Part shown: piece by piece, positions 1-64,000 of the stretch | Numbering within the stretch: the first letter of the stretch is position 1 | Layout of the letters: each line of letters opens with the position of its first letter | From: Nitrospina sp. | GTDB taxonomy: Bacteria; Nitrospinota; Nitrospinia; Nitrospinales; VA-1 | Reading direction: 5' to 3' | Assembly: GCA_018697205.1 (NCBI GenBank) | Contig: JABHTG010000113.1 | Location: forward strand, 1 to 64,000 | Length of the DNA: 64,000 nucleotides | Made by a program: the position numbers and the translations under genes | Notes under the pieces: generated by a model | Database searches by the model: none | What the model saw: the letters and a program-made list of their open reading frames with translations, nothing else | What the model was told of the DNA's origin: nothing

Positions 1-1
1 C

Positions 2-1621
2 GATGCAAACTCAGGTGTGATTAATCTTGGCACACTCGCAGTTGACGGAACGGTTGCACTTACAACGAACGGGACAGGTAACGCGACGGTAGTTAATGAT
101 GCCGGATTGAACCTCGCGGCATCCACGGTGGGTGGAAATTTTGCTGCAACGGCAACCACGGGTAATATGACTGACAGTGGTGCGTTAACGATTACGGGAG
201 CAGCTACTTTCAGAACAAGTGAATCAGGATCAGATATTGCTCTTGATTCATCGGGCAATGCATTTTCAAATGCGGTAACTCTTGAGGCAGATACAGGCAA
301 TGAGGTTTTTGGAAATATTACATTCGTGGACAGTGCGGCAGTAAAACTAAATTCATCGGCGAGCGCGGATGGGGATTTATACATTAATGCAAGTACTGAT
401 GGCGCTGTGGGCGGAAACCTGAATATAACAGCAACAACAGATAACATTACACAAGGTATTGCACTCGCAATTACCGGTACTTCCTCGTTCACAACGAGTG
501 CTAATAATGCAACGATCGCACTCGATACAACAACGAATGCGTTCACGGGTGCGATAACGATTACGACGAATGATAACTCCGGAATGGATGCGGATGTGAC
601 AATCGATGGCGGTACCACCGCACTTGTTCTTGCAGCTTCTACTATTGATGGTGATCTGACGGTGAGAAGTGGTAACGCATCGGGTATCACCGACAGTGGA
701 ACGGTAACGGTGGGCGGTAACCTTGTGGCAACGACAGATGCAAATTCCGGTGTAATTGATATGGGTACTCTGGCGGTTGACGGGACGGTTGCTTTGACAA
801 CGAACGGGTCAGGAAACGCGACAGTTGTTAATGATGCCGACTTTACGCTGGCAGATTCTATCGTTGGCGGTAAATTAAGTGCAACAGCGACAACTGGAGA
901 CCTGCTATTTGGAGGTTCTGTTATCGCTGGCATGACTCAGGACGATGATGGAAACTACTCCAGGGTCGACGATGAAAAGACGAATACAACAAGCGGGGAT
1001 ATTGATTTAGAGGCAACAGGTGGATCTATACTAAATAATAATTTGAAAATTAAGGCAGGTAGCATTAGCGACGGTTTTGTTGGGGCGAAAAAGTGGTTGT
1101 TCCTTGAAGGCGAGACAATTACACTAACGGCCGCAAACACTATAGGTACTGAGACAAACCTGCTTAAGGTTGATGCGGAGACATTAAACTCTAGTACTAC
1201 AAGTAGCAATTCGGGGTCTGGTATATACATTAGGGACAGTAGTCAAACATCGCGTGGTTTGACTTTGGCCACTATCAGTACAGAAAACGGAGATATTTAT
1301 ATTGATGCAGACGGATGGGTGACACGGGAAGATGTATTAGATGATGGTATTAACGATATTACAGTGGGGACGGCTGATGATCCTTCTACCCTTCTCGTTA
1401 ATGAGGCTAACTCCATAACTATAATCGATCGAGCATCCCTCAGAATGGCAGCGTGGCTTGCACGGATGGCGGCTGTCCGTGATAATGCGGAAGGCATACC
1501 GAGCAGCGACTCGCTTGATATGGGCGAGGGGTCCGTGTCAGAGGCATCCGCCTTAACCGAGGAATCTTCGGAGGAAGGTTCAGAAGAAGAATCAGCTGGC
1601 GAATCAGCCGACGAATCTTAA
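2..1621 (+). CDS. Repeat-rich exoprotein, C-terminal part (5' truncated by window edge)
   Basis: The reading frame is open to the first bases of the window, so the gene starts upstream; 540 residues are visible. They are rich in Gly, Thr, Ser, Ala, Asn and Asp in beta-helix-like repeats, as in haemagglutinin/adhesin-type two-partner-secretion exoproteins. A module beginning DANSGVI, then GTLAVDGTVALTTNG, occurs at nt 2 and again at nt 737, a spacing of 245 residues. Modules of the type FTTSANN...NAFTGAI resemble segments of the 1651-residue exoprotein at 55.7 kb, so the two are probably paralogues. The protein ends in a Ser/Glu-rich acidic tail (about the last 40 residues). Hand-counted GC of two sampled lines is 50%, against 33% in a sampled line of glnE. 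A large surface or secreted structural protein is the best reading; the exact role is unknown. Confidence 0.8.
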   Translation, partial: DANSGVINLGTLAVDGTVALTTNGTGNATVVNDAGLNLAASTVGGNFAATATTGNMTDSGALTITGAATFRTSESGSDIALDSSGNAFSNAVTLEADTGNEVFGNITFVDSAAVKLNSSASADGDLYINASTDGAVGGNLNITATTDNITQGIALAITGTSSFTTSANNATIALDTTTNAFTGAITITTNDNSGMDADVTIDGGTTALVLAASTIDGDLTVRSGNASGITDSGTVTVGGNLVATTDANSGVIDMGTLAVDGTVALTTNGSGNATVVNDADFTLADSIVGGKLSATATTGDLLFGGSVIAGMTQDDDGNYSRVDDEKTNTTSGDIDLEATGGSILNNNLKIKAGSISDGFVGAKKWLFLEGETITLTAANTIGTETNLLKVDAETLNSSTTSSNSGSGIYIRDSSQTSRGLTLATISTENGDIYIDADGWVTREDVLDDGINDITVGTADDPSTLLVNEANSITIIDRASLRMAAWLARMAAVRDNAEGIPSSDSLDMGEGSVSEASALTEESSEEGSEEESAGESADES

Positions 1622-1726
1622 AGGGAAGGCGGGATAAAGCGCTGATTCGTCCCAAGGATCAGGAAGCATCAGTTAATGGATTTTATTGGTTTTTTTTGAA
1701 ACAATGGTTCTTGGTTTCTAATTTAG

Positions 1727-1733
1727 AAAGGAG
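1727..1733 (+). promoter_or_regulatory. Ribosome binding site of the 1740 gene
   Basis: AAAGGAG lies 6 bases before the ATG at 1740 and supports that start. Confidence 0.6.
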
Positions 1734-1739
1734 CATTGA

Positions 1740-2423
1740 ATGTATTTTTTTGCGACAAGGTCAATCATTAAATTAATTTTGGTTAATTTCCTGGCGGTTT
1801 TTTTATCGAGCACTTTAGTTTTTGCTCAGGGAAGCAATGGACTAGCAACTGATAAAAATGTCAAAAACACAAAACCGTGGGCGAATATTGATGGGTTTCG
1901 TTCGGCCAAATTTGGAATGAGTATGAAGAATGTTAAAAACGCCATCTATAAGGATTTTAATTTACGTGACAGCAAAATAAGTACCATCAAGCACCCGACT
2001 GAGCAGACTCAAAGTTTAGGGATTACTGTCAAGCAGCTGCTTCCAAATTCTGGTAAAAGCCGTATTGTTTACGTGTTTGGCTATAAAACTAATAAGTTGA
2101 TACAGGTAAATATACTTCTTGGTCATCCGGTAGATACCAGCGTGACACCCCAGCAAATCGTTGATTCTGGGAACATATTGGGAAACCATTTTTTTAAAAA
2201 ACGCTACCAGGAGGATGGTTTGGTCGCGCATGCCAGGCTTAATGATGGATCGATCTTAATATTTCGTGGTAAGGATCAAAAAGGGAGCATGGCGCTTCTG
2301 CGTTTATCCAATCCACAGCCAAAAGATCAAGATGCTAAAGACCTAAAAGTTTCCCTTAGCTTGTCGTATATAGAAAAACCGGGAAAACCCGATGCCTACC
2401 AGCTTAAGGATAACGATTTTTGA
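1740..2423 (+). CDS. Secreted protein of unknown function, duplicate copy 1
   Basis: This 227-residue protein has a clear signal peptide (basic start, hydrophobic stretch, cleavage expected after VFA at about residue 29). The mature part begins with a short linker and then, from residue 43 (NTKPWANI), a domain of about 185 residues that is repeated almost entirely in the next gene. No family is recognised. Conserved landmarks shared with the neighbour include FRSAKFGM, YVFGYKT, ILGNHFFKKRYQEDGLVAHARL and SLSYIEKPGKPDAYQ. There are no cysteines in the shared domain and no obvious catalytic motif. A periplasmic or surface-exposed role is inferred from the signal peptide only. Confidence 0.75.
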   Translation: MYFFATRSIIKLILVNFLAVFLSSTLVFAQGSNGLATDKNVKNTKPWANIDGFRSAKFGMSMKNVKNAIYKDFNLRDSKISTIKHPTEQTQSLGITVKQLLPNSGKSRIVYVFGYKTNKLIQVNILLGHPVDTSVTPQQIVDSGNILGNHFFKKRYQEDGLVAHARLNDGSILIFRGKDQKGSMALLRLSNPQPKDQDAKDLKVSLSLSYIEKPGKPDAYQLKDNDF

Positions 2424-2548
2424 GACAATCTAGTATCAATAAGAATAGAGGCATGTTAAACGGCAGCGCTTTAAAAATTAAATCACACCCTCTCCGCACT
2501 ATAATTCTGACGGATTTCATCATACGAATCAATTGAGGATAAAGAGTT

Positions 2549-3694
2549 ATGCGAACTCGATTAAATTTTTTTTTAGTTACACTTACTCAAAAATTAATTT
2601 TGATCAATCTACTAGCTGTTTTTATATTTGGTAGTTTGGTCTTTGCCCAAGTTCCAGAGTATTTTGTTTTAATTGCTACTAAAGGTAATTCTTTAAACGT
2701 TCGCGAAGAACCCCTCGTTTCGAGCCCAGTGGTCGCTACCTTACCAAATAACTCAAAAGTTCCTTTTGTTGAACCTAGCGGTGCTGAAAGCGGTAATGGA
2801 AATTGGTTTCAGGTTGAGTATGCCAAAGGAGAATTTGGTTGGGTCTCCAGCAACTTCTCAAAAAAAATCAAAGGATCTAAAAATACTACGAAAGTACAAG
2901 CTGCCAATATAGAGAGTGGTAACCAAACAGCAGCTCAGGACGTAAAACCAATCGCGAAAATGCAAGCGGAAGACCTCGAAAATTCTCTGCAATCAGATAA
3001 TTCGCTTAAAGAGTCTGCTACCGAAGTTCGTGCCGATTCCTCCCAAGTTGGGGAAAAAGGTTTTATTGAAGGTTTCCTTTCTCGTTTTCGTACGAACCCT
3101 AAGCCAGACCCTGGACCAGAAGAAGCAAAAATAAAAAATACAAAGCCGTGGGCGAATATTGGTGGGTTTCGCTCGGCAAAGTTTGGGATGAAAATGAAGG
3201 AGGTGAAAAAAGCCATCTATCAAGATTTTAGGATCTCTGATGGGGAAATTATTACTGTGAATCATCCGACCGAACGGACAGAGAGCTTGGCGGTTATTGT
3301 CGAAAAACTTCTTCCAAATGCTGTTAAGTCGCGAGTTGTGTACGTTTTTGGCTATAAAACCAAAAAACTGATTCAGGTAAATATATTTCTTGGGCATCCG
3401 GTGGATAGCAATGCAACAGCACAACGAATTATTGATTCTGGAAATATTTTGGGAAACCATTTTTTTAAAAAACGCTATCAGGAGGACGGTTTGGTCGCGC
3501 ACGCCAGACTCAATGATGGGTCAATTTTAATATTTCGTGGCAAAGATCAAAAAGGACGTATGGTGCTTTTGCATTTGTCCAATCCGCAGCCAAATAATAA
3601 GAATGATGAGAGTCTAAAAATGACCCTTAGCTTGTCCTATATAGAAAAACCAGGGAAACCGGATGCTTACCAGGTCGAGGATGGGGATTTTTGA
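2549..3694 (+). CDS. Secreted protein with bacterial SH3-like domain, duplicate copy 2
   Basis: This 381-residue paralogue of the preceding gene has a signal peptide cleaved after VFA (about residue 33). Residues 37-107 look like a bacterial SH3 domain (LNVREEP, then VATLPNNSKV, NWFQVEY and GWVSSNF), a fold that often binds cell-wall or peptide ligands. A low-complexity linker follows (about 110-195). The C-terminal domain from residue 197 (NTKPWANI) matches copy 1 closely to the end, with the same PGKPDAYQ ending. Signal peptides, linker position and C-terminal domain all correspond, so a tandem duplication with gain or loss of the SH3 module is the simplest history. The two genes lie 125 bp apart on one strand. 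The function of the shared domain is unknown. Confidence 0.8.
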   Translation: MRTRLNFFLVTLTQKLILINLLAVFIFGSLVFAQVPEYFVLIATKGNSLNVREEPLVSSPVVATLPNNSKVPFVEPSGAESGNGNWFQVEYAKGEFGWVSSNFSKKIKGSKNTTKVQAANIESGNQTAAQDVKPIAKMQAEDLENSLQSDNSLKESATEVRADSSQVGEKGFIEGFLSRFRTNPKPDPGPEEAKIKNTKPWANIGGFRSAKFGMKMKEVKKAIYQDFRISDGEIITVNHPTERTESLAVIVEKLLPNAVKSRVVYVFGYKTKKLIQVNIFLGHPVDSNATAQRIIDSGNILGNHFFKKRYQEDGLVAHARLNDGSILIFRGKDQKGRMVLLHLSNPQPNNKNDESLKMTLSLSYIEKPGKPDAYQVEDGDF

Positions 3695-3725
3695 CACAAT
3701 GAAAAGAAGTAGGTTATTACCCGTA

Positions 3726-4283
3726 TTAGGTTTGCCATTTTGTAAATGCATTTTTGCATAGTTTAACCATATTATTTCCTAGTTTGATATTTTTAACAAA
3801 TACCAACGCTAGTTCGTTAGCTTCTTCTTCATTCAAACCCAGTCCTTCTGCTCTTATAATTTTTTTGCTTCTCGGAAGAGTATTGGTAGCCACTATGAGT
3901 CCAATTTTTGAATAATAATGTCCCAACTTCAGATGAGCCAATTCATGAGCAGCGACACAAAGTCTTTGAGGGTGGTCAAGCTTTAGAACAAATTGTTTAG
4001 TAATATTTATTTCATGTCCTTTAACGACCCAAGCGTTATTAAAATTATCTTCCCAGATAACTGATCGGTAATAACCAATTTCAGATGGATAATTAGCCTT
4101 AATCACCGAGTTAATTGTATTTTGCCAAAGATCCGTAGCATGAGAACATTCATGGGAAAGAGGAGCATTGCATTTATTATTACGATTAAGAGGGGAATTA
4201 GCTTGGTGAAGCCCAATGCAGCTAATTTGTATTAAAATAATAACCAGCAGAATTATTTTTTGGGTCGAAGGCGGCTTGTTCAA
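3726..4283 (-). CDS. Putative membrane-anchored or secreted zinc peptidase (HExxH)
   Basis: This protein has 185 residues. The N-terminus has a hydrophobic segment (residues 9-22) ending in ISC, which could be a signal peptide or a weak lipobox (the -3 residue is Gln, unlike the usual Leu/Val/Ile). Residues 113-117 read HELAH, followed by LKLGH. Some 35-40 residues later comes NEEEANELAL (about 151-160), giving the HExxH plus downstream Glu layout of gluzincins of the M48 or ImmA/IrrE kind. Catalytic activity is inferred from the motif only. The gene converges on the duplicated secreted-protein genes and does not look co-transcribed with either neighbour. Confidence 0.65.
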   Translation of the reverse strand: MNKPPSTQKIILLVIILIQISCIGLHQANSPLNRNNKCNAPLSHECSHATDLWQNTINSVIKANYPSEIGYYRSVIWEDNFNNAWVVKGHEINITKQFVLKLDHPQRLCVAAHELAHLKLGHYYSKIGLIVATNTLPRSKKIIRAEGLGLNEEEANELALVFVKNIKLGNNMVKLCKNAFTKWQT

Positions 4284-4822
4284 GAAGATTGTCCTTTATT
4301 TTTGTTAGGCAGTGTCTTAATTGGTAGTGCAATCACTGTGCCCTTTTGCCCAAGTTACTGGTTGGAGGAGCTGGTAGGCTCTAAACCATTTTAAAAAAAG
4401 GTTTAGGGAGATTGTTCTATTTGACTTATCGGCGTGGAAATGGATAAAAAAGCTAGGGTTTTGACGCGTAGGGGTGGAAATTTTTACTACAAATCTAGAG
4501 AAGAGTCTAATTTAAGGTAAGTATAGTGTTCAGTTTTTTAAAGCTTCATAACATGACCTTGTTAGACAAATCGGTGTCCTATGGTCATGTTTATTAATTA
4601 TAATAAGGTATCCGATGTTTTTAGCTTAGTAGTTAAAGGAATTTGTTCTGGGTTTATATCAATCTCTCCCGTGAAAAAAAATGTTGGATCTTTCCGTGCT
4701 TTTCTTCTATAAGGTTCAAGCACAAATTTTCAGCGGTATATGATAAGTTTGGTAGAGAGTCACCATCGCCTGTTGTAAACCCAACAACAATTGCTAAGTT
4801 TAAATCGTTTTTTTGGAGAAAT
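4284..4822. other. 539-bp intergenic region with two inverted repeats upstream of metH
   Basis: This region lies between the divergent peptidase gene and metH and holds no convincing gene. It contains an imperfect hairpin with stem CTAAACC (4381-4387) / GGTTTAG (4400-4406). It also has a 9-bp perfect inverted repeat AACATGACC (4550-4558) / GGTCATGTT (4583-4591), whose loop can form an inner GACA/TGTC stem. Neither matches a cobalamin or SAM riboswitch consensus that I can recognise. Promoters for both flanking genes must lie here, but no strong -35/-10 pair stood out. Confidence 0.45.
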
Positions 4823-7800
4823 ATGAGTTTTAAAAGTGTGTTAGGCAATCAAGTTCTTATCCTTGACGGGGCTATGGGCACCATGGTCCAGAACCTGCAG
4901 CTGAGTGATGCTGCGTTTGGTGGTCCTGAATTTAAAATGCTGACGGACCTATTGGTTTTTTCTCGCCCTGATGATCTGGAAGGAATACATCTTGAATATC
5001 TTCAGGCGGGTGCGAACTTGATTGAAACGGACACTTTTGGTGCCTCGCCTTTACGATTAAAGGAATTTGATTTTTTAAAATTTGATTCTTCTGATTTAAA
5101 AGCAATTCCCGAAAAGCTTGATTTAAAAACCTGCTCGATGGAATTACTTACACTTAAACTTAATATTGAAGGATGTCGTATCGCAAAAAGAGCTATTGAA
5201 AAATACCAAACTCAGTCGGACTATGATGGCAGACCACTTTTTGTGGCAGGTTCAATTGGCCCTTCGAACTATGTCGTTTCAAGTACTGATGCCAATTTAA
5301 ATAAAGGTACGTTTGGTCAGATTGTTGAAAATTTTTACCATCAAGTTCTAGGTCTTATTGAGGGTGGTGCGGATATTCTTTTAATAGAAACCCAGCAAGA
5401 TATTTTAGAAACCAAGGCGATTATTGAGGGAGCCAACAAAGCTTTTGCCGAGAAGGAAATAAAGCTTCCTATGATCGTTCAGGCAACGGTTGACATGTTT
5501 TCAAAGATGCAGATATTCAACACGGATATCCATGCTGCTTACACTGCAGTATCGAAAATGGGGATCGATGTATTTGGTATCAATTGTAATGTCGGTCCCG
5601 TGGAGATGGTGGCGACTGTCGAAAAGCTAAGTAAGTTTTGTAAGCATCCTATTTCAGTCGTTCCTAATGCGGGGCAACCGATTTCAGAGGATGGCCAAAC
5701 CTGTTACAAGCTTTCACCTGAAGATATGGCCAATACTATGGAGCCTTTTGTCCGTGAGCATGGCGTATCAATTGTTGGTGGTTGTTGTGGTACAACACCT
5801 GCTCACATTAAAGCTCTACGTAAAAAACTAAATGGCGTTGCTCCAGTACCAAGACAGCCGGATAAAAAAGTTTATGTTTCGGGTCCGCAGGAAGTGGCTT
5901 CCATTGATGCATCTGAGGGATTGTTGCGTATCGGTGAACGCCTCAATGTTCGTGGCAGTCAGTTGGTCCGAGATGCAGTGGAAAAAGAAGGCGAGGAAAT
6001 CTCTATGGAGATTTTAGAGGAAGTGGTCAACGATCAGGTCAAAGATTTGGGGATTGAGATCATAGATGTATGCATGGATAGTAATATTGTGGATACGGAA
6101 GAGGTCCTGCCAAGAATTATCCATGGTCTTACTAGCGACTTTAAAGGAGTGATGTGCATCGACTCTTTTTCCGTGGAAGCATTAGAAAAATCTATAGAAA
6201 GTTACCCCGGTCGACCTATTATTAACTCTATAAGTTTAGAAGAGTATAAGGACGGGGTAAGTAAACTCGATGCCGTGCTTTCATCGACAAGCAGTCACGG
6301 CCCGATATATATTGCACTGGTTAATGGTCCTGATGGCCCAGCGCAAACTTCCGACGAAAAATATAATTTGGCCGTGGAAATTGTTAAACAGGCTAATGAA
6401 AAGTATAGAGTGGGACCCGATCAAATTTTGATAGACGTGAATGCTTACCCTATCGGTAGTGAATCGGTTGAGGGGCTAAACTTTTGTGTTGAGACCCTTA
6501 AAAGTTTGCCGCGTATAAAAAAGATTCATCCGGATCTAAAAACAACTATTGGTGTCGGAAATCTGACTAATGGTTTGGCAAAGAAGCCTTATATGAGGAA
6601 GGTTCTCACCAGTGTGTTTTTAGATGAAGCTCGTAAGGCAGGGCTCGATTGTGCGATTTTGAATCCAAATCACTATGTACCTCCTGAGAGTTTACCTGTT
6701 GCAGATGTTGAGCTTGCGCTTAAGGTAATTCTTAAGCGAGATATGAACGCCTTTGACCAACTCGAAGAAATCGCTCTCACTAAAAAAACCGGTATAAAGC
6801 AAAAAAAAGTAGACTATGCGGATTTGTCTACCGAAGAAAGTGTGTGTTCTAAGATCAAGGATGGATATAAGCAAAAAGAAGAAGGAGTAATTAAAAAAAA
6901 TGGTGTTGATTTTTCTTACCGTGATCATATCGTAGTGGAAGTTGCGGAAGTTACCACAAGGCATAAACCATTGGACTTTGTGAGTGGTTATCTCATGAAG
7001 AGCATGCGTGAGTTAGGGGATGCGTTTGGTCGAGGTGAAGTTAGTCTTCCGCATTTACTAAAAAGTGCAGATGTAATGCGTAACTGTATGGAGTTTTTAG
7101 AATGGTTTATGCGCTTGGAGAGTGGTTTGAGCCCAGAAGATGAAATTCAGTATAAAGGCACGGTTGTCATTGGGACTGTTTATCAGGATGTACATAGTAT
7201 TGGAAAAGACCTAGCCAAGACTTTATTGGAAAATTATGGTTACCGAGTGATTGACCTTGGTGTTCAGGTACCCTTAGAGAAATTTATTGAAACTGCAAAA
7301 AAAGAAAATGCTGATGCAATTGGAACGAGTGCTCTGCTGGTGCAAACTTCTAACCACATGATCACTATTGCAAATATGTTGAAGGAGAAATCTTATGATA
7401 TTCCAATTTTGATTGGTGGTGCTCCCGTTAACTCGAGACATGCCGGATATGTTGCTATGCATGGACAAAGCGATACAAAAAATATTTTAGACAATATTTT
7501 TTATTGCCAAAGTGGAATGGATGGCGTGAACATAATGAACCGACTAAAGGATAAAGATAATCTCGACAGTTTTTTTAGCGACAACAAGGAAAGTCTTCTG
7601 AGTGAGTTTAAGCGCGCCAAAGGAATGAAGGAAAAGCAGGACGAGTTATTGTCCACTTTGCCGAGACGAGCAATTGGATTCAAAAAACACGAAGTCCCAA
7701 GGGAGGGGTACGGACTGCATAAAGTTGAGTTTAAATTACAGCAGTTGGAGTCTAACCTTGACAGTAAAAGTTTATTTTCTCTTAACTGGAAATTTGGGAA

Positions 7801-8443
7801 ACAGTCATCATGGAAAGATAAGTCAGTTACCCTGGATCAACTAAAAAAGTTAAAAAAAGAGTGGATTGAAAAAGCAGAGTCGAATAGTTGGATCACGCCG
7901 AAGGCACGTTTTATTCTTTTACCGGCCCAGTCAGATGGAGATGAAGTAATACTTTATGATCCAGAAGATACTGAAAAAGAATTGGCTCGTATTTGTTTTT
8001 CGGTTTGCTTGGGTAAGGGACAAAAAGACGTGTTTTCGGTTGCTCAATACGTTCTCCCAAAATCATCAGGGCAAATGGATGCAATGGGATTGCAAATCAC
8101 AACTGCCGGCACTGAGTCTGAGAAGGCCATAGCCAAACTTAAGAATGAACATGATTCGGAGTCGGCGTTATACCTGCAAGGATTGTGTGACAGAGTTGCA
8201 GAGGACTTAGCTGAATATATCCATAATTTGATACGATTGAGGGCGGGGTACAAAAAAAATTCGCAAGGTGAACGATACAGCCCTGGTTACGCGGCACTTA
8301 CCGATTTATCTAATAACAAGGTTATTTGGGATGTATTAAAAGCGGCGGATCTAGGTATTGAGCTTACAGATGCAAATGAATTCAATCCACCCAGCACAAC
8401 CGCTGCCGTCATTTGTTTTCACAGTGAGGCAAGTTACAGTTGA
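4823..8443 (+). CDS. metH: Cobalamin-dependent methionine synthase
   Basis: MetH transfers the methyl group of 5-methyltetrahydrofolate to homocysteine through methylcobalamin. The predicted protein has 1206 residues, close to the 1227 of E. coli MetH, with all four modules in order. These are the homocysteine/zinc domain (LDGAMGTM near the start, and the zinc Cys pair in GGCCGTTP), the pterin-binding domain (RIGERLNVRG), the cap plus B12-binding domain (DVHSIG, the DxHxxG ligand motif) and the reactivation domain that binds S-adenosylmethionine (RYSPGY near the C-terminus). The frame stays open upstream to a TTG at 4643, but ATG 4823 is preferred because GGAG lies just before it and homology begins there. 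It is a single-gene unit between long intergenic regions. Confidence 0.95.
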   Translation: MSFKSVLGNQVLILDGAMGTMVQNLQLSDAAFGGPEFKMLTDLLVFSRPDDLEGIHLEYLQAGANLIETDTFGASPLRLKEFDFLKFDSSDLKAIPEKLDLKTCSMELLTLKLNIEGCRIAKRAIEKYQTQSDYDGRPLFVAGSIGPSNYVVSSTDANLNKGTFGQIVENFYHQVLGLIEGGADILLIETQQDILETKAIIEGANKAFAEKEIKLPMIVQATVDMFSKMQIFNTDIHAAYTAVSKMGIDVFGINCNVGPVEMVATVEKLSKFCKHPISVVPNAGQPISEDGQTCYKLSPEDMANTMEPFVREHGVSIVGGCCGTTPAHIKALRKKLNGVAPVPRQPDKKVYVSGPQEVASIDASEGLLRIGERLNVRGSQLVRDAVEKEGEEISMEILEEVVNDQVKDLGIEIIDVCMDSNIVDTEEVLPRIIHGLTSDFKGVMCIDSFSVEALEKSIESYPGRPIINSISLEEYKDGVSKLDAVLSSTSSHGPIYIALVNGPDGPAQTSDEKYNLAVEIVKQANEKYRVGPDQILIDVNAYPIGSESVEGLNFCVETLKSLPRIKKIHPDLKTTIGVGNLTNGLAKKPYMRKVLTSVFLDEARKAGLDCAILNPNHYVPPESLPVADVELALKVILKRDMNAFDQLEEIALTKKTGIKQKKVDYADLSTEESVCSKIKDGYKQKEEGVIKKNGVDFSYRDHIVVEVAEVTTRHKPLDFVSGYLMKSMRELGDAFGRGEVSLPHLLKSADVMRNCMEFLEWFMRLESGLSPEDEIQYKGTVVIGTVYQDVHSIGKDLAKTLLENYGYRVIDLGVQVPLEKFIETAKKENADAIGTSALLVQTSNHMITIANMLKEKSYDIPILIGGAPVNSRHAGYVAMHGQSDTKNILDNIFYCQSGMDGVNIMNRLKDKDNLDSFFSDNKESLLSEFKRAKGMKEKQDELLSTLPRRAIGFKKHEVPREGYGLHKVEFKLQQLESNLDSKSLFSLNWKFGKQSSWKDKSVTLDQLKKLKKEWIEKAESNSWITPKARFILLPAQSDGDEVILYDPEDTEKELARICFSVCLGKGQKDVFSVAQYVLPKSSGQMDAMGLQITTAGTESEKAIAKLKNEHDSESALYLQGLCDRVAEDLAEYIHNLIRLRAGYKKNSQGERYSPGYAALTDLSNNKVIWDVLKAADLGIELTDANEFNPPSTTAAVICFHSEASYS

Positions 8444-8743
8444 CCTTTCTTAGTTTAAAAATGAATACTTTTATACCTGTGGAAGTAAACTCTGTATCAA
8501 GGTTCCGCTAATTTATTCCGAAACTATAGCGAGTGGCTGATGATCAAATAAAAATACCAACTCACTTAAATATAAAGGTTTCCTAGTATATTTTAGTTCC
8601 TAGCTTGGCTAAATAAAGGCTTGTTTTATAAATGCTGTTTGATAAAATAAAGTTAACAGACACAACTCGGTTTTTTTAGAGTGTAGTTATTATTCTGATA
8701 GGGTTACGCAGACGTTTTTCTTAAAAAAAAGGACACCGATAAT
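8444..8743. other. 300-bp intergenic region upstream of clpC
   Basis: No gene is seen. The region presumably holds the metH 3' end and the clpC promoter. An AAGGA-type ribosome binding site sits shortly before ATG 8744. No terminator hairpin with a T run and no clear heat-shock operator was found. Confidence 0.3.
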
Positions 8744-11176
8744 ATGTTTAAGCGATTTACAGAGAGAGCTCGTAGGGTAATAATACTTGCGCGAGAAGAA
8801 GCGGAGTTGTATCGCCATGAGTACCTCGGTACTGAGCATATTTTGCAAGGTGTAATAAAAGATGGCGGGGGTATTGCGGTTGCTATAATTCAAAAAACCG
8901 GTACAGACCTGACTCAACTAAAAAAAGAACTTGAAAAAAACTTGCCTCGCAGTTCCAGCTCGTTAATTATTGGTGATATTCCATTTACCTCTCGTGCAAA
9001 AAAAATTCTGGAGTTTGCAGTGGAGGAAGCACGTTCCTTGAATCATAATTACATTGGCACAGAACACTTGCTACTGGGTTTGCTCAAAGAGAAAGAGGGA
9101 GTAGCTTGCAGGATTCTCAATGGTTTTGGAGTATACTTTGATGATGTCAAAGAGAAAATTATTGAGATGTTTAAGGAACCTCTGGAAACAGCACGTGCAG
9201 GAGATAATGGCAAAACACCTACCCTTGATGAGTTTAGCCGCGATCTGACAAAGATGGCAGTCGATGGCAAGCTCGACCCAGTTATTGGTCGCGCTAAGGA
9301 GATAGAAAGATTAGTACAGATTCTTAGTCGTCGAACCAAAAATAATCCCGTTTTGATTGGTGAACCCGGTGTTGGTAAAACAGCAATTGTGGAAGGTCTA
9401 GCCCAACTCGTTATAGAACGCGAGGTACCTGATACTTTGCATGATAAACGCGTCGTGTCTTTAGATCTTGGTTCATTGATCGCAGGCACCAAATACCGCG
9501 GTCAGTTTGAGGCACGTCTCAAGGGCATCATGAAAGAAATTACTCAAAATGAGAGCATCATATTATTTATCGATGAACTTCACACTTTGGTTGGAGCTGG
9601 AGCAGCCGAAGGTTCAGTCGATGCTTCGAATATGCTTAAACCAGCGTTATCACGTGGTGAAATTCAGTGCATCGGAGCAACTACGCTTGAAGAATATCGT
9701 AAATATATTGAAAAAAATGGTGCCTTGGAGCGAAGGTTTCAGCAGGTTATTGTAAACCCACCTTCTGTGGAAGAGACGGTTGAGATTATTAAGGGGCTTA
9801 AAGTACCTTATGAACTACACCATAAGGCTAAAATTACAGATGAGGCTATTGTTACAGCAGTTAGGTTCTCGGACAGGTATATCAGCGATCGGTTTCTTCC
9901 CGATAAAGCCATCGACGTAATTGATGAGGCTGGTTCCCGTGTTCGGTTAAGAAGAGTTACACAGTCGCCTGAAATGCGTAAGATTCAACGTGAAATAGAT
10001 ACAATTGTTCGTGAAAAGAAATCATCTATTGAAAATCAAGAATTTGAAAAAGCAGTTGAATTTAGGGATAAAGAGGAAGAGTTGAGAGCTAATCTGGAGA
10101 AAGAAAAAGATAACTGGGAATCCGATAACGATACTGTTGAGCCTAAGATCACGGACCAAGATATTGCTGCGGTTGTATCGAGTATGACCGGAATTCCTCT
10201 TTCTAAAATCGAAGAGGGTGAAAGTGCACGTCTCCTCAACATGGAATCGGAACTTGCTTCTAAGGTTGTCGGCCAGGCTGAGGCCATTCAGGTTCTGACT
10301 AAAGCTATTAGGAGGTCCCGCTCTGGACTTAAAGATATGCGACGTCCAATTGGTTGCTTTTTATTTCTTGGACCGACCGGTGTTGGTAAAACAGAGTTAG
10401 CAGGCGTGCTTGCCGAATTTATGTTTGGTAATCGGGATGCCTTAATTAGGCTCGATATGTCTGAGTATATGGAAAAATTCAATGTGTCCCGCTTGACGGG
10501 AGCACCTCCTGGCTATGTGGGTTATGAAGAAGGAGGCCAGCTTACAGAGAAAGTTAGACGAAAGCCTTATTCTGTGGTTTTGTTTGATGAAATTGAAAAA
10601 GCTAACCCAGATGTTTTCCACCTGTTGTTGCAAATAATGGATGATGGTCGCTTGACCGACAGTTATGGTAGGGTGATTGATTTCAAGAATACGGTCATAA
10701 TTATGACTTCCAATATCAGTTCAAGATCTTTAGATAAAGGTACATCGCTAGGGTTTCATAAAGATGATCTTGAGATGAGCCATGATCGTATGCAAAAAGA
10801 TTTGAAACAAGACCTTAAACGAATGTTCAACCCTGAGTTTCTCAATAGGCTTAGCGAGACTGTAGTTTTCAGGCCGTTGGATATTGATCATATTGTTAGT
10901 ATTTTGGATGTCCAACTTCTCCAGATTAATGAACAGTTGATCCAACAGGGGTTAACTTTGGATGTTACTATGGAGGCTAAAAGGTGGTTAGCAGAAAAGG
11001 GATATGACAAGAGTTTTGGAGCTAGACCTCTCAAGCGTGCTCTGCAAAAACACCTTGAGGATATTTTGTCTGATGAGATGCTAAAGGGAAGATTCAAAAA
11101 TGGTGGAGTGATTGAGGTTAGTCTCCATGAGGATGCTTTGGTTTTTACTGAAAAATCGAGTGCAGTTAGCGCGTGA
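8744..11176 (+). CDS. clpC: ClpC-type AAA+ unfoldase of the Clp protease
   Basis: This 810-residue HSP100/ClpC ATPase unfolds substrates for ClpP. The N-domain carries two Clp repeats (about residues 1-75 and 76-145, each with a YxGTEH motif). The first AAA+ module has Walker A GEPGVGKT and Walker B ILFIDE. It is followed by a UVR-like helical segment ([16 protein letters not shown]), which distinguishes ClpC from ClpA and ClpB. The second AAA+ module has GPTGVGKT and a C-terminal D2-small domain. ClpP is encoded far away at 48 kb in the clpX-lon block, so ClpC and ClpX probably share it. No ctsR or mcsAB genes are adjacent, unlike in Firmicutes. Confidence 0.95.
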
Positions 11177-11195
11177 AAAAAAATATTCCTGAGAA

Positions 11196-11232
11196 TGGGG
11201 TAAAGTAATCCCCAAAAATTGGGGTAAAGTAA
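11196..11232 (+). repeat. Direct repeat with two mutually exclusive hairpins between clpC and bamA
   Basis: GGGGTAAAGTAA occurs at 11197-11208 and again at 11221-11232, exactly 24 bp apart. The CCCC between them can pair with either GGGG: TGGGG (11196-11200) with CCCCA (11210-11214), or CCCCAA (11210-11215) with TTGGGG (11219-11224). There is no T run after the second stem, so it is not a textbook terminator. It could be an operator or a switchable RNA element. Confidence 0.5.
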
Positions 11233-11375
11233 CTTCCAAATCAGTGTAAATTATTGTAAAGTATTGGAGTTTAAGGTCCGTAGAGACCCTAGATGCCGAT
11301 ACTTTTTTTTTGCTAAAATCTCGTGCTTCATTTCCAGAAGGTATAACTTTTTAAAAAACAAAGACTTCTTTGCTT

Positions 11376-13640
11376 GTGACCAAAACGCTCCAAATTTTTA
11401 TGTTTGTCCTTGTATTTCTTCTCATGTCTGTCTTAGCTTCGCATGTTCATGCCCAAAGCGAAGGCCTTGTAGGTAAGATTAAAATTAAAGGTAACAAGCG
11501 AGTGGAAACCTCCACTCTTCTTTACTACATTAAAACACGTGAGGGAGAGCCCCTTTCTCGAAATCAAATCAGCAAAGACATTGAAGAGATATATGGTCTT
11601 GGGCAGTTTAAGGATATACGCGTTGAAACACGGCGAGGCCTCAAGGGGCTTGAGGTAGTTTTCATAGTTGAAGAGATTCCTTCTATCGGCGATATTCAGC
11701 TTTATGGGAATAAAGAAATTGATGATAACGATATATATGATGCGCTGTTGTTTAAAAGAGGTGAAGCGTTTCAGGAATATATGCCGTCCCAAGCTAAGGA
11801 AAAAATTAAGTCGTTGTATCATGAAAGAGGTTTTTTTCTCGCTAAAGTTGATGTTGTCTCAAAAATATCAAACAGAAACTTGATAAACATTCACATCAGA
11901 GTTATTGAAGGAGAAAAAATCAGGATTAAGAGTTTACGTTTTTCAGGCAACAAGAAGATTTCTGCAGACAAACTTAGAGATCAAATGGAAACTAATCAAG
12001 AATCATGGTTTTCGTTTCTTGATGAATCTGGGATTTATAAAAAGGATATTTTAAAAATAGATCTATTGAGATTAGAAGCATACTACCAGGATCACGGGTA
12101 TCTCCGCGCCACAGCCCAGGAGCCAAAAATTGATATTGATAAGAAAAATAAAGAAATCAATATTTTGATTCCGATTAATGAAGGTTCCAAATATAGAGTC
12201 GGTAAATTAACCAGTAAATCGGATGATAGGGTATCAGAAGAGGATATTTTAAAGGCTATTCAAATTAAGAATGGGGACATATATAGCTTGGCAAAAGTAA
12301 GGCAAGGAATTCTGAATGTCAGTGACCTCTACTCGGAGCGAGGTTTTGCCTTCGCAGATGTTAGTCCGTTAACAAAAATAAATGAAAATACCCGAACGGT
12401 TGATGTAAGTATCGAGGTAGAAAGAGGACGAAAAACTTATGTTGGTGAAATTTCCATGGTAGGTAACACAAGAACACAGGATAATGTTATTAGGAGAGAA
12501 TTTCGCCTTAAAGAAGGTGAGCTTTTCGATAGCGTAAAACTAAGACGAACCAAACAGCGTATTAACAACCTTCAGTTCTTTGAAGATGTAAAGATCGATA
12601 CCAGCCGAGGTAAAGAACCTGATTTGATTGATATTACAACTACAGTCACAGAAAAGCCAACAGGAAGTGTTAATGTTGGTGCTGGGTTTAGTTCTACCGA
12701 AAATCTAATTTTTAATGCGGGTATTTCACAAAATAATTTTCTTGGTCGCGGGCAAAGAGTCGTTTTTTCTACTAATCTTTCTTCTAGAAGGACAGACTTT
12801 AATCTATCTTTAACGGACCCAAGGATATTCGATACAGAGTTGTCAGCTGGAATAGACGCATTTAACCGTAAAACAGATTATTATAGTTATAAGGCTAGAA
12901 ATACTGGTGCTGGGATTCGTTTTGGGAAATCCTTATCCGAGCATGACTGGGCAGGTTTAAATTATAATTTTAGTCATACTAAGATTACAGATGTTGTGAA
13001 GATTACTTCCTATTTAAAAAATGAAACGCGCAACACCAGTCGAATTAGTCCTACTTTTATCAGAGATACCAGAGATAATTTTTTGAATCCTTCCACGGGG
13101 TCACGCCATGTGGTACGATTTGGTCTGGCGGGACTTGGGGGAGCCAAATTTCACAAGATGAGCTATGAGGGTTCTCGTTACTGGCCCATTGTTGGAAAAC
13201 TTGTAGGAATGGTGCATGGTATGATTGCTTGGGCAGATGGATATGCTGATGAAGATCTGCCAGCCTTTGAGCGTTACTATATGGGAGGACCGAAGAGCTT
13301 GAGGGGTTACACCATCAGAGATGTTGGGCCTAAAGATAGTGAAGGAAACCCCTTAGGTGGTAACCAGTCACTGTTATTAAACTTAGAACTGCAATACCCT
13401 TTTACAAAGGGATTTAGAGGATTTGCATTTTATGACCGTGGCCAATTATACGGGGCAGGAGATAATATAAGCTCAACCTCAGAAACATGGGATTTGCTAG
13501 ATATGAGAGATAGTGTTGGAGTGGGCCTTCGTTTTATGAGTCCTTTTGGTCCGATAGGTTTTGCATATGGTCTCAAACTTGATCAGGCAACAGGTGAGGA
13601 GTCGGGTGAATTTCACTTCTCGGCTGGCAACTCATTTTAA
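11376..13640 (+). CDS. bamA: Outer-membrane protein assembly factor BamA
   Basis: BamA inserts beta-barrel proteins into the outer membrane. The protein has about 754 residues: a signal peptide ending in HVHA, five POTRA repeats over roughly residues 30-410 (GNKRVET, GNKEIDD, GNKKISA and GNTRTQD mark repeat starts), then a 16-strand barrel domain with the LRGY motif (GPKSLRGY) and a terminal Phe. The start is uncertain. GTG 11376 gives a signal peptide with a Lys before the hydrophobic core, TTG 11370 is two codons earlier, and ATG 11400 would remove the basic residue. It heads the envelope-biogenesis cluster, with the OmpH-like gene 20 bp downstream. Confidence 0.95.
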   Translation: MTKTLQIFMFVLVFLLMSVLASHVHAQSEGLVGKIKIKGNKRVETSTLLYYIKTREGEPLSRNQISKDIEEIYGLGQFKDIRVETRRGLKGLEVVFIVEEIPSIGDIQLYGNKEIDDNDIYDALLFKRGEAFQEYMPSQAKEKIKSLYHERGFFLAKVDVVSKISNRNLINIHIRVIEGEKIRIKSLRFSGNKKISADKLRDQMETNQESWFSFLDESGIYKKDILKIDLLRLEAYYQDHGYLRATAQEPKIDIDKKNKEINILIPINEGSKYRVGKLTSKSDDRVSEEDILKAIQIKNGDIYSLAKVRQGILNVSDLYSERGFAFADVSPLTKINENTRTVDVSIEVERGRKTYVGEISMVGNTRTQDNVIRREFRLKEGELFDSVKLRRTKQRINNLQFFEDVKIDTSRGKEPDLIDITTTVTEKPTGSVNVGAGFSSTENLIFNAGISQNNFLGRGQRVVFSTNLSSRRTDFNLSLTDPRIFDTELSAGIDAFNRKTDYYSYKARNTGAGIRFGKSLSEHDWAGLNYNFSHTKITDVVKITSYLKNETRNTSRISPTFIRDTRDNFLNPSTGSRHVVRFGLAGLGGAKFHKMSYEGSRYWPIVGKLVGMVHGMIAWADGYADEDLPAFERYYMGGPKSLRGYTIRDVGPKDSEGNPLGGNQSLLLNLELQYPFTKGFRGFAFYDRGQLYGAGDNISSTSETWDLLDMRDSVGVGLRFMSPFGPIGFAYGLKLDQATGEESGEFHFSAGNSF

Positions 13641-13660
13641 TCTTTAGATAGGGGAATTTC

Positions 13661-14200
13661 ATGTTTTTTGGTTTTATGCGGTTATCCAAGTTTATTAAGT
13701 TGGGTTGTTTTTTAATTATATTTTTTATATTTACTCAAGCTACACCCGGTTATTCAAAAGATGTAAGAGTTGGTGTTATTAATGTTCAAGCAGCCGTTTC
13801 TGGTACCAAGGAGTGGAAAAGGGAGTTTAGTGCATTCAAAACTAAATTTAATAAAGAAAAAATGTCAATTTCGGTTAAAGAAAAGCAGCTAAAAAAAATG
13901 CTCGAAGATTTGACCAAGCAGGGAATGGTACTTAACCCCGAATTAAAGAAAAAAAAAGAAGAAACGCTACTTAAAAAAAAGAAAGATTTTGAGCGTTATG
14001 TGCAGGATCAAAACGAAATATTTGCCAAAAAAGAAAAGTTAATCACAGGTAAAATTTTAAAAAAAATGGCTGAAGTTATTAAACGTTTAGGTGAAACAAA
14101 AAAATTTACAATGATACTGGAAAAAAAAGTTGGTCTTTATTTTGACCAATCAGTTGACCTCACGACACTCGCAACAAAAACCTACGACAAAATGAAATAG
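13661..14200 (+). CDS. OmpH/Skp family periplasmic chaperone
   Basis: This 179-residue protein has a signal peptide (hydrophobic 17-31, cleavage near GYS) and then VRVGVINVQAAV, the typical beginning of Skp/OmpH proteins. A long Lys/Glu-rich coiled coil follows (about 55-150). It returns to the core with FTMILEKKVGLYFDQSVDLTT. Skp holds unfolded outer-membrane proteins on their way to BamA, consistent with its place directly after bamA. AGGGGAA just before the ATG serves as a ribosome binding site. Another start at Met6 is possible. Confidence 0.88.
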   Translation: MFFGFMRLSKFIKLGCFLIIFFIFTQATPGYSKDVRVGVINVQAAVSGTKEWKREFSAFKTKFNKEKMSISVKEKQLKKMLEDLTKQGMVLNPELKKKKEETLLKKKKDFERYVQDQNEIFAKKEKLITGKILKKMAEVIKRLGETKKFTMILEKKVGLYFDQSVDLTTLATKTYDKMK

Positions 14201-14272
14201 GTTAAAACACTTCTGATGTAATTTCTTTTTCAAAAAGATTGAGTGTACGATTTTACAGTATAAAAAAAACCA

Positions 14273-14722
14273 ATGATGGATATAGATGAAATTAAAAGTA
14301 TTATTCCTCACCGCTATCCATTTTTGTTAGTGGATCGTATAATTGAGTGCGATATGGAATCCCGGATTGTGGGCATAAAAAACGTCACAACTAATGAACC
14401 ATTCTTTCAAGGGCATTTTCCAAAATATCCGATTATGCCGGGAGTTCTTATTATTGAAGCCCTTGCACAGGTTGCCTGCATTCTTGCCTTAAAAACGCTA
14501 AAAAAAGAGGGACATGGTTCTGTATTTTTTACGGGTATTGATGGGGCAAAATTTCGACAACCCGTCCGTCCAGGTGATCAGTTGCGCTTGGAACTTAATA
14601 AGATAAAACAAAGAGGAACGTTGTTTCGTTTTCAAGGTAGTGCTTATGTTGATAGTACTCTTGCTGCAGAATGTACGCTTCAGGCAATGTTGGGGAAAGA
14701 TACGGACGATTCGGTAAAGTAG
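14273..14722 (+). CDS. fabZ: 3-hydroxyacyl-ACP dehydratase FabZ
   Basis: FabZ dehydrates 3-hydroxyacyl-ACP in fatty acid synthesis and competes with LpxA for hydroxyacyl-ACP. The 149-residue hot-dog protein has HRYPFLLVDRI near the start, the active-site GHFPKYPIMPGV segment with catalytic His, and the active-site Glu in IIEALAQ. The start is ATG 14273 or the next codon ATG 14276; no clear Shine-Dalgarno sequence is present. lpxD, which commonly lies between ompH and fabZ, is absent here. Confidence 0.95.
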   Translation: MMDIDEIKSIIPHRYPFLLVDRIIECDMESRIVGIKNVTTNEPFFQGHFPKYPIMPGVLIIEALAQVACILALKTLKKEGHGSVFFTGIDGAKFRQPVRPGDQLRLELNKIKQRGTLFRFQGSAYVDSTLAAECTLQAMLGKDTDDSVK

Positions 14723-14818
14723 TCCATAAAAAAGATAGGCAGCGATAGACGACCCGCCCTAATGGTTTTCAGCCAAAAGAATTTTTTTTAACTCTATAAT
14801 ACAGATTAAAGTATCAAA

Positions 14819-15589
14819 GTGACTATTCATAGTAACTCCGAAATTGATTCCAGCGTTGACCTTGGAAAAGACATTAGAGTAGGACCATTTTCTACTATTG
14901 GATCCGGAGTAAAAATTGGGGATCGAACAGAAATTGGCCCTAACGTCCATATTGAATCAGGTACAGTAGTAGGGGAAGATTGTCGAATTTTTCATGGGGC
15001 ATCTATTGGTGGAGATCCACAGATAACGGGTGTCCGTGATATTACATCTTCTGTAGAAATTGGCGATAAAACTACAGTGCGAGAATTTGTTACAATTCAC
15101 CGCTCAGCTAATGAGGGTGAAAAAACAATAATAGGTAATGGCTGCCTTTTGATGGCTTATGCGCATATTGCACATGATTGCGTCATAGGTAATGATGTGG
15201 TTATTGTCAATGCAACTTCACTTTCTGGCCATATCATTGTTGAAGAGCGTGCTTTTATTTCAGGGATGATAGGGGTTCATCAATTTGTTCGATTTGGTAA
15301 GCTTTCCATGACCGGAGGTATGAGTCGAATTGTAAAAGATATAATTCCATTCTCGACGGTCGAGGGAAGCCCTGCTCGCCTAATTGGGACAAATGCAATA
15401 GGACTAAAAAGGGCAGGAGTGGCACCTGCTATAAGAAGCGGTTTAAAAAAAGCGATTGGTTTTATTATGCACAGGGAGCTAAATACTACTCAGGCTATCA
15501 AAAAAATAGAGGAGGAAATTGAAATATCAGATGAGATTCGCTATCTTATCAACTTTGTGAACCAATCAGATCGAGGAATTATTAGATAA
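14819..15589 (+). CDS. lpxA: Acyl-ACP-UDP-N-acetylglucosamine O-acyltransferase (LpxA)
   Basis: LpxA carries out the first step of lipid A synthesis. It has 256 residues, the usual length. The N-terminal two thirds form hexapeptide (left-handed beta-helix) repeats such as IGSGVKIGDRTEIG. The catalytic His lies in AYAHIAHDC, and the C-terminal helical part begins at LKRAGV. The start is GTG 14819. The stop codon overlaps the ATG of the next gene by one base (TAATG), so translation is probably coupled with the Gfo/Idh-type oxidoreductase. This suggests that LpxA may use a substrate made by that enzyme. Confidence 0.95.
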   Translation: MTIHSNSEIDSSVDLGKDIRVGPFSTIGSGVKIGDRTEIGPNVHIESGTVVGEDCRIFHGASIGGDPQITGVRDITSSVEIGDKTTVREFVTIHRSANEGEKTIIGNGCLLMAYAHIAHDCVIGNDVVIVNATSLSGHIIVEERAFISGMIGVHQFVRFGKLSMTGGMSRIVKDIIPFSTVEGSPARLIGTNAIGLKRAGVAPAIRSGLKKAIGFIMHRELNTTQAIKKIEEEIEISDEIRYLINFVNQSDRGIIR

Positions 15590-16548
15590 TGGCAGAATGT
15601 AAAATAGGAGTTGTTGGAGTTGGAAGAATGGGTGAATATCATGTTGGCGTTTTGTCTGATATGCGTGAAGCCCAATTATCAGGTCTTGTAGATAGCGACC
15701 AAGAACGAGCTAAAAAAATAGCTGAAAAATATAAAACTTATACGTATAGAAGTCATAAAGACCTTTTTTCTAAGGTTGATGCTGTTGTTATTTCTGTTCC
15801 AACTGCATTACATTATTCGATTGCCAAGGAGTTTATAGAAGCTGGAATTCATACTTTATTGGAAAAACCCTGTACAAACGACCTAGGCCAAGCAGAGGAA
15901 CTATTTGAACTTGCGGCAAAAAATAACGTAACCCTTCAGATAGGTCATGTAGAGAGGTTTAATGGCGCAGTTCAGGAATTGTTTAAAATAGTTAAAGATC
16001 CGATATATATTGAGTGTAAACGTATGAGTCCATTTTCTTCTCGAATCAAGGATGATGGGGTAGTGCTAGATATTATGATTCATGATATCGATATTGTCCT
16101 TAATCTTGTTGAGTCGAATGTGTCCAGTATCAACGTAGTTGGAGGTTCAGTTTTTTCTAAACGAGATGATTTGGTCAATGCTCAGATAAAATTTGAGAAC
16201 GGGTGTATTGCGAATTTTTTAGCAAGCCGGGTATCTCAAAATAAGGTAAGGACGCTTGAAGTAACACAAAAGGAGTCGTCCATACTGCTTGATTATACTG
16301 AACAGGAAATTTTTGTGCATCGTCAGTCTTCCTCCGAAAGTCAATTGAGTCCAGGCTCGTTAAGATATAAACAGGAATCTTTAGTTGAACGAATTTTTGT
16401 CCATAAGGATAATCCTCTTAAGTTGGAGCTCAAACACTTTATAGATTGCGCAGCAGGCGGCCAGAGAAACATAGCCGTAAAGAAAGAATTAAACTCTCTT
16501 AATATTGCATTACAAATACTCAGTCAATTCAAATCAGGAAGGAAATAA
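15589..16548 (+). CDS. Gfo/Idh/MocA-family oxidoreductase, GnnA-like candidate
   Basis: This 319-residue NAD(P)-dependent sugar oxidoreductase has a Rossmann start (IGVVGVGRMGEYH), the family EKP motif (LLEKPC) and a MIHDIDI active-site segment. It overlaps lpxA by one base and is followed by lpxI and lpxB. In bacteria whose lipid A contains 2,3-diamino-glucose, GnnA (a Gfo/Idh enzyme) oxidises UDP-GlcNAc at C3 before the aminotransferase GnnB acts, and gnnA is often beside lpxA. That role is inferred from position only. No GnnB aminotransferase is present in this window. The alternative is a general sugar dehydrogenase. Confidence 0.8.
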   Translation: MAECKIGVVGVGRMGEYHVGVLSDMREAQLSGLVDSDQERAKKIAEKYKTYTYRSHKDLFSKVDAVVISVPTALHYSIAKEFIEAGIHTLLEKPCTNDLGQAEELFELAAKNNVTLQIGHVERFNGAVQELFKIVKDPIYIECKRMSPFSSRIKDDGVVLDIMIHDIDIVLNLVESNVSSINVVGGSVFSKRDDLVNAQIKFENGCIANFLASRVSQNKVRTLEVTQKESSILLDYTEQEIFVHRQSSSESQLSPGSLRYKQESLVERIFVHKDNPLKLELKHFIDCAAGGQRNIAVKKELNSLNIALQILSQFKSGRK

Positions 16549-16605
16549 ATTTTTTAGGGATTAAAAGTTCTTGAATGGTATTCTTCCAACAGTGTCTCTC
16601 AATAA

Positions 16606-17418
16606 ATGTCGGATTCAGAAAAAAAAATAGGATTACTAGCTGGAGCGGGAGAAGTTCCCGCGCATTTTGCCAAGCAAGCTTGTCGACGGGGAATACGAAT
16701 TGTTGCAGTATCTTTTTCTGATGAGATACACACAAAACTGGAACCTCTCGTAGAAAAAGCCTATTCTATCGGAATAGGAAAACCCGGTAAAATTTTCAAA
16801 ACATTTAAAGATGAAAAGATAACTGATCTTTTGATGTTGGGAAAGGTTGATAAAGAAATAATTTTCCGACCAAGTTTTTTCGATTTGCGTGCAATTAAAT
16901 TTTTTAAAAGCCTTATTAGTCAGGAAGATAAATCACTCCTCCTTGGAGTGATCAAAGAAATAGAAAAAGAGGGGTTCAACGTTCTTGACCAAAAGGAACT
17001 TCTGGGAGAAATTTTTCCAGGAAAAGGGGTTCTTACGGAAAGAAAACCATCAATCGAAGAAATGGAGAATATAAAATTTGGGATTCCAATCGCAAAAAAA
17101 CTTGCAGATATGGAAATTGGCCAAACTATTGTAGTAAAAAATAAAACGGTGGTTTCTGTCGAGGCAATCGAAGGAACAGATAAAGCAATAGAGAGAGGTT
17201 GCGAATTGTCACGTGGAAAATGTGTTGCTATAAAAGTTAGTCGGACTAATCAGGACTACCGTTATGATGTTCCAGGTATTGGCCTACTAACAATGGAGAA
17301 ATTGATAAATGGTAGAGCGTCGGTTTTAGCAATAGAAGCAGGAAGAGTAATGATTGTTGATCAGGAAAAAGTAGTGGAAATAGCAGACCGCGCTAAAATA
17401 TCCTTAGTATGTATATAA
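16606..17418 (+). CDS. lpxI: UDP-2,3-diacylglucosamine pyrophosphatase LpxI
   Basis: LpxI cleaves UDP-2,3-diacylglucosamine to lipid X and UMP, replacing LpxH in many non-gamma lineages. The 270-residue protein starts with IGLLAGAGEVPAHFA. It carries the family C-terminal segment with EAIEGTDKAIERG, then DVPGIGLLTMEKL, and ends soon after VLAIEAGRVMI. It lies between the Gfo/Idh gene (57-bp gap) and lpxB (50-bp gap), matching the next pathway step. No Shine-Dalgarno sequence is evident at the ATG. Confidence 0.93.
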   Translation: MSDSEKKIGLLAGAGEVPAHFAKQACRRGIRIVAVSFSDEIHTKLEPLVEKAYSIGIGKPGKIFKTFKDEKITDLLMLGKVDKEIIFRPSFFDLRAIKFFKSLISQEDKSLLLGVIKEIEKEGFNVLDQKELLGEIFPGKGVLTERKPSIEEMENIKFGIPIAKKLADMEIGQTIVVKNKTVVSVEAIEGTDKAIERGCELSRGKCVAIKVSRTNQDYRYDVPGIGLLTMEKLINGRASVLAIEAGRVMIVDQEKVVEIADRAKISLVCI

Positions 17419-17468
17419 AAGGTAATCTTTACGATCACCTCCTAAATTTAACTTCATAACTAATATTA

Positions 17469-18641
17469 ATGGTGGACGAATCAATTCGATTTCTGATTAT
17501 TGCTGGAGAAGCTTCTGGGGATATTCATGGAGGCGGATTAGTTCGTGCCTTAAAAAACTATCACCCTAATTGTGAGTTTACCGGCTTAGGTGGCGATCAC
17601 ATGCGCCGAGAAGGAGTGAAAACATTTTACGACATTGATCGCATGGGAGCGATAGGCGTCGTGGAAATACTTGGTGACTTGCCACACTATTTAAAGGTAT
17701 ATCGTAAACTTTCTTATGAAATCAAAAGCGGTCGTTACGATGCAGTTATTCTAATTGATTACCCTACTCTTAACCTTCGACTTGCAAAACTTTGCAAAAA
17801 GTATTCCTGTCCAGCACTTTTTTTTATTAGTCCTCAGGTATGGGCTTGGCGTCAAGGTAGAATAAAAGAAATTAAACGTACAGTCAGTAAAATGTTTGTT
17901 ATCTTTCCCTTTGAGGAATTTTTGCTAAAAAAGGAAGGGGTTGATGCAGAGTTTGTTGGTCATCCTTTTATTGAAACGGTGAAAACTTCTATGACACGAG
18001 ATGAAGCAATGAAGAAATTTTCATTAGACTTAAAAAGAAAAACTATTGGCCTAATGCCAGGAAGCAGAAATAGTGAGCTTGATTTTCTCCTCGACCTAAT
18101 GATCAACTCAGCGGAAGAAATTAAAAAGCACCTTAAGGACTGCCAATTTATTTTACCAGTTGCAAATACTTTAAATCCAAAGATTATCCTAGATCGATTA
18201 AAAACCAATCCACTTGAGATAAGAGTCATAGAAGGAAAATCATATGATGTGATGAACTGCTGTGATTTTATAATTATAGCTTCTGGTTCGGCGACCCTTG
18301 AAGCAGGACTTCTTGGATGTCCTATGGTTATTGTATATAAACTAAACTGGTTCACCTATTGGTTAGCGCGAGTTCTTGTTAAAATTAAACTATATGGACT
18401 AGTCAATATCGTTGCTGGAGAGGAAGTGGTAACTGAACTTATTCAGAATAAAGCCACTGTCAAAAATATTACCAAAGAAGTGTTAAGAGTTATGAGTAAT
18501 TCAGAAGAGCGTGAGAGTCTTCGTTCTCGACTCCTACAAGTTCGTAAATCTCTTGGAGATCCAGGCGTATTAGATAGAGTCGCGGTTCGCATGATAGAGT
18601 TTCTTAGGGAGCGAAGGCGGAATGAAAAAATTTCTATTTAA
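17469..18641 (+). CDS. lpxB: Lipid A disaccharide synthase LpxB
   Basis: LpxB joins lipid X and UDP-diacylglucosamine into the lipid A disaccharide. The 390-residue GT19 protein has the N-terminal AGEASGDIHGG motif, FISPQVWAWRQGR, the MPGSRNSE loop, and the C-terminal nucleotide-binding ASGSATLEAGLLGCPMV. It overlaps the following acyltransferase gene by 20 bp, so the two are almost certainly co-expressed. Confidence 0.95.
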   Translation: MVDESIRFLIIAGEASGDIHGGGLVRALKNYHPNCEFTGLGGDHMRREGVKTFYDIDRMGAIGVVEILGDLPHYLKVYRKLSYEIKSGRYDAVILIDYPTLNLRLAKLCKKYSCPALFFISPQVWAWRQGRIKEIKRTVSKMFVIFPFEEFLLKKEGVDAEFVGHPFIETVKTSMTRDEAMKKFSLDLKRKTIGLMPGSRNSELDFLLDLMINSAEEIKKHLKDCQFILPVANTLNPKIILDRLKTNPLEIRVIEGKSYDVMNCCDFIIIASGSATLEAGLLGCPMVIVYKLNWFTYWLARVLVKIKLYGLVNIVAGEEVVTELIQNKATVKNITKEVLRVMSNSEERESLRSRLLQVRKSLGDPGVLDRVAVRMIEFLRERRRNEKISI

Positions 18642-19260
18642 TTTTATTCTGCCATATATCATGTATGCACTAATATTAATATGGTGCTGGACTATTCGTG
18701 GCTTTCAAAAAAAAACGGAGGCAGAAGATTACCTCTGTAATAGTTCAGGAAGTTATATTTTAACTCTATGGCATGGGCGTATTTTTTATTTATTTTATCA
18801 CTTGCGACGAAGACCTGACTTTCATTTATTGATAAGTCCCAGCGTGGATGGTGATTTACTTGCTAGACTGGCTCAATTGATGGGTTATTCAATTATTCGC
18901 GGATCAACCTATAAAAAACCAGTATCGTCAGCGCGCTCATTAATCAAAGTACTAAAGCGTGGAGAAAGAGTTATTATCATTGCTGATGGGTCACGCGGTC
19001 CAAGATTAAAAGCCCAGACAGGCTCCATTCAGATTGCTGGTATAACTAAATCTCCACTGATACCTATGGCTTATAGTGTTACGCGTAAAATTGAACTAAA
19101 TACTTGGGATCGCTTTGTCCTGCCACTTCCTTTTACTGATTGTACTGTAAACTTTGGTAGTAGAATCATTGTTCCTCATCGTGCAAATGAGCAAATTATC
19201 CAGGAAAAACAGAAAGAATTGGAAGAATCCCTCAACCTTCTTACAAAAGCTAGCGAGTAA
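18622..19260 (+). CDS. DUF374 lysophospholipid acyltransferase-like protein
   Basis: This 212-residue membrane-associated acyltransferase has an N-terminal hydrophobic segment (residues 6-25), LWHGRIFYLF, SPSVDGDLLARL, a RGST motif and IADGSRGPRLKAQTG, the signature blocks of the DUF374 family. Overlap with lpxB points to late acylation of lipid A. In epsilonproteobacteria a DUF374 protein (LpxJ) does this job, but orthology cannot be judged here. The waaA (Kdo transferase) gene that often follows is absent. Confidence 0.85.
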   Translation: MKKFLFNFILPYIMYALILIWCWTIRGFQKKTEAEDYLCNSSGSYILTLWHGRIFYLFYHLRRRPDFHLLISPSVDGDLLARLAQLMGYSIIRGSTYKKPVSSARSLIKVLKRGERVIIIADGSRGPRLKAQTGSIQIAGITKSPLIPMAYSVTRKIELNTWDRFVLPLPFTDCTVNFGSRIIVPHRANEQIIQEKQKELEESLNLLTKASE

Positions 19261-19933
<673 letters not shown>

Positions 19934-20068
19934 TTCATCCAGCGATTTTAAAAAAATTAAAAGGTTAAGAGTTTAAAGTTTTTAATGAGTATAAATCACA
20001 GTAATAAGAGATAGTTGTCTGTAAATCTAGACTTAGAGGTCTTATTTTTCATTAATTCATAAAAATGT

Positions 20069-20075
20069 AGGAGGT
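20069..20075 (+). promoter_or_regulatory. Strong ribosome binding site of glnA
   Basis: AGGAGGT ends 7 bases before ATG 20083. It is one of the strongest Shine-Dalgarno sequences in the window and fits a highly expressed enzyme. Confidence 0.75.
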
Positions 20076-20082
20076 AATTAGA

Positions 20083-21504
20083 ATGACTCCCAAAGAGGTG
20101 TTGGACTTAGCAAAAAAAAAGGAAGTTAAAATAGTAGATATTAAATTCACGGATTTGCTGGGTACATGGCAACACTTCTCCGTACCCACAAGTGAACTGG
20201 AAGAAAGTATGTTTGAAGATGGTCTTGGCTTTGATGGATCAAGCATTAGAGGATGGCAAGCAATAAATAACAGCGATATGATTGTAATACCGGACCCTTC
20301 AACAGCGATGATGGACCCTTTTATGAATGTTCCAACACTAAGCTTAATATGTAATATTTCAGATCCTATCACAAAAGAAAAATATTCAAAGGATCCTCGA
20401 AATGTTGCTCAAAAAGCAGAATCCTATCTTAAGTCAACAGGACTCGGGGATACGGGGTACTTTGGACCAGAAGCTGAGTTTTTCATTTTCGATGATGTTA
20501 GATACCAAAATGATTCCAATCAGTGTTTTTATGCAGTGGACTCTGAGGAAGGAATATGGAACAGCGGAAATTCTAGCAGAGATGAGGAACCAAACTTAGG
20601 CTATAAACCTCGCCATAAAGAAGGATATTTTCCTACATCTCCAACTGATAGTTTGCAGGATATTCGAAGCGAAATGCTGCTTATCATGGAAGAAGTTGGT
20701 ATTGAAATGGAATGTCATCACCATGAAGTGGCCACTGCTGGGCAATGTGAAATCGATATGCGTTTTGCTCCTTTGGTAAAGTGTGCAGATAACCTAATGT
20801 GGTATAAGTACATTGTTAAAAATGTAGCTAAACGCCATGGTAAAACAGCTACTTTTATGCCAAAGCCACTATATGGGGATAACGGAACCGGGATGCATGT
20901 GCACCAGAGTATCTGGAAAGGCGGAAAACCGCTTTTTGCTGGGGACGGTTACTCAGGTTTTAGTGAAATGGGCTTACATTATATCGGTGGTATTTTGAAA
21001 CATGCTCGAGCAATTTGTGCTTTTACGGGACCAACTACCAACTCATACAAACGACTTGTTCCAGGCTTTGAAGCGCCAGTTAACCTTGCTTATTCAAGTC
21101 GAAATCGAAGTGCTGCTGTGAGAATCCCAATGTATTCTCAGAGTCCCAAAGCGAAACGAATGGAAGCCCGCTTTCCTGACCCTTCTGCAAACGGTTATCT
21201 AGCTTTCGCCGTTATGCTTATGGCTGGGTTGGATGGGATTGAAAATAAAATTGATCCTGGCGAACCAATGGATAAGGATTTGTATGCAATGGGTCGAGAA
21301 GAGTTAGCCAATATACCTACTCTTCCTGGTTCACTTGATGAATCATTGTGTGCGCTTGAGGCAGATCATGACTTTATGCTTAAAGGAGATGTTTTTACTC
21401 AAGATCTCATTGATACATGGATCGATTACAAGCGTGAGAATGAAGTCGATCAATTAAGATTACGCCCACATCCTTATGAGCTATATATGTATTATGACGT
21501 TTAA
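20083..21504 (+). CDS. glnA: Glutamine synthetase, type I
   Basis: This enzyme makes glutamine from glutamate, ammonia and ATP. The protein has 473 residues, as expected for a dodecameric GSI. It has [11 protein letters not shown] near the N-terminus, [10 protein letters not shown] and the metal-ligand region [14 protein letters not shown]. It also has [10 protein letters not shown], the loop [10 protein letters not shown] and the C-terminal adenylylation segment with Tyr401 in KDLYAMG. The presence of that Tyr and of glnE next door indicates the GSI-beta subclass regulated by adenylylation. A strong terminator follows, so glnA transcription probably ends before glnE. Confidence 0.97.
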
Positions 21505-21528
21505 AAGGTAAAGAAAAAATGGATATAG

Positions 21529-21558
21529 CCCTCGGCGTTTGCCGAGGGTTTTTTTTTT
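21529..21558 (+). terminator. Rho-independent terminator of glnA
   Basis: A perfect 8-bp GC-rich stem, CCCTCGGC (21529-21536) and GCCGAGGG (21541-21548), has a GTTT loop and is followed directly by ten T. It is 25 bp after the glnA stop codon and is the only canonical terminator I found in the window. Confidence 0.95.
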
Positions 21559-21617
21559 GATGGATAAATTCATATAACTACTATTTTAATAAAATAGCTA
21601 GTAAAAATAAAAACAAC

Positions 21618-24600
21618 ATGGATAACCCAAAACTATTGAACTCGATACATACTTGTGCTCCATGGGGAAATAGTTTTCAAGAGCCTCTTGAAGCGTGTAA
21701 GTTTTTAGAAACTAAAAAAGCTTGGGGAAACTTTTTAATATTATCAAGCCATGTAAACTTCAAGAAATTGTTCCCTAAATTTTTTAAATCTCTTATAGAG
21801 TTAACGAGTTCGTCATGCAATCCAGATTTAGCTTTGCATAACTTTGAGAGATTTACTCAAACCATAAAAGATAAAAACTATCTATATACAATTTTATCTA
21901 CTTCTCCGGAAATTTTTAAATCTTTAATTGTTTTATTTTCAGGAAGCCAAATTTTGACTGATAGTTTGCTAAGCGATCCATCATTCTTTGAATGGATTAA
22001 TGATTCAGAAATAATAAATAATTCGAGGTCAAAGGATGAGTTTATGCGGGCATACTTTGATTTAGTAGGGGAACAGTATTTGGATAAAAATACTCCTCGA
22101 TTGCTCCGAAAATTTAAAAAAAGAGAATATATACGCATTGGGTTGCGGGACTTGCTAGGAAAAACAGACTTTGAGGAAACAGGAAGAGACTTATCATATT
22201 TAGCAGATTTAAGCTTGCAGGTTGCGTATGAATACGCAGATAAAAAAATGAAAGAAAAATACGGGGTACCATACTACAAAGAAACAAATGAAAAAATGAA
22301 AGAGGCTGAGTTTACAATATTTGGTATGGGGAAACTTGGAGGGCTTGAATTAAACTATAGTTCAGATATTGATCTTATGTATATATACACTTCAAGCAAG
22401 GGAGAAACACGGTCAACGGTAGATTTTAAAAATATAACTAGTATCAGCAATCATGAATACTTTACAAAACTTGCCGTGTTGTTAACGAAAACAATTGATG
22501 AAATTACATCGCATGGAAGTGTTTTTCGTGTAGACCTTGATCTTCGACCAGAAGGAACAAGCGGGCAAATAGTAAACTCACTCATGAGTTGTGAAATATA
22601 TTATGAGTCTTGGGGCCGGCTATGGGAACGGCAAGCTTTAATGAAAGCAAGAGTATCCGCCGGAAGCGAATCTTTAGGGCAAAAGTTTTTTACAATAATG
22701 GAACCTTTTATTTATAGAAAAAGCATAGATTTTTCGGTAGTAAAAGAAATAACTGATATGAAAGAAAAAATTAATCGAAGTATTCAGAAAAAAAATATAA
22801 CTAATCGAAATATAAAACTTGGTAAAGGAGGAATACGTGAAGTAGAGTTCACAGTTCAAACGTATCAATTGCTATACGGGGGTAGACAAAAAAAAATAAG
22901 AGAAGCTAATACACTAGAAGCTTTAAAGGAGCTTTATGCGCTAAAATACATTGCAAGAACAGAATATCAACGGCTAAAGAAAGCATATGTTTTTTTAAGA
23001 AATATAGAAAATCGGGTGCAGATTTCATTTGGCCTTCAGACTCATACATTACCTGAAGATAAGTTCTTGCTATCAGTTTTAGCTCTTAAAATGAATATAG
23101 ATGGAGAGTCAATTGAAGAACTAAATAAAAAATTAAACAGTGTGTTTAAACGCCACACTGGTTTTGTGAGTGATATTTTTTTGGAACTATTTAAAAAAGA
23201 AAAAGGTGAAAACGAATCTTTTAACAATACAAATAAGGTAAGTGAAATAAGATTATTGAATGAAGATGTGTTGGAGAGAGTATGTTTTCAAAGTAATAAA
23301 AATGCATTACGTTTTTTGAAAATTCTCAGAGATGGTCCAAAGTTTTCCCATCCAAGTGAAAAAAGTATTAACGACTTTTATACGGTTCTTCCTAAAATTC
23401 TTGATGGGTGTAGTGAAGTGCCAATGCCAAACTCCGCATTAGAAAACCTAGTAAAATTTATTGAATCAAGTAAAGCAAGAGAATCATTCTTGGGTCTATT
23501 TTCTGAAAATGAAAAATTTTTAAAGTTGCTTCTTAAAATTTTTGGAAGTAGTGACTTGATATCCGATATTTTAATCAAACAACCAAGTTTAATAGATGTG
23601 ATTAAGGATGCAGAATCAATTTATCGTTTTAAAAATAAAATAAACCTATATAAAGAAATAAGTCAAATTCTTAAAAATTGTAACGATTTTCAGGAAAAAA
23701 AAAATATCTTAAGGTGGTTTAAACAAGGGGAAGAGTTAAGAATAGGAGTTCGCTATATTATTGGAGAAACTGACATAGAAGGTACCTTAGAAGACCTTTC
23801 TAGTTTGGCAGAAACACACATAGAGAATGCTTATCAAATCGCTTTAACAGAACTAAAGATCCAGTATGGTGAAGAAAAAATAATTCCCGATAGCTTTGCC
23901 ATCATTGGAATGGGCAAACTGGGTGGAGGTGAAATAAATTTTAAATCGGATTTGGATTTAATTTTTATTTATGAAAATTCAAAAAATGATTCGTTGTTTT
24001 CAGGAAATATAGTTTTATTTTATACAAAAATTTCTCAGTTATTGCATGAATTGACATCTCAAGTAACTTCCTTTGGTTACTCTTACAAAATTGATTCTGA
24101 CTTGCGACCTGAAGGTAAGAGTGGCCTAATGGTAAATTCAATTAAGAGTTACGAAGACTACTATAAACGAAGAGCGCGAACTTGGGAGCAGCAGGCCATG
24201 GTAAGGGCAAGGTTTGTAGCCGGTAATGCACAAACGGGTAAAAATTTTTTAAATATGATAAAGAAGTTTACTTATTGTCCTAAGTTGAAATACGAGTCTA
24301 TTATAGAAATTTCAAGATCAAGAGAGGCAATCGAAAAAGACTTAGCGAGAGAAAGTTTACAGGGGAAAAATGTAAAGTTGGGTTATGGGGGATTAGCAGA
24401 TATTGAATTCGCCGTTCAGATTCTACAGATGAAGCATGGAGGGAAAAACAATCGTTTAAGGGAAACTAATACACTTTCCGCTGTAGCTCAGTTGGATGCT
24501 TTAGGGATCATTGACAATAAAGACTCTGAAAATATTAAAAAGCACTACCTTTTCTTAAGAAACCTAGAGTGTGCATTAAGAATTCAAAATCTTGCATTAA

Positions 24601-24779
24601 TGAGTCATTTGCCAAAGGAGCAAGAGAAGCTTTTAATGCTTGCAAAATTTTTAAATTATTTTGGGGAAAGCTCAATTGAAATTGTAGAAAAATTTATGAG
24701 CGACTATACCCAAACTACAAATGAAATAAGAGCATTTTATAGTAAAACTATAGATACACTATTACGCACGGCACTTTAA
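21618..24779 (+). CDS. glnE: Glutamine synthetase adenylyltransferase/deadenylase
   Basis: GlnE adds and removes AMP on the glutamine synthetase Tyr in response to PII and glutamine. At 1053 residues it is somewhat longer than the roughly 950 of E. coli. Both nucleotidyltransferase domains are visible: GMGKLGGLELNYSSDIDLMYIY near residue 236 (deadenylation half) and GMGKLGGGEINFKSDLDLIFIY near residue 764 (adenylation half). Each is followed by a DLRPEG and KLGxGG(I/L)xxxEF block. The gene lies past the glnA terminator and so probably has its own weak promoter. No Shine-Dalgarno sequence is obvious before ATG 21618. It converges with the cimA gene 12 bp away. Confidence 0.95.
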   Translation: MDNPKLLNSIHTCAPWGNSFQEPLEACKFLETKKAWGNFLILSSHVNFKKLFPKFFKSLIELTSSSCNPDLALHNFERFTQTIKDKNYLYTILSTSPEIFKSLIVLFSGSQILTDSLLSDPSFFEWINDSEIINNSRSKDEFMRAYFDLVGEQYLDKNTPRLLRKFKKREYIRIGLRDLLGKTDFEETGRDLSYLADLSLQVAYEYADKKMKEKYGVPYYKETNEKMKEAEFTIFGMGKLGGLELNYSSDIDLMYIYTSSKGETRSTVDFKNITSISNHEYFTKLAVLLTKTIDEITSHGSVFRVDLDLRPEGTSGQIVNSLMSCEIYYESWGRLWERQALMKARVSAGSESLGQKFFTIMEPFIYRKSIDFSVVKEITDMKEKINRSIQKKNITNRNIKLGKGGIREVEFTVQTYQLLYGGRQKKIREANTLEALKELYALKYIARTEYQRLKKAYVFLRNIENRVQISFGLQTHTLPEDKFLLSVLALKMNIDGESIEELNKKLNSVFKRHTGFVSDIFLELFKKEKGENESFNNTNKVSEIRLLNEDVLERVCFQSNKNALRFLKILRDGPKFSHPSEKSINDFYTVLPKILDGCSEVPMPNSALENLVKFIESSKARESFLGLFSENEKFLKLLLKIFGSSDLISDILIKQPSLIDVIKDAESIYRFKNKINLYKEISQILKNCNDFQEKKNILRWFKQGEELRIGVRYIIGETDIEGTLEDLSSLAETHIENAYQIALTELKIQYGEEKIIPDSFAIIGMGKLGGGEINFKSDLDLIFIYENSKNDSLFSGNIVLFYTKISQLLHELTSQVTSFGYSYKIDSDLRPEGKSGLMVNSIKSYEDYYKRRARTWEQQAMVRARFVAGNAQTGKNFLNMIKKFTYCPKLKYESIIEISRSREAIEKDLARESLQGKNVKLGYGGLADIEFAVQILQMKHGGKNNRLRETNTLSAVAQLDALGIIDNKDSENIKKHYLFLRNLECALRIQNLALMSHLPKEQEKLLMLAKFLNYFGESSIEIVEKFMSDYTQTTNEIRAFYSKTIDTLLRTAL

Positions 24780-24791
24780 AATAGAGAAAAG

Positions 24792-26375
24792 TTACTTCCT
24801 TGAGGAGTGCTTGGAGAATGAATTAAGTTTATATTCGACACTATCTATTAAAGCTTGCCAACTAGCCTCAATAATGTTGTCCGATACACCGACAGTTCCC
24901 CATTTCGAATTATGATCTCCTGATTCAATCAGTACACGTGTTTTAGCCTGGGTGCCTTTATTCTGGTCTAGAATTCTTACTTTGTAATCAAAAAGTGACA
25001 CATTTTTCATTTCAGGATAAAATTTACCTAACGCTTTTTTAATAGCCTTATCTAAGGCATTAACTGGTCCTATGCCTTCAGCAGCGGTAACTTCTTGTAT
25101 CCCGTTGACCCGAATTCTTACTGTGGCTTCTGATATAGGTTTTTCATCTTCGCCTCTTTGCTCTACAATTACACGAAAACCAATAAAATCAAAAAAGTAC
25201 TCTTTTTCGCCAAGGGCATCACGCATTAGTAGCTCAAAGGAAGCCTCTGCCCCTTCGTATTGATATCCAAGTTGCTCAAGTGATTTAAGCTTATCCAGTA
25301 TACTTTTTAATTTTTGGTCATGATCGTCAATATCAATGCCATACTCTTGAGCCTTTGATAGAATATTGCTTTTACCAGATAGGTCAGAAATTAAAATTCG
25401 TTGAACATTACCGACCGATTCAGGAGTAATATGCTCATATGTGGCACTATTCTTTTTTACAGCACTAACATGAATTCCACCTTTATGAGCAAATGCACTT
25501 TTGCCGACATAAGGTTGATGATTCCAGTGTGCTTGATTAGCAAGCTCATAAACAAATGATGATAAATCCGTTAACGATTGCATTTGTTTATCTGAAATAC
25601 AGTTCAAACCCAATTTAAGTTTTAGATTTGGGATTACGGAAATGAGGTTCGCGTTGCCGCACCGTTCACCGAATCCATTTATTGTCCCTTGCACCTGTTC
25701 AACGCCAGCCTGGATTGCTGCTAGCGCATTAGCTACTGCAAGCTCTGAGTCATTATGGGTATGAATTCCGATTTTTGTGTTAATAGAATTTTTTACCAAG
25801 GAACATGCTTGTTCGACCTCAGACGGTAGAGACCCTCCATTAGTATCGCAAAGTACAATCCAGTCGGCTCCAGCAGATTCTGCTTCCTTAAGCACTTTCA
25901 TGGCATATTCAGGATTGTTCTTAAAGCCATCAAAAAAATGTTCTGCATCAAACAAAACTTCAGAACAATTATCTTTAAGATATCTTACGCTATCCTTAAC
26001 CATTCGGAGGTTTTCTTCCAAAGTTGTGGAAAGTGCTTCTTTAACATGCATATCCCAACTTTTCCCAAAAATAGTGACAACATCTGTTTTTGCTTCAATC
26101 AGATTTTTAATATTTTTATCATTCTTTACATCATTTTTTGGGTGGCGCGTGCTTCCAAAAGCAGTGATTTTCGCTTGTTTAAAGTTAATACTTTGGATTC
26201 GACTAAAAAAATCCATATCTTTTGGGTTTGAGCCGGGCCAGCCTCCCTCGATGTAATTTATTCCAATTTCATCGAGCTTATGAGCAATCCGAATCTTATC
26301 TTCAACAGTAAAGGAAACATCTTCAGATTGAGAGCCGTCTCTTAATGTTGTGTCATAAAGGCTAATTATTTTCAT
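24792..26375 (-). CDS. cimA: (R)-citramalate synthase
   Basis: CimA condenses pyruvate and acetyl-CoA to citramalate, the threonine-independent entry to isoleucine. It has 527 residues: an HMGL-like TIM barrel starting YDTTLRDGSQSEDVSFTV, the CimA-type EGGWPGSNPKD, HTHNDSELAVAN with metal-binding His residues, GFGERCGNANL, and a C-terminal LeuA-type allosteric domain (about 400-520). The IEGGWPGSNP and FAHKGGIHVSA stretches favour CimA over 2-isopropylmalate synthase LeuA. It is the last gene of an operon apgM-like - lysC - cimA, separated from lysC by 45 bp. Confidence 0.93.
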   Translation of the reverse strand: MKIISLYDTTLRDGSQSEDVSFTVEDKIRIAHKLDEIGINYIEGGWPGSNPKDMDFFSRIQSINFKQAKITAFGSTRHPKNDVKNDKNIKNLIEAKTDVVTIFGKSWDMHVKEALSTTLEENLRMVKDSVRYLKDNCSEVLFDAEHFFDGFKNNPEYAMKVLKEAESAGADWIVLCDTNGGSLPSEVEQACSLVKNSINTKIGIHTHNDSELAVANALAAIQAGVEQVQGTINGFGERCGNANLISVIPNLKLKLGLNCISDKQMQSLTDLSSFVYELANQAHWNHQPYVGKSAFAHKGGIHVSAVKKNSATYEHITPESVGNVQRILISDLSGKSNILSKAQEYGIDIDDHDQKLKSILDKLKSLEQLGYQYEGAEASFELLMRDALGEKEYFFDFIGFRVIVEQRGEDEKPISEATVRIRVNGIQEVTAAEGIGPVNALDKAIKKALGKFYPEMKNVSLFDYKVRILDQNKGTQAKTRVLIESGDHNSKWGTVGVSDNIIEASWQALIDSVEYKLNSFSKHSSRK

Positions 26376-26420
26376 AAAATAAATATTTATATATTAGATC
26401 TAGTTGGCATCTTTCTCAGA

Positions 26421-27656
26421 TCAGCTATTTTTTTCAGCATTAGTCATGTTAAATATTTTGTGTAAAACGCGGACGGCAAGCTCACCATATTGTTCTTCAA
26501 TAATGCAAGATACTCTTATTTCGGAGGTGCTTATCATTATAATGTTAATATTTTCTTTAGATAGGGCGCTAAACATTTTTGCGGCAACTCCCGGATGGCT
26601 TCGCATACCCGCGCCTACAATCGAAACTTTACAGATATTAGGATCAGCACTAATATTTCGTGCTTCTATAAGCTTACCTAGCTCTTGAACTATTTTGGTA
26701 GCTTTATTTATATCTTCTTTTGTGACAGTAAACGATATATCGGTATGCCCTTCATCACTTACGTTCTGTATAATCATGTCTACTGAAAGGTTTTCTTCCG
26801 CAAGTCCTATAAAAAATTTGCTAGCGATTCCTGGTTGATCAGGAACACCTTTGATCGTGATTTTGGCTTGGTTTTTGTCGTTCATTATTCCAGATACAAT
26901 TGGTTGTTCCATACTTAAATCCTCCTCACAGATCAAGGTCCCTTTCGAGTCTTCCACTAAAGATGATTTTACAATGAGTGGCATATCGTATTTTTTACAA
27001 AATTCAACGCAGCGAAATTGCAGTACTTTTGCTCCCAAACTAGACATTTCTAACATTTCGTCATAAGAAATACGGTCCATTTTATGAGCATTAGGCACAA
27101 CGTTAGGGTCGGCAGTATAAACCCCATTCACATCGGTATAAATTTCACATCTCTCTGCGTTTAAAGCCACAGCTATAGCTGCTGCGGAAGTATCTGAACC
27201 ACCGCGTCCTAGAGTAGTAACCTCTCCATGTTCACTTATTCCCTGAAAGCCCGCAGCAACTACGACGTTACCATTTTTTAAAGCCTTTATAGCACGGTTT
27301 GCATCAACTTCTTTAATACGTGCTTTTGTGTGTGAGTTATCAGTTAGCAATCCTATTTGCCTACCCGTCATGGAAACGGCTGAGCAGCCGATACTATTAA
27401 GTGCTATACTTAACAAGGCGCTCGAAATACGTTCTCCAGACGATAATAAAAGAGCCATTTCCCTATCTTTTTTGCTAGAGCTGATCTGATTGGCCATATC
27501 TAATAGTTTATCAGTTTCACCTGCCATTGCTGAAACGACAACCACAAGATCAAGCCCTTCCTTTCGCATACGGGCAATACGTTTTGCAACTTTTTTGATT
27601 CGCTCAATAGTACCAACAGAAGTACCGCCATATTTTTGAACTACTAATTTACTCAT
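26421..27656 (-). CDS. lysC: Aspartate kinase
   Basis: LysC phosphorylates aspartate, the first step to lysine, threonine and methionine. It has 411 residues with an N-terminal kinase domain ([21 protein letters not shown]) and two ACT domains at the C-terminus (about 265-405, with QPGIASKFF and HPGVAAKMF) that usually bind lysine or threonine. It begins 4 bp after the phosphoglycerate mutase-like gene, implying translation coupling. Confidence 0.96.
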
Positions 27657-27660
27657 AGTT

Positions 27661-28857
27661 TTAATTTATATCAAAAAACATATTCATTAAATCGGGGCCA
27701 GATTTAAAATGATTGTTTCTTTTATCAAGAAGATTTTCATCAAATTTATTTACTGAGTTTGTCTCATTTTTTCCACTTATTACAAATGGGACTCGGTCTG
27801 TACCATACTTTACATCGACAGCAGAGTTCATATGATTAACAACGACCATCATTTTGACATCGTTATTTTTTGAAAATTCTTTCAAAAGGGGATTAATTAC
27901 CTTTGAGTCGATATCTTCAATAGTAAGGATTTTGTCATCAATGTTCCCTTTTAGCGAGACTTCTTCTATTCCTGCAATATTAAGATAAACAATATCCTGC
28001 CTTTGCAACTCATGAATGGTTGCCTTTACTTTATTATTGAAGTTAGTTTCAGCAAAGCCGGTTGCACCTTCGACTGAAATCACGTTCATATTGGCTGCTT
28101 TACCTATTCCTTGAAAAAGTAATGATGCAGAAATAAGTGAACCGGGTTTCCCAAATTTTTTTTCAAATGGGTGAAGAGTTCCTTTTTTACCATTTCCCCA
28201 TAACCAAATACTATTAGCTGAATCTAAGTTTTCCAGTTTACGTTTTTTGTTTACCGGATGGTTATGTAATATGATTTGAGCTTGATTAATAATATAAATT
28301 AGCTCTTTAAATTGATCATCAACAGGCATAAATTTCCGAATACCTTCACCGATTAATTCGTTAGGTGGTGTCAAGCGTTTTGTAAACGGTTTGCTATGCA
28401 TAACCATTATATTATGAGGACCCAAACCAGGATAAAAATTAACTGCGCAATCTGATATTTGATTCTGAAGGGCGTTTAAGTAATTTTTAGATTCTTTGCA
28501 GGACAAGTGACCCGCGGTATAATCTTTCATTACCATATCGTTATGGCTAGCTTGGAGGGTCACAAAATCACAGCATAACGGAATTTCTCCATCTTTAAGG
28601 TTTAGTCCTATTGCCAGTGCATCAAAATATGCTGGGCCAATATCATTTTTTTCGGGATCGTAACCCAAAAGAGAAAGATAGGATATCTCGTTCCCAGTTT
28701 GACAGTTTTCAGGAATAGTTTGTACCGACCCAGAAATGCCTTCCTGAACCATTCTATCTAGGTTGGGTGTATCAGCAAGCTGCAATGGAGTCTTATTTTC
28801 TTTTTCTGCAATAGGCCTATCTGTAAGGCCATTGGCAATTAAAACCAAATATTTCAT
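27661..28857 (-). CDS. Archaeal-type phosphoglycerate mutase homologue lacking catalytic residues
   Basis: This 398-residue member of the cofactor-independent (ApgM) phosphoglycerate mutase family has clear landmarks: [21 protein letters not shown] and VEGATGF. Bacterial members beside lysC have been proposed as alternative homoserine kinases, which fits this operon. The alkaline-phosphatase-type active site is degraded, however. The N-terminal metal Asp is Asn9 (ANGLTD). The nucleophile Ser of GSD is Asn56 (TGNE). DEAGH has become EEVSL (298-302). ADH has become VNH (Asp to Asn341). The later His is Tyr351. It is therefore probably not a mutase and may be a binding or regulatory pseudoenzyme. 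The sequence comparison was made from memory of the family motifs. Confidence 0.85.
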
Positions 28858-29194
28858 TTTTAAACCAAATTTAGATGGGTAGTTAGTGGCTTGAGGAGTC
28901 TTCTAAATTATATCTTATCTTTATAAAAATTTCACACATAAACGCTTAGAAAACAATGAAAAAGAAAATATTCTTAAATTAGATGTACGAGGGATAGATG
29001 AAACCAGTTTTTCAGACGTACAATAAAAGAAGTCTTGTTTATAGGATATCCAAAATTTTTTAATACAGCCCCAATCACTAGAGCTAATTCATTGGAACAT
29101 AAGGGGAAATTCAATAGACCAAGGAACGCGGCTATGATACTTTATAGTACATTGACACATAACCTCCTCGATATGAGCATTAAAAAATTCTAAC
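28858..29194. other. 337-bp divergent intergenic region
   Basis: It lies between the minus-strand apgM-lysC-cimA operon and the plus-strand metallo-hydrolase gene, so it must hold both promoters. I see no gene, terminator or marked repeat in it. Confidence 0.3.
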
Positions 29195-30082
29195 ATGCAT
29201 AATATAAATGATATCTGTAAGGATGGTGGGTCTTTGCCCTTAAGTACAAAAGGAAACTTAAGAGTTGTCTTTTTGGGGGTTGGTTCGGCTTTTACCAAGC
29301 GTAACCGTCAATCGAATTTTTTAATCATACAGGGGGATTATCATGTTTTAGTAGATTGTGGCACTCTTGGGCCATTAGCCCTTGATGATGTAGGCTTAAG
29401 CGTCAGTAAAGTTCAGTGTTACTTACCTACCCACAGTCATGCCGACCATATTGGTGGTTTTGAGGAAGTTGCATTAGTTAACCGCTATATTTCAAGCTCA
29501 TCAAAGAAACCTAAAATGATTGTCCCAAAAGAGTATCAAGATTTGCTTTGGAATAAGAGTCTTGCAGGGGGAATTGAATTTTGTGAGACCAAAGAGGGGC
29601 AGCCACTCCAATTAAAAGATTTTTTTGATATTCTTTGTCCAAAAAAAATGGAATTACTTGGAAGGCAACTATGGTCTTACCAGTATGGCCCAATGGAATT
29701 GATTCTCATGCGCACACTTCATATCCCAGATTCTGCAATTAGAATGGACGACGCTCAATGGTGCTGCGGTATCTTGATAAATAGGAAAGTGTGGATTTCA
29801 GGAGATACAATGTTTGATAAGAATTATTCAACTCAGTTTTCACAGCTATCAGAGGTAATGTTCCACGATTGTCAAATGTTTCAAGGAGGTGTTCACGCTT
29901 CCTATCGCGAACTGATGACGCTTCCCGACAAGATACGTTCTAAAATATATTTATATCATTATAATGATAATTGGGATGATCCAAAAACTTGGATTGAAGA
30001 TTCAGATGACTTCACAGGTGATCCCATCAAAGACGGTTTTCTAGGTTGGGCAGCTCAGCAGGTGGCTTACGATTTTAAATAA
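29195..30082 (+). CDS. Metallo-beta-lactamase-fold hydrolase
   Basis: This 295-residue cytoplasmic protein has no signal peptide. It carries the metal-binding motif THSHADH (residues 79-85), a later SGDTMFD with the bridging Asp, and a C-terminal HDCQMF...GVHAS region. FLGVGSAFTKRNRQSNFLI at the start resembles RNase Z/phosphodiesterase-type members, but no exosite of RNase Z was recognised. The substrate is unknown. The gene stands alone, divergent from the aspartate kinase operon. The start at ATG 29195 lacks a good ribosome binding site and a few codons of uncertainty remain. Confidence 0.8.
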   Translation: MHNINDICKDGGSLPLSTKGNLRVVFLGVGSAFTKRNRQSNFLIIQGDYHVLVDCGTLGPLALDDVGLSVSKVQCYLPTHSHADHIGGFEEVALVNRYISSSSKKPKMIVPKEYQDLLWNKSLAGGIEFCETKEGQPLQLKDFFDILCPKKMELLGRQLWSYQYGPMELILMRTLHIPDSAIRMDDAQWCCGILINRKVWISGDTMFDKNYSTQFSQLSEVMFHDCQMFQGGVHASYRELMTLPDKIRSKIYLYHYNDNWDDPKTWIEDSDDFTGDPIKDGFLGWAAQQVAYDFK

Positions 30083-30540
30083 TTTGAGTGTTTAGTAGTC
30101 AGTTCAATTATTAAAATCAGGCAACAGACACTTACTATATTAGTCACTTTTTAATATGATTTGTTTTGTCTTCAATATTTTTCTCACCCACCTCAAAATA
30201 GGTCCGCTATAGCTTCATTTAACTAATTCTTCTAGGAACAATAAATCTATAATTTTTTAAATAGGTATCGTATCTTCTTCTTCATACAGGAAGAGATTGA
30301 ATAATATGTGTTCAAGAATTCATGAATGGTGAATGAGCCAGTATTATAGGACCTTTATGGTGTGGGAATTCTAAACAAGCTGTGGCATGTAAAAATATTT
30401 ATAACGAACGGGGGCACACATCTTGTGGAAATTATTAGAACACTAAAAATCAAGCAAGGGGAATTTGTTCGATTGCGTGGTATTACAATTTACCTTTTGG
30501 TTCTATCGAGAGATACGCTGAGAGTTAATGGAGAGAAATT
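30083..30540. other. 458-bp intergenic region upstream of hldD
   Basis: The first 280 bases hold no coding signal. A perfect 10-bp palindrome ATTCATGAAT lies at 30318-30327. The last part contains the possible small gene listed at 30362. The hldD promoter is expected here. Confidence 0.3.
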
Positions 30541-30544
30541 ATGA
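30362..30544 (+). CDS. Possible small protein, translationally coupled to hldD
   Basis: A GTG-started frame of 60 residues (beginning GILNKLWHVKIFITNGG, ending LRVNGEKL) stops with its TGA inside the hldD ATG (ATGA overlap). Composition is balanced and protein-like, but there is no strong ribosome binding site and no family is recognised. It may be chance. Confidence 0.25.
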   Translation: MGILNKLWHVKIFITNGGTHLVEIIRTLKIKQGEFVRLRGITIYLLVLSRDTLRVNGEKL

Positions 30545-31512
30545 TTGTGTTAACAGGTGGGGCAGGTTTTATTGGTAGCGCTATCGCCCAAGAATTAAAT
30601 AAAAGAGGAAGAATTGACCTAATTATAGTTGATGATATAGACCATTCTGACAAAGAAAAAAATATGACATCAATTAAATTTCAAGAACTAATAGGTAAAA
30701 ATTACTTTTTAAGAAAAATCCTTAATCGAGATATTACGTCAATTGAGCTTATAATTCATATGGGTGCCTGTTCTTCAACAACTGAGACGGATGAAAATTT
30801 TCTTAACGAAAACAACTATGACTATACTCGGCACCTTGCAACGTATGCTTTAGAAAAAAATATCCGTTTTATTTATGCCTCTAGCGCTGCTACTTATGGC
30901 AACGGAGAAAATGGGTATAGCGATGATGAATCTAAGCTGAATAAATTAAAACCCCTTAACCTTTATGGTGAAAGTAAACATAAATTTGACTTATGGGCAG
31001 AAAGTCAAGGTGTTCTTGATCGTATTGTAGGGCTAAAATATTTTAATATTTATGGGCCAAATGAGTATCATAAAGAGAATATGCAAAGTATGGTGCGGAA
31101 AGGATTCACTCAGGCGCAGGAAAAAAATAAGATTCAGCTATTTAAGTCATATCGTAAAGAATACAAAGATGGTGAACAAGAACGAGACTTTCTTTATGTA
31201 AAAGATGCGGTTAGTATGACATTATTTTTTATGGCCAACCCAAACATTGGCGGGATTTTCAATATTGGTTCGGGACAGGCTAGAAGTTGGAATGATCTTG
31301 CAAAATATATTTTTAAGGCAATGAATAGAGAACCTCAAATTCAATATATTTCGATGCCAGAAAAAATTATTCAGCAATACCAGTACCACACTTGCGCAGA
31401 TATACAAAAAATTTTCGATACTGGCTATATCAAGCCAATAAAATCACTAGAGGAAGGTATTACAGATTATGTCAGAAATTACCTTGTAGGCAATAAGCGG
31501 TTAGGAAGTTAG
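30541..31512 (+). CDS. hldD: ADP-L-glycero-D-manno-heptose 6-epimerase
   Basis: HldD makes the L,D-heptose nucleotide used in the lipopolysaccharide inner core. The 323-residue short-chain dehydrogenase has the NAD(P) motif TGGAGFIGS, MGACSSTTETD (a typical HldD stretch), ASSAATYG and YGESKHKFD with the YxxxK catalytic pair. It ends convergently with hldE. With gmhA and hldE nearby, most of the ADP-heptose pathway is present; GmhB phosphatase is not seen here. Confidence 0.95.
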   Translation: MIVLTGGAGFIGSAIAQELNKRGRIDLIIVDDIDHSDKEKNMTSIKFQELIGKNYFLRKILNRDITSIELIIHMGACSSTTETDENFLNENNYDYTRHLATYALEKNIRFIYASSAATYGNGENGYSDDESKLNKLKPLNLYGESKHKFDLWAESQGVLDRIVGLKYFNIYGPNEYHKENMQSMVRKGFTQAQEKNKIQLFKSYRKEYKDGEQERDFLYVKDAVSMTLFFMANPNIGGIFNIGSGQARSWNDLAKYIFKAMNREPQIQYISMPEKIIQQYQYHTCADIQKIFDTGYIKPIKSLEEGITDYVRNYLVGNKRLGS

Positions 31513-31556
31513 TTCAAAGTAAGGACAAGAATTTTAAAAAAAATTTTTTATAACAC

Positions 31557-31579
31557 CAAATTAATTTAGCCTTAATTTG
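31557..31579. terminator. Possible weak bidirectional hairpin between hldD and hldE
   Basis: CAAATTAA (31557-31564) and TTAATTTG (31572-31579) can pair around a 7-base loop in the 128-bp gap between two converging genes. The stem is AT-rich, so it is a weak candidate. Confidence 0.3.
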
Positions 31580-31640
31580 TTTGGTTGTTAAGTTTGAATA
31601 GTTTATCTATAAATGTTTGTTATGCTTGTATTGCAGCTAT

Positions 31641-33110
31641 TTAATTAGGTTTATGGTTTTCAAGAATTTTTGTAACTATATTAGTTGTAGAAAGTCCTTT
31701 AACGATCGGAATGAGTTCTACTTTTGCTCCATAACCTTCGACAATTTCCCGGCCGGCAATTTCGTCTATGCTATAGTCGTCCCCTTTAACAAGGATATCT
31801 GGGCGTACTTCACGAATTACTTCCTCAGGAGTATTATCATCAAAAATCGTAATGTAGTCTACGGACTTTAATGCAGAAATAATATTGGCACGTTCTTTTT
31901 CTGTCTTGATGGGGCGACCATTTCCTTTGATCGATTTGACAGATTTGTCGCTATTGAGTCCAACAACTAGAAGATCGCCTTTTGCTCGAGCCTTCTGTAA
32001 AAACTCAATATGCCCTCCATGTATAAGATCAAAACAGCCGTTAGTGAAAACAACTGTTTTGCCGATACTTTTCGCAAGGCTGACGGTTTTGGTAAGCTCT
32101 TCTATGTTAAGCACTGCTTTTGACGTACGAAGCATTTCCTCATGAAGAAATTCGTCAATTTCGGCTAAAGTTACAATAGCAGTTCCTATTTTCCCAACAA
32201 CAATACTTGCAGCCATATTAGATAGCCAAGCTGAATCTTGATAATTGAATCCTATAGCTAGGGACATTGCAAGAATCGAAACGACAGTATCTCCTGCCCC
32301 CGTGACATCAAAAACTTCTTTTGCTTGGGTAGGAATATCAATTGGATTTTCCTTATTTGGATAGAGAGTCATGCCATCTTTACCCCGAGTTATCAGAATT
32401 GCTTCTGCATGAGTAAGGTTTAAAAGATATTCGGCCGCACGATCTAAGTCAATTTTATCCTGAATTTTTATGGGGACAGCTTTTTCTACTTCAAATTGGT
32501 TAGGAGTTATAATAGTTGCTCCTCTATATGATTCAAAAGAAGAGCTTTTAGGGTCAACAAGGACTCGTTTTTTTGAATTAGTAGCTCTATGCGTGATAGC
32601 GCTAAAAACCTTTTCAGTCAGTATCCCTTTGCGGTAGTCTGAGCAAACCACAATATCCATATCGGGAAGGTTTGAATTGATAAACTTAATAATCTTATTT
32701 TCAGTTTCTTCTGTGATAGGGCGATTATCTTCTTTATCGATACGAAGAATTTGTTGATTGTGGCCAATAACACGAATTTTTGACGTGGTGGGTCTGTGTA
32801 CAAAACGGAAGATGCCATTAGATAATATTTTTTTATCATCTACAAGGGAGAGTAGTTTATCACCTTTTTCATCGTTCCCAATTGCACCTACAAGATAAAC
32901 TTCACATCCAAGAGCAACTAAATTATTGGCAACATTAGCAGCACCTCCTAGAGTTAGGTTTTCAGATTTAGTTTCAAGAATAGGTACAGGTGCTTCAGGC
33001 GAAATACGGCTAACAGAACCCCATATATATTCATCGAGTATAAGATCACCTATGACCATGATTCTAGGTCTATGATCACTTTCAAGAAACGCTTTAAATT
33101 TTGTTTTCAT
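31641..33110 (-). CDS. hldE: Bifunctional heptose-7-phosphate kinase / heptose-1-phosphate adenylyltransferase
   Basis: HldE has 489 residues from ATG 33110. The N-terminal ribokinase-like domain (about 1-320) has IMVIGDLILDEYIWG, GGAANVANNL and DVTGAGDTV with the catalytic Asp. The C-terminal adenylyltransferase (about 350-489) has FTNGCFDLIHGGHIEFL with the HxGH motif. The frame extends 26 codons further upstream to 33188. The internal ATG is chosen because homology starts there and the longer version would overlap most of the gmhA 3' end. It overlaps gmhA by 17 bp. Confidence 0.94.
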   Translation of the reverse strand: MKTKFKAFLESDHRPRIMVIGDLILDEYIWGSVSRISPEAPVPILETKSENLTLGGAANVANNLVALGCEVYLVGAIGNDEKGDKLLSLVDDKKILSNGIFRFVHRPTTSKIRVIGHNQQILRIDKEDNRPITEETENKIIKFINSNLPDMDIVVCSDYRKGILTEKVFSAITHRATNSKKRVLVDPKSSSFESYRGATIITPNQFEVEKAVPIKIQDKIDLDRAAEYLLNLTHAEAILITRGKDGMTLYPNKENPIDIPTQAKEVFDVTGAGDTVVSILAMSLAIGFNYQDSAWLSNMAASIVVGKIGTAIVTLAEIDEFLHEEMLRTSKAVLNIEELTKTVSLAKSIGKTVVFTNGCFDLIHGGHIEFLQKARAKGDLLVVGLNSDKSVKSIKGNGRPIKTEKERANIISALKSVDYITIFDDNTPEEVIREVRPDILVKGDDYSIDEIAGREIVEGYGAKVELIPIVKGLSTTNIVTKILENHKPN

Positions 33111-33672
33111 GGATAAGGTCTTGTTCAACGATTTCACAAATAATATGCCCAATAGTGATATGGACTTCTTGAATACGTGCCGTATCATTGGATGGAACTA
33201 TAATTCCAACGTCAACAAAATTTTTCATCTCTCCTCCATCATTACCCATAAAGCCAATCGTTTTTGCTCCTATCTTTTGGGCAAGCCTGAGAGCGGAAAT
33301 AACATTTTTTGAATTACCGCTGGTGCTGATCCCTATAATTGAATCTTTGGGAGTTGCAAAGGCTTCAACTTGACGAGAAAAAATAGTATCAAATCCATAA
33401 TCATTACCAAGAGCAGTCAATGTGGAGGAATCAACAGTTAAAGCAAGCGCAGGAATCGCTTTACGTTCTTTCTTAAAACGCCCAACTAGTTCGGCTGCAA
33501 TATGTTGGCAGTCAGCAGCGCTGCCGCCATTACCCATTAAAAGTAATTTACCTCCACTGGATAAACTACCTCGCACAGTATTCGCAGCCATCAAAATTTC
33601 TCCGGACAAAGCTTCAGCAACTTGGTATTTTAAGTTACCGCTAATTTTTAAAAAACTCTTTATTCGTTCCAT
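33094..33672 (-). CDS. gmhA: Sedoheptulose-7-phosphate isomerase
   Basis: GmhA converts sedoheptulose 7-phosphate to D-glycero-D-manno-heptose 7-phosphate, the substrate of HldE. The 192-residue SIS-domain protein has LLMGNGGSAADCQHIAAELVGRF, ALTVDSSTLTALGNDYGFD and the sugar-phosphate loop GISTSGNSKNV. It is the first gene of the gmhA-hldE operon. Confidence 0.95.
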   Translation of the reverse strand: MERIKSFLKISGNLKYQVAEALSGEILMAANTVRGSLSSGGKLLLMGNGGSAADCQHIAAELVGRFKKERKAIPALALTVDSSTLTALGNDYGFDTIFSRQVEAFATPKDSIIGISTSGNSKNVISALRLAQKIGAKTIGFMGNDGGEMKNFVDVGIIVPSNDTARIQEVHITIGHIICEIVEQDLIHENKI

Positions 33673-33736
33673 TAAATTGAAAATATATTTAAAAAATTTA
33701 TAACGCCAAATTGTCTAAAAAATAGGTTTACACTGT

Positions 33737-34681
33737 TTATAAACTCTTAATACCCAACTGGCATTTAAAATATTCCATGGTTGCTTTAAGTCCTTCCTCT
33801 AATTTTACTTGGGGTCTCCAATCTAAAAACTTTACAGCTTTATCTATATTTGGCTGCCGTACTTTTGGATCGTCCTCTGGCAAGGGTTTATATGAGATCT
33901 TACTATGGCTTTTCGTGGCTTGCAAAATTTTCTCGGCCATTTGTTGAATTGTCATTTCAACAGGGTTTCCAATATTAACTGGGTCATTAATGTTGGATAT
34001 TAATAACCTGTAAATTCCTTCTATTAGATCGGAGACATAGCAAAAACTTCGTGTTTGGGAGCCATCGCCATATGCTGTGAGTTCTTTTCCTGTGAGAGCT
34101 TGCTTGAGAAAATTTGGGATCGCTCTTCCATCGTTAATCCGCATACGAGGACCATACGTATTAAATATTCTAACAATTTTGGTATTCATCTTGTGATAGC
34201 GATGATAGGCCATTGTGATCGCTTCGGAAAAGCGTTTTGCTTCATCATAAACACCTCTTGGACCAACCGGGTTAACATTACCCCAGTAATCTTCCGTTTG
34301 TGGGTGAACAAGAGGGTCTCCATATACTTCTGAAGTAGAGGCAATTAAAAAAACGGACTTCTTTTTTTTAGCCAAACCAAGCGCATTATGCGTGCCCAAT
34401 GAACCGACTTTTAAGGTTGGAATAGGAAACTCCAGATAATCGATCGGGCTTGCAGGGGAAGCAAAGTGTAAGATAAAGTCTAAAGGGCCATCGATATCAA
34501 TAAAATTAGTGACATTGTGCTTAATAAAAATAAATTGCTTACTTTTGATGTGCTCTATATTTGCGAGAGACCCGGTAATTAGGTTGTCCATGCAAATAAC
34601 TTCATGGCCTTTATTCAATAGATAATCACATAAATGAGAACCAAGAAATCCAGCTCCTCCTGTAATCAAAGTTCTAGGCAT
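33737..34681 (-). CDS. UDP-glucuronate decarboxylase (UDP-xylose synthase)
   Basis: This 314-residue SDR-family enzyme is predicted to make UDP-xylose from UDP-glucuronate. It has [11 protein letters not shown] at the N-terminus, [28 protein letters not shown] and GVYDEAKR with the YxxxK pair. It also has [10 protein letters not shown], the usual Uxs signatures, rather than those of a dTDP-glucose dehydratase. It sits between gmhA-hldE and def-fmt on the same strand and probably contributes to surface glycan synthesis. Confidence 0.88.
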
Positions 34682-34723
34682 ATTTTTTCTCTTATTAATT
34701 AAAGATTTATTTAAAAATGGTAA

Positions 34724-35656
34724 CTATTCCGTGAATGTACTTCCAATAGATAAGCTATGCCCAGCTAAAAAACTCTTTACGTGCATTCTTTTTTTCCCTT
34801 CAGGTTGTAGTTCTGTAATAATAATTCTTTTATTTTGAGTTCCAACTTCAATGCCATTCCCAGAAATACGTAGGACAAGCCCAGGCAGGTCAATTGAATC
34901 ACAATCTTTTATTTCAGTTTTACAGATTTTAAAACGCTTGGAATCGCAAAATGAAAATGCGCCTGGCCAAGGTGTAAGGCCACGGACTAGATTGTGAATT
35001 TTAAAAGCGGGTTGGTTCCATTGTATCAAACCATCTTCTTTTTTAAGTTTTGGAGCATAGGAAGATAGGCTTGAGTTTTGACGAATTTTTTTTAATGACC
35101 CAGAATGCAACTGGCTTAGTGTTTCCAAGATAAGAGAAGAGCCCTTATGAGCTAAGGTATCGTGAAGCGACTGTGCATCGTCTTCATCACTAATTTGAAC
35201 TTTTCTAGAGAGCAATATATCACCTGTGTCCAGTCCAGCATCCATTTTCATGGTGGTAACTCCTGTTTCATTTTCTCCATTGATGATAGCCCAATTGATT
35301 GGCGCGGCACCACGGTATTTAGGTAAAAGAGAGGAGTGTAAATTTATACAAAAATGGTGGGGAAGAGCGAGCAAGTTATTATCTAAAATTTGGCCAAAAG
35401 CAACTACAACAAAAACATCTGAGTTGAGTTCTTCTAGAGTTTTTATAACCTCAAGGTTTTTACAACTTTTTGGTTGGAGTAAGGGAATTTTTTTTTCTAA
35501 AGCAAACTGTTTTACTGGAGGTGGAGTTGATTCGCGACCTCGCCCTTTGGGTCGGTCAGGTTGAGTAACTATTAATTGAATATTGTGATTCGAATTATAA
35601 AGCTTGTGCAGAGTGGGAAGAGCAAATTCAGGAGTTCCCATAAAGATAATATTCAT
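34724..35656 (-). CDS. fmt: Methionyl-tRNA formyltransferase
   Basis: Fmt formylates initiator Met-tRNA. It has 310 residues: MNIIFMGTPEFALPTL at the start, INLHSSLLPKYRGAAPI with the catalytic His, and GVTTMKMDAGLDTGD with the catalytic Asp. The C-terminal OB-like domain begins around residue 205. It overlaps def by 4 bp. Confidence 0.96.
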   Translation of the reverse strand: MNIIFMGTPEFALPTLHKLYNSNHNIQLIVTQPDRPKGRGRESTPPPVKQFALEKKIPLLQPKSCKNLEVIKTLEELNSDVFVVVAFGQILDNNLLALPHHFCINLHSSLLPKYRGAAPINWAIINGENETGVTTMKMDAGLDTGDILLSRKVQISDEDDAQSLHDTLAHKGSSLILETLSQLHSGSLKKIRQNSSLSSYAPKLKKEDGLIQWNQPAFKIHNLVRGLTPWPGAFSFCDSKRFKICKTEIKDCDSIDLPGLVLRISGNGIEVGTQNKRIIITELQPEGKKRMHVKSFLAGHSLSIGSTFTE

Positions 35657-36165
35657 ACTTCGAGTTCTTTAAGTTTTTTCTTGAACTTGCGTTGAAGCAT
35701 ATCGCGTTTGACTTTACTTATATTATCCCAGAAAAGAACACCGTTTAAGTGGTCCATCTCATGTTGAAAGGCCCGAGCAAGAAAACCTTCCGCCTCATAA
35801 CGCAATTCATTTCCCTTAAGATCATACCCCTTAACTTCAACTCGTTGAGAGCGTTTAACGTTTGCAAAAAGTTCGGGAATACTTAGGCAACCTTCTTCAG
35901 CTATAACCTTTTCCTCGGAAGCTGAAATCACGGGATTGATGATAATGACAGGGTCACGCTTTTCTTTTTCAATACCCACATCGATTACAAAAAAATCTGA
36001 TGATACTCCCACTTGGTTTGCAGCCAATCCTAAACCAGAAGCGTTATACATAGTTTCAATCATATTATCTGTTAAGTTGATCAATGTTTCATCAATATTT
36101 TTAACCTTTAGACATTTTTTGCGGAGGACCGGATCCATACAGTTGACAATTTTTAAAAGGGGCAT
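35653..36165 (-). CDS. def: Peptide deformylase
   Basis: Def removes the N-formyl group from new proteins. The 170-residue protein has all three motifs: GLAANQVG, EEGCLSIPE with the metal-binding Cys, and QHEMDH with the two metal-binding His and the catalytic Glu. It is first in the def-fmt pair, so formylation and deformylation are made together. Confidence 0.96.
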   Translation of the reverse strand: MPLLKIVNCMDPVLRKKCLKVKNIDETLINLTDNMIETMYNASGLGLAANQVGVSSDFFVIDVGIEKEKRDPVIIINPVISASEEKVIAEEGCLSIPELFANVKRSQRVEVKGYDLKGNELRYEAEGFLARAFQHEMDHLNGVLFWDNISKVKRDMLQRKFKKKLKELEV

Positions 36166-36464
36166 TTTTTGAATAAGCTAAAAGATTATATACATACTGC
36201 CGAATAAATATCAGAGACTATAAGTTTATTGTTTTTACAATAAGGACTTTGCCTATCCAGTAATTTTTTAAAAAGTATAAAAAATACTGTTTTAAGTGAC
36301 CTATTTTAAACGGTAGAATAAAATTAAATTTGATGCGACCATAAAAGAAAGTAAGATTTTGTCTTTTTAATAATGTGGAGGCTTTTCTCAAAGTGTTTAA
36401 TTGCCATTAATTTTTTTTCATACCAAATCGATTAGCCAAGATCAGGTTTGAGATTAAACTACTC

Positions 36465-37676
36465 TTAAGTTGTGTATTCAGCATTAATACGAACATAATC
36501 ATAAGACAAATCACAGGTATAAACCTCGTCTGAGTGAATACCTGACTTGAGGTCGATTATAATAGAAATATTTTTACTCTTCATCTTTTTACGAAGCACC
36601 GGCTGGGAAGCACCTTTTGCAGGGACTCCATTATCAAATAGAACGGAGCTATTGAGTGAAATTCTAACTTTATCTGGATTGAAGGGTGCTTCTGCATTAC
36701 CAACTGCAGCAAAAATTCTTCCCCAGTTTGGATCTTGTCCAAATAAAGCAGTTTTAACTAATGTCGAGGTTGCTACAGATTGGGCAATCCGATAGGCATG
36801 TGTTTTTACTTTTGCGCCTTGTACTTTAATTGTGACAAATTTAGTTGCTCCTTCTCCATCTAAGACAATTTTATGCGCAAGATATAGACATAGCGCGGTT
36901 AATTTTTCGACAAATTTATTATAGGCGGAGCTACCAACTCGAATGTTTGTATTTTCAGCTTTGCCATTAGCTAGAAGTAGAGCCATATCATTAGTACTAG
37001 TATCACCATCTACCGTGATGCGGTTGAAAGTTCTATGATTAGCTTCTTTGAGAGCGAGGCTAAGCGTTTTTTTGTCAATTACTGCATCTGTGACAATGAA
37101 AGCAAGCATTGTAGCCATATTAGGGTGTATCATCCCAGATCCTTTGGCAATACCTCCCATAGTAATTTTATGTTTCCCAATGTAGAAACTAGATGATTTA
37201 AGCTTTGGAGATAAGTCGGTAGTCATAATTGCTTCTGCTGATTGTACCCATCCAGCAGGAGATAATTTTTCAGTTAAAGCGGGAATAGCTTTTATAATTT
37301 TATTTTTTGGTAAAGGTATCCCTATAACTCCTGTTGATGCGATTAAAATTTCTTTTGGGTCGATCGAAAGTTTTTTTGAAAAGTTGGATGCTAAAGATTT
37401 GCAGTCTTCTATTCCTTTTGGACCTGTGCAAGCGTTGGCATTGCCACTATTAACCAGGATAGCTCGGAATGTTTTAGAGCTTTTTAGACTTTTTTGACAC
37501 CACGTTATGGTGGGGGAAACCACTTTATTTGATGTGAATACACCAGCAGCAACAGAAGGCTCTTCAGAAAAAATTAGGGCGAGATCTTTTTGTTTATTAG
37601 TTTTTATTCCACAGAAAATACCGGCCGTGGTAAATCCTGGGATTCGAAATCCTCGGCTTCTAGTTTCTTTTTTCAT
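36465..37676 (-). CDS. argJ: Glutamate N-acetyltransferase / amino-acid acetyltransferase
   Basis: ArgJ recycles the acetyl group between ornithine and glutamate in arginine synthesis. The 403-residue precursor contains KGSGMIHPNMATMLAF. Self-cleavage before the Thr of MAT(M)L yields the alpha and beta chains. DGDTSTNDMA and GEGATKF are also visible, as is typical. It follows argC by 11 bp. The 299 bp between its stop and def hold no gene. Confidence 0.95.
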   Translation of the reverse strand: MKKETRSRGFRIPGFTTAGIFCGIKTNKQKDLALIFSEEPSVAAGVFTSNKVVSPTITWCQKSLKSSKTFRAILVNSGNANACTGPKGIEDCKSLASNFSKKLSIDPKEILIASTGVIGIPLPKNKIIKAIPALTEKLSPAGWVQSAEAIMTTDLSPKLKSSSFYIGKHKITMGGIAKGSGMIHPNMATMLAFIVTDAVIDKKTLSLALKEANHRTFNRITVDGDTSTNDMALLLANGKAENTNIRVGSSAYNKFVEKLTALCLYLAHKIVLDGEGATKFVTIKVQGAKVKTHAYRIAQSVATSTLVKTALFGQDPNWGRIFAAVGNAEAPFNPDKVRISLNSSVLFDNGVPAKGASQPVLRKKMKSKNISIIIDLKSGIHSDEVYTCDLSYDYVRINAEYTT

Positions 37677-37687
37677 AATGAATATAT

Positions 37688-38725
37688 CTAAGGGAAAATA
37701 CCAGGAAAATTAAGTCCTGTTGTTTCAGAAATACCTAGCATGAGGTTCATATTTTGTATCGCTTGCCCAGAGGCACCCTTTATCAAATTATCAATTGCAC
37801 TGGTGATGATGGCTCTTTGATTCCGTTCATCAACCTGCACACCGATATCACAAAAATTAGATGATACTGTAAAATGCGAATTGGCATATTCACCTAATGG
37901 CAGTATTCGAATAAATGGTTCGCCTTTATAAAAATTTTTAAAATGTTCAACTAGCTTTACAGTGGATAGGTTGTGCTTTAAATTAATATAAACTGTACTA
38001 AGCATTCCTCGAGTAATTGGGACAAGGTGCGGTGAAAAAGATACCTGCACATTAGTTTTTGCTAACGCCGACAATTCTTGTTCGATTTCTGGTGTATGCC
38101 TATGGGCAGCTATATTATAAGCAGAAATTCCCTCATTAACTTCGGAAAACTGTGTTGCAAGAGACCCCTTGCGACCAGCACCAGAGATCCCAGATTTGGA
38201 ATCAATTATAATACTAGATAGGTCCACCCACTTTTCCGTTACTATCGGGGCTAAAGCGAGAGTTATACTTGTTGGGTAGCATCCAGGATTAGCTACCAGA
38301 CGGGCTGATTTGATTTTCTCTCGATGTATTTCGGGTAAACCATATACTGCCTCCTTCAAGATCGCGGTTTGTTTATGAGGGAGTGAATACCATTTCTTAA
38401 AAATAGCAGGATCTTTTAGTCGATAATCCGCGCTCAGGTCTATGACCTTGGTGTGTCCTTTAAGGAAATAAGGGACCTTTTCCATAGAGGTCGTATGAGG
38501 AAGAGCAAGGAACAAAATGTCACAAATATTGCTGGATACAGATTTGATAGATGATAATTTTGTGTCAATAAATCCGCTGAGAGAAGGAAATACCTTTGAG
38601 ATACTTTCTCCTGGATAAGTTTCAGAGGTGAGAAAACCAATTTCAGCTTCTGGATGATTTACGAGTAGGCGAAGTAGCTCTAACCCTGTATAGCCACTGG
38701 CACCTGCGATACCAATTTTTGCCAT
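37688..38725 (-). CDS. argC: N-acetyl-gamma-glutamyl-phosphate reductase
   Basis: ArgC reduces N-acetylglutamyl phosphate. It has 345 residues with GIAGASGYTGLELLRLL at the N-terminus, the active-site Cys in ANPGCYPTS, and HRHTPEI. It lies between rpsI (183-bp gap) and argJ on the same strand, so arginine genes may be read from the ribosomal promoter or from their own. Confidence 0.96.
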   Translation of the reverse strand: MAKIGIAGASGYTGLELLRLLVNHPEAEIGFLTSETYPGESISKVFPSLSGFIDTKLSSIKSVSSNICDILFLALPHTTSMEKVPYFLKGHTKVIDLSADYRLKDPAIFKKWYSLPHKQTAILKEAVYGLPEIHREKIKSARLVANPGCYPTSITLALAPIVTEKWVDLSSIIIDSKSGISGAGRKGSLATQFSEVNEGISAYNIAAHRHTPEIEQELSALAKTNVQVSFSPHLVPITRGMLSTVYINLKHNLSTVKLVEHFKNFYKGEPFIRILPLGEYANSHFTVSSNFCDIGVQVDERNQRAIITSAIDNLIKGASGQAIQNMNLMLGISETTGLNFPGIFP

Positions 38726-38908
38726 AGCTTTATCCTGTAAATAGTAGTTTCTTCAATGATTACGAAAATATTAAAATAAGCTAACGAAGACCAACGATAT
38801 TGTAATATTGAATGGTTTAAGATAATAGTTGAAATTAGTCTTGGGCTTGTATAATTTCCAGAAGCGTTTGCATGTCTAGAATTAAAAAAAGTGGGTGGGT
38901 CTGACTTA

Positions 38909-39307
38909 TTAACGTTTAGAGAACTGGAAACGTTTGCGGGCACCTGGCCTGCCGGGCTTTTTTCGCTCAACTACACGGGCGTCTCGTGTGAGGAAGCCCC
39001 CTCTTTTGAGAGCTATTCGATGTGCAGAATCAGCTTCTAAGAGCGCGCGGGAGACACCCAAGCGGAATGCCCCAGCTTGTCCCGATAGACCACCACCAAG
39101 AACGGTAGCGTTTATATCGTAAGACTCTGATGTGTTCGTACAAGTGAGGGGTTGCTTAATATTCATTACTAGTGAATCACGCATAAAATAGTCATTAACT
39201 TCTTTAGAGTTGACAGTAATCTTGCCAGAGCCTGACTGAATCCATACCTTGGCTATAGATCGTTTCCGTTTTCCCGTTGCGTAAAACTTCTCACCGTTGC
39301 TTCCCAT
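38909..39307 (-). CDS. rpsI: 30S ribosomal protein S9
   Basis: S9 has 132 residues, beginning with FYATGKRKRSIAKVWI and ending in GARKRFQFSKR, the family's KR tail that reaches the P site. It is 62 bp after rplM, the universal gene pair. Confidence 0.97.
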   Translation of the reverse strand: MGSNGEKFYATGKRKRSIAKVWIQSGSGKITVNSKEVNDYFMRDSLVMNIKQPLTCTNTSESYDINATVLGGGLSGQAGAFRLGVSRALLEADSAHRIALKRGGFLTRDARVVERKKPGRPGARKRFQFSKR

Positions 39308-39369
39308 AATATGAATTTCCGTTTATTTTTGTTGGTTACATTAAATTATTAAATACAGCCGACACTGTG

Positions 39370-39798
39370 TTATATGGAGATTATCTCCGGATTTTGCGCA
39401 GTGTGGGGATGCTTACTATCGTCGTAAACACGAAAATTACCAGCCAGTACTCTACCTAAACGGTTTTTGGGCAACATACCCTGAATTGCTTTTTGTAGTA
39501 ACCCAGATGGTTTTTTTTCTCGCATTTCTTTGGCAGTGGCTGACTTGATTCCACCAGGAAACCCGGTGTGGTGGTAATAAATTTTTTGATCCCATTTTGC
39601 GCCGGTCAGTTTAACCTTAGAAGCATTAATTATGATCACATTGTCGCCACAATCAACATGTGGAGTAAATGTAGGTTTAGTTTTGCCACGAAGTATGGAG
39701 GCAACCTTAGCTGCTATTCGACCCAAAGACTGATTGGCAGCGTCTACAACAACCCACTTTTTATCAACAGTGTTTACATTTAAAGAAATCGTTTTCAT
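39370..39798 (-). CDS. rplM: 50S ribosomal protein L13
   Basis: L13 has 142 residues from ATG 39798, equal to E. coli L13. The frame runs 27 codons further upstream, but that extension has no L13 homology. Visible motifs are WVVVDAANQSLGRIAAKVAS, DCGDNVIIINASKV, GFPGGIKS and MLPKNRLGR. It is first in rplM-rpsI-argC-argJ. Confidence 0.97.
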   Translation of the reverse strand: MKTISLNVNTVDKKWVVVDAANQSLGRIAAKVASILRGKTKPTFTPHVDCGDNVIIINASKVKLTGAKWDQKIYYHHTGFPGGIKSATAKEMREKKPSGLLQKAIQGMLPKNRLGRVLAGNFRVYDDSKHPHTAQNPEIISI

Positions 39799-40090
39799 GT
39801 TTAAATAGACTGATTTAACAAAGGTTTTAAAGTCGAAATGGGAAACAGATATATTAGATAAATTATGCCCCGATGTCAACTTGTTTCATAAAATTTTAAA
39901 AAACTTAAGGCCCCTTATTTGAACTATTTTTAAGAAAAAGCTCCAAACCATAAAAACTTTATTTTTTACTTTGAATAAGCTACTTTAGATATTTTTAGCC
40001 ATGATTTATAAATTTTAGTCTATCCGACGAGTATTTTTAATGTACTTAAGCATTTAATATCAATAGTGTTCTGGATATTTTTAAATTTTC

Positions 40091-42040
40091 ATGAAAGATG
40101 TAGCAGCTTCTTCCCCGACAGAGATTAAAAATCAAGGAAATACCTATATGGACTTTGATGAGAGGTTAGATTTTGCAATTAACAAGTCGCGTGACTTTTT
40201 ATTGTCTAGGCAAACAGAAGATGGTTACTGGGTAGACGAGCTAGAGTCAAACGCTACTATCACGGCAGAACTTATTTTTTTCATGCACTTTACCAAAACG
40301 GTCGATTTGGTAAAACAGAAAAAACTCATAAATTATCTTCTCCATAAGCAAAGAAAGGATGGAAGTTGGCCATTATATTTTGGAGGACCTTGTGATATTA
40401 ATTCCACAGTAGAGTCTTATATGGCTTTAAAATTGTCGGGAGTTCCTGAGGATTTGCCAGAAATGATTCGAGCGCGCGAGGCTATTTTTGCAAATGGGGG
40501 TATTAAAGGTACGCGTGTATTTACCAAAATCTTTCTTGCGATGTTTGGACAAATTCCTTGGGAAGTTTGTCCAGCGATTCCAGTGGAGATTATACTGTTA
40601 AAAAAATGGTTTCCTTTAAATATTTATGAAATGTCTAGTTGGTCTCGCGGTACTGTGGTTCCTCTTTCAATCGTCGTTAGTCATAAACCAGTTTTTGATT
40701 TACCAGAAGGGCGTGGTGTTAAGGAGTTGTTTACTAGTGGTGACAATGCATTAGGTTTTGAGCCAGACGGATCAATTTTTAGTTCGTGGAGGAATTTTTT
40801 TATCTATCTGGACAAAGTTATCAAGTTTTTTGGCAAGTTCCCATGGAAACCTTTTCGTAAAGCGGCTCTTAAAAAGGCTCTTCGGTGGGTCATTAAGCAT
40901 CAAGAAGATCAGGGGGATTTTGCTGGAATCCAGCCGGCGATGCTTAATTCTTTGTTAGCCTATCATTATGAGGGAATTTCTAAGAATGATCCAAAATGGA
41001 TCAAGGGCTTGGAGGCTGTAGAAAGATTTCTCATCGATAAAGAAGAGGGCACACTTTTGCAGGCGTGTGTTTCACCATTATGGGATACTGCCATAGCAGC
41101 TAATGCTTTATGTGATTCTGGAATATCTTTGGATCATCCGGCTTTATTGAAGGCAGCTGAATGGATCCTGAGCAAGCAGGTAGTTAAAGAGGGGGACTGG
41201 TTTGTTAAGAATCCTCAGGCAATGCCTGGTGGTTGGGCGTTTGAGTTTTATAACGAGCTTTACCCAGATTGCGATGATACCGCAGAGATCCTTATTTTTC
41301 TTAATCGAGTAAGGCTACCGAACTCTTATCATAAGTTAAAAGAATCGGAAAGGGCTGTCTCATGGCTACTCAGTATGCAATGTCAATCAGGTGGTTGGGC
41401 TGCATTTGATATAAACAATGAGAAAAAAATACTCAATGAGGTTCCATTTGCAGACCATGGGGCCATGCTAGACCCACCAACAGTTGATGTTAGCGGGCGT
41501 GTTTTATGGTTACTTGGTCAAATTGGATTTAAGAGAGATCATGCAAAGGTAGAAAAGGTAATTGGTTTTATAAAAGATAGGCAAGAAATTGATGGGTCTT
41601 GGTGGGGTCGTTGGGGAGTTAACTATATATATGGTAGCTGGTTGGCTCTTACTGGACTCGCTTCTATCGGAGAGGACATGAATCAGCCTTATGTTCGTCG
41701 AACGGTGGAATGGTATGAGGCGCATCAAAATGAAGACGGTGGTTGGGGAGAGACATGCGAAAGTTATAAAACCCCATCGTTAGCAGGAAAAGGTAATAGC
41801 ACTGCTTCGCAAACTGCTTGGGCTTTGATGGGAATGATTGCTAGCGGGGAAGAAAAAAATTTGGTGGTTAAGCGTGGGATCGAATTCTTATTGGATAGAC
41901 AAGAAGTACAAGGATCTTGGTGCGAAGATGAGTTTACAGGAACGGGATTCCCCATGCACTTTTTTATCAAATACCACATGTATCAACATTTCTTTCCTCT
42001 TATGGCACTTGGAAAGTACCGCTCTGCAATTCGGACGTGA
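40091..42040 (+). CDS. shc: Squalene-hopene cyclase
   Basis: This enzyme cyclises squalene to hopene, giving hopanoids that order the membrane. It has 649 residues, the usual size for bacterial SHC. The catalytic DxDD motif is DCDD (residues 393-396) followed by TAE. Several QW repeats are present, for example QTEDGYW, QRKDGSWP, QEIDGSWWGRWG and QNEDGGWGE. It is a single gene with no squalene synthase or hpn genes around it. An upstream promoter lies in the 292-bp gap shared with rplM. Confidence 0.95.
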   Translation: MKDVAASSPTEIKNQGNTYMDFDERLDFAINKSRDFLLSRQTEDGYWVDELESNATITAELIFFMHFTKTVDLVKQKKLINYLLHKQRKDGSWPLYFGGPCDINSTVESYMALKLSGVPEDLPEMIRAREAIFANGGIKGTRVFTKIFLAMFGQIPWEVCPAIPVEIILLKKWFPLNIYEMSSWSRGTVVPLSIVVSHKPVFDLPEGRGVKELFTSGDNALGFEPDGSIFSSWRNFFIYLDKVIKFFGKFPWKPFRKAALKKALRWVIKHQEDQGDFAGIQPAMLNSLLAYHYEGISKNDPKWIKGLEAVERFLIDKEEGTLLQACVSPLWDTAIAANALCDSGISLDHPALLKAAEWILSKQVVKEGDWFVKNPQAMPGGWAFEFYNELYPDCDDTAEILIFLNRVRLPNSYHKLKESERAVSWLLSMQCQSGGWAAFDINNEKKILNEVPFADHGAMLDPPTVDVSGRVLWLLGQIGFKRDHAKVEKVIGFIKDRQEIDGSWWGRWGVNYIYGSWLALTGLASIGEDMNQPYVRRTVEWYEAHQNEDGGWGETCESYKTPSLAGKGNSTASQTAWALMGMIASGEEKNLVVKRGIEFLLDRQEVQGSWCEDEFTGTGFPMHFFIKYHMYQHFFPLMALGKYRSAIRT

Positions 42041-42110
42041 ACTTTGAAGAGAAAAATATTCTCGTCTTTAGAGTCAGAAAAGCTTAAAGGTAGGTTTCTC
42101 ATATAAATAT

Positions 42111-42692
42111 TTAATGTTGCCTAAGCATCTCAACTGCAAACTTGGTACGAGTTACATGCTGTGTTGCCGAAGAAATTACTTCTCCTGTAACGACATCGGT
42201 TAGAGTGAGATGCATATCTATGTTGGTACCGAGGTCAGTAATTTTTCCAGTTAAGATGGCTTGAGAATTAAGCGACGTACCAAGTGTCTCTAAATCATTT
42301 TTTGCATATAAGTATTTATGCTGCAGATTTAGTTTCTGGAGGACATCGTTTACTTCTCCTTTTTGTGTTACATGGAATATGCGGTCTTGGAAAAGGGAAC
42401 GGTCAGTGAACGCTTCGACTATTCTAGATGAGAGATACTCACCAAGTATTGATGTCCGGTTGCCTTCATCAACAAAGTCCATAACTGTGATTTTATTGAT
42501 TTCGTAGTCCTCGATATCCTTGGCGATTTGGTTTGCTAAATTTTCAGACTTCCCTTGATAGTAGCTCGAGTCAGTTTGTGTTCGAAAAAGTTTGGACCAA
42601 TATTCCGTAGGGGCCATTCGAAGTTCACAGGCCGGTAAAAGGGTAATAAGTAGTATAAGGAGTATAGGGTAAAACGTTTTGTAAGTTTTCAT
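42111..42692 (-). CDS. FlgO-like lipoprotein
   Basis: This 193-residue predicted lipoprotein has a signal peptide with lipobox LLPAC (Cys22). The mature part (LANQIAKDI, ITVMDFVDEGN, ILGEYLSSRIVEAF, QAILTGKITDLG, LTLTDVVTGEV) follows the FlgO/CsgG-like pattern of outer-membrane lipoproteins. The FlgO name is a family resemblance; no flagellar genes are in this window, so an unrelated envelope role is equally possible. It converges with the squalene-hopene cyclase gene and diverges from another lipoprotein gene. Confidence 0.7.
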   Translation of the reverse strand: MKTYKTFYPILLILLITLLPACELRMAPTEYWSKLFRTQTDSSYYQGKSENLANQIAKDIEDYEINKITVMDFVDEGNRTSILGEYLSSRIVEAFTDRSLFQDRIFHVTQKGEVNDVLQKLNLQHKYLYAKNDLETLGTSLNSQAILTGKITDLGTNIDMHLTLTDVVTGEVISSATQHVTRTKFAVEMLRQH

Positions 42693-43177
42693 AGCTATTT
42701 TTCTCTTTGTTATTAAATGCTATATCGTAATATTAGTTAAAGCTCTAAAGGTTTTTCTGCAATTCGGGTGCCCAATTAAGGATTTGTAAGAGTAATTTAT
42801 AAAACCCTTATAATAAAAAGAGTTAAAGGGTTTATGATAGTTAGATGACAAAAAAAATTGGAAGAGGTTTTTTTTTTTTGATAAATAATTGACGTTTTGA
42901 GCTTTAAAAGCATGTTTCTTATGGATAGATTCAGGATTTGCAGTAGATTAGAGCTAAGCTTTACTGAAAGGGTTCTCAAAAATTATAATAAAATTTACCT
43001 TTTGCCTAACTGGAAGAGAAATAAATAGTAAGGCTTTATGGTTGCCTAGTCGCGGTTTTTTGATCATCTAATACAGTAATTCTAGCTGAGTGTATTGCAC
43101 AACTGAGGATTTTTCTGGAGCCTCTTTAAGGTTTAGGGTGTAAAATAGTATTCAAACAAAAATTTTTAAAGAGTTTT
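42693..43177. other. 485-bp divergent intergenic region between two lipoprotein genes
   Basis: No gene is seen. It has an inverted repeat AAACCCTT (42802-42809) / AAGGGTTT (42826-42833) and a long T tract near 42870-42881. Promoters for both lipoprotein genes should lie here. Confidence 0.35.
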
Positions 43178-44020
43178 TTGATGATGCGGTTTTTTATTTT
43201 AACTGTTTATTTAGTATCTTTAACGACTTTTTTCGCGTGTGGCGGTGCGGAAGAAGCTAAAGGACCTGTTATTCAGCCGAAAAAGGAAGCTACGTGGGTT
43301 CGAACAGAGAAAATAAAAATAACCACGGGGCAAACTTTCTCGAGAACGGAAAAAAAATTAGCAGACATTCCTATCAATACTTCATTGGTTGAAAAAATGA
43401 CGACTAATGAAAAACCCGATTTGGTTGTGAAGTTAGATGAGGCTTCCTGTTTGGCCCGGTTAGATTCATTGAATATAAGGCGGACTTTAGTTCAAAAATC
43501 TGGAGGAATGTGGGGTGCGTTTGAAAGGAATGCGGATTCAAAGCAATATTCTTTTTACGGAATGCAGCTTGATAGTAATGTAAATAAAATGATTTTTAGC
43601 TTAAGGTACTTGTGCAAAACGTCAGATGGAGTGCCATTAAATAATGTGGCTATTGAATTTAAAAAATTAGTTCAGGATCATGGACGTGAAGAAACAATTA
43701 AAATCCTTCTCTCCAGAGGAGAACATCCTGAAGATATTGAAGTTTTTCTAAACTATGAAGAATTTGCTCGTAAGATAGGAGAGCGGGAAATCGATTTTAA
43801 AGTAATTAATCCTCGCTTAAATAAGGCGGAGCGAATAATAGACTTATATGATGAGCTGTCTAAGAATTCAAGCGATAAACAATCTGCAGATATGTTTCTT
43901 TCCAATTCTGTTACTTTACTAAAAGTAATGAATGAGTTTCTTAAGACTGATCAGATAATGGCCATGGCCGTAAATGAGGAGGAGTTAGTTCCTTATCATC
44001 ACCTAGATCAAGATATGTAA
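43178..44020 (+). CDS. Lipoprotein of unknown function
   Basis: This 280-residue protein has a signal peptide and lipobox FFAC (Cys21), followed by a Gly/Glu-rich linker. The mature part is charged and helical with no recognised domain. A central stretch, FERNADSKQYSFYGMQLDSNVNKMIFSLRYLCK, may form a beta-sandwich, and the end (about 215-270) is helical. It has no paralogue in the window and converges on lon. Confidence 0.65.
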   Translation: MMMRFFILTVYLVSLTTFFACGGAEEAKGPVIQPKKEATWVRTEKIKITTGQTFSRTEKKLADIPINTSLVEKMTTNEKPDLVVKLDEASCLARLDSLNIRRTLVQKSGGMWGAFERNADSKQYSFYGMQLDSNVNKMIFSLRYLCKTSDGVPLNNVAIEFKKLVQDHGREETIKILLSRGEHPEDIEVFLNYEEFARKIGEREIDFKVINPRLNKAERIIDLYDELSKNSSDKQSADMFLSNSVTLLKVMNEFLKTDQIMAMAVNEEELVPYHHLDQDM

Positions 44021-44115
44021 ATAAATTAGTTTTTACAGTTTACGGGCTAACGTGTTGTTCAGGTTTTTATTATTTTGGCGGGTAAAGATACTAGCTAAAA
44101 TTGTAGAATGAAAAT

Positions 44116-46524
44116 TTAGTTCAAAGTGGTTGGAGATTGACGGCTAGAACTGTCTCCTTCATTTCCTTTTCTTGATTTAGCTAGCTTCTTCTTCATCGAG
44201 CTTACTTTCCCCCCAAATGCTTCTTTGATAGCCTCATCCATGTTTGAAACTGGATAAAACTTCATAACCTTTCTAATTTTTTCCGGAATCTCTGGGATAT
44301 CTTTTTCGTTTTCTTTTGGAAGAATAATTTTTAAAATTCCACCTCTATGGGCAGCTAGAGATTTTTCTTTGAGTCCACCAATGGGTAAAACCTTTCCGGT
44401 TAATGTTAATTCGCCAGTCATTGCAATACCGTGTCGCAGAGGTTTATTTGTTAGAGCTGATACCATTGCGATAGCCATAGCTATCCCCGCTGAAGGGCCA
44501 TCTTTAGGAACCGCTCCTTCGGGGATGTGTATATGGATATCAGTCTTCTGGTAGAAATTATTTTTAATTCCAAAGTCTTTCGCACGTGACCGGACATAGC
44601 TAAGAGCTGCTTGAGCAGATTCTTTCATTACATCTCCGAGTTTACCTGTGGGTGAAAGTTTTCCGCTACCTGGTAAGATAGTCGCCTCAATTGATAGCAT
44701 TTCTCCTCCAACCTCTGTCCAAGCTAAGCCTGTAGCAACACCTATCGGAAGAGTTCTATTAGCTGACAAGCGTTGATATTTAGGAATGCCTAAAATTTCT
44801 TTAAGAGAGTTAGGTTCTATTTTGATGGAATATTTTTTCCCCTTATCCACAACTTTCTTAGCTGTCTTGCGACAGATGGTAGCTATTTCGCGCTCTAAAT
44901 TACGCACCCCAGCTTCACGAGTATAATTATCTAAAATTTGACTCAGACTTTTTTTTGTAAACTTAAGGTTACTCTTAGTTAAACCGTGTTCTTTTATTTT
45001 TTTTGGAATGAGAAATTTTTCGGCTATACCGATTTTTTCGTCATCAGTATAACCATGTAAGCGTAATACTTCCATTCTGTCTAAGAGGGGTTGCGGTATC
45101 GTATGAAGTACGTTAGCAGTACAAATGAATAGGACTTGTGATAGATCATAATCAGCTTCAAGGTAGTGATCGTTGAAGTTAAAATTTTGTTCTGGATCAA
45201 GTACTTCCAGTAGCGCAGATGAAGGGTCACCGCGAAAATCAGAATTCATTTTATCAATTTCATCAAGCATAAATACTGGATCCATAGTGCCGGCTTTTTT
45301 TATTCCTTGAATAATCTTCCCCGGAAGGGCTCCAATATATGTTCTTCTATGTCCTCTTATTTCCGCTTCATCTCGGATGCCGCCCAAAGAAATACGAACG
45401 AATTTTTTTCCGATAGCATTGGCTATGGATTGCCCTAGAGAAGTTTTGCCAACTCCCGGTGGTCCTGCTAAACATAGAATTGGTCCATTAATTTTTTTGA
45501 CTAGTTTGAGTACTGCTAGGTGCTCGATTATACGTTCTTTAACTTTTTCAAGTCCGTAATGATCTTTGTCGAGTATTTTTATAGCCTCAGGGATTTTAAT
45601 TTTTTCAGATCCTTCCCCCTGTTTCCAAGGAAGATCAATGAACCACTCAATATAGGTCCGTGACACGGTTGCCTCAGCTGACATTGGTTGCATAAGTTCC
45701 AGTCGCCTAAGCTCTTTAGATATTTTTTCATTAATATCTTTGGGCAGATCAATTTTTTTTATCTTTTCGCTCAGTTCATCGATGTCTGTTTTAAACTCAT
45801 CACCCTTACCTAATTCTTTCTGGATAACTTTAAGTTGCTCGTTTAGATAAAATTCTTTTTGACTCTGTTCCATCTGCTTTCTTACACGCCCATGAACCCT
45901 TTTTTCAATTTTAAGAACTTCCAACTCTGACTTTAGAGTGCTTAGTAATTTCTCTAATCGATCGCCTGGATTGAATGTTTCCAAAAGAGCTTGCTTTTCA
46001 TTGGATTGAAAAGTCATATACGCCGCGATAGTATCTGCATAGCGATGTGGTTCAATAATGTTCGTTGTTGCAGAAACGGCTTCAAGTGGTATTTTGTGGT
46101 TTAGTTTGACATATTGTTCGAATACTCTGCTAACGCTTCTCATAAGCGCCTTAAGTTCAGGTGTTACTTGCTCATTTTCTTGAACGCGCTCGACTTCCAC
46201 CTGATAAAAATCAGTATTCTTGCCGAAATTGATTATGCGTCCTCGTTGAAGACCCTCTACTAGAACCTTTATGGTGCCATCGCTTAATTTTAGAATCTGC
46301 AGAATATTGGCGATAGTACCAGTTTCATAAATGTCTTTTGGGGTTGGGTCGTTATTATTTGGGTTACGCTGGGAGGCCAGAAAAATATTTTTTTGCTCGG
46401 CCATGGATTTTTCCAAAGCACAAACAGACTTTTCCCGCCCTACAAATAGTGGAATCACCATAAAAGGGAAAACAACTATGTCTCTTAGGGGTAGTAGCGG
46501 CAACAAGGGGTGGTTGGAACTCAT
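44116..46524 (-). CDS. lon: ATP-dependent protease Lon
   Basis: Lon degrades misfolded and regulatory proteins. It has 802 residues: an N-terminal LON substrate domain (about 1-200), a coiled-coil region, an AAA+ module with Walker A GPPGVGKTSLG, and a protease domain with the catalytic Ser in PKDGPSAGIAMA and a later catalytic Lys. The ATG follows the clpX stop codon with no gap, so the two are translated from one mRNA. The tail is short, basic and Ser-rich. Confidence 0.97.
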   Translation of the reverse strand: MSSNHPLLPLLPLRDIVVFPFMVIPLFVGREKSVCALEKSMAEQKNIFLASQRNPNNNDPTPKDIYETGTIANILQILKLSDGTIKVLVEGLQRGRIINFGKNTDFYQVEVERVQENEQVTPELKALMRSVSRVFEQYVKLNHKIPLEAVSATTNIIEPHRYADTIAAYMTFQSNEKQALLETFNPGDRLEKLLSTLKSELEVLKIEKRVHGRVRKQMEQSQKEFYLNEQLKVIQKELGKGDEFKTDIDELSEKIKKIDLPKDINEKISKELRRLELMQPMSAEATVSRTYIEWFIDLPWKQGEGSEKIKIPEAIKILDKDHYGLEKVKERIIEHLAVLKLVKKINGPILCLAGPPGVGKTSLGQSIANAIGKKFVRISLGGIRDEAEIRGHRRTYIGALPGKIIQGIKKAGTMDPVFMLDEIDKMNSDFRGDPSSALLEVLDPEQNFNFNDHYLEADYDLSQVLFICTANVLHTIPQPLLDRMEVLRLHGYTDDEKIGIAEKFLIPKKIKEHGLTKSNLKFTKKSLSQILDNYTREAGVRNLEREIATICRKTAKKVVDKGKKYSIKIEPNSLKEILGIPKYQRLSANRTLPIGVATGLAWTEVGGEMLSIEATILPGSGKLSPTGKLGDVMKESAQAALSYVRSRAKDFGIKNNFYQKTDIHIHIPEGAVPKDGPSAGIAMAIAMVSALTNKPLRHGIAMTGELTLTGKVLPIGGLKEKSLAAHRGGILKIILPKENEKDIPEIPEKIRKVMKFYPVSNMDEAIKEAFGGKVSSMKKKLAKSRKGNEGDSSSRQSPTTLN

Positions 46525-47775
46525 TTAACTTGCCTGTTTTTGCTTGTGGTAAACAAGGAGTGGTTCCTCGCTATTTTTAATTACTTCTTCATTTACTACA
46601 ACTTCTTCAATATCGTCTCGTGAAGGTAGCTCGAACATGATATCAAGCATATGCTCTTCTAATACTGAACGTAGTCCGCGTGCCCCTGTTTTATGAGCGA
46701 TTGCTTTTTCAGCGATCGCTCTAATGGCATTTTCTGTAAATTTCAACCTAACATTTTCGAATTCAAATAATTTCTGATATTGCTTTATTACGGCATTTTT
46801 GGGTTCAGAAAGTACTCTCATTAATGCTGCTGTGTCAAGCTCGTTAAGTGTTGCGACTATAGAAAATCTACCGACAAATTCTGGAATGAGTCCGTATTTG
46901 AGCAGGTCCTCTGGTTGTACCTTCTCTAGAATTGCTTCTGTTTCTATTTTTCTTTTAGAGATAGGTGTTTGGCTGAACCCAAGGGTTTTCTTTCCTACGC
47001 GGTCACGGATAACACTGTCAAGGCCAACAAATGCACCACCACAAACAAATAAGATATTGGAAGTATTGACTTGCAAAAATTCCTGGTGAGGATGTTTTCT
47101 TCCGCCTTGAGGAGGAACGCTGGCAGTTGTGCCTTCGATAATTTTAAGTAAAGCCTGTTGTACACCCTCTCCAGATACATCGCGAGTGATGGAGGGGTTT
47201 TCTGTTTTGCGAGATATTTTATCAATTTCGTCAATGTAAATAATTCCTCGTTCTGCTTTTTCTACATCATAGTCGGTAGCTTGTAATAATTTGAGTATAA
47301 TATTTTCCACATCTTCCCCAACGTAACCAGCTTCAGTTAGCGTTGTGGCATCAACTATACAAAATGGGACATCAAGAATTTTTGCCAACGTTTGAGCCAT
47401 TAAGGTTTTCCCAGAACCAGTAGGGCCAATAAGTAGGACATTACTTTTTTGGAGCTCTACTTCATCCATATTTACATTAGCTTCTATACGTTTGAAATGG
47501 TTGTGAACAGCTACTGAAAGTATGCGCTTACAACGGCTTTGCCCAACAATATAACTTTCTAGGTGATTGTAGATATCTTTAGGTTTTAATAAGTGTTGAA
47601 CATCCTCGGACTTTGCCTGAGCCCATTCCTCCACCATGATTTCATTACAGAGCTCTATGCATTCATCACAGATAAAAACAGTTGGGCCGGCAATCAGCTT
47701 TTTCACCTCTTCTTGGTTCTTACCGCAAAATGAACACCTATAGTTATTACTCTTTAGGGGCTTTTTTTTACTCAT
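46525..47775 (-). CDS. clpX: ClpX ATPase subunit of ClpXP
   Basis: ClpX is the unfoldase partner of ClpP. The 416-residue protein has the N-terminal C4 zinc domain (CSFCGKNQ, then CDECIELC), an AAA+ module with [15 protein letters not shown], Walker [11 protein letters not shown], and the ClpP-binding IGF-like loop region around residue 270. A good ribosome binding site AGGAGACC precedes the ATG. It is 50 bp after clpP. Confidence 0.97.
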
Positions 47776-47825
47776 AGGTCTCCTTTATAGAGTGAACAAG
47801 ATAAGCTGATGTTCTCGATCAAAAT

Positions 47826-48470
47826 CTATTCCTTTTTCTTTTCCTTCTCCTTCTCCTTCTTGTTTTCAGCTTCATCACGTTTAGTGATCAGCTTATCAAT
47901 CAAACCATAGGTCAAAGCTTCTTCACCCGTCATATAGTTGTCACGCTCCGTGTCCTTCCGAACTCTTTTTGGATCCTGTCCAGAGTGAGTTGATAATATT
48001 CCGTCAAGGATTTCTCGAATGCGGGATATTTCTTTGGCTTGGATTTCAATATCTGTATGCTGGCCTTGAAATCCTCCACTTGGTTGATGAATCATTATCC
48101 TTGCGTGTGGCAGAGAAAAACGTTTTCCTTTAGCTCCAGCAGCAAGGAGAAGGGCACCCATACTAGCGGCTTGACCAATACAAATAGTTTGTACATCTGG
48201 CTTGATATATTGCATGGTATCGTAAATAGCCATTCCTGAGCTTACCTGTCCGCCAGGGCTATTTACATAAAGATAAATATCTTGATCAGGTTCGTCTGAT
48301 TCCAAAAAAAGCATTTGAGCTATTATGGCATTAGCTACATTATCGTCTACCCCTGTGCCAAGGAATATAATTCTATCTTTAAGTAGTCGCGAATAAATGT
48401 CGTAAGATCGTTCTCCACGACTGGTTTGTTCAATTACAATTGGAATCAACTGATTATAAGTATCCGTCAT
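47826..48470 (-). CDS. clpP: ATP-dependent Clp protease proteolytic subunit
   Basis: This 214-residue serine peptidase forms the barrel that ClpX, and probably ClpC at 8.7 kb, feed. The active-site Ser103 is in [10 protein letters not shown], His128 in [10 protein letters not shown], and the third residue is near 177 in the DTERDNYM region. The tail is highly charged ([11 protein letters not shown]). Confidence 0.97.
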
Positions 48471-48593
48471 ATACTCTCTTTCTTAAAATTATGAAATAGC
48501 AATGATGCTAAGTCATGTTATTGTCGCCCACAAAGCATTCAAGAAGTACTCGAAGTAGCGCATGAAAATTAAGTTAAGGCGAATAAATTTCTT

Positions 48594-49934
48594 TTAATTA
48601 TTGTCAATATGTTCTTTTCTGTCAACAAATTCTTCCTTAACCTTGACCTCCTTCATCACTTCATCTAGAGTCTTGTCGCGCTTGATCCGACTTTGTAGTC
48701 TAACCAAGACACCATCCTTCCCCCACTGTTTTTTCATTTTATGTGCGTCTGTTTCACCTAGCATCCGAGCCATATTGTTGACTTCCGCGTTGAGTTCGTT
48801 TTCATCAACTTGAATATTAAGGTTAACCGCCAATTGATCTAGTACGAGTTCTTGTTGTAAGAGTTTGATGGCATTTTCTCTATGATCTTTTCTTTGCGAG
48901 TCTGTTACGTTTATTTCTTCCTCATTGATAGTTTCTGCCTGTTTTTTTTCCCGCTGGTCCTTTTTTAAATTCTGAATGACCATATGTTTAATTTGCTCTT
49001 CAATTAAACTTTCTGGTACTTCAATAGGATTCATTGCAGTAATTTTTGTTGTAACCACTTCTTTAGCCTTTCTATGTGCATCCCCCCGAGCATGTTCTTC
49101 AATTTGAGACTTAATTTTCTGTTTCATGTCTTCTAAACTGGAAAACTTGTTTTTTGGCTCAATATTTTTAGCAAAATTATCATCTAGCTCGGGGAGTTGG
49201 TTTTTCTGTATACCCTTTAGAGAAACATGAAAAATAACTTCTTGGCCTGCAATAGATTTATTAGAAGAGTAATCCTGGGGAATTTTAACAGAAATATCTT
49301 TTTCCTCTCCTATAGACATGCCTATAAGTTGATCTCCCATATCTTTCAGTAAGTACTCAGAGCCTATTTGGACTATATGATCGCTACCCTCTCCACCTTC
49401 AAAAGTTTCATTATTTAGAGTTCCTTTAAAGTCAAGCTTAACAAAGTCTCTATCCTCGACGGGTCTGTCAGTTATTTGGGCTTTAGTGCCCTGACGCTCA
49501 CGTTGATAATTAATCGCCTGATTTACATCTTCGTCAGTCACTTTTTGAATTTCAAGGGGAATCTCGACTTTGGAGTAGTTTTTAATTTCAAATTCAGGAA
49601 CAATCTCTACCGAAGCGGAAACGCTTATATCAGTCCCTTCTTCAGCCTCAACTTCCAGTAGTTGTGGCGGGCTTACTGACCGTAATCCTTTTTCTTCTAT
49701 CACTTCAGTTAGTCGTTCACTTATGATCTGGGTCATCACTTCTTTTTTAACATTTGGTCCAAAGCGTTTTTCTAACACTGACATCGGTGCTTTTCCTGGT
49801 CGAAACCCAGGGAGCTTTATTTGCTGGGCGAGATTTAGGTAAGATTTTTTAACCTTCGCCTGATAATCTTTATAAGCAATATCAAACTTAATTTTCTTTT
49901 TGCAGGAGTCAATATCTTCAATATTTATGTTCAT
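48594..49934 (-). CDS. tig: Trigger factor
   Basis: Trigger factor is the ribosome-bound chaperone that greets new chains. It has 446 residues from ATG 49934. The ribosome-binding loop is GFRPGKAPMSVLEKRFG, the PPIase-like domain follows (about 145-235, DRDFVKLDFKGTL), and then the long helical arms. The frame extends upstream into the tRNA-Leu gene, so that extension is rejected as coding. It is the first protein gene of tig-clpP-clpX-lon. Confidence 0.95.
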   Translation of the reverse strand: MNINIEDIDSCKKKIKFDIAYKDYQAKVKKSYLNLAQQIKLPGFRPGKAPMSVLEKRFGPNVKKEVMTQIISERLTEVIEEKGLRSVSPPQLLEVEAEEGTDISVSASVEIVPEFEIKNYSKVEIPLEIQKVTDEDVNQAINYQRERQGTKAQITDRPVEDRDFVKLDFKGTLNNETFEGGEGSDHIVQIGSEYLLKDMGDQLIGMSIGEEKDISVKIPQDYSSNKSIAGQEVIFHVSLKGIQKNQLPELDDNFAKNIEPKNKFSSLEDMKQKIKSQIEEHARGDAHRKAKEVVTTKITAMNPIEVPESLIEEQIKHMVIQNLKKDQREKKQAETINEEEINVTDSQRKDHRENAIKLLQQELVLDQLAVNLNIQVDENELNAEVNNMARMLGETDAHKMKKQWGKDGVLVRLQSRIKRDKTLDEVMKEVKVKEEFVDRKEHIDNN

Positions 49935-49958
49935 GGTGTAAAAAGTCAAATTTGTTAA

Positions 49959-50040
49959 TGCGGATGAGAGGACTTGAACCTCCACGGGTTACCCCACATG
50001 ATCCTAAATCATGCGCGTCTGCCAGTTCCGCCACATCCGC
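49959..50040 (-). tRNA. tRNA-Leu (anticodon UAG)
   Basis: Reading the minus strand, the 7-bp acceptor stem GCGGATG pairs with CATCCGC, followed by discriminator A. The anticodon stem CATGA/TCATG holds the 7-base loop TTTAGGA with anticodon TAG, a long class-II variable arm (GGGGTAACCC) follows, and the T arm is GGAGG-TTCAAGT-CCTCT. No CCA is encoded. It lies 24 bp upstream of the tig start on the same strand. Confidence 0.97.
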
Positions 50041-50161
50041 AATGCGTAAAAAACTATTTAAATAATATGCTAATACCCTAACAGTGGACTTTACGAGAGT
50101 AAATAAAGAAAATCAATACTTTAAATCTATTTTATATTACGAGATAGGATCTAAGATAGGT

Positions 50162-50953
50162 TTATTTTGGTCGAGACTTTAGTTTGTGCTCAGAAGGAGT
50201 TATAAAGTGTCCAGGAGGGTGAAAACCTTTCGAGACCGTGCAGTTTGGATAAACCCAGTTATCTTTACCAATTAGGGTACCAGGAGATAATACTGCGTTA
50301 CAGCCGATCTCTACGTTATCTCCTATAACTGAACCGAGTTTGGAAAGTTTGGTTGAAATTAGTTTGTTTTCTATGGGTATTTCAATATCGTTGATAATGT
50401 TATTCATCTTTTCCTGTAACTCACGGAACTGAACATTAGCAAGTCTCGAGCCTGCTCCCATATTGATATAACTGCCTAAAATGCTATCGCCAATGTAATT
50501 AAAATGTCCTGCCTCTACATGATTCATGAGTATCGAGTTTTTAACTTCCGTACAGTGACCTATCACACAATTATTTCCTACCAAAACGTTACCTCTTAAG
50601 TATGATCCTTGACGAATTTCATTATTTTCCCCGATTATCGCTGGGCCTTTGATTATGGCCGTAGGTTCTAAAACTGTTCCACCTTCAATCCGAATATTTA
50701 GAGCTTGAGATGTAATGGGAGCTTTGAGCTTAATCCAGCGTTCTACTACGATACTCTTGATTAATCTGTTTGTATCGATTCTAAGGCCAGAAATTGATTC
50801 GATAGGGCCACCTGAGTTGTCTTCTGCCAATATTCTAAGGATAATTTTATTAAGATCTTTAAGTGGATCCCAAACTTCTTTGATATTTTGGAAAATATCA
50901 TTATGTTTAAAGTTGTCGAGTTGAGGGAAATATGTATCTGAAAAAAAATTCAT
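50162..50953 (-). CDS. Left-handed beta-helix transferase-like protein (GlmU C-terminal type)
   Basis: This 263-residue protein has about 85 residues of lead-in. A run of hexapeptide repeats follows (IRIEGGTVLEP, IIGENNEIRQGSYLRGNVLVG, NCVIGHCTEVKNS), then AGHFNYIGDSILG and IGDNVEIGCNAVLSPGT. The pattern resembles the C-terminal acyltransferase part of GlmU and sugar-nucleotide transferases, but the N-terminal nucleotidyltransferase domain of GlmU is absent. It is transcribed after a phosphohexomutase gene (111-bp gap), suggesting a role in hexose-phosphate or nucleotide-sugar metabolism. Specificity cannot be read from sequence. Confidence 0.75.
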   Translation of the reverse strand: MNFFSDTYFPQLDNFKHNDIFQNIKEVWDPLKDLNKIILRILAEDNSGGPIESISGLRIDTNRLIKSIVVERWIKLKAPITSQALNIRIEGGTVLEPTAIIKGPAIIGENNEIRQGSYLRGNVLVGNNCVIGHCTEVKNSILMNHVEAGHFNYIGDSILGSYINMGAGSRLANVQFRELQEKMNNIINDIEIPIENKLISTKLSKLGSVIGDNVEIGCNAVLSPGTLIGKDNWVYPNCTVSKGFHPPGHFITPSEHKLKSRPK

Positions 50954-51064
50954 GACGCTAAGTGGAAAGAAAGTTAGAGTTTTTTATAATCACGCTTAAA
51001 AGTAAAGATAGTTTGAGGGAGAAACAATATTTTATACTCCAATTGAACTCGAAATAATTATATT

Positions 51065-53221
51065 TCAATTATTACGTTTCTTTATCGACAGGTACCATTT
51101 CCCAAGGGTAGTAAGGGCATGGCCATTATTGGTAAGTTGAATTAGTCCCTGTTTTATCATTTCCGAAAGAACTCTTTCTCCCGCAGGCCTTTTGAATTTT
51201 ATCTTAGTATTTAAAGCAGATCCAGAAATTAATTGGCTGAGAATAGCACCCTCTAATTTACAAAGATGGTTTTCAAAATCCTTCATAGAAGGCATGATTA
51301 CTCTAATGCACTTCTCGCCTATTTGCTTCAACTTTGCAGCACTTTTCGTTGGTCCTCTCAAATTAATCCCTATCTTATTTTCTGTCCCAGAGTTGCGGAT
51401 AAAAATGGCTGCGCGTTCACCTTTTTTTGAATCAAGCGCTATGTACAACATGTCAGGTTCTTCATTAAAACTTGTTAGACTCGGACTAAAACCCTTGCTT
51501 CGAGCTTCTTTGTATATAAAAGTTTTCACTTGATTCCAGAGTTGAGAATTCTTATGGAAAAGCGTTTTGTTTATATAATAGATGTAGAAAGCTTTTTTGT
51601 GCCCAGAACGAAAAGGATTAAATAGATTAGAAAAATAGGATTGAGTTGATTTTGATCCTAATAAAATTTGTGTAGAAACGAATGTGTTTATCGCACTTTT
51701 AATTCCATTACCAAAAAAAACAGGGGCTTGACTTCCATTTTTTAAAGTAAGGTAACCTTCAGTGATGCAATGCCCGGTTTCTTCACTCCCAATAGAAAAT
51801 AAATAATTTTTATTACTAGTGACCTGCTTTACGCCTTTCTTAATTTTCTCGAATTGGTTTAGCTCTAATTCCAGCTCTTCTATCTTTAAAACGTCTAGAT
51901 AATCTTTATTTTGAATGTCTTTCCATTTTTTAAGTATGCTGGTTGATAATATTTTTTTTTCTTTGGATTTTTTTACTGAACGAATTCGTTTTTCTGCCAT
52001 AAGTAAGGCAATTTTTAGTAAAATCCATTTATCTCCCACAGGAGTGAGTATGGGAATAAACCCCTCTTCTCTCGCTGCAGATGATACATTAAGGTCACTT
52101 TCGACAGTGTTAATGTACCTTGTTCCTTTGTATTTTTTAGGATCAGAGGTTATGAGGTATTTGGCTTGAAAGAAAGCAGCTGCATCTCCATTCATAACAA
52201 TCAAGGCATCTCTAGATGCATCATAATCCAGTCGATAGAACCGATCTCCATCAGCATCAAAAACGGCACCACAAACCTGGTGGTTTCCCGCAGCAATTGA
52301 AATTCTGTTTTTGTAACCAAGTTCAAATAACTTTGTTATGGCCAAATGCTTAGCAAATACTCCAGTACCTTTTTGGATCATTTCTTTTGTTATTATTGTT
52401 TTACCTTCAAGGTCAGCCACGCCACTTTTTAGATTTACATCCCCGTTTAGCTTAGAATTCACAGCCACAACATTTTTAAACCCGACTTGAAGAAATATTT
52501 TTCCTGCAATTTCAGAGAGTGACCCGTTAGCGCTATCAACGACTAGGGTGATATTTTTAAAAAGAGTATTTTCTAATTCTGGTGGGACCCATGTGTTTTT
52601 TGGTGCTAGAGAAAAATTATAAAATAATGCTAAGGCTTCTTTTCTAGAGTCAACGCGTTTTCCTTTGAGAGGAAGTTTATCTAGAGCGGAAGATTCTACT
52701 TCAAGAACCGCGCGCGTTAAGGTTTTGTCATTATCAGGTAGTAACTTCAGTCCTTTGAAAGAATAAAAAATTTTAATGCCATTCTGATCTTTTGGGTTGT
52801 GAGACCCAGTTACCATAAAACCACCACGAGCATCTTTGTGTAGAATATACATTGGAATAAGAGGAGTGGGAACCACGCCTACAATCAGAGCATTTACGCC
52901 CGCTTTACATACCCCTTTAACAACAGCAGAATTATAATCTCCTTTTGTATCTCTAGGGTCCCATCCAATAACAACATCTTCTCCGACACGAATTTTCCCT
53001 GCAGATACCAATTGTCTGGTGTAGGCATAAGCGTATATTTCCATGAACTCTTCTGTGATGTAACCAAACTTCAAAAAAACTTCTTGAGGAGTTAAATTTT
53101 CGAGATCTCCTGAAGAAGATACCTTTACCTCGCTACGGATACCATCAGTTCCTTGTAAGCGAAATTCATGCGCGGAGATTTTTTTATTTAATTGTTTTTT
53201 TGAGGGCTTTTGAAGGGACAA
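51065..53221 (-). CDS. Enlarged phosphohexomutase (PMM/PGM family)
   Basis: The protein has 718 residues, while most family members have about 450-470. It carries the phosphoserine loop TGSHNPKDQNG (Ser140), the metal loop DADGDR (322-326), the sugar-binding motif EETGH (480-484) and the phosphate-binding RNSGTEN (609-615), so catalysis is plausible. The TGSHNP form favours phosphomannomutase/phosphoglucomutase over phosphoglucosamine mutase. The extra length lies mainly in a charged insert (about 404-475) before EETGH, a segment of about 500-590, and a C-terminal extension (630-718). The last 40 residues look like a small winged-helix motif (VLSEMIKQGLIQLTNNG, then HALTTLGKWYL). Whether these additions bind a partner is unknown. 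Confidence 0.85.
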   Translation of the reverse strand: MSLQKPSKKQLNKKISAHEFRLQGTDGIRSEVKVSSSGDLENLTPQEVFLKFGYITEEFMEIYAYAYTRQLVSAGKIRVGEDVVIGWDPRDTKGDYNSAVVKGVCKAGVNALIVGVVPTPLIPMYILHKDARGGFMVTGSHNPKDQNGIKIFYSFKGLKLLPDNDKTLTRAVLEVESSALDKLPLKGKRVDSRKEALALFYNFSLAPKNTWVPPELENTLFKNITLVVDSANGSLSEIAGKIFLQVGFKNVVAVNSKLNGDVNLKSGVADLEGKTIITKEMIQKGTGVFAKHLAITKLFELGYKNRISIAAGNHQVCGAVFDADGDRFYRLDYDASRDALIVMNGDAAAFFQAKYLITSDPKKYKGTRYINTVESDLNVSSAAREEGFIPILTPVGDKWILLKIALLMAEKRIRSVKKSKEKKILSTSILKKWKDIQNKDYLDVLKIEELELELNQFEKIKKGVKQVTSNKNYLFSIGSEETGHCITEGYLTLKNGSQAPVFFGNGIKSAINTFVSTQILLGSKSTQSYFSNLFNPFRSGHKKAFYIYYINKTLFHKNSQLWNQVKTFIYKEARSKGFSPSLTSFNEEPDMLYIALDSKKGERAAIFIRNSGTENKIGINLRGPTKSAAKLKQIGEKCIRVIMPSMKDFENHLCKLEGAILSQLISGSALNTKIKFKRPAGERVLSEMIKQGLIQLTNNGHALTTLGKWYLSIKKRNN

Positions 53222-53888
53222 CGGTAATACGCTCTAGTGTTTAGGGTTGGTGGTTTTGACAATCAAAGCTAACTTTTTAATTTAGATTTATGATGTTAAC
53301 ACAAAGGAATGAAATTATTTTAAACCAGCCTTTTTACAGCCAGAATTTTTTTGCGGAAAAATCGAACAGGCTGTTTGCTTAAGGCCAATATTCTGCATAT
53401 TTGAAAATAGAAAATTACAATTAGTCATAACGTCTATTTTATATTTTCTTTCAATGGTTTAGAAGATTTTTTTCTACCCCTCTTAATGCTCGTCTTTGCT
53501 GTTTTACTGCTGAAAATCCTCATTATTTTAGTAGAAGAGGAAGATTATTCCTCGTTTCATCCACCATAATTTTAGCCTGAGTACCTAAATCACTAATAAC
53601 TTGTTGTAAATAAGAACTTTAATGGCATCTGAGTATAGTCCAATATTTGGCACAGTCCTTGCTCATAATTTTGTTGGGCAATATTGGCCAAGCCATTACA
53701 AAGTAAGAACTTGATAGTTTTAGGTGGGCTTGCAGCCATAGGTATCCATATTTTAAAAGATAATATGGACGATTTGTTGTTTTTTGTATCTTAAACTCAC
53801 TATTAAATAAAGAGTTAGGTATATGCAAGGATTTTAAAAACTATTCAGTAAAAGTTAACACATAACTAATTTTAGCCGATAGGAAAAT
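53222..53888. other. 667-bp intergenic regulatory region upstream of the two-partner-secretion genes
   Basis: No convincing gene is present; a 69-codon minus-strand frame at 53619-53828 is rejected. The region contains the sigma-54-type promoter listed separately and an 8-bp dyad TCCATATT (53745-53752) / AATATGGA (53762-53769). It also has three copies of CCAATATT or its complement: 53385-53392, 53640-53647 and 53680-53687 (inverted). The outer two extend to a perfect 10-bp match GGCCAATATT / AATATTGGCC. Confidence 0.5.
53648..53662 (+). promoter_or_regulatory. Candidate sigma-54 (-24/-12) promoter of the TPS locus
   Basis: TGGCAC (53648-53653), five bases, then TTGC (53659-53662) and T match the sigma-54 consensus YTGGCAC-N5-TTGCW, with exactly ten bases between the invariant GG and GC. 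The expected start of transcription is near 53673, leaving a leader of about 215 bases before the TpsB gene. Sigma-54 promoters need an AAA+ activator; none is encoded in this window. Confidence 0.7.
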
Positions 53889-55628
53889 GTGGTGGAGAAT
53901 TCTCGAGCCCTTATTGGGCCAAATCAACTTAGAGTACTAATCTTGTTTCTAGCTGGAATGTGCAATTGGCCATTACAAGTTAGTGAAGTCTATGCTCAGA
54001 TTTCTCCAGAGGGGAGAGATCGAACTTATAAACAGGCTGCGCCTCATCGTTTTGATCGTAGATTTGGTAAGAGACCTAGCCCAAAGTCCTCTATTGTTCC
54101 CATCAAACCGAAAAGCATGGTGCCGGTATCACCCAAAGATCTAAAAGGAGTCAATTTTATTTTCAAGCGACTGTTCATTCAGGGAACAACCATTTATGGC
54201 AAGAGAACCTTAAAGCCTTTTTATAGTAAGTACTTGAATAAAAAAATATCCCTTAAGGATATTTATGAAATAGCTCAAACAATAACAAATAAGTATCGAA
54301 ACGATGGTTATATTTTATCTAAGGCCATTGTTCCACCTCAGAAAATTAATAACGGGGTGGTTTACTTAAAAATAGTTGAAGGCTATATCGACAAAATAAA
54401 TTTGCAGGGGCCTATTCGAGGTCCTAGAAAGTTAATCAATCAGTATAGGAAAAAAATCCTTAAGTCCCGTCCCTTGCGAGCACTTGACCTCGAAAGGTAT
54501 TTGTTGTTGATTGATGATCTACCTGGAGTTACAGCTAAATCAGTTTTGACACCATCGGAAGATAAGCCAAACGCTACCACCATGACTTTAATTTTAAGTG
54601 ACAAGGCTTTCGAGGGTCACGTGGGGACTGATAACCGAGGTTCAAAATTTAATGGTCCATACGAATTTTCAGGCGATTTGACTGCAAATTCATTATTAGG
54701 AGATCACAGTAGAACGGGCTTACAAGGAGTAATTACGAGTCAAACGGAAGAGTTGCTTTTCCTAAACGCATTTTATGATCTCCCCATTGGTCAGGAAGGT
54801 ACAAGGTTGTTTTTCTCAGGTTCAGCAAGTGATTCGGAACCAGGTTCTAGTCTTAAGCAGTTTAATATTAATGGAGACAGTAGGAGCGTTACCCTTCGAC
54901 TGACACATCCATTTCTTAGGTCTCGCGGGAAAAATTTGACTGGGCACTTAGGTTTTGGAGGGAGGAACTCAACGACAAAAATTCTAGGGTCGGTAGATTC
55001 AGAAGATCGTTTGAGAGTTATTAATATGGGAGTTTCTTACGACTACGCAGATGAGTACAAGGGGGTGAATCTTATCCGGTTTAACTTAAGTCAGGGACTA
55101 AATATTTTTGATGCAACGAAATCAGGTTCGCCTAACCTTTCACGGTCACTCGGTAGAAGTGATTTTACAAAATTAGCAGGAAGTGCCATGAGAGTTCAAA
55201 ACTTGGCACCGAGTTGGAACTTATTAGTAGCTAGCTCCTGGCAATACTCGTTCGACAAACTACTAGCATCTGAAGAATTTGGAGTAGGTGGCTCTCAGTA
55301 TGGTCGAGCGTATGATTCTTCTGAAATTACTGGTGATCATGGAATTGCCTTTAAAGTTGAATTACAAAAGGCATTTCGTCCTGCATGGGATTATTTGTCA
55401 GACTTTCAGCTCTATAGTTTTCTAGATTATGGATCGGTTTGGAATAAGGTCCAAACTTCGACAGGAGCTAAACGACAGGATCTTACTTCAATTGGTTTAG
55501 GAATGAGGTTTAATGTGACGGATTCAATTTCTGGCTATCTCGAAATGAATAAACCGGTTTCAGATAATGTAGCTGCAGAGGGGAATAAGGATTCGAGGCT
55601 TTTCTTTAGTCTTTCTAATAGATTTTAA
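53889..55628 (+). CDS. Two-partner-secretion outer-membrane transporter (TpsB, ShlB/FhaC family)
   Basis: TpsB proteins export a partner exoprotein across the outer membrane. The 579-residue protein has a signal peptide (hydrophobic 16-31, cleavage near VYA). Two POTRA domains span about 85-235, including FKRLFIQGTTIYG and GYILSKAIVPPQ, then VVYLKIVEGYIDKI. A barrel begins with GTDNRGSKFNGPYEFSGDL and carries the lid-lock-like GRAYD stretch and a terminal Phe. The start is GTG 53889. The cognate exoprotein gene follows after 95 bp. Confidence 0.93.
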   Translation: MVENSRALIGPNQLRVLILFLAGMCNWPLQVSEVYAQISPEGRDRTYKQAAPHRFDRRFGKRPSPKSSIVPIKPKSMVPVSPKDLKGVNFIFKRLFIQGTTIYGKRTLKPFYSKYLNKKISLKDIYEIAQTITNKYRNDGYILSKAIVPPQKINNGVVYLKIVEGYIDKINLQGPIRGPRKLINQYRKKILKSRPLRALDLERYLLLIDDLPGVTAKSVLTPSEDKPNATTMTLILSDKAFEGHVGTDNRGSKFNGPYEFSGDLTANSLLGDHSRTGLQGVITSQTEELLFLNAFYDLPIGQEGTRLFFSGSASDSEPGSSLKQFNINGDSRSVTLRLTHPFLRSRGKNLTGHLGFGGRNSTTKILGSVDSEDRLRVINMGVSYDYADEYKGVNLIRFNLSQGLNIFDATKSGSPNLSRSLGRSDFTKLAGSAMRVQNLAPSWNLLVASSWQYSFDKLLASEEFGVGGSQYGRAYDSSEITGDHGIAFKVELQKAFRPAWDYLSDFQLYSFLDYGSVWNKVQTSTGAKRQDLTSIGLGMRFNVTDSISGYLEMNKPVSDNVAAEGNKDSRLFFSLSNRF

Positions 55629-55723
55629 TTGTAATGAATCTATTAAGCAGTCTTCTTCACATCAGTATTGTAAAGCTAAATAATTTGAAAATATTTTAGT
55701 TTAATGGTTTTTGGAAAATTAGC

Positions 55724-58700
55724 ATGAGTGTAATGAAAATAGGCCAGCGAATTTTAATACAGTCGGTTCTTCCGACTGTGGAAGAAAAAAAAGCTGTTTC
55801 CTCTGTGAAAACTTCTACTCGTAAACATCATTTGATCCATAAAATAAGAAGGCCCGGAAGAGGTCTAACCTTTCTTGTTTCTCTTCTCACTTATCTTGTA
55901 GGTATTTTTCCTTCTCTTATTTACGCTTTGCCAACTGATGGTACTGTGCAGGCAGGATCAGCGGCAATTAATCAAGTTTCAAATAGCAAGCTTAATATTT
56001 CCCAGAGTAGTGATAAATCAATCATTGACTGGAGCTCGTTTAGTATCGCGGGGGGCGAACATGTGAATTTTCAAGTGCCGTCAGATAATTCAGTTACATT
56101 GAATCGGGTGACAGGAAACGATCCCTCTTCCATATTTGGGAAACTAACATCAAACGGAAACCTAATGTTGATAAATCGCAATGGTATTCTTTTTGGGAAT
56201 GGAGCGGAGATTGATGTTCATGGTTTAGTCGCAACAACAAGCGATATGTCAAATAAAGATTTCATTAATGGACAGTACAACTTTAATATCGCTCCTGAGT
56301 TTTTAAATACAATTACCAATAGTGGAACGATTACCGCAGCAGAAGGAGGGCTAATCGCCTTTGTTGCACCAGGTGTCCAAAATACAGGAATTATTAATGC
56401 TCGCTTAGGAAAAGTAAGTCTCGCAGCAGGTAATACATTTACTTTAGATTTATATGGAGATCAACTGGTCAGTTTTGGTGTTAATAGTCAGGTTATACAA
56501 AACGTCACAGGATTTGATGGAGAACAACTCACTTCTTTTGTATCCAATAGTGGAAATATTTATGCAGATGGTGGGACAGTTGCAATGGATGTCAAGTCTG
56601 CTCAGGGTTTAGTAGACAATGTTATCAATATGTCTGGGTATGTTCAGGCTCAGTCCATAATAGAAAAAAATGGTTCTATTTATCTTACAGGTGGCAGTAA
56701 CGGATTAGTCAGTGTTTCAGGAACTATCGATGCGTCTGGTTTAGGGGTTGATGAGGCTGGCGGTATTGTCCATATTTTGGGTAACAAAGTGGGTCTTTAT
56801 GATTACGCACGTATTGATATTTCTGGTGATGCTGGAGGTGGTTTATTATTGGTTGGTGGTGATTACCAAGGGTTAGGTTCGATTCCAACTGCGCTAGAAA
56901 ACTACGTTGGACCCAATGTCTCAATTTTTGCCGATGCAGTAACAGGGGGTAATGGGGGGAGGACAATTTTCTGGGCTGATCGTCGTACAGAATTTTTTGG
57001 AACTATAAGATCGAGAGGTGGAAGGTTATTCGGTGACGGTGGATTTGCAGAAGTTTCCGGTAAAGAAGAACTTTACTTTGCTGGCAGTGTTGATACAACG
57101 GCTGCCAATGGAAAATCGGGAACACTTCTATTAGATCCAGATACTATAACTATTTCTGGAGGTTCGGGTACGGCATCTGCTAGTGGGGCGGCTTCTTTTA
57201 CAACCTATGAAGATGTTCTGGAGTCAGTTGCGTCTACTACAAATATCGACATGCTTGCTACTAGCTCTATTACTCTAGGCAATAGTTTAAGCTTTGCTCA
57301 GACAAGTGGACAAAGTGTTACCTTCACAGCAACTAATGGAAATATATCTTTTTCGGATTCGTCAGACAAAATTGAAACTTCTGGTGGAAGTATTGTTATG
57401 AGTGCTGGTGGAACTTTGTCGGTTGGAGCAATGGCAACCAACGGAGGGGATATTACCCTGACAGGAGCAGATTTTAATTTATCAGGGGCATTGAACGCAG
57501 GAGCTGGGACACTAACCATTCTGGGTGGAAGCGGTGAAACGATAGGATTGGATGGTACAACAGCAGGCACTGATGCTTCAACAGTTTCTACCATTTGTGA
57601 CGGTGCCGCCTGTGGCTTGACATTAGTTCAGAGCGAATTGACTTCTATTGCTGCGGCAAAGTTGGTGATTGGCGATAGTTCAAGTGGCAATATGTATGTT
57701 GATGGGGTTTCTCTTTCACATATTTCTGGTGGGGTGACATTAAATTCAAATGACTCTAGCGGTTCAGTAAAGTTTGGCACAGGTAATTCAACATTTAAAA
57801 TAGCTACAGTAAATGCAGGAAATGGTATCACTATTAGCGGTAACTTGACGACTGACCAGGCGGCTGTTTTTAATTCAGATTATGATGCAAATGGCACGGG
57901 ATTATTCACCATTTCTTCTGGTAAAACTATTACCTCCACAAATAATCAAAGTGTGGGTATCACCGCAAACGATATAAATATAGCTGGATCTATTACTAGT
58001 GGAACCGGTTCGACAACGATTGCTGTATCGGATGGTGGAACGATTGGCTTGGGAGGTACGTCCGGAAATATGACTATTACTGGTGCAGAGCTAGCCAATA
58101 TAACGGCAGGGACGTTGAATATTGGTGACAGTTCGACAGGTAATATTACGGTTGATGGTATATCTGCGGCAAACAGTAACAATGCGACTACGGTTAATTT
58201 AACTACGGCAAGTGCTTCGAATGTTAGCTTTTCTAATAACGATTCTACCTTTAATGCATTTACCGCCAATGGTGGTAGCAGTACAAGCTTCGGAAGTGGT
58301 TTAACAATAGCAACAGACACAGGAAAACTTGCTCTTGAATCGGCATCCATAACAAGTGCAGGTGCCTTGACTCTGACCGGAGCAACGGGGATTGATTTTG
58401 GGTCTGGGGTAACATTTACTGCTGGCGGTGACCTTACTATGTCGACGACTTCTGGCAATGTCGAAGGTGCGGGTGCCTTCACACTTACTTCAGCCGGTGA
58501 TATCTCCTTGAGTGAAAACCTGACCACTGCTGGGGCAACAGTAATTACTGCCGATTCAGATGCAAGTGGTGCGGGTAATTTTTCAATCGATACGTCCACG
58601 ACACTATCTACGGGAAACAATTCCCTGACTCTAACGGCAAACGATGTAACGGTATCTGGGTCCATCAATAGCGGAACAGGTTCGACAACGATCGCTGTAT

Positions 58701-60679
58701 CTGATGGTGGAACGATTGGTTTAGGAGGTACGTCCGGTAATATGACAATAACCGGAACAGAACTAGGGAATATAACAGCGGGTACTTTGAATATTGGTAA
58801 CGGTTCGACAGGTAATATTACGGTTGATGGTATATCTGCGGCAAACAGTAACAATGCGACTACGGTTAATTTAACTACGGCAAGTGCTTCGAATGTTAGC
58901 TTTTCTAATAATGCGTCAACGTTTCAGGGTTTAGGCGTTAGCTCAGGAAACGGCATTAATCAAGGTGTAAATTTAACCACTAGTAATACAACCACACTTG
59001 ATGCAGATTCAAATGATGATGGATCTGGCGACTTTAGCAACACGGCAGGGGCTTTTTCCACTGGAGGAAGTGCACTTTCTATTACAGCAAATGACTTTGA
59101 TCTGTCAGGGTCAATTAACAGTGTAACCGGAGCGACGACCATACTTATATCTGATGCTGGCAGTATAGGGCTGGGGTCTACATCGAGGAATATGACAATT
59201 ACAGGGACAGAACTAGAGAACATCACGGCCGGAACATTGACCATCGGTGATAATACAGCGGGAGCAATGACAGTAAACGGTATTAGCTCGGCAAATAGCA
59301 CTAACATAACAACTGTTGATTTAAATTCTTCTAGTATTGCATTTTCAACTGGGAATTCTACATTTAAGGGTTTGACCGCAACCGCAAATACGGGAGCGAT
59401 TACAGGAGCAGTGTCATTAACGGTAGCAGGTACTTCTATTTTCACGACTAGTGCAAGCAACCAATCGATTACACTGAGCAGTACATCAAATGACTTCACA
59501 GGTGCCGTTAGTTTTAATACGACTGGTTCCTCAGCGAATGCAACGCTTGCGACGAATAGTTCTGTCACCCTAGGTGCTTCGACAATAGGAGGAGATCAGT
59601 CTGTAACAGTTGGTGGAACAAGTAAGACTATGACTATCTCAGGAGTCCAAGATGTCGGCGATGAAATTACTTTAAAGTCAAGTGGAGACTTAACATTGAC
59701 TAGTTCACTGGTCTCATCGAGTAATTCCGATTCTACTATTTCACTTACTTCCACAGGTGGCGGAATATTTGATGGGGATTCGGATGGGTCAACAGATATT
59801 GAAGCGGAAAATGGAAGGTTGGTCGTAGTTTCAAATGGAGGGTTTGGTACGTCAACTAATCCAATTGAAACTACATTGAATTCTATAGATCTTACTAACA
59901 ATTCTACGGGGGATGTAAATATTTTTGAATTAGATGGTATTGAAATTAGCACTTTGACTCAAAATGTAGACGGTGGAGACATCACAGTTTCATATTCTGG
60001 TAGTTTGAGAGGCCAGGATTTAGCAACTCTTCCCGATGGTTCTTTGGGAACGAAAAGCTTCACACAACGTCAAACGTCATCTATTAGCATTGCAAATCAG
60101 ACTGTAGAGGGGTCGGGAAAATCTGTGGGTGATTTGTCGGTCGAAAGTACGGTTCAATTGGCAAATACAGTTGAAGGTAATGTAATTCAAATGACCCTTC
60201 AAAAAAGGGGATCGGATAATAAATCCATAGCAAGCATAGACTCAGGCGGGTCAACGAATTCTTATTTGACAGATATTTTTAGCGACTCTAATACTTTGGT
60301 TGAATATTCAAGCGACTTAAAAGAAATTAATGCCGAATTTTCTGGATCAGAGAATTTTGGAGGCAGGGAGGTTAAAGAAGTTAAAGTTGCAAAATTGGGG
60401 CCAGCATTAAATTCAGAATCTAAGGTGAGCGATAGCTCCTTTCAAAAAAATAAGAGTACCAATAAGCAAGTTCTTTGGGAAAAAATGGTTAAAAAAGTAA
60501 CCGAAAAAAAACCAGGAAGAAAAAAGAGCGGTGGAAAAAATTTAAACAAATCTCTCGTGGGAAAAAAATCAGTCACAAACAAAAACCAAAGAAATAGGTC
60601 GAATAATTTAACCCCGACTTTAGTAACGCGACCTTTTGAGAGGGGCAATATTCCTATACAACAAAGATCATTCCGTTAA
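55724..60679 (+). CDS. Two-partner-secretion exoprotein (TpsA, filamentous haemagglutinin-like)
   Basis: The protein has 1651 residues. An unusually long N-terminal signal (about 68 residues, hydrophobic core at 48-67) leads to a secretion domain: NQVSNSKLNISQSSDKSIIDWSSFSI, VTGNDPSSIFGKLTSNG, INRNGILFGNGAEIDVHGLVATTS. This is the family's TPS domain with the conserved N-x-x-G and F-x-I elements. The remainder is Gly/Ser/Thr/Asn repeats predicted to form a right-handed beta-helix. Two copies of a module share 109 identical bases. The tail (about the last 90 residues) is strongly basic (KKPGRKKSGGKN and the like). The TpsB partner is 95 bp upstream. It is probably an adhesin or surface filament; a toxin domain was not recognised. 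Confidence 0.93.
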   Translation: MSVMKIGQRILIQSVLPTVEEKKAVSSVKTSTRKHHLIHKIRRPGRGLTFLVSLLTYLVGIFPSLIYALPTDGTVQAGSAAINQVSNSKLNISQSSDKSIIDWSSFSIAGGEHVNFQVPSDNSVTLNRVTGNDPSSIFGKLTSNGNLMLINRNGILFGNGAEIDVHGLVATTSDMSNKDFINGQYNFNIAPEFLNTITNSGTITAAEGGLIAFVAPGVQNTGIINARLGKVSLAAGNTFTLDLYGDQLVSFGVNSQVIQNVTGFDGEQLTSFVSNSGNIYADGGTVAMDVKSAQGLVDNVINMSGYVQAQSIIEKNGSIYLTGGSNGLVSVSGTIDASGLGVDEAGGIVHILGNKVGLYDYARIDISGDAGGGLLLVGGDYQGLGSIPTALENYVGPNVSIFADAVTGGNGGRTIFWADRRTEFFGTIRSRGGRLFGDGGFAEVSGKEELYFAGSVDTTAANGKSGTLLLDPDTITISGGSGTASASGAASFTTYEDVLESVASTTNIDMLATSSITLGNSLSFAQTSGQSVTFTATNGNISFSDSSDKIETSGGSIVMSAGGTLSVGAMATNGGDITLTGADFNLSGALNAGAGTLTILGGSGETIGLDGTTAGTDASTVSTICDGAACGLTLVQSELTSIAAAKLVIGDSSSGNMYVDGVSLSHISGGVTLNSNDSSGSVKFGTGNSTFKIATVNAGNGITISGNLTTDQAAVFNSDYDANGTGLFTISSGKTITSTNNQSVGITANDINIAGSITSGTGSTTIAVSDGGTIGLGGTSGNMTITGAELANITAGTLNIGDSSTGNITVDGISAANSNNATTVNLTTASASNVSFSNNDSTFNAFTANGGSSTSFGSGLTIATDTGKLALESASITSAGALTLTGATGIDFGSGVTFTAGGDLTMSTTSGNVEGAGAFTLTSAGDISLSENLTTAGATVITADSDASGAGNFSIDTSTTLSTGNNSLTLTANDVTVSGSINSGTGSTTIAVSDGGTIGLGGTSGNMTITGTELGNITAGTLNIGNGSTGNITVDGISAANSNNATTVNLTTASASNVSFSNNASTFQGLGVSSGNGINQGVNLTTSNTTTLDADSNDDGSGDFSNTAGAFSTGGSALSITANDFDLSGSINSVTGATTILISDAGSIGLGSTSRNMTITGTELENITAGTLTIGDNTAGAMTVNGISSANSTNITTVDLNSSSIAFSTGNSTFKGLTATANTGAITGAVSLTVAGTSIFTTSASNQSITLSSTSNDFTGAVSFNTTGSSANATLATNSSVTLGASTIGGDQSVTVGGTSKTMTISGVQDVGDEITLKSSGDLTLTSSLVSSSNSDSTISLTSTGGGIFDGDSDGSTDIEAENGRLVVVSNGGFGTSTNPIETTLNSIDLTNNSTGDVNIFELDGIEISTLTQNVDGGDITVSYSGSLRGQDLATLPDGSLGTKSFTQRQTSSISIANQTVEGSGKSVGDLSVESTVQLANTVEGNVIQMTLQKRGSDNKSIASIDSGGSTNSYLTDIFSDSNTLVEYSSDLKEINAEFSGSENFGGREVKEVKVAKLGPALNSESKVSDSSFQKNKSTNKQVLWEKMVKKVTEKKPGRKKSGGKNLNKSLVGKKSVTNKNQRNRSNNLTPTLVTRPFERGNIPIQQRSFR
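58131..58239 (+). repeat. 109-bp exact internal repeat of the exoprotein gene, copy 1
   Basis: This stretch is identical base for base to 58803-58911, 672 bp downstream, inside a longer imperfect repeat that starts near GGAAC(C/A)GGTTCGACAACGAT. It encodes a beta-helix module with STGNITVDGISAANSNNATT. Confidence 0.95.
58803..58911 (+). repeat. 109-bp exact internal repeat of the exoprotein gene, copy 2
   Basis: Second copy of 58131-58239. Silent differences begin just outside it. Such identity inside an otherwise diverged repeat suggests recent duplication or gene conversion. Confidence 0.95.
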
Positions 60680-60761
60680 ATTTTTTTAAACCTATAATGT
60701 TTCATACTTATTAAGTAAGCTTGGGATGAAAAGACTTTCTATACTAAGAGCTTTTTGCTGA

Positions 60762-61529
60762 CTATCTAAAGCTATTCTTCAAAGGCAATATTCTTTCCTG
60801 ATTTAAGTGCCACGCTACCTGGTTTACTAGCCCAGATAAAATTTTTTGTTGTTTTATTGGGAAGCCAGAGCTATCTTTTGAGTCGATGAAAAGAACTCCT
60901 TCAAGTCTTTTATGAATTACCGGGGTGATAAAACAACTTTTTAAATTTTCTTTTGTTTTATAAAGCTCAATTGTTATCGGGTTGCTTTTGTAATCATTTT
61001 CGACTAAAAGTTGTTTTTTTTCTGCGGTTATTCCTATAAGACCTTTACCAAAACCAAACTTTATCTCTGGGTTAAAATTTTTGCTTAACGAAATATAGTG
61101 GCGTAATCCCAAGGTTTTACCGCTTAGATTAATTGTATAAAGAGCAATGGTGAATGCATTACTTATATTGCCAGTTAACTCTATTAGCTGATTGAGAAGT
61201 TCTGGGGCAAAATATTTTGGGGATATCGAAGGATACGTGAGGTCTATATTAGTTTTGTCGTTTATTGTAAGGGGGCGCTTTTGGGCTGGGATTAGTTTTA
61301 AATCAAACCCTAGCCAGCGGCAATAGCTGCGAGCAAGTTTTGCCTGTTCATCTGAAACGGGCCATTGAAATTGCCAATCTTCATTTTTAATTATCTTGTG
61401 CATTGCTCGGCTTGCCTTGCTACGGCCCATTCTGAATATCTTAGCAAAACGAACAGTAGTTCCAGGAATATCTTCTCCAGCCCAACCATTAAATTTAATA
61501 TAACAACTCATATAACTCTCAAGAGGCAA
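60762..61529 (-). CDS. GAF-domain protein with a short N-terminal module
   Basis: This 255-residue cytoplasmic protein has a C-terminal part (about 105-245) that resembles a GAF ligand-sensing domain: LNQLIELTGNISNAFTIALY, GLIGITAEKKQLLVEND, SCFITPVIHKRLEGVLFIDSKD, then QQKILSGLVNQVAWHL. The first 85 residues (GTTVRFAKIFRMGRSKASRAM, QFQWPVSDEQAKLARSYCRWLGFDLKLIP) look like a small alpha/beta module of unknown role. No kinase, AAA+ or cyclase output domain is present. It is the last of three minus-strand genes and converges with the exoprotein gene. Confidence 0.7.
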   Translation of the reverse strand: MPLESYMSCYIKFNGWAGEDIPGTTVRFAKIFRMGRSKASRAMHKIIKNEDWQFQWPVSDEQAKLARSYCRWLGFDLKLIPAQKRPLTINDKTNIDLTYPSISPKYFAPELLNQLIELTGNISNAFTIALYTINLSGKTLGLRHYISLSKNFNPEIKFGFGKGLIGITAEKKQLLVENDYKSNPITIELYKTKENLKSCFITPVIHKRLEGVLFIDSKDSSGFPIKQQKILSGLVNQVAWHLNQERILPLKNSFR

Positions 61530-61616
61530 CCAGATTTCTCCAGAAACCCAGAATAAAGAAATTTACTTATAATTTATGTATTAGGTATACATCTTATAAA
61601 AATTTTAACAAAAAAT

Positions 61617-62492
61617 CTATCTGGTTTTTTGGTGGTTAACTTGGGAGTTTTTTTGATGGTGCAAATTAATTAAGAAATCTGAATCAATATGAGACATGAC
61701 ACCAAACTTGGTACCACTATCAACCTCGGAATTCAACAGATCATATGAAGTTTCTTCTAGCGAAACAACCTCTAGTTCTAAGAATCTTTGCAATACTTTA
61801 TTTCTCTCTAAAAGATTGAGTGAGCTTTGGTCGATGTTAAATAATTTGCTTGTGTTTTGTAGAGCTTTGATGGGTTCTTCTCCGTCAGCCATTCTTTGCT
61901 GAATTTCCAACTCAATTTTTTTTTTTCGATTAAGGTGTTTTGCATGTTCAAAATCAGGTTGAGATAAAATCATCCAGTCTATATGCGGCCAATAATTATT
62001 GATGAAATCATCAAAAAAAACTGGTTCGTTCTGGCTAAGGTGGATATCGCGAGCTTTTTCAGGAGATTCTTTTAGTAAATCATTATATAGATTGACAATG
62101 TTGAAAACAGAATCATAAATCACCATTAAGTGATACGTGTTCATTTTTTCATGTGTACGGAAGGAATCCATAGCTGTGATAAGAATAACTAGAAGAATGT
62201 GAATGTCTTCAATTTTTATAAAGTTGGCTGTCCATGGAAACCTTGATTGATACCAGTCAGGTATGTCAGATGGATATTCTTGGCGGTTAGAATCGCTTGG
62301 TGGCTGATTTCCGTTATCTTGATAGTTTAGAATATCGTCTATCTCTTTATAGGCTAGATCTAAACCGCCTCTGATAATAGTATATGGGAATAAGCATCTT
62401 TGATAATCCATATATTTCTTAATCTCAAGATCTTGATCTTCGGCACTATGTATGAAATCTCTCTTAGAAATATCTTTAGTGAATATAAGCAT
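61617..62492 (-). CDS. Protein of unknown function
   Basis: This 291-residue protein is soluble-looking and mostly helical, with no signal peptide or recognised motif. Helical segments such as IEDIHILLVILITAMDSF and TYHLMVIYDSVFNIVNLYNDLLKE dominate the centre. A charged stretch (HAKHLNRKKKIELEIQQRM) follows, and the C-terminus is His/Gln-rich. It lies 30 bp after the next upstream unknown gene and 87 bp before the GAF gene on the same strand, so the three probably form an operon. Confidence 0.6.
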   Translation of the reverse strand: MLIFTKDISKRDFIHSAEDQDLEIKKYMDYQRCLFPYTIIRGGLDLAYKEIDDILNYQDNGNQPPSDSNRQEYPSDIPDWYQSRFPWTANFIKIEDIHILLVILITAMDSFRTHEKMNTYHLMVIYDSVFNIVNLYNDLLKESPEKARDIHLSQNEPVFFDDFINNYWPHIDWMILSQPDFEHAKHLNRKKKIELEIQQRMADGEEPIKALQNTSKLFNIDQSSLNLLERNKVLQRFLELEVVSLEETSYDLLNSEVDSGTKFGVMSHIDSDFLINLHHQKNSQVNHQKTR

Positions 62493-62522
62493 TTAAAGTT
62501 AAAAAACTTATCTGATTTTTTT

Positions 62523-62954
62523 TTAAGGTTGATTCTTAAAGAACTGCTGGGAAAAATTTTTGAGTATGCTTTCTCTTTCTTTTTCGCTCATGTTCGCAAC
62601 CGTACTTTGCAACTCTTCAATTTGATCAGGTGTCATTTTAGATATACATGATTGAGCCATTTCATTAAGGTCACTCATATTCGGTATGTTTTTTTTAGCT
62701 GGATTAGTTGTTTGGCTTGGGGTATTTGATTTTTTCTTTAAATCAGTGGTAGCACGAAATTCAATAAAATCTCCTTGGATAGTTCCAAAAATTTTATAAT
62801 GACTCAGATTAGCGAGCACTTCTTTTAAAGAGGCGCTATGGTTTTTACAACTTTCGTGGATTGCTTTGAAAGGTAAACGCACATTTTTTTTTGGAAAACC
62901 ATTTTTCTCAATACAATGTTTAATACTGTTTTCCACGGCGGATAGTTCGGACAT
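62523..62954 (-). CDS. Small protein of unknown function
   Basis: This 143-residue protein is soluble. The N-terminal half (about 1-68, VENSIKHCIEKNGFP, LKEVLANLSHYKIFG) could be a small winged-helix-like fold. A Ser/Lys/Pro linker follows, and then a helical C-terminus (LNEMAQSCISKMTPDQIEELQSTVANMSEKERESIL). It is first in the three-gene minus-strand group and divergent from nadE. Function is unknown. Confidence 0.6.
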   Translation of the reverse strand: MSELSAVENSIKHCIEKNGFPKKNVRLPFKAIHESCKNHSASLKEVLANLSHYKIFGTIQGDFIEFRATTDLKKKSNTPSQTTNPAKKNIPNMSDLNEMAQSCISKMTPDQIEELQSTVANMSEKERESILKNFSQQFFKNQP

Positions 62955-63096
62955 AAGGCAATTAGTCTATGAGTGGATATTTATGAAATAAGGCGATGCC
63001 TTATTGTAGTATAATCTTTCCTAAATACTTAGGGAATTTTAACAATATAATATTTTTTTGCAAAAGTGTCTGTGTTTTGTTGCGGATTGGAGGCGT

Positions 63097-64000
63097 ATGG
63101 GGAAGGGAATGAAGATAGAAAAAAAAACGCTTTCAATGAAAAGTGTTGCTAAGAAAACCCGTGGGAAAGTAAGAGTGTCAGATATTAAAACATCTTCTCA
63201 AGTGAATCTACGTGTAGCCATTTCTCAGATGAATTCAATCGTGGGGGATTTTAAGCACAACTTAAACCGTATTGAAAATTGTCTCAAGGAAGCTGCTAGG
63301 TTTGAAGCTGATTTGATTTTGTTCCCTGAGTTGGCATTGACAGGGTATCCACCAGAAGACTTACTTCTCAAAGAGGACTTTATAGAAAAAAATTTAAAAA
63401 CTTTAAAGCATTTGGCTTCAGGTGTGACAGGAATTGTAGCTATTGTTGGTTATGTGGCAAAAGTAAAAACAAATTTATATAATTCTGCCGCCTTGTTATA
63501 TAAAGGCAAGGTGGTAGGGAATTATAGGAAAATGATTCTTCCAAATTATGGGGTTTTTGATGAAAAAAGATATTTTATAGAAGGTGATGAACCAACCTGC
63601 TTTGTGATGAATGGTATAAAGATAGGTTTAACTATTTGTGAAGATATTTGGGATGTAGATGGACCAGGTAAAGAGATTTGTAAAGAGGGGCAAGCCGACA
63701 TTCTTCTCAATATTTCCTCGTCTCCATATTTTAAAGGGAAAGGTAAAGCTCGTGAGAACATGATTAGTCAGCGAGCACGTCAATATAAGGCTCATATAGT
63801 ATATGCCAATTTGATAGGTGGTCAGGATGAGTTAGTTTTTGATGGACATAGCCTTGTAGTTGCTCCAGATGGAACTTTTATAGCTAAAGGCAATGCATTT
63901 GAAGAGGAAATGATTTATGCAGATTTAAAAATTTATCCAAAGACTGCAAAAAAAAATTTAAAAAAAACGATAAATTCATCGATTAGAACATATCACTTAC
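63097..64000 (+). CDS. nadE: Glutamine-dependent NAD+ synthetase, N-terminal part (3' cut by window edge)
   Basis: About 300 residues are visible before the window ends, so it is partial. They form the glutaminase (nitrilase-like) domain. The catalytic Glu is in FPELALTGYPPEDLL, the Lys in YRKMILPNYGVFDEKRYF and the Cys in LTICEDIWD, followed by NISSSPYFKGK. This matches the N-terminal half of long-form NadE, which makes NAD+ from deamido-NAD+ with glutamine. The start may be ATG 63097 (GGAGG just upstream, short spacing) or ATG 63109. The first 40 codons are a basic lead-in before homology (VRVAISQMNSIVGDF). Confidence 0.9.
   Translation, partial: MGKGMKIEKKTLSMKSVAKKTRGKVRVSDIKTSSQVNLRVAISQMNSIVGDFKHNLNRIENCLKEAARFEADLILFPELALTGYPPEDLLLKEDFIEKNLKTLKHLASGVTGIVAIVGYVAKVKTNLYNSAALLYKGKVVGNYRKMILPNYGVFDEKRYFIEGDEPTCFVMNGIKIGLTICEDIWDVDGPGKEICKEGQADILLNISSSPYFKGKGKARENMISQRARQYKAHIVYANLIGGQDELVFDGHSLVVAPDGTFIAKGNAFEEEMIYADLKIYPKTAKKNLKKTINSSIRTYHL

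Follow-up and report, generated by a model that had tools for sequence, protein, structure and literature searches.

The window, the 64,000-nucleotide stretch of DNA analysed here, encodes a homologue of the proposed homoserine kinase ThrB2 in which the nucleophile and all metal ligands but one are replaced. These losses have a single origin on the stem of the order to which the window belongs (Nitrospinales, Nitrospinota); the gene is under purifying selection and universally linked to the aspartate kinase gene lysC, whose start its stop codon overlaps in most loci. Our favoured reading, in which the protein serves LysC as a non-catalytic partner or sensor, is given slightly better than even chances.

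Loss of the catalytic site in a conserved fold

The gene (27661–28857, minus strand) is an open, full-length reading frame of 398 aa, and its product carries the PhosphMutase and Metalloenzyme domains of the ThrB2/apgM family, with Pfam matches to PF10143 (111.7 bits) and PF01676 (87.8 bits). Among the NCBIfam models, the protein passed the cut-off of TIGR00306 (apgM; 386.3 bits against 320) and missed that of TIGR02535 (348.5 bits against 446.3), the ThrB2 model, which is defined as a "proposed homoserine kinase" within the apgM phosphoglycerate mutase family. The nearest PDB structures by sequence were the archaeal apgM proteins 2zkt, 3kd8 and 3idd, and an AlphaFold2 model (pLDDT 92.1, pTM 0.92), for which an alignment of related loci served as input, returned 2zkt and 3kd8 as the top Foldseek matches in the PDB. 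On this model the protein is a full-length relative of TIGR02535/ThrB2 with a confidently predicted fold, in agreement with the initial annotation, which had described an open frame and intact fold landmarks. It is colinear with the TIGR02535 proteins over the full 398 aa, shares their domain order and their association with threonine/aspartate pathway genes (lysC and cimA adjoin it), and descends from the ThrB2 of its own phylum. However, all members of its order score below the TIGR02535 cut-off, and it lacks both metal sites, the nucleophile and several substrate residues and has newly fixed residues in the cleft. The archaeal apgM proteins, although they are its closest solved structures, are only 24% identical to it and keep the catalytic residues that it is missing.

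The reference positions were those of bacterial iPGM, whose metal ligands we take to be D12, D403, H407, D444, H445 and H462 and whose nucleophile we take to be S62; the window protein has N9, N56, E298, L302, N341, H342 and Y351 at the equivalent positions. In the alignments, Asn replaces the metal-ligand Asp at residue 9 (iPGM D12; 28831–28833, minus strand here and for the following codons) and the Ser nucleophile at residue 56 (iPGM S62; 28690–28692), EEVSL replaces the DEAGH motif with the ligands D403 and H407 at residues 298–302 (27952–27966), Asn-His replaces Asp-His at residues 341–342 (iPGM D444 and H445; 27832–27837), with His342 as the only ligand kept, and Tyr replaces the metal-ligand His at residue 351 (iPGM H462; 27805–27807). 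Six of the seven positions of the two-metal site and Ser nucleophile that mark TIGR02535 members are replaced, and the metal ligands and nucleophile of TIGR00306 members are missing in spite of the passing score. The initial annotation had listed exactly these replacements, each of which was confirmed, and had named ligands supplied by shifted residues as the result that would overturn its reading. A profile–profile alignment of 21 degenerate against nine intact proteins was colinear over 397 columns (probability 100), its sole gap being a single residue near position 366, far from the site; since it is nearly gap-free, it excludes shifted ligands at the level of sequence. The intact members also have fixed residues on the substrate side (Y72, R75, E79, R95, R148 and H149), and these too are lost or switched in the degenerate ones, including R95 to C and H149 to N. 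The evidence for loss of the alkaline-phosphatase-type catalytic site is strong, and, as judged from the alignments, the corresponding two-metal mechanism is almost certainly impossible for this protein. Its residues would qualify it neither as a functional ThrB2 nor as a functional apgM mutase, yet it clearly descends from that family.

Automatic annotation would call the protein an active phosphoglycerate mutase, given a TIGR00306 score well above the cut-off, but this is very improbable, because the nucleophile and nearly the whole metal site are gone and a separate enzyme covers the mutase step: dPGM (TIGR01258, mostly 380–400 bits; for example G000:C64:21055–21789) is present across the order and would serve its glycolysis. 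In the sampled sister orders dPGM was absent; iPGM (TIGR01307) occurred there in two genomes of one family, and several genomes carried further distant apgM-like copies. The distribution of dPGM against iPGM and apgM suggests a non-homologous replacement inside one class.

An order-wide clade under purifying selection

The initial annotation had treated the degeneration as a matter of a single gene; the losses were real and its scope was too small, as the clade spans the whole order. None of the order's 53 distinct sequences had retained the catalytic site. Position 9 was N, A, S or G in 51 of these, and both sequences that keep Asp9 have Ala at position 56, so that none retains Asp9 and Ser56 together. 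Position 56 was N in 43 of the 53, positions 298 and 302 were E and L in 52 of 52 readable rows (S301 is likewise fixed across the order), and N341, H342 and Y351 were found in 46, 51 and 49 of the distinct sequences, respectively. By contrast, in the proteins sampled from the other orders of the class the site was intact at every tested position, one protein being cut off before residue 341, and it was also intact in five relatives from Clostridia. The TIGR02535 scores were accordingly bimodal, with 508–571 bits in ten genomes from elsewhere in the class and at most 380 bits in the window's order, on either side of the cut-off of 446. In the phylogenetic tree the degenerate rows formed one group (support 100/99) with a long stem beside the intact sequences of the same class, which indicates that the loss most simply happened once and that the clade is monophyletic and vertically inherited. 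One further relative, a gene of Planctomycetota (L108:5892–7076) that is divergent from a grpE–dnaK–dnaJ-like cluster, has lost part of its metal site (D298 to V, D341 to G and H351 to S); it joins the tree by a very long branch, its placement is unsafe, and it appears to represent an independent, partial degeneration.

Within the genus, dN/dS of the degenerate gene was 0.07–0.17, compared with 0.05–0.17 for lysC and 0.04–0.08 for cimA. Every one of the order's 28 near-complete genomes (completeness ≥90%, contamination ≤5%) carried the gene. Identical losses across the 53 distinct sequences, together with dN/dS near 0.1, exclude chance or sequencing error as their source. A decaying pseudogene or an assembly or frameshift artefact, which the loss of key residues might have suggested, is refuted by these values, by the conservation of the gene, by a frame that is open in all full-length copies and by the confidently predicted fold, and retains a negligible probability. 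With a fold that is conserved in the model, catalytic residues lost in the alignments and purifying selection on its gene, the protein would count as a pseudoenzyme.

The mean identity of the degenerate protein was 57% within the order versus 37% to the intact outgroups, while the corresponding values for LysC were 70% and 59%, a pattern that fits rapid change on the stem followed by resumed constraint. The degenerate clade has acquired fixed residues of its own, among them C95, K111, G146, N149, E167, H198, E298, S301, L302 and S345, several of which occupy former active-site positions. Since C95, K111, N149, E298, L302 and S345 lie at or near that site, the cleft was apparently re-tooled and then frozen, rather than simply decaying.

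Threonine synthesis and the homoserine kinase step

Nearly all relatives had thrC and most had hom, which was found in 29 of the 30 near-complete genomes; hom was absent from the window's own genome, which is 85% complete, probably owing to this incompleteness. No ThrB above the TIGR00191 cut-off was found in 60 genomes, and nine loci with sub-threshold matches, when inspected, proved to be IspE beside prs. Neither ThrB_alt nor a second, intact TIGR00306 copy was found in the genomes of the order. Desulfovibrio uses a homoserine kinase of the shikimate kinase type (PMC5764234). Nearly every genome of the order had a single full-length shikimate kinase (SKI) match, which was taken as AroK, and the short extra ones were partial matches in frames of ~220 aa, so that a second kinase of this type was rejected. 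A kinase within the hom–thrC operon was likewise rejected, the neighbours at the inspected loci (L170, L172 and L176) being an aminotransferase, a formylglycine-generating-enzyme-like protein and a thioredoxin-reductase-like protein; the second of these (PF03781; L176:4481–5233) lies between thrC and the thioredoxin-reductase-like gene. Many genomes of the order contain two different threonine synthases above the TIGR00260 cut-off, one beside hom and the other elsewhere, which was near cysteine-synthase-like and MoeB-like genes where inspected.

The search for a separate thrB, which the initial annotation had proposed, thus recovered no recognised ThrB, ThrB_alt or second shikimate-kinase-like enzyme in the order, and, judged by the known families, the threonine pathway would have a gap at the homoserine kinase step. 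With hom and thrC present, either an unrecognised homoserine kinase exists or the window protein has a new site. This keeps alive the second option of the initial annotation, namely an enzyme with a new active site, which could be the missing homoserine kinase or another transferase with a site rebuilt without the two metals and the Ser nucleophile. Nitrospina gracilis is an obligate autotroph that was grown in mineral salts medium with 70% seawater (PMC3578206), which speaks for such an enzyme. The new invariant polar residues at former substrate positions point in the same direction. On the other hand, we know of no member of the alkaline phosphatase superfamily that transfers phosphate without its metals, and the substrate-side residues R75, R95, R148 and H149 were lost as well. 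In addition, the existence of other homoserine kinases that have yet to be recognised has been suggested (PMC5764234, PMC7311316). A rebuilt enzyme is therefore considered quite unlikely, and less likely than a partner or sensor of LysC; its specific form, in which the missing homoserine kinase of the order would have an alkaline-phosphatase fold and carry out phosphotransfer at a new site in the same cleft, without metals or nucleophile, is slightly more doubtful still.

Linkage to aspartate kinase and a possible regulatory role

In the window, lysC (26421–27656, minus strand; NF005155, 603.7 bits against a cut-off of 346), which encodes an aspartate kinase containing ACT domains, begins 4 nt beyond the stop of the pseudoenzyme gene, and cimA for citramalate synthase (24792–26375, minus strand; TIGR00977, 808 bits) is the third gene of the conserved cluster, providing a route of isoleucine synthesis that is independent of threonine. 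This lysC is the only complete aspartate kinase gene found in the genome; no second one was seen, the partial matches sitting in frames of ~240 aa. Wherever a locus has enough flanking sequence, the degenerate gene immediately precedes lysC, and cimA is third in nearly all loci. Of 52 loci, 40 have the stop codon of the degenerate gene overlapping the start of lysC (offset −4 or −1; ATGA, GTGA or TAATG type), and the remaining loci of the order have a gap of 4–6 nt (eight loci) or a longer one (four loci). The coupling to aspartate kinase claimed in the initial annotation therefore holds at the gene level, in linkage and start–stop overlap. No known riboswitch or other Rfam RNA was found near the gene at E values up to 0.1. 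A metallo-beta-lactamase-fold gene (29195–30082, plus strand), divergent from the pseudoenzyme gene and nearby in many relatives, matches the Pfam family Anti-Pycsar Apyc1 (104 bits) and is probably a housekeeping relative of that fold.

Adjacency to lysC is ancestral. Intact ThrB2 adjoins lysC in the outgroups G056, G057 and G058, the last of which has the cluster aminotransferase–hom–thrC–thrB2–lysC, and the neighbourhood may therefore be inherited rather than functional. The protein could accordingly act in the threonine/lysine pathway as a ligand-binding or scaffolding protein without metals, with a partner other than LysC, such as ThrC or Hom, and have remained beside lysC by inherited gene order only. 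Findings from Bacteroides thetaiotaomicron are compatible with this, as BT2402 is required for threonine-free growth, yet failed to complement E. coli thrB, and the possibility of a different role was kept (PMC7311316); BT2402 has been proposed as ThrB2 (PMC9026213), and homoserine kinase activity is unproven for the TIGR02535 family itself (PMC7311316). In the window's order, however, hom–thrC is located elsewhere, while the lysC link was retained and tightened to start–stop overlap, compared with offsets of 6, 34, 41 and ~240 nt in the four measurable loci of the intact outgroups. A partner other than LysC is thus regarded as unlikely.

Polypeptide pairs that are co-translated often form a complex, and pseudoenzymes are known as a general class of allosteric partners of metabolic enzymes, which the window protein resembles in keeping a fold without its catalytic residues and in having its gene next to that of an enzyme from the same pathway. 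The favoured reading, as a partner or sensor of LysC, starts from an ancestral ThrB2 whose two-metal phosphotransfer site was lost along the stem leading to the order, with its fold and its operon position upstream of lysC retained. The pseudoenzyme would be produced together with LysC and influence it without catalysis of its own. Most likely it would serve as a sensor: an aspartate-family metabolite would bind in the re-tooled cleft, which lacks the metals, and aspartate kinase would be tuned in response, so that the protein would regulate or scaffold the aspartate pathway, as the initial annotation had envisaged. The homoserine kinase step would then be carried out by an enzyme not yet recognised; as no other homoserine kinase is recognised, the window protein could still do this job itself. 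The open-access literature yielded neither an allosteric pseudoenzyme of this fold or beside an aspartate kinase nor a published description of the window protein.

For annotation, the protein would automatically be named a phosphoglycerate mutase and could be counted as a homoserine kinase by pathway tools, and its residues fit neither by known chemistry. The analysis also exposes an apparent gap in how a group of abundant marine nitrite oxidisers makes threonine. The natural, order-wide loss of the site makes a test case for ThrB2 function, since Bacteroides needs ThrB2 to grow without threonine, yet ThrB2 fails to complement E. coli thrB. If the proposed role is true, translation of a pseudoenzyme together with aspartate kinase would add a new form of control over the entry step of the aspartate family.
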